A stretch of DNA of 31,392 nucleotides from a virus (IMGVR_UViG_3300006805_000100:1-31392), one strand, 5' to 3'; numbered from the stretch's first letter, positions 1-31,392 are shown. Program-made: numbers and translations. Notes: generated by a model not told the origin, from the sequence alone.

Positions 1-309
1 GATATCCAGCTCGTCCTTTCCTTCTGGCTCCACCTCTAGCACTGGCTCTCCTGAGAAGATGTTCCCCTTGATATAGGCTGACTCAGTACGAAGCTTTGGA
101 ATGGCTTTCTTGCTCTTGTAAGGGACATTTTTGACCTTCTCCATGTCTCCTTGGAAGGCATTGAAGATGTCCACGTATTCTCTGCGAAGATCCTGGGTTG
201 ATTGCTCATAGGTACTCTTCTCTTTGAAGAGGGTCTGAACCAAGGCTTGCTGTCGTGCAGCTTCCTTCTCGTTAAACTTACCTGGCTTTTTTTGTTTTGG
301 TGTGTCCAT
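1..309 (-). CDS. Portal protein, N-terminal part (cut by window edge)
   Basis: The first 103 codons are present and the gene runs off the left edge. The reading begins MDTPKQKKPGKF and continues with a charged, helical sequence (YEQSTQDLRREYVDIFNAF), then KAIPKLRTESAYIKGNIFSGEP. This alternation of charged helix and conserved N-terminal clip region is usual for portal proteins of short-tailed phages. The ATG overlaps the TAA of terL by one base (TAATG), so the two are translationally coupled. The position directly after the large terminase is the standard place for the portal, and that is the main support. A portal forms the dodecameric channel at the capsid vertex through which DNA enters and leaves. 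Confidence 0.7.
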   Translation of the reverse strand, partial: MDTPKQKKPGKFNEKEAARQQALVQTLFKEKSTYEQSTQDLRREYVDIFNAFQGDMEKVKNVPYKSKKAIPKLRTESAYIKGNIFSGEPVLEVEPEGKDELDI

Positions 310-1694
310 TAGTCTTCTTGGTAATAGGTGCCATGCTGGGCAAAATACTCGTCTTCAGGGTCTTCAGGCACCTTGTCGAACTCAAACCACATGCGCATCA
401 TGAGGTTGTCAGAGTAGTCCGGGCTTCGTCCGATGTCCTTCTTAACATCTTCCTTCGGCACGATTCTTCTCTTGCCATCCTTGTCTGCGTCTTTTGTTTT
501 TAAATATTGGAGTTCTTCTTCGAGGTCTTCCTTTGCTGTCTCCCCGAGGTTACGAATGGCCAGCTTATGAGTGTTGATCATGTCAGCTAGCTTGTAGTAG
601 CACTGGGTCTTCAGGTTCTGGAAGTTGTCTGGCTCGCCAGTCTCCGGGTTGTCGAAAGGGGTGCTGTTGTTCACAAATCCCTTCACGCCTCCGAGTTGAT
701 CCACCACTCCTCCGCCAATCCCATCTTCATCGATGATGATGTGGCTGTAAGGAATCTTCTCTTCCTTCGAAATGTCTCTCACTTTTTGGGCAGTCTTATC
801 TGTCCCTTGCTTTGTATATTCTTCCCATCTGTAGGCTTCTAAGCCCTTCCAGCAGGAAATAACGGTCTTATCGTGACCAAATCTGGCTACATCCACGACC
901 ATGTACTTTTCTTCCTCTTCCTCTACTGAGTTGGTGTAGAGGTCGATGATAGCTTCGTACTTGACCAATGTGGCTGGGTCGTCATCGTATTCCCAATTCC
1001 CCTTCTTTAAGCGCTCCTTGGTGGCGATATCTTCAATCTCTGACAGGTTTTCTTCGTACTCGTCAGCAGTGTATTCGTTGTCTCCATAAAGAGCCTGGAC
1101 AAAGGCATTTTTAAGGCTCAGTGTCCCATCTTTGAAAGGCTTGTAGAATCGCTTGTATAGCCATCCCTTCTTCGGGTTGCAGGTAAGAAGAATCTTCGAC
1201 TTGATGTTGTATTCCTTGTTCATCCAACGACCAACGCGGGATTTCAATACATCAAACGCTTTAAAAGCCACTTCTGAGGCTTCTTCTATCCAACCCCCTG
1301 TATATTCCAAAGAACCGAATCGCTCATAGTCAGGGTCACCAGGCAATTCTTTTAAATCTAAGAGGTCAATTCTAGACCCGTCCTTGAACTCAATGTAGTT
1401 ATACTGTCCATTAAGCTTCCAATCTGAGTCTGGAATTTTGTGGTGCTTGCATACCTTGCGGAATGTCGCAAAAGTAGAAAGCATCAATCTCTTAAGCTCC
1501 TCTCGTCCTATGAACCACTTTGTCCCTGGGTATCGGTAGCACATCGTAATAAGCCACTCGCACCCTAACCAACTCTTTCCTCCGCCTGCGCCTCCTCCGA
1601 AGAGAATGTACTTTGTAACAAGGTCATTGAGGTATTCCCACGCCTTGTGTTGCTTCAGGGTCGGTTTCAGGGTTATTGAGGCCATTCGGAACAA
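309..1694 (-). CDS. terL: Terminase large subunit
   Basis: ATPase and nuclease motor that pumps DNA into the procapsid and cuts it. Walker A is FGGGAGGGKSW near residues 32-42; the Walker B region is GGWIEEASE near residue 133; a coupling motif LLTCNPKKGW follows near residue 169. The C-terminal RNase H-like nuclease is marked by VVDVARFGHDKT, IIIDEDGIGGG and SPDYSDN, each with an acidic residue in the expected place. The length (461 residues) is usual. The start lies 71 bases inside terS (62 if the second Met, MASITL, is used). That is a long overlap, but the shared segment contains the adenine-recognition part of the ATPase and is needed. Confidence 0.95.
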   Translation of the reverse strand: MFRMASITLKPTLKQHKAWEYLNDLVTKYILFGGGAGGGKSWLGCEWLITMCYRYPGTKWFIGREELKRLMLSTFATFRKVCKHHKIPDSDWKLNGQYNYIEFKDGSRIDLLDLKELPGDPDYERFGSLEYTGGWIEEASEVAFKAFDVLKSRVGRWMNKEYNIKSKILLTCNPKKGWLYKRFYKPFKDGTLSLKNAFVQALYGDNEYTADEYEENLSEIEDIATKERLKKGNWEYDDDPATLVKYEAIIDLYTNSVEEEEEKYMVVDVARFGHDKTVISCWKGLEAYRWEEYTKQGTDKTAQKVRDISKEEKIPYSHIIIDEDGIGGGVVDQLGGVKGFVNNSTPFDNPETGEPDNFQNLKTQCYYKLADMINTHKLAIRNLGETAKEDLEEELQYLKTKDADKDGKRRIVPKEDVKKDIGRSPDYSDNLMMRMWFEFDKVPEDPEDEYFAQHGTYYQED

Positions 1695-2037
1695 TGTAGT
1701 TGATAGCGGTAATAGGCTCTATAGCCTTGTCATCACTTGTTAAGTCAAACTTCTTCTTTTTCTCTAGAACATAGTCGAGGAATAGCTCTGCCGCCTTATT
1801 GTCTTTAGTGGCTCGCTCTCCAAGATTCTCTAGAACATCAGGAGTATACTTTTTGGCGTATCTAAAGCAAATTTCTTGAATCTTTGCTTCAACTTCCTTC
1901 TTATTTACCTCGTAGTAGTAGGTGCTTTCTGGAATGCCTCTTTTAGCACAAAAATCTCTAGTGGTTTCCTCCCTTAGAGCTTTCGGTGTAGCCTCTCTTT
2001 CGATAGCTTCGTCAATCCAGGTTTTCCCTTCATCCAT
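1624..2037 (-). CDS. terS: Terminase small subunit
   Basis: The DNA-recognition partner of the large terminase. The protein has 137 residues. Residues 25-50 (ETTRDFCAKRGIPESTYYYE) read as a helix-turn-helix of the kind found in small terminases. A helical oligomerisation segment rich in Lys, Glu and Ala follows (ATKDNKAAELFLDYVLEKKKKF). The tail overlaps the start of terL by 71 bases. Its ATG follows immediately after the TGA of a doubtful 61-codon reading frame. The call rests on the helix-turn-helix, the size and the position directly ahead of terL. Confidence 0.85.
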   Translation of the reverse strand: MDEGKTWIDEAIEREATPKALREETTRDFCAKRGIPESTYYYEVNKKEVEAKIQEICFRYAKKYTPDVLENLGERATKDNKAAELFLDYVLEKKKKFDLTSDDKAIEPITAINYIVPNGLNNPETDPEATQGVGIPQ

Positions 2038-2223
2038 TCAGTTTTTATACTCACAAGGACAAGCAATAGTGTTATGTGCCTGGCTTCGGCTTATCCCGAA
2101 CGGGGCTTTCGCCCACAGGCTTTTGTTTTTGTTTTGAATTGCTTCGTAGGGCGGGTGCCTGTCCTTCCAGTTCTCTAGCGGAAAAGAGAAAAGTTTTTTA
2201 TGTGCCCTTGTGAAAATAAACAC
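2038..2223 (-). CDS. Doubtful 61-codon reading frame ahead of terS
   Basis: This frame starts just after the T-run of a terminator and its TGA directly precedes the terS ATG. The product would be basic and aromatic (MFIFTRAHKKLFSF...) without a recognisable domain. The DNA carries hairpins, including GGGC-GAAA-GCCC near 2106-2117 and a surrounding GCCTG/CAGGC pairing, so this may be an untranslated leader or a packaging-recognition region. The frame may be chance. Confidence 0.25.
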   Translation of the reverse strand: MFIFTRAHKKLFSFPLENWKDRHPPYEAIQNKNKSLWAKAPFGISRSQAHNTIACPCEYKN

Positions 2224-2260
2224 AAAAAAAGAGCCACCGCCCCTTGCAGGGTGATGACTC
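2224..2260 (-). terminator. Rho-independent terminator in the terS leader
   Basis: On the minus strand a 12-position stem (GAGTCATCACCC with GGGCGGTGGCTC, one mismatch, three G-T pairs) closes a 6-base loop and is followed directly by seven T. It sits about 50 bases downstream of the predicted start of transcription from the promoter at 2309-2344 and upstream of terS. Confidence 0.85.
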
Positions 2261-2309
2261 GGTTTTATTCGTTGAGTTTGGGTCTATTTCAACCAAATTG
2301 TATCTTACA
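2224..2309 (-). ncRNA. Short leader RNA or attenuator ahead of terS
   Basis: A promoter (TTGACA, 17 bases, TGC-TAGGCT) and a strong terminator enclose only about 85 bases with no useful reading frame. Either this makes a small stable RNA or the terminator is an attenuator that must be passed to express the packaging genes. Nothing in the sequence decides between these. Confidence 0.45.
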
Positions 2310-2344
2310 TAATCCAGCCTAGCATACTATTTTGATTTTGTCAA
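2309..2344 (-). promoter_or_regulatory. Sigma-70-type promoter ahead of the packaging genes
   Basis: On the minus strand a perfect -35 box TTGACA (2339-2344) lies 17 bases from TAGGCT (2316-2321), which is preceded by TGC as in extended -10 promoters. Transcription would start near 2309. The -35 box overlaps the end of the gene at 2341-2991. Confidence 0.65.
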
Positions 2345-2991
2345 GCCTCATTGAGGTCTTTCACATTCGGATATACTCTCAAAGCTTTTTTCCACCCACT
2401 TTTATTAGCAGATATCCCTTCGACTTTGTTGTGAGGCTGAAGGTTTCTGACCAGCAATTCCCACCAATCCATAGATGTGAAGGTCGTGGTAAAGACAACA
2501 TATTCTGCTTTCTCAAAATACTTTTTTATCTCGTTATCACTCCTAGTTCTGAAATGATTTATCACGCTCAGAGTTTTTCCTGGGTATCTTCTTTGGAAAA
2601 AGTGCCTCCAATAATCAGTCAGCTCAGCATCATTTTCGCAAACTACAACCTGAGCATAGTCTGTTTTCCTTCTTGGAAAGTCCTTTCTACTAAGATCACT
2701 CACTATTTCAAGATCCGGCATTAGAAACATATACGATCCTGATTCGCGAATAAGTAGATCGTAAGGTGCTTTCTTAAGCACTTCCTCATAACTCAGTCCT
2801 TCTGCTGCTTTCATTACTATCCGATCCCACATGGTTGGCGCATTCCCTTTCTCTATTTCATGGGAGCCACCGACCACTTTATTGAATAGTCTCTCGCTCA
2901 TGATTTCACTTAATCCACTGGGAACTCCCCCAACCTCGTCAACTACTAGAAACCATTCTTTGTAGCCTTTGATTTTTACATATCTATTCAT
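2341..2991 (-). CDS. Unknown protein, 216 residues
   Basis: No family recognised. The start was set at the Met of MNRYVKIKGYKEW because it gives an ATGA overlap with the gene upstream; a start 13 codons earlier would overlap that gene much more. The sequence is mixed alpha/beta in character, soluble, with strands such as YAQVVVCEND and AEYVVFTTTFTS separated by about 50 residues. That spacing would suit a small Rossmann-like or nuclease-type fold, but no catalytic motif is convincing. It is the last gene before the promoter of the packaging operon. Confidence 0.7.
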   Translation of the reverse strand: MNRYVKIKGYKEWFLVVDEVGGVPSGLSEIMSERLFNKVVGGSHEIEKGNAPTMWDRIVMKAAEGLSYEEVLKKAPYDLLIRESGSYMFLMPDLEIVSDLSRKDFPRRKTDYAQVVVCENDAELTDYWRHFFQRRYPGKTLSVINHFRTRSDNEIKKYFEKAEYVVFTTTFTSMDWWELLVRNLQPHNKVEGISANKSGWKKALRVYPNVKDLNEA

Positions 2992-3605
2992 AGTTGTACT
3001 CCTTGTTGTGGGGGAAAACAGCGTTTGCATGGATTTGGAATGTCATGTGGTCTCGATGCGTAGTTTGCAGGTGAGAAAGTGAGAGGTTTATAGCACTTTC
3101 CACAGTGGTATTTGTGCAATGGACATCCTTTGCGACACTTCTCTTCTCCTGTTTCTTGATTATTACCAACGATCTTATACTTTTTACCTCGAAGAGACAA
3201 TCTACCGCCATTCTGACCAAAAGTACCATGCTCCTCACTCCGTTTTCTTCTCTCGCCTAAAACAAACTTCATGTCAGGCTTACTCCATTTGATTTCTATG
3301 GCGTACTTTGGGTAAATCCGGTAAGTTGTTCCTTTGTCTTCAATTCTTTCAAAGTCACCCTCTTCGTTTCTTCTGTAGTAATTCTCAGGGTTGAGGATGC
3401 ATACTAGATCTCCTTCATAAATTTCTTGACCAGTAACATCTTCTTTCCCAATATACTCTTGCCACTCACCTAGATTTCCAGTAGAGAACTGTTCTCCTGG
3501 TTGTATCGTGGGGGCATCAAATACGAATTTCTGACCAATTAACTCAAGGTACGCCCATCTCTTCAAGACTCTGTCGTAAGAACGAAATTTTATTTTTCTG
3601 TTCAT
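2988..3605 (-). CDS. YopX-like protein with C-terminal zinc-binding extension
   Basis: The N-terminal half matches the YopX pattern common in phages: an opening MNRKIKFRSYD, a middle EYIGKEDVTGQEIYEGDLV and a closing KYKIVGNN. The function of YopX proteins is not known. After residue 155 this protein adds a cysteine- and histidine-rich segment (CRKGCPLHKYHCGKC, then PCKRC), which could bind one or two zinc ions; ordinary YopX proteins lack it. It overlaps the next gene by ATGA. Confidence 0.75.
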   Translation of the reverse strand: MNRKIKFRSYDRVLKRWAYLELIGQKFVFDAPTIQPGEQFSTGNLGEWQEYIGKEDVTGQEIYEGDLVCILNPENYYRRNEEGDFERIEDKGTTYRIYPKYAIEIKWSKPDMKFVLGERRKRSEEHGTFGQNGGRLSLRGKKYKIVGNNQETGEEKCRKGCPLHKYHCGKCYKPLTFSPANYASRPHDIPNPCKRCFPPQQGVQL

Positions 3606-3606
3606 A

Positions 3607-3819
3607 CTAATCCTTCCAGATCAAGAACGGTATTGCTATTAGCAAGATCGTGATTCCTATAGCAAAAGAAATCCACAGTGGAGAAAGTACCCACCACCAT
3701 GACCAGTCTGCTACTCCAGTTGTAAATCGTCCTCCTGGGTTGAGCTTCAGGAAGATGAAAACTATTGTCAGAAGTCCTACAAAACCAATTCCTCTGTCGC
3801 TACTGCTTGTTGATGCCAT
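3607..3819 (-). CDS. Small two-pass membrane protein
   Basis: Seventy residues with two hydrophobic segments: GFVGLLTIVFIFLKL near residues 12-26 and VLSPLWISFAIGITILLIAIPFLIW near 44-68, joined by a Trp-rich loop (DWSWWWV). No family recognised. The stop sits directly before the start of the YopX-like gene. The size and topology would suit a holin-like or superinfection-type membrane protein, but nothing here proves it. Confidence 0.6.
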   Translation of the reverse strand: MASTSSSDRGIGFVGLLTIVFIFLKLNPGGRFTTGVADWSWWWVLSPLWISFAIGITILLIAIPFLIWKD

Positions 3820-3823
3820 AAAA

Positions 3824-4255
3824 TTATTTCTTTAGTAATTTCTTCATGTTATCTATCATCATGAGCTCCCACGCTTCTGGTGGCAGAGTGTAAGTGAAAT
3901 CAAAGCTCTTGACTGAATCCTCGTGAAAATGAGGTGGTAAGTCGCTAGTATCTTCATACGAGTTACAAGAGCAATGAGACTGGTACTCCCAGCGTAAATT
4001 CCCGTCTTTGTCTACTCCTACCTGGGTTTGACTTCCCTCGTAGTCCTCCTCTTTACTTGACACAAGAATCCAGACAAGATGCGGGTTATTCCACCAAACT
4101 CTACCTATGATGCTATCAAATTCGCTACTCCACTGCCCTTCTCTTTTTTCCATTGCAAAATGTTTTGATTTGATATTTTCAAAGTCTTTCACAATTCTTG
4201 CCAGCAACCTTTTTGTCTCTGATCGGAGTGGCATTTTTTCCATTTTCTCGTCCAT
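3824..4255 (-). CDS. Unknown protein, 143 residues
   Basis: No family recognised. The N-terminal third is a charged helix (MDEKMEKMPLRSETKRLLARIVKDFENIK); the centre contains several aromatic residues (VWWNNPHLVWILV) and a short CSCNS motif. Soluble. It lies between rtcB and a membrane protein, with gaps of four to nine bases. Confidence 0.65.
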   Translation of the reverse strand: MDEKMEKMPLRSETKRLLARIVKDFENIKSKHFAMEKREGQWSSEFDSIIGRVWWNNPHLVWILVSSKEEDYEGSQTQVGVDKDGNLRWEYQSHCSCNSYEDTSDLPPHFHEDSVKSFDFTYTLPPEAWELMMIDNMKKLLKK

Positions 4256-4264
4256 AATATTCTC

Positions 4265-5410
4265 TTAAAATCCTTTCCAGTTGATTATCGGCTTGAGATG
4301 CTTGACGATCTCAATGCTCTCCTTCTGGTTCTCCATTACCTCGGAGATGTTCTTGTAGGCATTCGGGCTTTCATCTATCACCTTCTGAACTACCGGGGCG
4401 ACAATGCCTTCCATCTGTTCTTTGAAAGTCTCCATGGTGATCTCCTTTCGTGCTTTCCCACGACTCATAAGGCGACCCGCGCCATGTGAAGAGCTGTTGA
4501 GAAACTCTGGGTTTCCCTTGCCTATAACAAGGAAGCAACCATCTCGCATGTTTGCCGGGATAACTCCCCTCTCACCTTCGTTAGAAGTAGTGGCTCCTTT
4601 GCGATGAATGTAGGTGCCATCTGGCTCTAATACGCAGTGGTTATGGTTCTTATTCGTCCAGAGGTTTTTGTCCACATCAAATTTATAGCCAACAATCCTC
4701 TCTATCGCATTGGAAACACGGATAGCCATGTCCATGCGGTTCATGAGCGCGAAGTCCAGACAGTAGTTTTGATACGCCATGTATCTCTTCACTTCTTCAC
4801 CCTTGAGTACATGCGTCTCTTCAAATCCCTTCTCTTTTCCAGACGCAGTCTTCATAAAGTGAGTCCCGATGTAGTGACCTACTCCGCGAGAGCCACTGTG
4901 AATGACAAGCCAGGTTTCATTCTCGTAAGTGAGAATCTCTATGAAGTGATTTCCTGATCCAAGCGTTCCAAGATTTCGGTTAGTGATTTTCAGAACATGC
5001 TTCAGAAGCTCGTCTTCTTCCACATTGAAAGCCAGCTCATTCTTTGCTATTCCCATGCAGGACATTGTTCTTACTTGTATATCCTCTTCTCGCTTGTTGA
5101 ATACTCCGGCTCCCATTGGAACATCTCTGTTCACTTGGTGAAATATCTCCGTAGCCTTATCCTTTATTTTGTTTTGGATCTCCTGGTCTTCTGATATAAG
5201 CACAGCAATCATGCCGCAACCAATGTCATACCCAACCCAGGCTGGCACCACTGCGTCTTTGGTTCTGAGTACTGATCCAATAGGTGCAACATACCCAGTG
5301 TGTGTATCCGGCATGAGCGCTCCCTCAATAACGAACTCTTGATTGACACAGCTTTCGAATTGCTCAAGAGCTTCTGGTTCTATATTTTCTGCATGTATGT
5401 ATTTCTTCAT
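4265..5410 (-). CDS. rtcB: RtcB-type RNA ligase
   Basis: RtcB joins RNA ends carrying 2',3'-cyclic phosphate or 3'-phosphate to 5'-hydroxyl ends with GTP and Mn2+, as in tRNA splicing and repair. The family motifs are all visible in order: MPDTHTGYVAPIG, GYDIGCGM (metal-binding Cys), GTLGSGNHFIE, HSGSRGVGH, NHNHCV, HRKGAT and SSSHGAGRLMSR (the guanylylated His), ending INWKGF. The start is the Met of MKKYIHAEN, four bases after the upstream stop; a longer frame begins 13 codons earlier inside that gene. The protein would have about 381 residues, a normal length. Its likely job in a phage is repair of tRNAs cut by host defence nucleases (inference). Confidence 0.92.
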   Translation of the reverse strand: MKKYIHAENIEPEALEQFESCVNQEFVIEGALMPDTHTGYVAPIGSVLRTKDAVVPAWVGYDIGCGMIAVLISEDQEIQNKIKDKATEIFHQVNRDVPMGAGVFNKREEDIQVRTMSCMGIAKNELAFNVEEDELLKHVLKITNRNLGTLGSGNHFIEILTYENETWLVIHSGSRGVGHYIGTHFMKTASGKEKGFEETHVLKGEEVKRYMAYQNYCLDFALMNRMDMAIRVSNAIERIVGYKFDVDKNLWTNKNHNHCVLEPDGTYIHRKGATTSNEGERGVIPANMRDGCFLVIGKGNPEFLNSSSHGAGRLMSRGKARKEITMETFKEQMEGIVAPVVQKVIDESPNAYKNISEVMENQKESIEIVKHLKPIINWKGF

Positions 5411-5414
5411 ATTC

Positions 5415-5645
5415 TTATTCTGATTTTGCTTTCTTGTAGCCAGCTTCATAAGCTCCCGTCAAAGCAGTTCGCATAGCAACAACAGCTTTAGCATCCAAGT
5501 CTAGAATGGTAGTATTTTTTTCTTCTTGACTTATTTTTCCAAAAATTCCATTGACGATTGTTTGTATAGCATCGTTTGTATAGTCTTCCAAAATTGCATC
5601 AAGCTTTTTTACCCTCTTTTCAATATCAAGTTTTTTCTCTTGCAT
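5415..5645 (-). CDS. Small coiled-coil protein, 76 residues
   Basis: Starts MQEKKLDIEKRVKKLD and ends GAYEAGYKKAKSE. It is helical and highly charged, with no recognised family. The start was chosen after the stop of the 50-codon gene at 5659; a longer frame opening at 5753 would overlap that gene fully. It lies four bases before rtcB. Confidence 0.6.
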   Translation of the reverse strand: MQEKKLDIEKRVKKLDAILEDYTNDAIQTIVNGIFGKISQEEKNTTILDLDAKAVVAMRTALTGAYEAGYKKAKSE

Positions 5646-5658
5646 ATTTTTAAAATTA

Positions 5659-5811
5659 TTATTTTCTCTCACTCGCTTCGTAAATTTCTTTTTCTTTTTC
5701 AGTCTCAATAGTGACTGATACCCTGATAGACTTGGCTCCCTCTCCCCACTCATATTCCTCTAGTAGCGTGTAGAGCTTCTGCATAATCTCGTCTTTCTTG
5801 GCATCTTTCAT
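5659..5811 (-). CDS. Small acidic protein, 50 residues
   Basis: Begins MKDAKKDEIMQKLYTLLEEY and contains a beta-like segment KSIRVSVTIETEKEKE. It ends with TAATAA at 5661-5656, then an A-rich spacer and the next ATG. It fits head-to-tail between neighbours at 5815 and 5645, which supports it as a real gene despite its size. No family recognised. Confidence 0.6.
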   Translation of the reverse strand: MKDAKKDEIMQKLYTLLEEYEWGEGAKSIRVSVTIETEKEKEIYEASERK

Positions 5812-5814
5812 ATT

Positions 5815-5994
5815 TTATTTTCCCTTTGTCTTAAATCCGATTTTCTGTCCTATTTCTGGATTTTCTTTCAGCCAGTTCTCATCGACCCATACCTCTTCTG
5901 CTCTGCAATGTTTCTCTTTCCTGAGAGCATCTGTTGGCGAGGTTGCCATAACATATTTTCTGACAATGTACTGTTTTTTTCTTTCTTTACTCAT
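5815..5994 (-). CDS. Small basic protein, 59 residues
   Basis: Begins MSKERKKQYIVRKYVMATSP and ends EIGQKIGFKTKGK. The pattern YIVRKYVMATSPTDALR looks like the short strand-helix unit found in small phage proteins that describe an 'altered residue at position' type fold, but no family can be named. It starts four bases after the stop of the upstream gene and ends three bases before the next ATG. Confidence 0.6.
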   Translation of the reverse strand: MSKERKKQYIVRKYVMATSPTDALRKEKHCRAEEVWVDENWLKENPEIGQKIGFKTKGK

Positions 5995-5998
5995 AGTC

Positions 5999-6199
5999 TT
6001 AATCCCGAGTTATTTTCTTTGGATTCTCTGGGTGTTCGTGTGCTATTCGCACTGGGCAATCAGGAGTACATCCCTTTTTATCTTCAATGTCATCCCCAAC
6101 AAGTATTCCGATCACATAGCCTCCGAAATGCTTAGATGCTTCAAATCCTTTTCCATTTGGGAACATGTTTCTTACCTTGTATTCGATTCTTTTTTTCAT
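5999..6199 (-). CDS. Small protein with a Cys pair, 66 residues
   Basis: Begins MKKRIEYKVRNMFPNGKGFE and carries GCTPDCPVRIAHEH near residues 43-56, a possible single metal site (two Cys, two His). It overlaps the methyltransferase gene upstream by four bases (ATGA). No family recognised. Confidence 0.6.
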   Translation of the reverse strand: MKKRIEYKVRNMFPNGKGFEASKHFGGYVIGILVGDDIEDKKGCTPDCPVRIAHEHPENPKKITRD

Positions 6200-6733
6200 A
6201 GTTCAATATCATTTTCTAACTCATTACCCCACACATCCCAACCCTCTTTTTTTTCTCTAGCAAATAACTCTATTCGTGGGAGGTCGCCCATGAGTTCAAC
6301 AATTCTCTTCCTTACCTCGTCTGGCTTTTTTGAGTGAGTTGTTCTTTCCGCTTCTACTAGCTGTTGAATGTTTTTTGTGATTCTCTGAGGCTTTCCTTTC
6401 CTTCCTAATAAACAGAGCTCAACATTTCCCATTGTCCACCTACCGAGGTTTTTCACTTTCTTACCGCTTTTGTGGTTTTTGCTCCAGCAAAATGCTACTG
6501 TCACATATTTGAACCCCCATGCCTTCATTACCTCTAAAGCTTCTGGAAGTAAGGGAGAGGTCGCCCATAGGAATAAAACGCAATCTTTATCCTGTATTGC
6601 CCCCCCCCCGCAGAAGATTAGCTATCCAATCTTTCCCTTGAGTAGGGTAATGAGTCTCTGCCCCTTGGTGTCCTATCATTTTGTCGTTGTAACTCCAAGG
6701 TGGATCAGCGTAGATAATCTTATACTTCTTCAT
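6196..6733 (-). CDS. MT-A70-type adenine methyltransferase, interrupted at a run of ten G
   Basis: S-adenosylmethionine-dependent N6-adenine methyltransferase. The N-terminal frame starts MKKYKIIYADPPW; DPPW is the catalytic motif of the family. As given, this frame stops after 48 codons (TAA at 6587-6589), just past ten G at 6600-6609. The other frame carries the rest: DKDCVLFLWATSPLLPEALE, YVTVAFCWSK and a typical C-terminus through ELFAREKKEGWDVWG. Removing one G joins the frames into 178 codons, a normal family length. Either the tract switches the gene on and off by slippage or the read has one G too many. The start follows the upstream stop by one base. Likely role: protecting phage DNA or altering host methylation. 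Confidence 0.85.
6600..6609. repeat. Run of ten C (ten G on the coding strand)
   Basis: A homopolymer of ten inside the MT-A70 gene, at a place where the protein would read Gly-Gly between two conserved motifs. The number of bases is one more than needed for an open frame (nine or twelve would be open). No other G or C run of this length is seen in the window. Confidence 0.95.
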
Positions 6734-6734
6734 C

Positions 6735-7064
6735 CTATTTACTTGCTTGAATTAGAGCGATAATGAGAACCAAAAATATAGCTGTAGCAGTCCAAAATCC
6801 TTTCATGAAGCCATCCTTTTTGTAGACCTGCTCTGTCCTCACGAGAACTGGAAACATATCCACTGGAAAAAATTTCTTCTGATCTTCAATTCTGCTTGGC
6901 GCAGGATTTCTTTTGTACCAATTTTTGTTGTGTTTAGCAGAGCAAGTCCCAGGAACAAACCGAGACCCACAAAATCTTTGCCGACCGGCAGTTGGTTGGT
7001 ATTCCATTTTGCACATCTCACAGATTTTCTTACTGTACTTTGATTTCTTTCTTGAATTATTCAT
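6735..7064 (-). CDS. Zinc-finger protein with C-terminal membrane anchor, 109 residues
   Basis: The start was set at MNNSRKKSKYSKK, four bases after the upstream stop. Near residues 14-45 it has CEMC, then FC and TCSAKH, likely a single zinc site of the kind found in small phage endonuclease-like or rubredoxin-like proteins. The last 25 residues form a membrane segment (FWTATAIFLVLIIALIQ). The join of a zinc finger to a tail anchor is unusual. No family recognised. It precedes the MT-A70 gene by one base. Confidence 0.6.
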   Translation of the reverse strand: MNNSRKKSKYSKKICEMCKMEYQPTAGRQRFCGSRFVPGTCSAKHNKNWYKRNPAPSRIEDQKKFFPVDMFPVLVRTEQVYKKDGFMKGFWTATAIFLVLIIALIQASK

Positions 7065-7068
7065 AGAC

Positions 7069-7737
7069 TTACTTGACAACTTTTTTGGTTATAAGTGTTT
7101 TAACATTCACTTTATATTTTTTTGCAACTTCGTAGATCACCATCGAGTCTTTCTTTAGGGAAGATACATGCTCTACGAGAAAGTCAATCCTTTTTTCTAC
7201 TTCTTCGATAGTCTCAAACTCTTCGATTGGATCTTCATCAAGGTCGTATTTCAGAATAAAGTTCACTGCTTTCGCTCCAACAATTTTGTAATCTTCTTCT
7301 GGAGTCAAACTAGAACCTCTCATGCCATCCTCATAAGTGACATAAACCGTTCCATCGCTGTCTATACCTTTAATGATTCCAAATTTTCCTTTATTTGGTT
7401 GTTCTTCTGCTGGCAGAACACAAATATTCTGAACTCTATTTCCTATCTTAAATTTCACTGCTTTTTTCTTTTTTGAGGTTGTGCTAGTCTTCTTCACAAT
7501 TTTCTTTTTTCTTTCTCTAATAACTACACCCTTCTGGAACATAGAATCTGTCCAATTCCAACCTTCCTCTTTAATCCGGTATTTGTCTGTGACGCTCGCT
7601 ATGGTCACTATTTGACCTGCCAATGCTACCATTTCAGAAGTAGTTGAGTCAGTCTTTCCACTGACTGAATCCTTGTAAATTTTGCCCACCTTCAGGTTCC
7701 TAATAACCCTTACTCTGTCTCCTTCTTTAAATTTCAT
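7069..7737 (-). CDS. Protein with two SH3/KOW-like domains
   Basis: Two small beta-barrel-like repeats are seen: [19 protein letters not shown] with [15 protein letters not shown] (residues 3-55), and [13 protein letters not shown] with [22 protein letters not shown] (near 95-140). They are joined by a Lys-rich linker. The C-terminal third is helical. Such barrels bind nucleic acid or protein partners; the target cannot be read from the sequence. It overlaps the channel gene by ATGA, so it is probably made together with the envelope cassette, though it looks cytoplasmic. Confidence 0.6.
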
Positions 7738-8087
7738 ACTCGTTCCGCTATTTTAGTTAATAAATTTTTTATCTGTTCCTGTTCCTCATGTGAGAACTCA
7801 TTTCTATCCGGACTGAGAATGGTGATCATTTTAGCGATCAGCATTGGCAGTATCAGAAACGCCATTACTATCATGAGTGTCATTGCAACTATTCTCCCCC
7901 CTACTGTTACCGGATACATATCTCCATATCCGACTGTCATAGAAGTCACTACAGCCCACCAAATGGAATCAAACCAACCTTTTCCCTCAAAGAATCCGTA
8001 GACAAAAGAGGAGGCTACAATGAGTCCGAAGTAATAAGCCATGAGCTCCATCACTGAATCTGTACACTTGTAGAATATTTTTTTCAT
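7734..8087 (-). CDS. Two-transmembrane potassium channel
   Basis: The product has two membrane helices ([16 protein letters not shown] near residues 18-33 and [25 protein letters not shown] near 64-88) around a pore loop with the selectivity filter [18 protein letters not shown] is the classic K+ filter, so four copies would form a K+-selective pore. A short charged C-terminal helix follows, with no ligand-binding domain. At 117 residues it is a minimal channel. It overlaps the ATP-grasp gene by ATGA and ends an envelope cassette. Potassium channels are known next to YgiC/YjfC-type ligases in bacterial genomes, which supports a shared role. Confidence 0.9.
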
Positions 8088-9214
8088 ACGATTATATGAG
8101 GTATAAACTGACTCGTGTTATCTGTTACCAAGCCCGCACATTCCCTGATACCCATTCCCGCCGCTTCGCCTCCTACTACCCAGCTACCAAGAATTGGTGT
8201 TTTTCCTTCTACTGAAACATCTATGAACTTCTGGTAGACAGCTTCACTTTCATCGTAGGAACCATCGGTCATAGTGAGTAATTCCCCATGCTCGGTTTTT
8301 CTTACGATTACGATGTTCTGTCCTTCGCGAGAAAGTTTCGGCTTCTTCACATAATCACCTGCTAAAGGTTCAAAACTGGCTTCTAGCAGATACTTATGAT
8401 TTGGGTACAGCTCCCAGAGAATCGGAAGAATAGCTTTGTTTGAAAGAAGCATCTTCCAAATTGGCTCTATCCACTTCATCTCTTTGTAAGCTTCCAAGAG
8501 GTTGTCAGCGAACTCCTCCTCTACCATCCATTCCCATGGGTAAAGCTTGAAGATGTTCTTGATCTCTTTGTCCTCTAGGTCAACGAATTTCCCCTCTAGC
8601 CAACCGATTTGATCCATCATCAGACCTTCTGTCACTGTCCCTGCTTCCTCTGCGGTGTCGCGCATGTAAGTCACATTCATGAAATCTTCATGAGCTGACT
8701 CGTATGAGTGCACGAAGTACAGTGTCGGAAAGGTAAGAATTTCATCCCATTTTTTGACCAGCCTCTCGTGTATAGAGTTGAACTGATCAGCCTTTGGAAA
8801 AACTTCTTCTTTCCATAGCCATTGAATGACCGATGCTTCCAAGAGGGATGTTGGCGTGTCTGCGTTGTACTCCAACATCTTTATTTCCCGGTTCTTGTAA
8901 GCAAGATCAAACCTTCCGTACACTGATGTCTCCTGCTCGTTTTCAAATGACCACTTTATCAAAGGAACAAATTTCTCTGGAATGCAGAACTGATGAAAAA
9001 GGTTTTCTTTAATCACATGCTCTGCCGCTTTCATGCACATCTCATGCAATTCATTAGTAGCCTCTTCAATCTCATCTATTTCTTCCATAGAGAACTGGTA
9101 GTACTCTGACTCATTCCAGTAAGGCCTCCCATCTGGAGTAGTGTTGTAAACCAGTCCCAAATCTTCAACCTTCTTCTCCCAATTTTCTCGTGGTGCAATT
9201 GATATCTTTTTCAT
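8084..9214 (-). CDS. Glutathionylspermidine synthase-like ATP-grasp ligase (YgiC/YjfC type)
   Basis: An ATP-dependent C-N ligase of the family containing the synthetase half of GspS. Family signatures are clear: [13 protein letters not shown] near residue 115, [14 protein letters not shown] near 286, and the C-terminal [20 protein letters not shown] plus FIPHIIV. The amidase domain of full GspS is absent, as in YgiC and YjfC, whose substrates are not known. The protein has 376 residues, a normal length. It lies directly after a YgiB-like lipoprotein gene and before a K+ channel gene, a neighbourhood known in bacteria for this ligase. It probably attaches an amine or peptide to an acidic partner (inference). 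Confidence 0.9.
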
Positions 9215-9216
9215 AC

Positions 9217-9558
9217 TTATGATCCGCTTGAGTGTGAACCTGCTGAGCTACCAAACCCTCCTCGTGCTGCCGGAGATGAAACTTTTCCAGTACTTGGTGC
9301 ACTAGGAGACCCTCCTGTTAGGTGACTACCGACTGCATGGTTGTTGATTCCTCCCATGTAGTAATAGTGGTAAGGGAATAGTACGGGCATAACTCCGCCA
9401 TTTGATGCCTTCCCCTCATCACAGAGCTTGCTATCAACTACTTCGTCTTTGTCATTGACGCAGTATTCTGTTGAATCACCCTGGCTCTGGGAGGAGCAAC
9501 CCGCTAGAAAGAAGGCTGCTCCAATGGTGAGAGGGATTTTGTAAAATATCCCTTTCAT
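9217..9558 (-). CDS. YgiB-like (DUF1190) lipoprotein
   Basis: A lipoprotein signal peptide ends in LAGC-SS (Cys near residue 21). The mature part has the YgiB pattern: YCVNDKDEVVDSKLC, an aromatic stretch PYHYYYMGG and a C-terminal tail SSPAARGGFGSSAGSHSSGS. In E. coli, YgiB is encoded with the ATP-grasp protein YgiC, and the same pairing is seen here two bases downstream. The Gly/Ser tail could be the acceptor for ligation (inference). It is 113 residues, shorter than usual. It should be anchored in a membrane facing outward. Confidence 0.85.
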   Translation of the reverse strand: MKGIFYKIPLTIGAAFFLAGCSSQSQGDSTEYCVNDKDEVVDSKLCDEGKASNGGVMPVLFPYHYYYMGGINNHAVGSHLTGGSPSAPSTGKVSSPAARGGFGSSAGSHSSGS

Positions 9559-9560
9559 AA

Positions 9561-10130
9561 CTAGAACTGTACTTTGGCTCCTTTTTCTGCACCTGATTCA
9601 GCTTTGAAGAGAGTTTTCTTTTCGAAGCCAAATGTCTTAGCAAACAAACTCTTTGGGAATCTTTGAATATTCGTGTTGTAGTTATTTGCTGTCGTGTTGT
9701 ACTGGTCGCGAGCCTTCAAAATCCCATCTTCTGTGCCACGCAGTTGATTCATCAAATCTTGAACTTGCTGGTTGGACTTCAAGTCTGGGTATGCTTCTTG
9801 CAATCTTGGTAGCAAGGCGATTACCTGGCTTTCAATGTTGCTTGCGGCCTCTGCTTTCTGGTTGTCAGTAGCATTAGAGCTTTGGAACATTTGTCGAGAT
9901 TCTGCAATCTTTCCAAACACTTCTTGCTCTTGCTTCTGAGCACCTTTCACGCTCTCAACCAAGTTTCCAATGAGGTCTAGGCGGCGCTGGTACTGTGTTT
10001 CTACCATGCTCCATGACTTCTCTACTTGGTTGCGGCTGGAAACTAAGCTGTTGTAGTTTCCGATGAACCAAAATACTACGAAGGCTATTAAGCCGAGTAC
10101 AATGGCTAGGGTTGTTGCTGTCTTAGACAT
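9561..10130 (-). CDS. lemA: LemA family membrane protein
   Basis: The N-terminus has a membrane segment (TLAIVLGLIAFVVFWFIG, residues 7-24) followed by YNSLVSSRNQVEKSWSMVETQYQRR and DLIGNLVESVKG, the standard LemA opening. A long coiled-coil with an ARDQYNTTANNYNTNIQRFP segment near residue 140 and the end FGFEKKTLFKAE complete the family pattern. The length is 189 residues, normal. LemA proteins are membrane-bound, of uncertain role, and have been linked to envelope stress. The gene overlaps its upstream neighbour by eight bases and ends two bases before the YgiB-like gene. Confidence 0.92.
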   Translation of the reverse strand: MSKTATTLAIVLGLIAFVVFWFIGNYNSLVSSRNQVEKSWSMVETQYQRRLDLIGNLVESVKGAQKQEQEVFGKIAESRQMFQSSNATDNQKAEAASNIESQVIALLPRLQEAYPDLKSNQQVQDLMNQLRGTEDGILKARDQYNTTANNYNTNIQRFPKSLFAKTFGFEKKTLFKAESGAEKGAKVQF

Positions 10131-10731
10131 ACACTTTTTTATTAGTTCGTTTATTTACCCACCACACTAATCCGCCTCCAATCCCACCTACCAAAAGGAT
10201 CATGACAATCCAGTTAAAAATGAGTAATCCGTCCACTCCCTCGTCCTCAATAATCACTGTCTTCTCGGTTCCATCTGGTTCTGTCACCACTGCTTCTTGA
10301 TTTTTTACATTCTCCCGGTGACTCATAGAAAAAATGTAGAGCCAAGGCAGGTAGTCAACAAAACTGGCATTTCTCTGCACATACTGAACTGTTGATCCTG
10401 CTGGCGGTGTGTAACCACCTTTTATTTTTGGCTTGAATTTGTCATCCACTACACTTGCCTTTCCAGTTGTTTTCTTACCACTGCTAGTAGTTTTTACTGG
10501 AGCGTCAACTGTCTTTGTTGCCGCAGTAGGCTTGCTGGAGGTTTTGGCTGGTGCTGGAGTGGATTTCTTGGTATATGTACCACCAGAAGATCCGCTTTTT
10601 GCTGAACTCGTTGATCGTGAGCTACTAGAAGACTTGAAACTGCTTCCACTGCTCCGACTTGAGCTTCCTTTAGCCTCTACCATTGCTGGAGCGATGAGAG
10701 CTACCATCAAAATGATTGCTAAATATTTCAT
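10123..10731 (-). CDS. Exported Ser/Thr/Lys-rich protein with C-terminal membrane anchor
   Basis: An N-terminal signal peptide (MKYLAIILMVALIAPAMVEA) precedes a low-complexity region of Ser, Thr and Lys to about residue 90. Residues 168-191 form a membrane helix (LLIFNWIVMILLVGGIGGGLVWW) with a basic end (NKRTNKK). The repetitive part should be outside the cytoplasm. Similar Ser-rich proteins are found beside lemA genes, but no named family is certain. It overlaps lemA by eight bases and the replication gene by ATGA. It is the first gene of the envelope cassette and could serve as its structural or modified partner (inference). Confidence 0.75.
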   Translation of the reverse strand: MKYLAIILMVALIAPAMVEAKGSSSRSSGSSFKSSSSSRSTSSAKSGSSGGTYTKKSTPAPAKTSSKPTAATKTVDAPVKTTSSGKKTTGKASVVDDKFKPKIKGGYTPPAGSTVQYVQRNASFVDYLPWLYIFSMSHRENVKNQEAVVTEPDGTEKTVIIEDEGVDGLLIFNWIVMILLVGGIGGGLVWWVNKRTNKKVYV

Positions 10732-11492
10732 AATTTCTTATCAGTTATTCTCTTTCTGAAATCCTTGTATCCTGGCACCTGACTTATATCCTTTCCCCCC
10801 TCCGCCTGGGGAGGAGATTTCGACCTATGGATATTGGCCACCGCCACCTGTAACTCTGCTTGCCTAACTCTTTCCTGTTTTTGTTTTTCTGTGAGAAGTC
10901 CATAATCTTTCTTTAGCGCATTTTCCAAGAATGCTTTGTAGTTTTTATAGACCTTCCCTTTCGCCAAGCAATAATTTCTCAAATCATTTGCTTTTCCTTG
11001 AATATCTTCTTTTGAAGCATTATATTTTTCATGAAGTTCAGAGAGAGTCTGTTCGGGTACATTATCCAGAAATGATACGGAGGCTTCGGGTCTCTTCTCT
11101 TCTCTTCTCTTCTTATCTCTTCTCTTCTCTTCTAGGGGGATATTGTCAGGAGGTTGTCCGGACACTCTCCGGAGTTTCGCTGTGTATTCGTCAGCGTATC
11201 TTGCCATCTTTGGGATGTATAAATCCCCTCTACTAAGCGCTTTTTTATCTATTAATCCTGTCTCAGCAAATTTCTTCAAAAGAGTTTCTATCTTTTCTTG
11301 GTCAATTCTTGACACATCTTGTAACTCATTTTTCCAGTTTTTTTTCGCTTTTATTCGAAAATTTTCGCTTTGTTCACCAACTAATTCCAAACAGATCCAG
11401 TAAAAGCCATATCCTTCAGTCCCAAATTCTCTGAGAATGGCCTTCAAATCTAGGTTGTTTCTGGCGTTGGTGTGATGTTTTAACCACTTCAT
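10728..11492 (-). CDS. Replication initiator-like protein (DnaD/Lin1244-type N-terminus)
   Basis: The start is the Met of MKWLKHHTNARNNLD, five bases after the upstream stop; a longer frame opens 33 codons earlier inside that gene. The segment LDLKAILREFGTEGYGFYWICLELVGEQ matches the first domain of phage replisome organisers of the Lin1244/Lin1753 kind, followed by a winged-helix-like region. A basic linker near residues 126-138, encoded by a repetitive purine-rich stretch at 11090-11140, precedes a helical C-terminal domain (SFLDNVPEQTLSELHEKY through YKAFLENALKKDYGLL) reminiscent of DnaD. Such proteins bind the origin and help load a helicase. It overlaps the next gene by ATGA. Confidence 0.75.
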   Translation of the reverse strand: MKWLKHHTNARNNLDLKAILREFGTEGYGFYWICLELVGEQSENFRIKAKKNWKNELQDVSRIDQEKIETLLKKFAETGLIDKKALSRGDLYIPKMARYADEYTAKLRRVSGQPPDNIPLEEKRRDKKRREEKRPEASVSFLDNVPEQTLSELHEKYNASKEDIQGKANDLRNYCLAKGKVYKNYKAFLENALKKDYGLLTEKQKQERVRQAELQVAVANIHRSKSPPQAEGGKDISQVPGYKDFRKRITDKKL

Positions 11493-11496
11493 ATTT

Positions 11497-11757
11497 TTAA
11501 TAGCTATGTAGGTAAGCCTCAAACTTCTTTTCTGGTTTTGAATGGCAATGTTCACATTCCTCTCTTCCATCCCACCAGTACCAGTCACCAAACTTCACCA
11601 CTTCAACCCGCTTTAATTCGTATGCAATATCTTTTATAAATTCTTTATCTGTATCACCAATTTGTTTTGCGATAGCTCTTGCGGCGCTCTCAAAACTTGC
11701 GTAACCAATAGCAAGGGCCTGGTCAGAATCTTCAAAATTTATTACCTCTCTTTTCAT
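11497..11757 (-). CDS. Unknown small protein, 86 residues
   Basis: Contains an aromatic WYWWDG segment near residue 60 followed by CEHCHSKP, a single CxxCH pair that could be half of a metal site. The N-terminal half is helical (ALAIGYASFESAARAIAKQIG). No family recognised. ATGA overlap with the gene upstream and five bases from the replication gene. Confidence 0.6.
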   Translation of the reverse strand: MKREVINFEDSDQALAIGYASFESAARAIAKQIGDTDKEFIKDIAYELKRVEVVKFGDWYWWDGREECEHCHSKPEKKFEAYLHSY

Positions 11758-11936
11758 AACTTTGTTATCTTAAATGCTCTCTCATGCCCAGATATTGCAT
11801 TGACTTTGGCGAGTAATTTAGCCAGTCTTCTGAAATACCTATTTTGCTTTCCCTCTTCTTCGTACTCTCTTTTCATCTCCTCAAGAATCAGAGACTGAAT
11901 AGTGAAGTAGTTGTCTTGATTGAATGTATTGGTCAT
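11754..11936 (-). CDS. Unknown helical protein, 60 residues
   Basis: Begins MTNTFNQDNYFTIQSLILEEM. Entirely helical in character, with a basic second half (NRYFRRLAKLLAKVN). The ATGA overlap with the downstream gene and the three-base gap to the upstream gene support it. No family recognised. Confidence 0.55.
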   Translation of the reverse strand: MTNTFNQDNYFTIQSLILEEMKREYEEEGKQNRYFRRLAKLLAKVNAISGHERAFKITKL

Positions 11937-11939
11937 ACG

Positions 11940-12377
11940 CTACCTCTTCTTAAACATTTCTCGGTAGTAGCTTGGGAACTCTATAGGGTCTAGTTGCCTT
12001 TCTGAGAGCATGTGATCCATTCGCTCTACAATCTTGTCAATCTCGTCTGTGTACAGCTCCTTGGTGCTTTCTTTGCCTAATACAACTCGCTGGTAGGTTT
12101 TCCAAATGATTTCCTTGACCATGCGACCAGTCCACCACATGTCGACATCCACTTTTACAGTCTTTTGGAGACTATAACCATGAGCATTCAAGTGGTCGGC
12201 CACTTCTTTGAAGTAGAGGTGTAGAGAATCATTCTGCTTGTTTGTCCGGTACTCGCGAAGAGTGGGGATATCAATCTCAATAAGGCCAGCGCCATCAAGT
12301 TTCGCAAGAGCATCTTGGTACTTCTCAATATTTTCTGGTATAAATTCGTTCTTAATGACTCTTCCTTTTATTTTCAT
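11940..12377 (-). CDS. NinB-like recombination/nucleic-acid protein
   Basis: The start was set at MKIKGRVIKNEF, which makes an ATGA overlap with the nuclease gene; a longer frame begins eight codons earlier. The segment REYRTNKQNDSLHLYFKEVADHLNAHG resembles the conserved 'RT.xQN..LH' core of NinB-like and related phage proteins, followed by W-rich KEIIWKTYQRVV. NinB is a ssDNA-binding recombination protein in lambda-like phages. The position next to a nuclease fits. The family assignment is from pattern and not certain. Confidence 0.6.
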   Translation of the reverse strand: MKIKGRVIKNEFIPENIEKYQDALAKLDGAGLIEIDIPTLREYRTNKQNDSLHLYFKEVADHLNAHGYSLQKTVKVDVDMWWTGRMVKEIIWKTYQRVVLGKESTKELYTDEIDKIVERMDHMLSERQLDPIEFPSYYREMFKKR

Positions 12378-12697
12378 AGTTCTGTTTCTTTTACTTGCCA
12401 CCTATTTTTTTCTTTGAACCAACCATGCACCAGTACTCTCCACCCCGCTTTCTTCACTATCGGGTAAGTCTCATTCAGCTCTATTTTCTTCACTCTGGCC
12501 AAGGCATTGTCTTTAGTAGTTGACTGAACCCCTACTGTCTCGCCTTCCTTGATGCAGAGAATGTCTATAAAGCCGAATAGGTCTTGCCTGATCTTCACAA
12601 AAGGATTCCATTTCTCAACCACCTGACATGTGTAGCCTGCCTTCCTCATTCGCTTGAGGCTACTTTGGGTTGGACTGGTTCCTTGTTTCTTCGCCAT
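12374..12697 (-). CDS. PD-(D/E)XK-type nuclease, Holliday-junction resolvase-like
   Basis: A small protein of 107 residues. MAKKQGTSPTQSSLKRMRKAGYTCQVVEKWNP leads into RQDLFGFIDILCIKEGETVGVQST, where D..GFIDIL and the GVQST strand correspond to the acidic and Gln/Lys positions of this fold. This fold is seen in many phage resolvases and repair nucleases, usually 90-130 residues long. It begins 52 bases inside the upstream gene. The exact substrate cannot be known from the sequence. Confidence 0.65.
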   Translation of the reverse strand: MAKKQGTSPTQSSLKRMRKAGYTCQVVEKWNPFVKIRQDLFGFIDILCIKEGETVGVQSTTKDNALARVKKIELNETYPIVKKAGWRVLVHGWFKEKNRWQVKETEL

Positions 12698-13149
12698 ACT
12701 GAGTAATTTCTTTTTCTTTTCTTTTTAAGCACGTATTTTCTGTAAAGGACTGCGATGACTCTTATGAAGAACTTCTCACTGTTCAGAGCCTCTTTCTGCT
12801 TTCTCTGAAGGTTCTGGAGTTGTCGGTAAACTTCTCCTACTGTGCTGAGGTCTTTTTCGACCTTCTCTACTTCGTACCTCATGAACTGTCCATCCACTCT
12901 TGCCTGCACTCTCCTGAAGAAATCTGCCTTGTCTCTTACATAGAACATCACTCTCAGGTTTCCATTTGGCTCAATGCGGTAGTGATCCACTAGGTATTGC
13001 CATAGTCCGTTCTTATACTTCGTCAATGCTCCTCTTTCTTCTTGCGCTAATCTTTCTGCAACCTTTCTCTCTACTCCCATCTGTGTTATTTGATACACTC
13101 TCCATTCATACGCCTGCTCTTTGTCTGTCATGTCTGAGGGTTTTTCCAT
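12646..13149 (-). CDS. Unknown protein, 167 residues
   Basis: The N-terminus reads MEKPSDMTDKEQAYEWRVYQITQMG. The protein is helical and charged, with a basic C-terminal third (YRKYVLKKKRKRNYSVWRRN). No family recognised; the length and charge would suit a DNA-binding protein. It overlaps the nuclease gene by 52 bases, far more than any other pair except the terminase genes. The region contains T-rich homopolymers near 12700-12725, so a frame error in this area cannot be ruled out. Confidence 0.6.
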   Translation of the reverse strand: MEKPSDMTDKEQAYEWRVYQITQMGVERKVAERLAQEERGALTKYKNGLWQYLVDHYRIEPNGNLRVMFYVRDKADFFRRVQARVDGQFMRYEVEKVEKDLSTVGEVYRQLQNLQRKQKEALNSEKFFIRVIAVLYRKYVLKKKRKRNYSVWRRNKEPVQPKVASSE

Positions 13150-13172
13150 ATCATTTTTGTTTCTTGGTAATG

Positions 13173-13244
13173 CTGGCTAGGTAGGATTCGAACCTACGAC
13201 CCCCTCGTTAACAGCGAGACGCTCTACCACTGAGCTACTAACCA
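13173..13244 (-). tRNA. tRNA-Asn (anticodon GTT)
   Basis: Full cloverleaf on the minus strand: acceptor stem TGGTTAG with CTAGCCA (one G-T pair), D-arm GCTC-AGTGGTA-GAGC, anticodon loop CTGTTAA with GTT, five-base variable loop and T-arm GTAGG-TTCGAAT-CCTAC. The 3' CCA is not encoded. It directly follows the large structured region. Confidence 0.95.
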
Positions 13245-13917
13245 ATGACTCACTAACTTCTACCCAGGACGGGTTTTCACCGTATCTCCCCTTCTGTTTT
13301 AAAGGCCTGGGGCGCTCTACTCATGCGAGTAATTGAACCACCTGGGTATGAGTTAATGAACCATCTATAAATGCTCTCTAACAGGAAGGCAAGGGATTAC
13401 TATCTAGGGGACATCCATTTTCCTAGTAAGCGCACCTTGCAGGGCCGGTTGTCTCGCTGTGAGGCCAGCTTTAACTTCTATGCCTAGAAATGTTAGCGTT
13501 CCTAATTTTTCGCCACTTCCTGTTAAAAAGCACTTAATGAGCTGAGGCAAGCGACTAATGCCTAGATTCCAGTTTCCTGTGCAGAAGGTTAGCGGCCTCT
13601 ACAATGAACCATTCGTACCATTAGCCACCAGTTTCAACTCACTAAATCTTGTTAAATGCCCTAGTGGGGAGTGCCATGTCTTTCTCATATAAGAGGTCAT
13701 ACCCCTGCGTCTAGCATGGCCATCATTGACCAGGGAATTGAACGCCCCCACTAAAGCACTAATGAACTGACATGGTACTTGAGTCCGACCGGGCACCCGC
13801 AGAGATAGACAACTGATTAGGCTGATTCGTCTCTACGGGCGGTTGGGCAAGGTCGTCTCACAGCTTGTTCCAACTTTCAGGCATTCCCCTTGTGGAATCA
13901 CCCACTACTCAAATGCC
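13245..13917 (-). ncRNA. Large, densely folded non-coding RNA next to tRNA-Asn (GOLLD/ROOL-like candidate)
   Basis: About 670 bases with no convincing gene. Reading the minus strand, long-range stems close successive domains: GGCATT/AATGCC (13880-13917), CCCGTAGAGA with TCTCTGCGGG (13796-13839), TAGTGGGG with CCCCACTA (13662-13753), GAGGC with GCCTC (13544-13599), TAACAGGAAG with CTTCCTGTTA (13379-13525) and TACCCAGG with CCTGGGTA (13261-13348). Inner hairpins include TTCTA-GGCA-TAGAA and ACGGT-GAAA-ACC(C)GT, the latter with a GNRA loop. A short TCATT element recurs between domains (near 13244, 13355, 13536, 13603, 13761). A giant ornate RNA beside a tRNA in a phage is the setting of GOLLD and ROOL RNAs; similarity to either was not tested. 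Confidence 0.6.
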
Positions 13918-14086
13918 AACAATCATTTATGTAGAAATCGCCACTTGTTACTTTTGTAATGATTCCAGTAGTAGAACCATTATCTCGGATCTGTCCACAA
14001 GGATTACTTCTCCCAGGAACCGCCCTGACTTCATCACCGACCTGAATGATTCCTTTTAACTCACTGTATTCGTATATTTTTCCCAT
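13898..14086 (-). CDS. Small protein, 62 residues, SH3-like
   Basis: Reads MGKIYEYSELKGIIQVGDEVRAVPGR through TTGIITKVTSGDFYINDCWHLSSG. The alternation VGDEVRAVP... GIITKV... GDFYIND suggests a small beta barrel as in KOW/SH3-like phage proteins. The last six codons and the stop lie inside the first hairpin of the structured RNA region. No family named. Confidence 0.55.
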   Translation of the reverse strand: MGKIYEYSELKGIIQVGDEVRAVPGRSNPCGQIRDNGSTTGIITKVTSGDFYINDCWHLSSG

Positions 14087-14103
14087 AGGGTTGTTTTTTA
14101 CTC

Positions 14104-14355
14104 TTAAAATGGCACACCTTCTATTCCTGAACTTCCACTTTTGTTTTCTGGTTTCCAGGTATCAACCTCTAAGTAATATTTCCCGTTCTTACTGAGTTTG
14201 ATCTGGAACTTCACATACCCTTTGTCATCAGTCTCTTGAGTCTCCAGGTATTCCATGAGCTTCGCTGGTTCGACCGAGATTGTCCCTTTCACAAAGTCCG
14301 GGGCTTTCTCCCGAGGCGGGAAGTATCGCATTCCTTCTACAAAATTCTTGTCCAT
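14104..14355 (-). CDS. Small protein with an SSB-like acidic tail, 83 residues
   Basis: Central strands VKFQIKLSKNGKYYLEVDTW suggest a beta fold. The C-terminus is KSGSSGIEGVPF; the -VPF ending resembles the DDIPF tip with which single-stranded DNA-binding proteins recruit partners, though with one acidic residue. It lies two bases... directly after the exonuclease and annealing genes, where phages often carry an SSB. No clear OB-fold motif can be claimed. Confidence 0.5.
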   Translation of the reverse strand: MDKNFVEGMRYFPPREKAPDFVKGTISVEPAKLMEYLETQETDDKGYVKFQIKLSKNGKYYLEVDTWKPENKSGSSGIEGVPF

Positions 14356-14356
14356 A

Positions 14357-14947
14357 TCACATTAATTTAGAAATTACTTCTTTATAATCTTTCAAAAAGC
14401 TATCCAACTTCTCTTCATACAACTGAATGTCCTCTGCAAAGTCTTCGCGCGTAACAGTGATGATGTGGAGCTTCTTGTGCCATTTTTGGTTGTAGCTGAC
14501 AAAATCCATTTCTTTCAGATTTGGCTCTGTAGCAAACTCATGAACTGCAGCCCATCTATATTCGGCTGGTATCTTATTTCCAGCCAGAATGTATTTGAGG
14601 TGAGTTTTGAGTAAAGGACACTTCACTTGTACGCTCTTTGTTCTCTTTCGGCACATGGCATCTGGGGAGAAACCTACATCTTCATTCTTTTCAACAAACC
14701 CAATTGTCTCTAAATTCTCCCCCGTCAGCTCTTCGTAATCGTCTAGCGCCCATGACTCTTTGAGAGTTCCATTGAGCATGTCGTCTGATTTGAAGTCTTT
14801 GTTCTTCTCGTACTTCTCAGCAATCATTTGGATCATGAGTGCCTTTCTGCCAGTTCCTACGACATCTTTCGCTCTGGTACTTGTAACCTTGCCAAGACGC
14901 AGTTGGAGCCATTCTGGTGATCCCTGGTCTACTTCGTGATAAATCAT
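14357..14947 (-). CDS. YqaJ-type exonuclease
   Basis: A lambda-exonuclease-like nuclease that resects double-stranded ends for recombination. The opening MIYHEVDQGSPEWLQLRLGKVTSTRAKDV is the standard start of YqaJ/lambda exonuclease proteins. Catalytic positions are seen in VGFSPDAMC and VQVKCPLLKTHLKY (D...xQxK pattern). At 196 residues it matches the family. It overlaps the ERF gene by ATGA; exonuclease plus annealing protein is the usual two-gene phage recombination unit. Confidence 0.9.
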   Translation of the reverse strand: MIYHEVDQGSPEWLQLRLGKVTSTRAKDVVGTGRKALMIQMIAEKYEKNKDFKSDDMLNGTLKESWALDDYEELTGENLETIGFVEKNEDVGFSPDAMCRKRTKSVQVKCPLLKTHLKYILAGNKIPAEYRWAAVHEFATEPNLKEMDFVSYNQKWHKKLHIITVTREDFAEDIQLYEEKLDSFLKDYKEVISKLM

Positions 14948-15471
14948 AGTCCTAGTTCTTTTTTGCGCTTGGTGAATAAGGCCAGAACTTTCTTGTCAGT
15001 AGTGGCTTTCAAATCTTTCTTCCAGTAATTGGTCAACTCTTCAGCGTCATTCATGAGCTTGAGAGACTCTTCAATCACAGCAAGATTCTCGTCTCCAATA
15101 ACTTCTGTCCCCGCAGCATCTTTGTCTTCATTGGCAATAATGATATTGAAAATCATGCCGAGGTTGTAACGCTTGTAGTAGGTAATTTCAGCACCTTTCT
15201 TCTGAGGATCTACTTGTGATATTTCAATATTGCTGTCTAGTACTTCCCCGGTTGGTCGGTGGTGAGCAATAGTGAATACAGACTTTTGGTCACATCGGTG
15301 ATAGACCGTAAACTCGTTTTGCTCAAGAATTGGGTCTAGTGTCTCCCAGACTTTTTCCAAGTCAGCATATTTAGCGCCATGAACACCTTCCTTGTTCTTT
15401 CCAATGACAGGCATTGCTTTCTGAACTGCTGCCAGTGCCTCCCAAATTGTTGCCTTCTTTTCTTCCGCCAT
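14944..15471 (-). CDS. ERF-family single-strand annealing protein
   Basis: Pairs complementary single strands made by the exonuclease. The N-terminus (IWEALAAVQKAMPVIGKNKEGVHGAKYADLEKVWETLDPILEQN) carries the ERF hallmark 'K.....YADLE.V', followed by YHRCDQ, the IAHHRPTGEVL strand and GAEITYYKRYNLGMIFNII. The C-terminal part (residues 130-175) is helical. The protein has 175 residues, in the normal range. It is translationally coupled to the exonuclease gene. Confidence 0.9.
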   Translation of the reverse strand: MAEEKKATIWEALAAVQKAMPVIGKNKEGVHGAKYADLEKVWETLDPILEQNEFTVYHRCDQKSVFTIAHHRPTGEVLDSNIEISQVDPQKKGAEITYYKRYNLGMIFNIIIANEDKDAAGTEVIGDENLAVIEESLKLMNDAEELTNYWKKDLKATTDKKVLALFTKRKKELGL

Positions 15472-15483
15472 AGTATTTTTTAC

Positions 15484-16035
15484 TTAGTTATCAAAGAAGA
15501 ATACGAGTCGTACATCTTCATCTTCTTCGTCGTGATCAGTGAGTTTCAGTTCTTCTATTATTTGTTCTATAGGGTTTTTCTCCCTTTTAAATAATGTGAA
15601 TATTTTTCTTTTTCCAACTACTCCTAAGTGTTTCCCAGAAGTCCAAGAGCAAGTTTCTGTAATCTCATCACCATTTTTTGCAAGTATTAAGCTACTGTCA
15701 TCGATCTCTTGATTTATGAGTTCTTCTGGTATTTCTTTTAGTTCTTTAAGGGTGAAATAACTGTGCGAGTGTCCATCAGAACCCCAGTATTCAACCTCCG
15801 CTTGATAGCCAAGGCTTGCATCTGCGGGAACTCCCTTGGGCTGTGCAATGGGAACAATATTATTTGAGTTTCTTACATCAGCAAGAAAGGCAAATAGTTC
15901 ATAATTCCTTCCTAAATCAAGATCATCTCGATATTCAGTGTGATCTTTATATTTGTGTGAAAACTCACCTTTGATTTGAACCCACTTTCCATTTTTCCGC
16001 TTTCTTTCCGCAAAAGCGTGTATATCGCATCCCAT
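15484..16035 (-). CDS. Conserved phage protein of MGCDIH type, unknown function
   Basis: The opening MGCDIHAFAERKRKNGKW is characteristic of a protein family spread among phages and bacteria; its function is not known. The conserved segment NYELFAFLADVRNS follows, and a SDGHSHSYFTLKEL motif near residues 85-98 is rich in His and could bind metal. The C-terminus is acidic (TDHDEEDEDVRLVFFFDN). 183 residues. The start lies seven bases after the stop of the 29-codon gene. Confidence 0.8.
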   Translation of the reverse strand: MGCDIHAFAERKRKNGKWVQIKGEFSHKYKDHTEYRDDLDLGRNYELFAFLADVRNSNNIVPIAQPKGVPADASLGYQAEVEYWGSDGHSHSYFTLKELKEIPEELINQEIDDSSLILAKNGDEITETCSWTSGKHLGVVGKRKIFTLFKREKNPIEQIIEELKLTDHDEEDEDVRLVFFFDN

Positions 16036-16041
16036 AGTTTT

Positions 16042-16131
16042 TTACTTAAAAAATTTGTCGTACCATGCACCCCAAGACAACATCTGTCTCATTACTTGTC
16101 TCCGGTGTTTTAGGTGTAAATAAGTTTTCAT
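16042..16131 (-). CDS. Very small gene, 29 codons
   Basis: Reads MKTYLHLKHRRQVMRQMLSW, then GAWYDKFFK. It overlaps the upstream gene by ATGA and ends seven bases before the next ATG, filling the only gap between two well-supported genes. Its product is basic and aromatic, possibly amphipathic. No family recognised. The coupling, more than the sequence, supports it. Confidence 0.45.
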   Translation of the reverse strand: MKTYLHLKHRRQVMRQMLSWGAWYDKFFK

Positions 16132-16469
16132 AAAAGGTCGTGAATTGATTTATAGCCACTGATTTTTGGATTTATCTGTATCGTGTATGGGTTGTACCAC
16201 TCCTGTGCATCGAGTATCTTTTTGATAGCTTCTGCTATTTGCATAGTCTTCTTCTTAGCACGAGATTTTGTAAAAATGTTAAGATCTTGCACGTTGTCAC
16301 TCACTCTCCAGCACCTACCCCAAACTGCATATTTCTTACCATCAATTTTAAACTTTCCATTGAAGCACGGACAGTGTCCGTCATAGCCTTTCTCAAAATA
16401 ATATTGGATACCGAAGAAGTCTTCACTCTTCATCTTTTCCATTTTTTTGAGAAAATTTTCTAGCTTCAT
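16128..16469 (-). CDS. Unknown protein, 113 residues
   Basis: Begins MKLENFLKKMEKMKSEDFFG. A Cys-containing segment GHCPCFNGKFKIDGKKYAVWGRCWR near residues 31-55 suggests a small beta fold with a possible metal site. No family recognised. Three bases downstream of the transglycosylase gene. Confidence 0.6.
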   Translation of the reverse strand: MKLENFLKKMEKMKSEDFFGIQYYFEKGYDGHCPCFNGKFKIDGKKYAVWGRCWRVSDNVQDLNIFTKSRAKKKTMQIAEAIKKILDAQEWYNPYTIQINPKISGYKSIHDLL

Positions 16470-16472
16470 AAT

Positions 16473-17048
16473 TTAGTAAGAATTATTTACATCGTGATAA
16501 GCCAAAGCTTTTGATGGTGTCTCATAACGCTTCTGAATGTATTTCAGTCCACACTCGGTTTGCTTCACTGGGTCACTCGTTTTTTCACAACCATACGCTT
16601 CCCATGTGCTATCCAAGAACTGAAACATTCCATAAGCTGTCGATACTGGATTTTGTGCTTTGTGGTTAAAATCTGACTCTCTATCTACCAATTCCATTAA
16701 TGCGTTCACTTCTTTGTCGCCAAATATTGCTCTTCCTTTTTCTTCAATTAATTTCTTGTTAGAAGTAGGAGAGGCTGCCGCTACAACAGCCTCAGGAGCC
16801 ACTTGATCAGACAAACTTACCGTCTTTCCCTTACTACCTCCCTCCTGGGATGATCTTTCAGGTTCTATACTTGTAACTTCGTTTGATTTTGATTTGAAAT
16901 AGTCGTCCTCCAATGTCTGCCATTCGGTAAGTTCTTCCCATGTCTCTATTCCTTCGTGATAAACATGTGCGGTGATTCCGACAATGAATATGTAAAGGAA
17001 AACTGTGAAATATCTTTTTAAGGTGTTTTTTATTTTTGTTTTGTTCAT
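16473..17048 (-). CDS. Membrane-anchored lytic transglycosylase (SLT type)
   Basis: An N-terminal membrane anchor (YFTVFLYIFIVGITAHVYH, residues 13-31) precedes a linker rich in Ser, Ala and Val, then a lysozyme-like domain from about residue 105. Motifs are NALMELVDRESDFNH (catalytic Glu), NPVSTAYGMFQFLDSTW (the GxxQ strand and Trp) and ALAYHDVNNSY. SLT enzymes cleave the glycan strands of peptidoglycan. The N-terminal anchor would place the enzyme outside the inner membrane. It could act at lysis or during entry; its distance from the C39/holin group hints at a separate role. Confidence 0.88.
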   Translation of the reverse strand: MNKTKIKNTLKRYFTVFLYIFIVGITAHVYHEGIETWEELTEWQTLEDDYFKSKSNEVTSIEPERSSQEGGSKGKTVSLSDQVAPEAVVAAASPTSNKKLIEEKGRAIFGDKEVNALMELVDRESDFNHKAQNPVSTAYGMFQFLDSTWEAYGCEKTSDPVKQTECGLKYIQKRYETPSKALAYHDVNNSY

Positions 17049-17057
17049 ACGAGATTA

Positions 17058-17297
17058 TTAATCTTTAGAATCCCGTATTTCTTTTTCTAGTTTTTTAGTC
17101 GGCACCCATTTACGCATTCCATCCTCTGTCTCTGCCCTGAGATACCCGGCCATTTTCAGCTCGCGACATCTCCGGTCAATGTTGAATGGCATGTACATTC
17201 CGTAAACTACTCTGTTGGCTACGAGGGCTGGGATAATGAATCCCCTTCTCACTGCCACTCGCTTCGCTCTTTCTTGATGTGTGATTTTTGTTTTCAT
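17058..17297 (-). CDS. Small basic protein, winged-helix-like
   Basis: Seventy-nine residues, rich in Arg and Lys: MKTKITHQERAKRVAVRRGF then FNIDRRCRELKMAGYLRAET. The last part (RRCRELKMAGYLRAETEDGMRKWVPT) looks like the recognition helix and wing of a winged-helix domain. Perhaps a small regulator; the family is not certain. Confidence 0.5.
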   Translation of the reverse strand: MKTKITHQERAKRVAVRRGFIIPALVANRVVYGMYMPFNIDRRCRELKMAGYLRAETEDGMRKWVPTKKLEKEIRDSKD

Positions 17298-17306
17298 AGA
17301 AGTGTT

Positions 17307-17627
17307 TTATGCTCCTTCTGGGTTACTTGGCCAGTAGGCTGGCTCTTTCTCACTGTTCGCCCATTCGTTCCAAATCTCCATCAGCTCACTCTTCCCAACA
17401 TTCATGTCACCATTGTGATCCTCGAACTCTTTGTATGTTTCAAACCCCAAACTTAGTGATTCTTCTACTTTCTCGCGCTCACTCTTTGTGGTCGCTCTCC
17501 AGTATTCCCAGAAACTGATTTTTGGATTGTCCCGGTATAAGGGAGATTCCATAATCTCTAGGAGAAAGGAGTGCGTGTAGTCCACAACGCTTTGAGGCGT
17601 TCCAGCGAAACCAATTGCTGTTTTCAT
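17307..17627 (-). CDS. Unknown acidic protein, 106 residues
   Basis: Begins MKTAIGFAGTPQSVVDYTHS. Acidic, Trp-rich (ISFWEYWRATT, EIWNEWANSE, PAYWPSNPEG). No family recognised. It is the first gene downstream of the folded, gene-free region at 17638-18096. Confidence 0.6.
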   Translation of the reverse strand: MKTAIGFAGTPQSVVDYTHSFLLEIMESPLYRDNPKISFWEYWRATTKSEREKVEESLSLGFETYKEFEDHNGDMNVGKSELMEIWNEWANSEKEPAYWPSNPEGA

Positions 17628-17637
17628 ACACTTGTTG

Positions 17638-17841
17638 AGGCAATGACGGGAGCAGGAGTAATCACTACTCTATTCCGCCCGCGTCATTGCCTATTACTCT
17701 TGAAGCTGTTAAAAGTCGCTTCTTTCACTTAAGACTTACTTTGCTTGACCACGAATAAATTAATTTTGTGGTGGGTTTCAGCCTTTACCCCCAACACTAG
17801 GTTCAGTGTCAGAAGCCTTTCTGATGACTCCATTGCTGGAG
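17638..17841 (-). ncRNA. Second folded, gene-free segment
   Basis: No gene is seen. In minus-strand order the hairpins are CTCCA-GCAA-TGGAG (GNRA loop), CAGAA-AGGC-TTCTG, CACT-(6)-AGTG, GGGT-(10)-ACCC, ACCAC-(15)-GTGGT, then a long one at 17638-17692: AGGCAATGAC, bulge GC, GGG, inner GAGTA-(5)-TACTC, CCC, GTCATTGCCT. The chain of hairpins suggests a leader RNA or riboswitch-like element ahead of the gene at 17627, or a stand-alone RNA. No known class recognised. Confidence 0.45.
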
Positions 17842-17842
17842 G

Positions 17843-17872
17843 TAAAAGAAAAAACCGCTATTTCTAGCGGTT
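17843..17872 (-). terminator. Rho-independent terminator
   Basis: Perfect eight-base stem AACCGCTA with TAGCGGTT, loop of four, followed on the minus strand by TTTTTTCTTTT. It would end transcripts from the promoter at 18052-18087. Confidence 0.85.
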
Positions 17873-17873
17873 G

Positions 17874-17895
17874 TTGTCAAGAGTGGTGTTGACAA
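17874..17895. repeat. Inverted repeat TTGTCAA-8-TTGACAA
   Basis: Perfect seven-base arms around eight bases; could be an operator for a dimeric protein, or a hairpin in the RNA. The plus strand half also reads TTGACA with TAATGT 19 bases on, a weak promoter toward the plus strand with no gene to serve. Confidence 0.5.
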
Positions 17896-18051
17896 AAGTA
17901 GTGTTTTGTTTCGTAATGTAACTTATGCGACATTATAGTAGTTTTTTTAAAGAGGCCTTAGCCTCTACCAATATAATGCCTGAAAGGTTCACAGAACGAC
18001 ACGACCCTACAGTTTCTCCGCTAGATATTTAGTTGTAAAAGATCACTTCAA

Positions 18052-18087
18052 TACACCCATTATAGCAAATAAAAAAGAGGCTGTCAA
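18052..18087 (-). promoter_or_regulatory. Near-perfect sigma-70 promoter
   Basis: Minus strand: TTGACA (18082-18087), 17 bases, TATAAT (18059-18064), with TGC before the -10 box. Both hexamers match the consensus exactly. It overlaps the terminator of the gene upstream; its -35 box lies in the loop region of that hairpin. Transcription would start near 18052 into the 210-base gene-free unit. Confidence 0.85.
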
Positions 18088-18109
18088 GTCTTTTTCTCAA
18101 CGCCTCTTT
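18069..18109 (-). terminator. Rho-independent terminator after the helix-turn-helix gene
   Basis: Minus strand: AAAGAGGC with GCCTCTTT (8 pairs), extended inward by GTTGAG with CTTGAC (6 pairs, two G-T), then TTTTTTATTT. The stop codon of the gene at 18097-18552 lies within the hairpin, so translation to the end could melt it. Confidence 0.75.
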
Positions 18110-18552
18110 AATGCCTCTTCTAAAGCCTCCCAATTAATGTATTTCCTACCTGCTTTGATTGCTTGAAAAGCCCCACTTGGATCTGGCACACCATGTTTCT
18201 CCCCTACTTGTCGGTATGAAAGGGGATAAAATTCGTATTCAATCGCCATCGCGATATTTCTGGCAAAGTTGCCCGGTCTTCCTAATTTTGGCTTTTTATT
18301 CTGTTCCATAGGGTTATTATTACACAAAAACTCTGTTTTGACAAGGGTCTTTTCCCAAACTTCTGCATGAATCCCACAAAAAAAGCAGAAAGAGCCTGTG
18401 CGCTGATAAGTTGGACAGAAGAGGTCGAATACCTTTCTTTCTATTTTACCGCACGAACAATATCTCAACATCTCACTGTAATGCTTCCACATGTGGGGGC
18501 GTGGCTCCTGCCACTTCCCCCATTCATGGGTATGTATGTTCCAAATCCGCAT
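18097..18552 (-). CDS. Helix-turn-helix protein with a Cys-rich N-terminal part
   Basis: The C-terminal 70 residues (from MEQNKKPKLGRPG) contain YEFYPLSYRQVGEKHGVPDPSGAFQAIKAGR, a helix-turn-helix pattern of a small phage regulator. The N-terminal 80 residues have Cys pairs at CSCG, FCP and FCFFCG, likely zinc-binding. The Met at 18309 could be the true start of a separate regulator; an imperfect promoter (TTGTCA, TAATAA) lies just ahead of it. As written it is one 151-residue protein. Its position between promoters and a palindrome suggests a role in controlling this region (inference). Confidence 0.65.
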   Translation of the reverse strand: MRIWNIHTHEWGKWQEPRPHMWKHYSEMLRYCSCGKIERKVFDLFCPTYQRTGSFCFFCGIHAEVWEKTLVKTEFLCNNNPMEQNKKPKLGRPGNFARNIAMAIEYEFYPLSYRQVGEKHGVPDPSGAFQAIKAGRKYINWEALEEALKRR

Positions 18553-18570
18553 ATAAAATCTTTAAGTTTT

Positions 18571-18607
18571 ACAGCAGACCCTAACACACGCATTTAGACA
18601 ATGTCAA
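18571..18607 (-). promoter_or_regulatory. Possible promoter ahead of the helix-turn-helix gene
   Basis: Minus strand TTGACA (18602-18607), 18 bases, TAGGGT (18578-18583). The -10 box is weak but resembles TAGGCT of the promoter at 2309-2344. Start would be near 18571, about 20 bases ahead of the ATG at 18552. Confidence 0.4.
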
Positions 18608-18804
18608 GCACCTTTGTTCAGATATTTCGTCACTTCACCCACTACGAGACCCACAACAGTGATGGCTGCGAGGTTTACCATGGTTTTTGGATCAAGCATG
18701 AATACGTCTCCTACCTGAAGTACATACGCTCCTACCACTACCACAGTCATTCCTCCGAGTCTCCACAGGAATGATTTTACTCGACTTTTTAATTGTTCGT
18801 TCAT
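18604..18804 (-). CDS. Small two-pass membrane protein, holin-like
   Basis: Sixty-six residues with two hydrophobic stretches: GGMTVVVVGAYVLQVGDVFML (17-37) and TMVNLAAITVVGLVVGEVTKYL (41-62). A short basic N-terminus (MNEQLKSRVKSFLWR) stays inside. The size, topology and position after the C39-like peptidase gene point to a holin or related lysis protein; similar proteins also occur as 'DUF7940/phage holin-like' entries. Family not proven. Confidence 0.65.
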   Translation of the reverse strand: MNEQLKSRVKSFLWRLGGMTVVVVGAYVLQVGDVFMLDPKTMVNLAAITVVGLVVGEVTKYLNKGA

Positions 18805-18805
18805 A

Positions 18806-18937
18806 CTACTTGTCCAATACCATTAACACTCCTGCAAGGATCACCAGGATAGCCGACACTGGTATTACTACCGGGAAGAAGTATCCTAGACCTAACATGC
18901 TCAAAGCTATTCCCACACCAAATATTTTTCCTGACAT
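18806..18937 (-). CDS. Very small membrane protein, 43 residues
   Basis: Reads MSGKIFGVGIALSMLGLGYF, then FPVVIPVSAILVILAGVLMVLDK: one long or two short membrane segments. It fits exactly between the peptidase gene (stop at 18942) and the holin-like gene (start at 18804). Probably part of the lysis group, for example a second holin or pinholin (inference). Confidence 0.6.
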   Translation of the reverse strand: MSGKIFGVGIALSMLGLGYFFPVVIPVSAILVILAGVLMVLDK

Positions 18938-18941
18938 AAAT

Positions 18942-19382
18942 TTACTTTTTAATTAATATAGAACCTCCCACCACTCCGCTATAAAACTTCTTCTTACCAT
19001 CCCACGGGTCAGCTACCCAGAACTTCTTGAATCCTGGTACTCGCCACAGTGCATGTACCCAATGACCGCCATTGTCTACATGTAAGAGAAGAGTCTTGTT
19101 CGGATTCTTTAGAGCTTCATCAATGAGTTTCTGATCGTAGGTATAGAATCGCCAATGAAACTTCATTCTCTTGTACACCTTTCCGATGGAACTCCAAATG
19201 ACCAATGCATCAGGCGTGTATTCCAGCTCCTGACATAGCGGGTAAGGCAGAATTTCTTCTCCAAACCAAGTTCCACTCATAGCGATGTCAGTCGTTGTGC
19301 ATCCAACCGCAGCCATTTTCTGCTTCGTCTTACCAAGGTATTTATCAAACCATCTCTTATCCCTCTGACAAAATATTTTCAT
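18942..19382 (-). CDS. C39-like cysteine peptidase, candidate endolysin
   Basis: The reading KIFCQRDKRWFDKYLGKTKQ leads to VGCTTTDIAMSGTW, the catalytic Cys (residue 28) at the start of a helix as in papain-like C39 peptidases. His is in NGGHWVHALWRV and Asp in FWVADPWDG, giving the Cys-His-Asp set. There is no signal peptide, so a holin would be needed for it to reach the wall. At 146 residues it is a single domain. The neighbours are small membrane proteins. Its substrate could be peptide cross-links of the wall (inference). Confidence 0.75.
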   Translation of the reverse strand: MKIFCQRDKRWFDKYLGKTKQKMAAVGCTTTDIAMSGTWFGEEILPYPLCQELEYTPDALVIWSSIGKVYKRMKFHWRFYTYDQKLIDEALKNPNKTLLLHVDNGGHWVHALWRVPGFKKFWVADPWDGKKKFYSGVVGGSILIKK

Positions 19383-19406
19383 ACTCTTTTTACTTAAAAA
19401 TTAGAC

Positions 19407-19514
19407 TTAGACCAGCGAAGTAAACCACAAAAGTACAGAGCCAAAACACATCCCAGCTAAAGCTGACACGAAGTTTGTGGCGATGCAGTCGTAATTTATT
19501 TCTTTTTCCAACAT
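19407..19514 (-). CDS. Very small membrane protein, 35 residues
   Basis: Reads MLEKEINYDCIATNFVSALA, then GMCFGSVLLWFTSLV. The last 22 residues are hydrophobic. The sequence AGAAGGA lies just before its ATG. The stop is in a short gap before the C39 gene. Weakly supported. Confidence 0.45.
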   Translation of the reverse strand: MLEKEINYDCIATNFVSALAGMCFGSVLLWFTSLV

Positions 19515-19648
19515 TTCCTTCTATAGTTTTGTATTAGATTATTAGTCTGCCCCAACGGATTGAGGTCTTTCCCTCCTAGAGAGACTGGTGCGAGCTTCGA
19601 GGTGCAACGCTAGAGATTTGGAGCCAGTCCCTTTAGGAAAGAATGATT
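19515..19648 (-). other. Gene-poor stretch with a strong hairpin
   Basis: No gene is favoured on either strand. On the minus strand GGGACTGG pairs with CCAGTCTC (8 pairs, one G-T) around a 35-base loop that can fold further (AGC/GCT), and GAGG-(6)-CCTC follows. It may be the leader of the lysis genes. Confidence 0.4.
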
Positions 19649-19798
19649 CTATTTCATATCTTCTAGTAATCTCCTTATGGAACCTTTGCCAACATGCTGA
19701 GAACATCTCTTGTAGATTTCTATCGTCATGTGCTCCAACTTTGAGAGGTATGACTCTTTGCACTCCGGACACTTCTTGTATTTTGGTTTTTCTTTCAT
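19649..19798 (-). CDS. Small zinc-ribbon-like protein, 49 residues
   Basis: Begins MKEKPKYKKCPECKESYLSK; CPEC near residue 10 and a later Cys-His (RCSQH) would make one metal site. An alternative frame at 19542-19772 overlaps it but lacks any such pattern. No family named. Confidence 0.55.
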   Translation of the reverse strand: MKEKPKYKKCPECKESYLSKLEHMTIEIYKRCSQHVGKGSIRRLLEDMK

Positions 19799-19859
19799 GG
19801 GTTTTGAGTAAAGTGGGGATTTAACGGAATCCCCTACCGAGATATTTGATCACCGCCTT

Positions 19860-20051
19860 TCAGTTGAACAGCGTCTCCGAATGCACCGGTAGAGGTAGAT
19901 AGAACTGCCCGTAGTGACAACCCGTTGTGCCGCGCGGAGCCTTGATTTCAAGACCACACTGGCACTCGTATTCATCACTTGAGCAGACATCTATACCCTC
20001 CACTTTCTTGCACATAGGTTCTGAGCATCTTGGGCATTGGAACATCGGCAA
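19860..20051 (-). CDS. Small zinc-ribbon protein, 63 residues
   Basis: Two CxxC-type knuckles: FQCPRCSEPMCKK near the N-terminus, and YECQCGLEIKAPRG at residues 28-41, typical of rubredoxin-like zinc ribbons. Function unknown. Between 19799 and 19860 no gene is seen. Confidence 0.65.
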   Translation of the reverse strand: MPMFQCPRCSEPMCKKVEGIDVCSSDEYECQCGLEIKAPRGTTGCHYGQFYLPLPVHSETLFN

Positions 20052-20065
20052 TCTCCTTCAGAAAA

Positions 20066-20722
20066 CTAAAGCCTACCAATCAGAGGTACTTCATCATTCA
20101 CAATCCCTTGTGATTTTTTCTCCTCCTTCTGCACTTCTACTTTTTGAACTTCTACCTTTTCTGTCTTTTTCTCCTCTTTCACTTTTTCCTTTTCAACTAT
20201 TGTGGGTTTTGAATTGGCCAGTGTCGGTGGGTAACTCAACTGTGTTTCCTGTCCTGGTGAGGTATTCACAACTTGCCCAGCTTTAATTTCGAAATGGACA
20301 CTTTCTATGTAATACCTGTCCACTTCTCGAAAAGAGCTCTGGCGGAATGAGTAGATCATATACAGCTTGTATTCTCCATCTGGGAGGTCTTTCGGTAGCT
20401 GTAGGTCGTAGTTTTGATCTCTACAGCCCACTGGGTCTATATTGGTGACTGTTGGGTATTCTTCTTCTGGGCTGATATTCCCCTCTCGTAAAAGGAAACG
20501 TGCTACTGACCCTTGGATGTTCTTGTTTTTGCAATACTGAATCGTGTAGGTTAGCGTTTCCCCTGGCTGGTATACGCTCTTGTTCACATTGATCGGAGAG
20601 TAGGTTTCTAGTATGTCTGCTGGTGCCCAGCGAACATAAAAGAAGGCTGATAGCGAAGCAACCATGACGATCATGAAGGTTGCAAAGAAGCTGTAGCCTA
20701 GTATTTTTTGTGACTTATTCAT
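20066..20722 (-). CDS. Membrane-anchored protein with an outward beta domain
   Basis: The start was set at MNKSQKILGYSFF, one base overlap with the upstream TAA (TAATG); a longer frame opens 20 codons earlier. Residues 8-30 form a membrane segment (LGYSFFATFMIVMVASLSAFFYV). Residues 45-150 have an Ig-like pattern (YQPGETLTYTIQYCKNK, DGEYKLYMIYSF). The tail is a Lys/Glu-rich repeat (VEVQKVEVQKEE). It could be a spanin-like or adhesion-type protein; not recognised. Confidence 0.6.
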   Translation of the reverse strand: MNKSQKILGYSFFATFMIVMVASLSAFFYVRWAPADILETYSPINVNKSVYQPGETLTYTIQYCKNKNIQGSVARFLLREGNISPEEEYPTVTNIDPVGCRDQNYDLQLPKDLPDGEYKLYMIYSFRQSSFREVDRYYIESVHFEIKAGQVVNTSPGQETQLSYPPTLANSKPTIVEKEKVKEEKKTEKVEVQKVEVQKEEKKSQGIVNDEVPLIGRL

Positions 20723-21039
20723 TACTTTAGAGTTACACCGCTTATAATTCCTGCTACTACTGCGGTGAGTAGTAAACCGCAAATACCAAATACAAGAGCC
20801 TGCACGAGTGGGTACATGGCAGTCCTTTTTTCTTGGCGGTCTTCAGAATCTTTAATGGCAATCTTCATGTCTGCGAATGTCGGGAATTTATTGCCAAGAC
20901 CCTCAATTTTTTCATCGATGCTTTTGAACTGAACCTTATTGTCTACGAATCCTTGCTTGGTATCATTCTTAAGCTCAGTGAAGCGCTCTGTGAGCGTATC
21001 CACCTTCTGCATGAGTAGTTCGTTGCTTTTGCTTTCCAT
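20722..21039 (-). CDS. Coiled-coil protein with C-terminal membrane helix (XhlA-like)
   Basis: Residues 1-75 are a long coiled coil (KVDTLTERFTELKNDTKQGF, FKSIDEKIEGLGNKF). Residues 79-102 are a membrane helix (PLVQALVFGICGLLLTAVVAGII). This layout matches XhlA/haemolysin-type proteins that assist holins. Coupled to the next gene by TAATG. Confidence 0.65.
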   Translation of the reverse strand: MESKSNELLMQKVDTLTERFTELKNDTKQGFVDNKVQFKSIDEKIEGLGNKFPTFADMKIAIKDSEDRQEKRTAMYPLVQALVFGICGLLLTAVVAGIISGVTLK

Positions 21040-21040
21040 A

Positions 21041-21232
21041 CTATTTTTCTATTTCTGGGTAATCATAGGAGTCACAAGCTTCTCCATTTTTGTTCGTTCC
21101 TCGACCATCTAGCCCGAATATGTCAGAGTCATACTCTTTAAATTTCTTTTGTGCTTCTTCCTGAGACTTAAAATCTCGGCAGTCGTAGTCTCTAAACACT
21201 TCCTTACTGTTACAGGGGTTCCATTCGGAGCA
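21041..21232 (-). CDS. Excalibur calcium-binding domain, out of frame with the upstream gene
   Basis: This frame reads CSEWNPCNSKEVFRDYDCRD, then FKSQEEAQKKFKEYDSDIFG and LDGRGTNKNGEAC, close to the Excalibur pattern (DC.DF.sqeEAQ...DP..LDgDgDGiAC). It ends TAG three bases... just before the XhlA-like start. There is no ATG in frame; a -1 shift from the gene at 21109-21654 near 21205 would join them. The frame stays open up to about 21425. Frameshifting, a mutation or a read error are possible. Confidence 0.65.
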   Translation of the reverse strand, partial: CSEWNPCNSKEVFRDYDCRDFKSQEEAQKKFKEYDSDIFGLDGRGTNKNGEACDSYDYPEIEK

Positions 21233-21654
21233 TTTGAGAGAACCTGCTGACCAAGCACATTGATTCCTAATATGGTCACGCCCGTGAAAGTCTGTTGCTT
21301 CGCTGTGATCGTCACGCTCTTCAGGTCTCCTGCCACACTCTGGGAATCTGAAAAGATGTTGGTTGAGCTGTTGATATCGACAATGACTGCTAACACTTCT
21401 GAAAACAGAGCTACATTACTTGCGTTGGCGATGCTTCCTGTGAATGTTCCACTCGTTATTGTCCCGGTAAGAATTGAGAACCCAACATTATTCTTAGTCA
21501 CTCCATTCTTCCAGGTCGTTGGAAGTCCTGAGAGACTAGAATTTATTCCAGTTACTGCGCTAGCGATCGCCAGTGTAACTTGCTGGAATGTTGTTGCATC
21601 CTGTGCTTCGGTTGCATCTTTCAGATTTTTAATTTGATTTCCTTCTACTCTCAT
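21109..21654 (-). CDS. Fibre-like protein, probably continued by the Excalibur domain
   Basis: The start is the Met of MRVEGNQIKNLKDATEAQDA, an ATGA overlap with the upstream gene. The first 25 residues resemble the N-terminal attachment region of phage fibres (IKNL.DATEAQDATT.QQV). The middle is a Thr/Ser/Gly/Val-rich beta repeat (TGTITSGTFTGSIANASN, SVTITAKQQTFTGVTILGI). The last 20 codons of this frame (RKCLETTTAEILSLRKKHKR) look like a shadow of the Excalibur frame. So the real product may change frame near codon 150. Confidence 0.6.
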   Translation of the reverse strand: MRVEGNQIKNLKDATEAQDATTFQQVTLAIASAVTGINSSLSGLPTTWKNGVTKNNVGFSILTGTITSGTFTGSIANASNVALFSEVLAVIVDINSSTNIFSDSQSVAGDLKSVTITAKQQTFTGVTILGINVLGQQVLSNAPNGTPVTVRKCLETTTAEILSLRKKHKRNLKSMTLTYSG

Positions 21655-21839
21655 GACTTTGCCATTAGGTTTGCTTGTTCGGGAGTGACGATCATGACAA
21701 ATGGACATGATCTACACCCAAGTTCGGTGTCTGATTTTTTGTAATAATTACACTCATCACACTTGGTGGTAGCAGTTGGTTTGATAGTTGGATCAAACAT
21801 TCTGACTGACCCCAGTGTGGCTCCGGTAGTCTGCGGCAT
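21651..21839 (-). CDS. Small Cys-rich protein, copy 2 of a tandem pair
   Basis: Sixty-two residues with TATTKCDECNYYKKSDTELG and CRSCPFVMIV. Compared with its neighbour at 21841-22056 it shares TxATTxC....YKK...E.GCR.CP...IV. Four cysteines would bind one zinc. ATGA overlap with the fibre-like gene. Function unknown. Confidence 0.7.
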   Translation of the reverse strand: MPQTTGATLGSVRMFDPTIKPTATTKCDECNYYKKSDTELGCRSCPFVMIVTPEQANLMAKS

Positions 21840-21840
21840 A

Positions 21841-22056
21841 CTATTTGTTCAATTCTTTTAGATAATGCTCTGAATCCCCTACTATCCATGCTGAAGGACA
21901 AGCCCTACACCCTACTTCACTCTCATTTTTCTTGAAGTAGATGTGATTTTCACACTGGGTTGTAGCCTTCGTCATGTCCATGTCTGGAGAAAAGCTATGG
22001 ACTTTTTGCTCTGGAGATTTGGGCTTGTTCTTGACGGGGTTTTCTTGGTGTGACAT
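21841..22056 (-). CDS. Small Cys-rich protein, copy 1 of a tandem pair
   Basis: Seventy-one residues: TKATTQCENHIYFKKNESEV, then GCRACPSAWIV. It resembles the next gene over 35 residues, with one Cys replaced (CENH in place of CDEC). The gap to the next ATG is one base. Its start overlaps the promoter of the signal peptidase-like gene on the other strand. Confidence 0.7.
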   Translation of the reverse strand: MSHQENPVKNKPKSPEQKVHSFSPDMDMTKATTQCENHIYFKKNESEVGCRACPSAWIVGDSEHYLKELNK

Positions 22057-22066
22057 ACTTTTCTGT
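22031..22066 (+). promoter_or_regulatory. Promoter for the plus-strand signal peptidase-like gene
   Basis: Plus strand TTGACG (22031-22036), 17 bases, CATACT (22054-22059). Start near 22066, 20 bases before the ATG. Five of six and four of six consensus bases. Confidence 0.55.
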
Positions 22067-22085
22067 TAATTGATGGGTTAATTTT

Positions 22086-22517
22086 ATGAGTGACTCTACA
22101 AAAATGGCTGTTCTATTCCTGTCGATTCTTTCGGTGGTATTCTTCTTCATGGGAAAACCGAGTAATACTTTGAATGACGAGGTTTATCATGTCGATGGCT
22201 TATCCATGGTTGAATATGGTTTTGATAACAACATAGCTATTTCCGTTAATAAGAGTGATGAGTGCTTGACCGGAGACATTTGTGTTTTCGATTGGATTTC
22301 TACTGAGCAAGTTGGCCACACTTATGTAAAGAAGCTGATCAGAGTTGAAAATGGATGTTACTGGTTTGAAGGAAATCCAAGCGGTATGCATACCTATGAC
22401 TCCAGAAACTTCGGATGCGTTACTGATCAGCAGATTCACATCATTGGCACTGTCAATCCTATTCGCTGTAATTCCGGTCTTCTTTCGTGTTTCAAAGGAT
22501 GGTTTCCTAAATCATAA
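22086..22517 (+). CDS. Type I signal peptidase-like serine protease
   Basis: The only plus-strand gene. A membrane segment (VLFLSILSVVFFFMG, residues 9-23) precedes HVDGLSM, with the catalytic Ser at residue 40. Further boxes of the S26 family follow: LTGDICVFDW (box C), YVKKLIRVENG (catalytic Lys region, about 42 residues after the Ser), and EGNPSGMHTYDSRNFGCV (box E, normally GDN..S.DSR.FG). The size (143 residues) and Ser-Lys spacing resemble short Gram-positive or archaeal forms, which lack the large second domain. It would cleave signal peptides at the outer face of the membrane. Its stop abuts the stop of the convergent gene at 22518. RBS not evident. Confidence 0.8.
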   Translation: MSDSTKMAVLFLSILSVVFFFMGKPSNTLNDEVYHVDGLSMVEYGFDNNIAISVNKSDECLTGDICVFDWISTEQVGHTYVKKLIRVENGCYWFEGNPSGMHTYDSRNFGCVTDQQIHIIGTVNPIRCNSGLLSCFKGWFPKS

Positions 22518-25475
22518 TTATTGCGTGTAGAAAGGATTCAGTTGTTTATTTTGTAAATACTCTTTCAGTTGTTCAGTCAATTTGTCTTTTCCAATTGTTC
22601 TCGCTCCGGTCATTTGTCGTGTCTGTTCTATAATCTTTTTTATTAACTTCACCTGGTCTTCTGGATTGAGTTTCTGGTACTCTGGTTTTTGGATGACCTT
22701 CTCTAAAGACTGACGAATAAGCCCACCAGCATCTTTCTGGAAGACATCGTATTCTTCAGGCGTGAGTTTTGTTTTTGACCCAGCAAATGAAAACTCTCTG
22801 CTCGGCTCTGTTAAGCCAATTTTTCCACCCATTTGTTCAAGTCGCCCAAGCTCTTGAGTCACGGAGTCAGTTCGAGCGGTAGATGGCTTGAAAGGGTTGA
22901 AAAACTGATTTCCTTCATATTGCAATTCGTTACCAAGCGAGTCTCTCTTAGCTGGTAGATTGTCTTTGAGGCCAGGGATTCTATTCATGACAGAATTTTC
23001 TATTCCATCAAATACACCTTCACCCTTCACATCTCTTTTTATTGGGTCTGCTTGTCTAGCTGAAGCTGCAACAATTGCTGGAATGAAGGAAGAAATCTGA
23101 CTGGACAACAAGTTCTGACCATATCTTTTCGGATCATCAAAAGCGTTAATAACATTTGACATCCCTTGAAGAAAAGTCATATCTTTTAATCCTTTTATTG
23201 TCTGCAATGATGCTTCACCTACACCGGGTAAGCCAGTAGCTGATCCTTGTGCCAAATTCGCTCCTCCGGCCAAAATGTATCCAAGAGGAGAAATTTTATC
23301 AAGGTTGTAATACTTTCCTCCAATGAGGATAGAGTTAGGAGTTTTTCCCTGGAGCTCCCAAAGGTTTCTCTCAGTCTCATCAGAAGGAAGTGAGCCCGTG
23401 TAAAGTCCATTCTTACCAAGTTCAAAGCCACCATAACCAAGTCCAGTACCGAGAGTGGCTCTACCTAAAGATTCAGATACTGCGCGCTGACCTGCTCCTC
23501 CATAACCTTGTAGGCCTGCTTTGGCGAATCCAAATGGAGAGTAATCAACAATTCTAGCCGCGACATTTGTCGGGGTCTGGGTAAATGGAATAATGTATTC
23601 TCCCGCAGCGCCAAGAGATTTCTTCAATCCTCGTGCTCCTTGTCCTAATGCATTATTGCTGTTGAATGTTCCGTAAAGAGCATCTTTTGTAGCTTGTTCA
23701 ATGAATGAAACAGGGGGGTTTTCAAAAACATCCCCGATATGCTTTGTAAGTGCCTCGCCTCGTAATCCCCTATTAATTCCATCAACTTTTGCTAGTTCTG
23801 CTATAGATTTCTTAAAGAAAGTTTGTCGGAATATCTTGTCACCTGCACCCAAGCTTCTGAAAACAGCATCAGTGTACTGCTGTAAACCTGGTGGCAGATT
23901 AACTTTTTTATAGTCTACTTTTGATAGGACATCTTCAGGGTCAATTCCAGTTTTAAGAAATTGTCCAGCCTTACCGAATCCCTCAAGCATTCCCTTTCCT
24001 TGTGCTCCCAAACTTGGTAAAGCCTTGGTTCTTTGTCCAGTACCGATAGAGATAAGCTTGTCAAAAAAAGTAGCGGGAATATCTTTAAGGTTTTCGAGTG
24101 CTAACATTGTGGTATTGCCAGTAATGTTTGCAACTTGTGTCGCTGGGTTGGTAAGCAATCCCGCTTTCCATACAGTAGCAAGCTGTTGCCATCCACTTGA
24201 TGGAATAAGCTTGCCTACTTCGTCAAGCATCTGCTGAGTAGCAATTGCTTTGGCATCTCCTTCTAAACCTTGTGCTTTTTTAGAGAGATCTGTAATGCGT
24301 TTCGCATCATCTGCGGTTAGAGAGATTTGTCTCGCTGGATTTAGCTTATTGTGCTTCTGAACTTCTTTTGCAGCATATCTTAAAATCCCTTCAGGTGTGA
24401 GTCGGTTATAGATGGATGCTGCTTGAATAGCCCTACCTGCTTCAGTAAGTTTTGGTGCAACATTTTCTGCAATCTCAACTGCTGAATCAAAGTCTCCCTT
24501 ATTTTGGTAGTGCTTAATAAGCTCCATAGCTGTTGCTACAGAGTCATCATTTGTCCCATTAAGTGCTAAGTCTCTCGCTTCATCAATATTGGACGTGATC
24601 AGTTTGTTGACATTCTTTACAAGCTCATCGGTCTCTCTGGGGGTATATGTACCTGAAACAGCTTTAGCTACTTCCGGATCAGTCATACTAGACTTTTTGA
24701 CTGTTTCGACAAACCCTCTATTGACATTTTTGCTATTTTGTGATAGGCTCTGCGGATATGAAGACTTTAATTCTACTGATCCATTACTTTTTATTCTTCC
24801 TGGGGCTGGTACCGATAGGTCTCTTGTTGGAGAAACTTGGCTTTTTAGAGGGGCGTTTACCGGTACAATTGCTTGGCGCTGTCCTCCTGTTTTCCCTCTG
24901 GACACTGTGGGGATACTTTTTGGAATACTCGCGCGACCATTTCTTACCAAAGAAATACCTCCCTTAATACTTTTTGCTACTCCTGGCAATCCAGCAGTTT
25001 CTAAACCAGCCAGTGGAACTTTTGCCAGTTCAATAGCAGCACTTCCCAATCCTTTCTTACCCGCTACAACTTCATCAGCTACCTTGCCAAAATCGGTCTG
25101 GTAGCTTGTTGTTTTTCCAAGACCTGGAACATTATATTCTTTGTTTGTATATCCTCTACCTTGTGCAGCATTGATTGCCACTTTCGGTGCTTCATAAGCA
25201 GAAATAGCAAATTTCACAGGAGCCTTAATAAAAGATGCTGCTACACCTTTTGCAGTATTAGAAGCCAACCCTCTTACAGAGTTGGCTTTTTTTGCTGCGT
25301 CTTCGTATTGTTTGGCTTGTGCCTGAGCATTGCGAATAGCAACACTACTGTCCCTTCGCGGGGCAACTGGCGTAATTTTCTTCTGCTTAATTTGAAGAGC
25401 TCTACGTTGAATAGCCCCTCCTCTTTTGGCCGGGGCTATTCCTCTTGCTTTTGCTCGTTCAGATATTGCTGACAT
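22518..25475 (-). CDS. Large internal virion-type protein (LPD38-like region)
   Basis: A 985-residue protein, the largest here. The N-terminus is basic (ISERAKARGIAPAKRGGAIQ). The middle is helical, with a tetratricopeptide-like stretch near residues 305-345 (DDSVATAMELIKHYQNKGDF). From about 440 on it reads WKAGLLTNPATQVANITGN, VDYKKVNLPPGLQQYTDAVF, RSLGAGDKIFRQTFFKK and FTQTPTNVAARIVDYSPFG, the pattern of the large polyvalent protein-associated domain LPD38 of short-tailed phages. Such proteins are packaged in the head and ejected with DNA. Its stop codon touches that of the opposite-strand gene. Confidence 0.7.
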   Translation of the reverse strand: MSAISERAKARGIAPAKRGGAIQRRALQIKQKKITPVAPRRDSSVAIRNAQAQAKQYEDAAKKANSVRGLASNTAKGVAASFIKAPVKFAISAYEAPKVAINAAQGRGYTNKEYNVPGLGKTTSYQTDFGKVADEVVAGKKGLGSAAIELAKVPLAGLETAGLPGVAKSIKGGISLVRNGRASIPKSIPTVSRGKTGGQRQAIVPVNAPLKSQVSPTRDLSVPAPGRIKSNGSVELKSSYPQSLSQNSKNVNRGFVETVKKSSMTDPEVAKAVSGTYTPRETDELVKNVNKLITSNIDEARDLALNGTNDDSVATAMELIKHYQNKGDFDSAVEIAENVAPKLTEAGRAIQAASIYNRLTPEGILRYAAKEVQKHNKLNPARQISLTADDAKRITDLSKKAQGLEGDAKAIATQQMLDEVGKLIPSSGWQQLATVWKAGLLTNPATQVANITGNTTMLALENLKDIPATFFDKLISIGTGQRTKALPSLGAQGKGMLEGFGKAGQFLKTGIDPEDVLSKVDYKKVNLPPGLQQYTDAVFRSLGAGDKIFRQTFFKKSIAELAKVDGINRGLRGEALTKHIGDVFENPPVSFIEQATKDALYGTFNSNNALGQGARGLKKSLGAAGEYIIPFTQTPTNVAARIVDYSPFGFAKAGLQGYGGAGQRAVSESLGRATLGTGLGYGGFELGKNGLYTGSLPSDETERNLWELQGKTPNSILIGGKYYNLDKISPLGYILAGGANLAQGSATGLPGVGEASLQTIKGLKDMTFLQGMSNVINAFDDPKRYGQNLLSSQISSFIPAIVAASARQADPIKRDVKGEGVFDGIENSVMNRIPGLKDNLPAKRDSLGNELQYEGNQFFNPFKPSTARTDSVTQELGRLEQMGGKIGLTEPSREFSFAGSKTKLTPEEYDVFQKDAGGLIRQSLEKVIQKPEYQKLNPEDQVKLIKKIIEQTRQMTGARTIGKDKLTEQLKEYLQNKQLNPFYTQ

Positions 25476-25487
25476 AGCTACTTATTC

Positions 25488-27242
25488 CTATTGTTGGTTG
25501 AGTGATGCGTAAAGTGCAGCTAATGGATCAACTGAGTTAAAGTTCTTTCGCTCTCCAGGTGATAGGTAGAGTTGTTGTGGGAAGAGTGAACCGAACTTAG
25601 AAGCTGATTGTGGGTAGTCGCTTAAAAAGTCACTTTGGGCTTCAAGGTAAGCTTGCGGACTTACGAACCCATCCTGTCCTTTCTGTTGAGCGAGGAGTTG
25701 TTGAAGCGTCCCTACTCCGCCTAAGTAATCATCTCCGCTAGAGCCACTGCCTTTTCTTGCAAGGGCAGCCATAGACTGCTGAGCATTGAAGATTTTATCG
25801 AGAACGCTCATTTGAGTTGTTCTCTTCGTATTTAAGATGTCTTGAAGAGCATTGGTTCTCTGAGTTTTGAAGTTGTTGATGTCGCCCTGTTTTGCGGTAT
25901 TTAACTTGGCGAGGAGACCAGCTAGAGAATCAGCATATTGTGCGCCAACACGCTCTTGTTGTTGCATTCGCTGTTCTGAGTCGGCAGTTCCATAACCTGC
26001 ATAGATTGAAAGCAGACGATTAAGATCCTCTTGTTTTGCTTTGTTCAGTTCTGCTTCTCCTGCTTTCTGGTAGTCTTCGTACTGAGGGTTGAGAGACTTG
26101 ATCAAGTCGCGGTATTGGTCAGAGACCTCATCGTATCCGAAGTCTCCTTTCGTTTGTGCTTGGAGAGATGCGATGTACTGATCAAGCATTGCATTTCCAG
26201 TGAGACCGGGTGCCATGCCAGCATTTCTTCCATCTAGCCCATAGCCCCCTCCAAAACGTCCTTGATTGGTTCCCATTGGGTTCTGAATATTTTCTGGGTT
26301 AGTCAACATTTGGATGTTCGTCTGATTTCTTTGATCTTGAGTAGTGACTCCGGGATCCATACCCATAGGAGAGAAATTTTGTTGCTGTGGAGCTTGTGGC
26401 ATTGCAGGAGCAAATTGTGTTCCACCACCATCACTCGCTTCTTCCCTACCTCCTAAGAAATCTCTCAGACTTCTATTCTGATTAGCATACCGAGTTTCTC
26501 GTTCTACGTTTGCGTTGTTGTAGAAAGTTTCACCTCGTGGCCCATATCCAGTAGGGGTGTTGTTGGCGACTCTTCGCTGCTCATCTTGTCTTCTTAGGCT
26601 TTCTTGAGCAATTCGAGCCTGATCTTTTCCTTGCGTGTCGTAAAGGACTGGGACATCATTGCTGATAAATTTGTTCAGACCAAGAGATTCCGTAACACCT
26701 AAGTCTGGGAGTTTTCCTCCCTGTCCGAGTGCTTGTAATCCTTTACCAATAAACCCAGCACCTCCTGCTAAGTTGCTAAGACCTGCCGCGCCTACTTTTT
26801 CTAATCCTGACAATGCTGAACCAAGACCAGTTTTTACTCTGCTGGTCTGAGGTCGTGAATTGGAACTTGTATTTTCGCTCGCAGCTTCTGCGGTGCTTCC
26901 CAAAAGACTCTTACCGATTCCAAGAGCTTTAGAAACTACAGTCGGCTTGCTGCTTGATTTATTTGAGCTGCTGGACTTTGAGGAGCTACTAGAACTCTTA
27001 GCAGTCGAGGTTGAACCTGCTGCGCGGGTCTGTCCTGGTAAGAGTGGCCCGGCTCCGGTAACTACTGCTCCCACACGAGTTTGACCTGGTAAAAGTGGCC
27101 CGGCTCCAACGAGTGGCGCTACAGATTTTTTACTTGAACTGGAAGAGCTTGAACTCTTCTTTTTAGCGGCAGCAGCCGCTTGTGCAGCCTTTGCTCGCTC
27201 TACTTCTCGTTTACTTAATCCCCCTCTACTTTTGCTTGCCAT
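25488..27242 (-). CDS. Internal virion-type protein, Gln/Ser-rich, with a direct repeat
   Basis: 584 residues. The N-terminal 130 residues are Ser/Lys/Ala-rich with a direct repeat GAGPLLPGQTR seen twice (near residues 47 and 67). The middle is Gln, Pro and Gly rich (APQQQNFSPMGMDPG). Residues 375-500 form a long helical region (GEAELNKAKQEDLNRLL, LAKLNTAKQGDINNF). Similar layouts are seen in ejection or neck-associated proteins of short-tailed phages, and it lies between tail genes and the large internal protein. No named family. Confidence 0.6.
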   Translation of the reverse strand: MASKSRGGLSKREVERAKAAQAAAAAKKKSSSSSSSSKKSVAPLVGAGPLLPGQTRVGAVVTGAGPLLPGQTRAAGSTSTAKSSSSSSKSSSSNKSSSKPTVVSKALGIGKSLLGSTAEAASENTSSNSRPQTSRVKTGLGSALSGLEKVGAAGLSNLAGGAGFIGKGLQALGQGGKLPDLGVTESLGLNKFISNDVPVLYDTQGKDQARIAQESLRRQDEQRRVANNTPTGYGPRGETFYNNANVERETRYANQNRSLRDFLGGREEASDGGGTQFAPAMPQAPQQQNFSPMGMDPGVTTQDQRNQTNIQMLTNPENIQNPMGTNQGRFGGGYGLDGRNAGMAPGLTGNAMLDQYIASLQAQTKGDFGYDEVSDQYRDLIKSLNPQYEDYQKAGEAELNKAKQEDLNRLLSIYAGYGTADSEQRMQQQERVGAQYADSLAGLLAKLNTAKQGDINNFKTQRTNALQDILNTKRTTQMSVLDKIFNAQQSMAALARKGSGSSGDDYLGGVGTLQQLLAQQKGQDGFVSPQAYLEAQSDFLSDYPQSASKFGSLFPQQLYLSPGERKNFNSVDPLAALYASLNQQ

Positions 27243-27261
27243 AATTTTTAATTTAGATTTT

Positions 27262-28443
27262 TTAGATTTGATATCTCATTGAACCAACCATGGCTCTATC
27301 TCCTGAGCTCTGGTCTGCACCAGTAGCAGACGTCAAGTTGAATGAGAAGATTGCATTGTTAGCAGCGCTTCCGTTTGTTGGTTGTGAAACCGCACCTGTT
27401 CCTGCCGCTTCGTATACCCACACAGCTCCTCCTAAAGGACTACGGTTAGCTGCTAAGTAAGTACTCAAGACTGAAAATGGAAGTGTAGAAACGAGGGCAG
27501 CTGCTCCAGCTCCGGCAGTACCACCCGAAGAATTAGTCCATTGGAGACGAATGTCTATGGTGTCTGAAAGGATCTTGTACTTGTTGATGAATGTAGCTGT
27601 GTAAGTTGGAGCTGTACCACCAGAAACTGAAATGATCGGAGTGTAGTCTAACCACCGAGTTTCAGTAGTTGGTTTCTGAATTAAGTTCAACTGTGAGTAT
27701 GTTGGCACTGACCAGTTGTAGTTTGGTGTTGAAAACGTAACTGTAGCCGCAAATCTACCGATACATTCGTACGGATCTGTTGAAGCTGCGTTTGTGATAG
27801 TAGAAATTTTCGCGTATTTTTCGTTGGTTGCTGTTGCATTGAAGTCTCCATACTGAGTGGCACTTCCAAATCGGGCAAAACCAATAACCACACCGTCGGT
27901 GACGTTGTAACCAAGATAAGCAAACAAATCTGTTTCTTTACCAGTTAACTCAAGGCCGCCTAAGTTCATTGGGTTGGTCGTTCCCTGAGCAATACTGACT
28001 GATAGAGGAGCGACAACTACTCGGTTGACATCGCCAATTCTGGCTATGATCGGGTCTGTTAGTGACGGGTCGTTTCCATTCAGAGTTTTGAGAGACAGCG
28101 TGATCCCGTTGCTTGAAACAGTGGGCACTATCTTTCCGTTTCTCATCATTCCTTGTGGAGCTGAGAGCATAAGGTCTAACTCTCTACTTGGTGCTACAAG
28201 TCGTACTGTTTCCGATGTGGTGTGAGCGTAAGTAGTAGCAGCGTGGTTTACTGAACTGACTCCTTTGGAGGTAACGTATACGACTTCGTACTTTCCGTTC
28301 TCGTTGAGAGCGTCGTAGACAATCCAGAAAGGCGCTGCAACTGTTGGTAGTAGGTTGAGAGAACCTGAAGTAGCCCCTATCGCAATGTTTGACGTGAGGT
28401 TAGTAGTGAAATTGTCTTGGTGATTAAATGGTGACTGTGGCAT
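27262..28443 (-). CDS. Tail fibre or virion surface protein
   Basis: 393 residues, almost entirely beta in character, rich in Thr, Ser, Gly and Asn. The N-terminus (FNHQDNFTTNLTSNIAIGAT) has the pattern of virion attachment domains that open with a small beta unit (WIVYDALNENGKYEVVYVTS). The C-terminal half (WLDYTPIISVSGGTAPTYTA, SDTIDIRLQWTNSSGG) looks like a receptor-binding sandwich. It follows the stabilisation protein gene by three bases. No specific family recognised. Confidence 0.6.
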   Translation of the reverse strand: MPQSPFNHQDNFTTNLTSNIAIGATSGSLNLLPTVAAPFWIVYDALNENGKYEVVYVTSKGVSSVNHAATTYAHTTSETVRLVAPSRELDLMLSAPQGMMRNGKIVPTVSSNGITLSLKTLNGNDPSLTDPIIARIGDVNRVVVAPLSVSIAQGTTNPMNLGGLELTGKETDLFAYLGYNVTDGVVIGFARFGSATQYGDFNATATNEKYAKISTITNAASTDPYECIGRFAATVTFSTPNYNWSVPTYSQLNLIQKPTTETRWLDYTPIISVSGGTAPTYTATFINKYKILSDTIDIRLQWTNSSGGTAGAGAAALVSTLPFSVLSTYLAANRSPLGGAVWVYEAAGTGAVSQPTNGSAANNAIFSFNLTSATGADQSSGDRAMVGSMRYQI

Positions 28444-28446
28444 AAG

Positions 28447-29985
28447 CTATAAAGTATTAGGCTGGTAAATTGGGTTGAGTTTCTTGATTTGGAATACGAG
28501 AGCGTTCAATTCCCAACTTCCACTCGCTTCGTCTTCGAGGATTTCGACCTGTATATTTCTTCCAATTTTGTTTACTGATACTGAGATGAAGTCTGCTCCG
28601 AGGTTAGATGCTGGTTGGAAGTTTCCTGGTTCTGCACCGATGGCGAATGCTCCTATTGCTCCCACTCCTATTCCTCCTCCACCACTACTTCCGATTGCTA
28701 CTACCTCCGTATTTATGAGCTCACCATCTACATAAATATTGATAGTTACTGTTCCGGTTCTCTTGCCCATATAGAGCAATGTGTTGAGATAGAATTTTTC
28801 TCTTGAGTACTCTTTGAATGAGAATTTTGGAGATAGCCAAGAGGTTGAAAATGATAATTGGTTGTCTGATCGGGAACTGTCGTCAAAGTAGTAGATCTTC
28901 CCATCAGTAGAGGATCCGAAGTACATGCGCGTGTATCCACTTCCGTCCTTGAAAGAGTTGAAACACTGCGCGGCTAATTGCCACTTCCACCAACCTAAGC
29001 GCTGACGGTCATAAGCATGGATCGTATCGTTGTATGCTGAACCTCCAGAGGCGTAAGAAAGATGGTAGCGCTGATCAAAGTACAGTCCGCAAGTGTTCGG
29101 TAGAGCCGACTTCTGAATTGACTTGATATCCGGGTCGATTCGAGTAGAGACAATGTTGGTACGAATCTGGTCGAGAATGTTCGGCTCGTAACCTGTGGCC
29201 AGTACCCCGTATTCGTAGAACATGAAGTTGTCATTCTCTACAGAGTCAATCGTTGCGTGAGAGTCAGTACCTCGAGAAGGGTCAACCATTTCCAAAGAAA
29301 TAGTTCCGGCACTGTCTGCGGCTACTGCCGCTCGGTACAAAGAGCGCTCCTTTACTGCGTACAAGAAGTCTTGGAATTTGTAGAGTCCTTTCAATTTCTG
29401 TCCATCATCTTTCGAAATGTAGATGGAAGTTGCCAATGGATTGGTTGAGACGTTGTATGTAAAATCTCCAATACTTGCATCCGATCCAGAGCGATACAGT
29501 CGTGTTTCGTTTCCACTTGAGCTGTTCCCAAAAGTCCAAAGACATGATTTGTAGAAGATACAATTCGTTCCAATGATTCCGTTGGTCTGAGTTGCCACAG
29601 TGGTACCATCGTAGTATTTGAGGACATCAGTCCCGTTTTGAATGAACAACTTTGCGCCAGCCATGCAAAAGTCTGTCTTCAGTCCTGATGTCCAACCAGA
29701 AGCAATAAGCACAGGTGAACCAGAAGTGATGTCGTAGAGACTTCCCCCTGCCATTGCTACCTGTTTCTTTGTAGCTCCAAGACTGAAGGTGCCAAGACCA
29801 TCTACTTTAGAAACACCTGGAATGGTGCAGAAAAGCACTGTCCCAGGACGTTTTGCTATGGAGTTTTTACCTACGCCATAAACATTCAAAGCACCGGGAC
29901 TTTCGTTATCGGCAATCATGGTGTCTCGCGTATAGGTGTTTTGCCCTTTGGCGAAGTCGTCTAATGTCAGTGCTTCAATAGCCAT
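28447..29985 (-). CDS. Stabilisation/tail-hub-like protein (P22 gp10 or T7 gp12 type)
   Basis: 512 residues. MAIEALTLDDFAKGQNTYTRDTMIADNESPGALNVYGVGKNSIAKRPG is a common opening of tail-hub or 'tail tubular B'-like proteins, where the fibre or knob attaches. Repeated blade-like beta segments follow (FIQNGTDVLKYYDGTTVA, GSDASIGDFTYN, TDGKIYYFDDSSRS), which fits a beta propeller. The C-terminal part carries a Gly-rich stretch (GSSGGGGIGVGAIGAFAIGA). Immediately after the adaptor gene, as in short-tailed phages. Family from pattern, not from a search. Confidence 0.7.
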   Translation of the reverse strand: MAIEALTLDDFAKGQNTYTRDTMIADNESPGALNVYGVGKNSIAKRPGTVLFCTIPGVSKVDGLGTFSLGATKKQVAMAGGSLYDITSGSPVLIASGWTSGLKTDFCMAGAKLFIQNGTDVLKYYDGTTVATQTNGIIGTNCIFYKSCLWTFGNSSSGNETRLYRSGSDASIGDFTYNVSTNPLATSIYISKDDGQKLKGLYKFQDFLYAVKERSLYRAAVAADSAGTISLEMVDPSRGTDSHATIDSVENDNFMFYEYGVLATGYEPNILDQIRTNIVSTRIDPDIKSIQKSALPNTCGLYFDQRYHLSYASGGSAYNDTIHAYDRQRLGWWKWQLAAQCFNSFKDGSGYTRMYFGSSTDGKIYYFDDSSRSDNQLSFSTSWLSPKFSFKEYSREKFYLNTLLYMGKRTGTVTINIYVDGELINTEVVAIGSSGGGGIGVGAIGAFAIGAEPGNFQPASNLGADFISVSVNKIGRNIQVEILEDEASGSWELNALVFQIKKLNPIYQPNTL

Positions 29986-29987
29986 CT

Positions 29988-30623
29988 CTAGTCAAAACTT
30001 AGCGGATCAGAAGGGCTGGTTCTTTGGTCGGTGTCTGGTGGAATAGCGAATGCAAGCTCTTGGTCGTTTTTCTGTTTATCAGACTTCATTCGTTCGATAA
30101 GGAATTGTGAGCGCTCTAAGAACTGCTGCGCGTCTTCCAGTGGGTCAGTCTCCGCAAGACGAATGTCAGCGTATGCTCTTGCCCACACAGCTTCCGGCTC
30201 AGGGATGATGCAAACGTCTGTAGTCGCACTCATTGGGCTTACTCGGTATGGGTAGAAAAGAATGTAATCCCCATCAACTGGCACGTTCAAAACATAGCCA
30301 TCGAAGAAGTTCCCGGTAATCCAGTAATAGAGCCCTGACATTCCTACTGACTGGTCTTGTGATATAAGATTCAGTGGAACACCAGATGTAGTGGTTATTC
30401 GGTCAAAATAACGAAAATTTGCCCCGAGCGAGTAGATTCCAGAAGCAACAGTCACTTGTTCTTTCTTTACAACTTCTAGCTCTCCTGCCGCATACTCTTG
30501 GGCGCGATTAAGAAGCCTCGTCCAATAGCCGAGTGTGCCTGTATTAGTTGTAAGATTTCCTCCGTCATGCTGGTCAGCAATAGATTGGAGTAGATCCTGT
30601 AATGTGGCTTTCGCGTATGCCAT
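29988..30623 (-). CDS. Head-tail adaptor-like protein (P22 gp4 / T7 gp11 type)
   Basis: 211 residues. ATLQDLLQSIADQHDGGNLTTNTGTLGYWTRLLNRAQEYAAGEL is the usual start of head-to-tail adaptor proteins, which bind the portal ring. Then a beta region (VDGDYILFYPYRVSPMSATT) and a helical section (DPLEDAQQFLERSQFLIERMKSD). Size and position right before the stabilisation protein gene support it. Starts after AAAAATAAAAAATT, no Shine-Dalgarno. Confidence 0.7.
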   Translation of the reverse strand: MAYAKATLQDLLQSIADQHDGGNLTTNTGTLGYWTRLLNRAQEYAAGELEVVKKEQVTVASGIYSLGANFRYFDRITTTSGVPLNLISQDQSVGMSGLYYWITGNFFDGYVLNVPVDGDYILFYPYRVSPMSATTDVCIIPEPEAVWARAYADIRLAETDPLEDAQQFLERSQFLIERMKSDKQKNDQELAFAIPPDTDQRTSPSDPLSFD

Positions 30624-30648
30624 AATTTTTTATTTTTGTATAAAGCTC

Positions 30649-30689
30649 TCTGTTCCGAGGACTTCAACCCTCAAAGCCCCCAGAACAGA
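30649..30689 (-). repeat. Inverted repeat TCTGTTC/GAACAGA between genes
   Basis: Seven-base arms around 27 bases that can form a further four-pair hairpin (GAGG/CCTC). It lies in the short gap between the deacetylase-like gene and the adaptor gene. No T-run follows, so it is not a standard terminator; it may be an RNA processing or stability hairpin. Confidence 0.45.
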
Positions 30690-30699
30690 AACCTCTATC

Positions 30700-31392
30700 T
30701 TATTCAGATAGGGAATCTTTGATGAAACCGAACTCTCCCTCTAAAGAGAGAATTTCTTGTATGCGATCTCTGATGGCATTGTTGTTGTGGCCACCTAAGT
30801 GACCGATGTGATAATGCTTCCGGTAGTGTGAGTAATCCTCCAAGTTGTAATGAGGCATCTTTGGTCTGCGGTGGTTGTTGTACTCTTGATCAGCTACCCA
30901 GTAACCTTCTTCTTTCAGTGCCTTGTACATGCCATCTGATATTTGCCAGCCTGGTGCTTTAAATCCTTTTGTGAGTCCTAGAGGTTTAATCTTTTTCAGG
31001 TATTCTTTTGACTGTTCGTATGTCCACTCCAAGCACTCGTAAGAGTCTGGGTGCAACCATCCATGAGGTACCATGTCAATCCAATCAAGCTTCTTAATCT
31101 TGTTTAGAAACTTCTTGGAGCATCGTCCTGGTATGGTGAACAGCGTTATCTTAAAGTTTGGGATCTGGCTCTTAATGAACATCAGGTCTTGCAATCCATG
31201 GTTGTCTTCACAAAAGTCGTCAGCATCCACAATATATTGTGTTTTTTTCTCTAGGTGAGACACCATTATCATTCCGCCTGAAGTCTGGTAGATGCGAAGA
31301 TATCCATAGGGCTGAAGCATATTGACCATGTCTTCCGGCATGTATTCAAACAGATGAGCTTCGTCTTGAATGGCTGAACCAAAAGGAACTGA
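30700..31392 (-). CDS. Polysaccharide deacetylase-like protein, possibly fused to a methyltransferase-like part (cut by window edge)
   Basis: The NodB-like motifs are seen: IVDADDFC (Asp-Asp), MVPHGWLHP (HxxxH metal site), TKGFKAPGWQ (third motif) and GHLGGHNN (His near the end). The active site would hold a metal and remove acyl groups from a glycan. The frame is open to the window edge with no stop. Upstream of the deacetylase part it reads SAIQDEAHLFEYMPEDMVNM and LQPYGYLRIYQTSGG, which looks like the last strands of a Rossmann methyltransferase; alternatively translation starts at the internal Met just before VSHLEKK. It is next to virion genes, so glycan or receptor modification is likely (inference). 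Confidence 0.65.
   Translation of the reverse strand, partial: SVPFGSAIQDEAHLFEYMPEDMVNMLQPYGYLRIYQTSGGMIMVSHLEKKTQYIVDADDFCEDNHGLQDLMFIKSQIPNFKITLFTIPGRCSKKFLNKIKKLDWIDMVPHGWLHPDSYECLEWTYEQSKEYLKKIKPLGLTKGFKAPGWQISDGMYKALKEEGYWVADQEYNNHRRPKMPHYNLEDYSHYRKHYHIGHLGGHNNNAIRDRIQEILSLEGEFGFIKDSLSE

Follow-up and report, generated by a model that had tools for sequence, protein, structure and literature searches.

A phage operon that places a YgiC-type ligase and a tailed lipoprotein beside a SERR-LemA-potassium channel set, with a possible role in envelope upkeep

Both the YgiC-type reaction and the occurrence of YgiC-type ligases in phages are already known. The E. coli enzymes YgiC and YjfC were reported in 2023 to be peptide-spermidine ligases (PMID 36745518, cited in PMC12568646), and reports of such ligases in phages go back to 2006 or earlier (PMC1524935; PMC5587285). 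Bacterial operons in which the ligase is accompanied by a K+ channel, DUF350 and DUF1190 are described by Ravi et al. 2024 (PMC11237479). For the AdoMet decarboxylase linked to such operons, a polyamine-independent role has been argued (reference 89 of PMC11237479).

The locus described here lies in a window, meaning the whole stretch of DNA analysed, which is a complete IMG/VR record of 31,392 bases. Five open reading frames between 7734 and 10731, all on the minus strand, are joined by an 8- or 4-base overlap or a 2-base gap, and the outermost two (SERR and the channel) each overlap a flanking phage gene by 4 bases. The initial annotation had proposed five tightly coupled genes here, and their reading frames, order and overlaps were confirmed. 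The features are as follows:

10728..11591, minus strand: flanking phage gene, Lin1244/replication-initiator-like (PF14297, E=1.3e-9; phrog_2562, replication initiation, E=2.9e-8)
10123..10731, minus strand: SERR, a Ser-rich exported membrane protein, 202 aa
9561..10130, minus strand: LemA-family protein, 189 aa (Pfam PF04011, E=1.1e-45)
9217..9558, minus strand: YgiB-like lipoprotein, 113 aa, with lipobox LAGC and C-terminal tail RGGFGSSAGSHSSGS
9220..9264, minus strand: codons of the lipoprotein tail (RGGFG ... GS), candidate recognition motif of the ligase and acceptor end
8084..9214, minus strand: YgiC-type acid-amine (probable peptide-polyamine) ligase, ATP-grasp, 376 aa (GSP_synth, PF03738, full-length Pfam match over residues 1-371, E=5.8e-141)
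7734..8087, minus strand: candidate two-TM K+ channel subunit, 117 aa (PF07885, E=5e-13; phrog_14690, E=2.9e-39)
7920..7937, minus strand: selectivity filter sequence TVGYGD of the K+ channel
7069..7737, minus strand: flanking phage gene without assigned function (phrog_7488, E=1e-9)

The gene identities first proposed were likewise upheld, by Pfam for LemA, GSP_synth and Ion_trans_2, and by lipobox, position and tail for the YgiB-like protein. A scan for promoters and terminators gave matches that were not above chance expectation.

The record is marked as viral by genes for a terminase large subunit (309-1694) and an SU10-type adaptor (29988-30623). Terminases of Bacteroidota phages are the closest to this one (45.7% identity for Bacteroides phage Versailles), so a Bacteroidota host is a reasonable guess. 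The families in the cassette are common in bacteria, and one ligase-bearing record of the phage collection, MD-2021a, is a bacterial contig by its gene content; both would fit bacterial contamination or an assembly chimera at the cassette borders, which the initial annotation had named as grounds for abandoning its proposal. However, a twin contig of 38,488 bases (IMGVR_UViG_3300025896_000011) matches the window at 99.99% identity across 13 kb that include the cassette and both borders, and a chimera is therefore unlikely. The GC content of the cassette (43.6%) matches that of the whole window (42.8%), phage genes overlap the cassette on both sides, and parallel arrangements are present in complete cultured phages. 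Contamination and chimerism, to which we assign a negligible probability, were thus rejected. The initial annotation of the cassette as phage-borne and envelope-related is supported.

Among solved structures, the best sequence match of the ligase is E. coli YgiC (7uk8, E=3.5e-83), followed by YjfC (7uk6), with the glutathionylspermidine synthetase/amidase GspSA ranking well behind both. A predicted model of high confidence (pLDDT 92) has 7uk6, 7uk8 and 7uka as its nearest folds, with TM scores of 0.87-0.94. GspSA residues R316, D318, E330, N332, K498, K533, R538 and R598, which we take to be the catalytic and ATP/Mg-binding positions, correspond to R100, D102, E114, N116, K259, K290, R295 and R356 of the window ligase, and all eight are invariant in an alignment of 11 sequences. 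The window enzyme spans the synthetase only; the N-terminal amidase domain of GspSA is absent. Taken together, sequence and predicted fold make it nearly certain that this is an acid-amine ligase of the YgiC/YjfC type, closer to these two than to GspSA. The reaction had at first been regarded as unknown, a view contradicted by the peptide-spermidine ligase activity reported for the closest relatives of the enzyme, while the accompanying suggestion of an amine tag now looks like the likely chemistry. None of the PADLOC models of anti-phage defence was matched by any of the five cassette proteins, and a role as an anti-phage defence system was rejected for this reason.

The lipoprotein encoded next to the ligase matches no Pfam family and does not reach the gathering threshold of DUF1190, which is passed by its relatives in phages LAh_9 and 44RR. 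We call it YgiB-like because it has the lipobox LAGC and an RGGFG tail and is encoded next to the ligase. When the lipoproteins neighboring phage ligases are aligned, they have little in common except the lipobox and, near the C-terminus, an [RK]GGFG motif. The survey for this tail drew about 150 ligase loci from cultured phages, 80 viral contigs and 80 bacterial genomes, giving non-redundant sets of 72 viral and 74 bacterial loci, and a tailed reading frame was counted if it lay on the same strand within 3 kb. A tailed YgiB-type reading frame was found less than 3 kb from the ligase at 52 of the 72 viral and 55 of the 74 bacterial loci. Among distinct proteins, the motif stands 7-14 residues from the C-terminus in 55/57 viral and 52/61 bacterial cases, and the last residue is G, S, A or E in 57/57 and 60/61, respectively, versus ~33% of control reading frames. 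Only 3 of 1748 control reading frames carried the tail, matching three other channel loci that have a tail beside a ligase. The motif had been defined on sequences of the phage collection, and the bacterial set therefore tests it independently. At the DNA level, a pattern of RGGFG codons searched over 150 genomes gave matches no commoner than those of the reversed control.

In glutathione, it is the glycine carboxylate that relatives of the ligase modify; this, together with the conserved small-residue end encoded next door, suggests the end of the lipoprotein as the substrate. On this comparative evidence, we consider the chance that the YgiB-like lipoprotein is the natural substrate of the ligase to be slightly better than even. 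A point against it is that YgiB is exported while the ligase has neither a signal nor a TM segment by hydropathy, so that the modification would need to come before export. The short Gly/Ser-rich end could have a role in export or assembly instead. It is also conceivable, if somewhat unlikely, that the ligase modifies another peptide (from the host, the cell wall, or a free di- or tripeptide) or makes a small polyamine conjugate, with the lipoprotein in the role of partner, metal binder or regulator. Glutathionylspermidine and trypanothione synthetases, which act on free tripeptides, belong to the family; DUF1190 is described as a metal-chelating lipoprotein by Ravi et al. (PMC11237479); and several phages carry the ligase without a recognisable tailed lipoprotein nearby (20/72 viral loci). 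Against these points stand the position and terminal residue of the tail, which are conserved next to the ligase in phages and in many bacterial phyla alike, and the GspSA loop DSASC, which reads DTPTS in the window ligase.

With the lipoprotein as the substrate, the amine used in this phage would, we infer, be a polyamine. The window genes that were scanned included no recognisable gene for polyamine synthesis. In Achromobacter phage Motura, the lipoprotein-ligase pair is immediately preceded by a homospermidine synthase gene, and the same enzyme is encoded upstream in a 424-kb contig (L063). Of 50 viral contigs with the ligase, 11 encode AdoMet decarboxylase. The decarboxylase gene lies ~1.8 kb from the ligase in the contig of L070, 2.4 kb in that of L077 and 5 kb in that of L067.

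The other genes of the cassette have a different distribution. By hydropathy, SERR has a hydrophobic segment at residues 4-22, a likely signal-peptidase site between VEA and KGSSS, and a TM segment at 166-184 followed by basic residues; it matched no Pfam family. LemA has a TM segment at 5-23 followed by the helical LemA domain. SERR was confidently found in only four viral contigs, namely the window with its twin, L004, L186 and L201. It lies directly upstream of LemA in all four, an adjacency that is by construction for L004 and L186, which were reached through LemA, while L201 was reached through the channel. The small channel follows SERR and LemA in three of these contigs, wherever the contig continues, and the SERR-LemA-channel run is present in L004 and L201. 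Searches with a SERR profile found no SERR without LemA. Among 299 Pseudomonadota genomes, there was a single borderline match, which was not accepted (E=2.2e-4 over 40 positions, with an internal stop), and a search of Bacteroidota, run without a positive control, gave no match.

The ligase is absent from the L004, L201 and L186 contigs, which may be fragments. Because the other SERR contigs are without it, the window can be viewed as joining a SERR-LemA-channel module to a YgiB-YgiC module, and the cassette appears, by sequence comparison, to be a merger of these two phage modules. LemA adjoins YgiB-YgiC in unrelated viral contigs as well, in the orders LemA-YgiB-YgiC (L069) and YgiB-YgiC-DUF350-LemA (L085), both found by a search with ligase sequences only. 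Among the 80 nearest bacterial ligase loci, none has LemA within 5 kb of the ligase; LemA is encoded elsewhere in 16 of 20 tested genomes from this set, and the LemA profile detected LemA in 18/18 bacterial LemA loci used as a control. No bacterial locus with the five-gene cassette was found. A transfer of the whole cassette from bacteria is therefore unsupported, with 0/80 bacterial ligase loci carrying LemA and SERR confidently found only in phage contigs. In this respect the initial annotation, which saw an envelope module moved whole into a phage, is not supported. When the gene order that it expected in other phages was checked, the pieces did recur together, but the SERR-LemA contigs L004, L186 and L201 lacked the ligase. 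From its overall interpretation, the phage-borne cassette, the recurrent pieces and the amine tag survive; the unknown reaction and the whole-module transfer are not supported, and the suggested coupling to K+ flow, superinfection exclusion, lysis timing or host takeover stays hypothetical.

The 117-residue protein has the TVGYGD filter, a TM-pore helix-TM arrangement and a KcsA-like fold, and the filter residues G53, Y54, G55 and D56 are invariant among 21 channel sequences. Its identity as a small KcsA-like candidate K+ channel, one that consists of the two-TM pore alone and has no ligand-sensing domain, is near certain from these features. By a strict filter match, K+ channels of three architectures adjoin the ligase at 8 non-redundant viral loci, the window included, and a profile match adds L092 to make 9. 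The order in Aeromonas phage LAh_9 is channel-YgiB-YgiC; the channel of DSS3_VP1 is larger, with a C-terminal domain; that of L047 is of the voltage-channel type; and channels also lie beside the ligase in L073, L086, L097 and L204. DUF350 was present in 16/72 viral ligase loci. This repeated linkage is in line with the earlier remark that YgiB-YgiC ligases are known with ion channels.

The ligase and lipoprotein may be coupled to the channel, physically or functionally. For example, a polyamine-tailed lipoprotein could serve as a tethered plug in the pore of the adjacent K+ channel, much as free polyamines act on inward-rectifier channels. Such a plug would account for the recurrence of three channel architectures beside phage ligases and would be in keeping with the channels of bacterial ligase operons (PMC11237479) and with the polyamine block established for Kir channels (PMC4145359). 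However, the lipoprotein tail would be outside the cytoplasm, while polyamines block Kir channels from the inside, and 64 of the 72 viral ligase loci have no nearby channel by the strict match, so we regard a pore plug as very doubtful.

The best explanation of the locus as a whole, to which we give a probability of roughly 0.5, is a phage operon that combines a polyamine-capped lipoprotein module with a SERR-LemA-channel module for the upkeep of the envelope and membrane potential. With ATP, the YgiC-type ligase would link a peptide carboxylate to an amine of spermidine or a comparable polyamine. It would recognise the [RK]GGFG motif of the neighboring YgiB-like lipoprotein, whose C-terminal end would be modified before or during export, so that the product would bear a polycationic tail at the membrane. 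SERR, LemA and the small KcsA-like K+ channel would form a phage-specific membrane set, and the two modules together may keep the envelope and membrane potential of the infected cell in shape until lysis. The odds of an envelope or membrane-potential role for the cassette seem to us about even, with a presumed benefit to the phage. The broader proposition, that phage and bacterial YgiC ligases polyamine-cap [RK]GGFG...G/S lipoprotein tails, in some phages together with a SERR-LemA-K+ channel set that controls the membrane potential of the infected cell, is unlikely to hold in full.

A role specifically in lysis timing or superinfection exclusion is distinctly unlikely, despite the T4-like phages that carry the ligase near rIIA (ZZ1, Acj61) or near rI (44RR, which also encodes a band-7 protein in this region). 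The placement is a hint of membrane and lysis control. However, the rIIA- and rI-side regions are variable among T4-like genomes, and next to the cassette of the window no gene of this kind was recognised.

Three things are new as far as the literature searched shows: a tail rule that holds for phages as well as bacteria, a module of SERR, LemA and channel, and a single phage in which this module is united with YgiB-YgiC. Searches for LemA with phage, or for LemA with ligase and channel, found nothing relevant. The comparison of ~150 loci offers one concrete candidate substrate for YgiC/YjfC ligases, the C-terminal tail of the neighboring lipoprotein. If this is true, C-terminal polyamine capping of lipoproteins would be a modification common to bacteria and phages. 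The carriage of K+ channels and envelope proteins with the ligase by several unrelated virus groups hints that host-membrane management is a selected trait.

Of the known systems, the LemA-TPM operons of bacteria and some phages share only LemA with the window, where the TPM-domain partner is absent beside LemA and the neighbors are SERR upstream and the YgiB-like lipoprotein. The PspA/CesT-Tir-linked operons described by Ravi et al. 2024 (PMC11237479) likewise bring a ligase, a DUF1190-type lipoprotein and a K+ channel into one operon. However, a scan of the cassette proteins and of five phage proteins encoded nearby found no PspA, CesT/Tir, DUF350 or DUF2491, and the window has LemA, SERR and a channel without a ligand-sensing domain. 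Phages with YgiC homologues (Aeromonas 44RR, Acinetobacter ZZ1, Achromobacter Motura and Aeromonas LAh_9) resemble the window in having the ligase with a tailed lipoprotein nearby, and LAh_9 also in the K+ channel adjacent to the ligase set; none of the four has the LemA and SERR of the window, and Motura adds a homospermidine synthase and DUF350. The E. coli pairs YgiB-YgiC and YjfM-YjfC correspond to the window in ligase length, fold and catalytic residues, and also in that the gene just upstream of the ligase encodes a small lipoprotein with a lipobox and a tail of the RGGFG type. Unlike these pairs, the window version is phage-borne, its lipoprotein is short and has no Pfam DUF1190 match, and the run adds LemA, the Ser-rich protein and a small channel.

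Among the viral relatives of the Ser-rich protein, the exported single-TM protein encoded directly upstream of LemA in the window, Hint (intein-like) domains were found on two contigs that carry the Ser-rich protein, LemA and K+ channel genes:

L201:2488-4305, three tandem Hint domains in the Ser-rich protein
L004:3419-4423, one Hint domain in the Ser-rich protein

The last Hint domain ends in HNKG, immediately before the Ser-rich body, and this end coincides with the likely signal-peptidase site of the window homologue, between VEA and KGSSS. Hint autocleavage, in place of a signal peptide, may generate a similar N-terminus of the Ser-rich protein.

The neighbouring LemA (9561-10130) matches phrog_1383 (E=6.7e-22), a family annotated as virion structural protein, and because of this match LemA of phages may be a part of the virion. 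Three other features of the window can be listed:

4265-5449, phage RtcB-type RNA ligase (PF01139, E=1.5e-76)
6196-6528, 110-aa ORF whose match to a DNA methyltransferase family (phrog_359) is confined to the C-terminal part, positions 187-297 out of 329; possibly a broken gene
13172-13244, tRNA-Asn, the sole tRNA

The YgiC-type ligase gene does not appear intact in every phage. An in-gene stop breaks it in Aeromonas phage LAh_8 (L103), and at another viral locus, L073, it is split into two ORFs; either the ligase is therefore dispensable in some phages, or these breaks are sequencing errors. Two ligase-bearing records in the phage collection searched, CAKLQH020000026.1 and CAKLQF020000029.1, are named Acinetobacter phage MD-2021a; both look like wrongly labelled bacterial chromosome contigs, a reading drawn from the gene content of the former.

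A divergent ligase subgroup (24-28% identity) is found in further large phages, namely Pseudomonas phages Lu11, phiPMW and HRDY3 and Bacillus phages FADO and PJN02. The DNA of Delftia phage phiW-14 is putrescinylated. That phage also carries such a ligase, according to the authors of the phiPMW study (PMC5587285).
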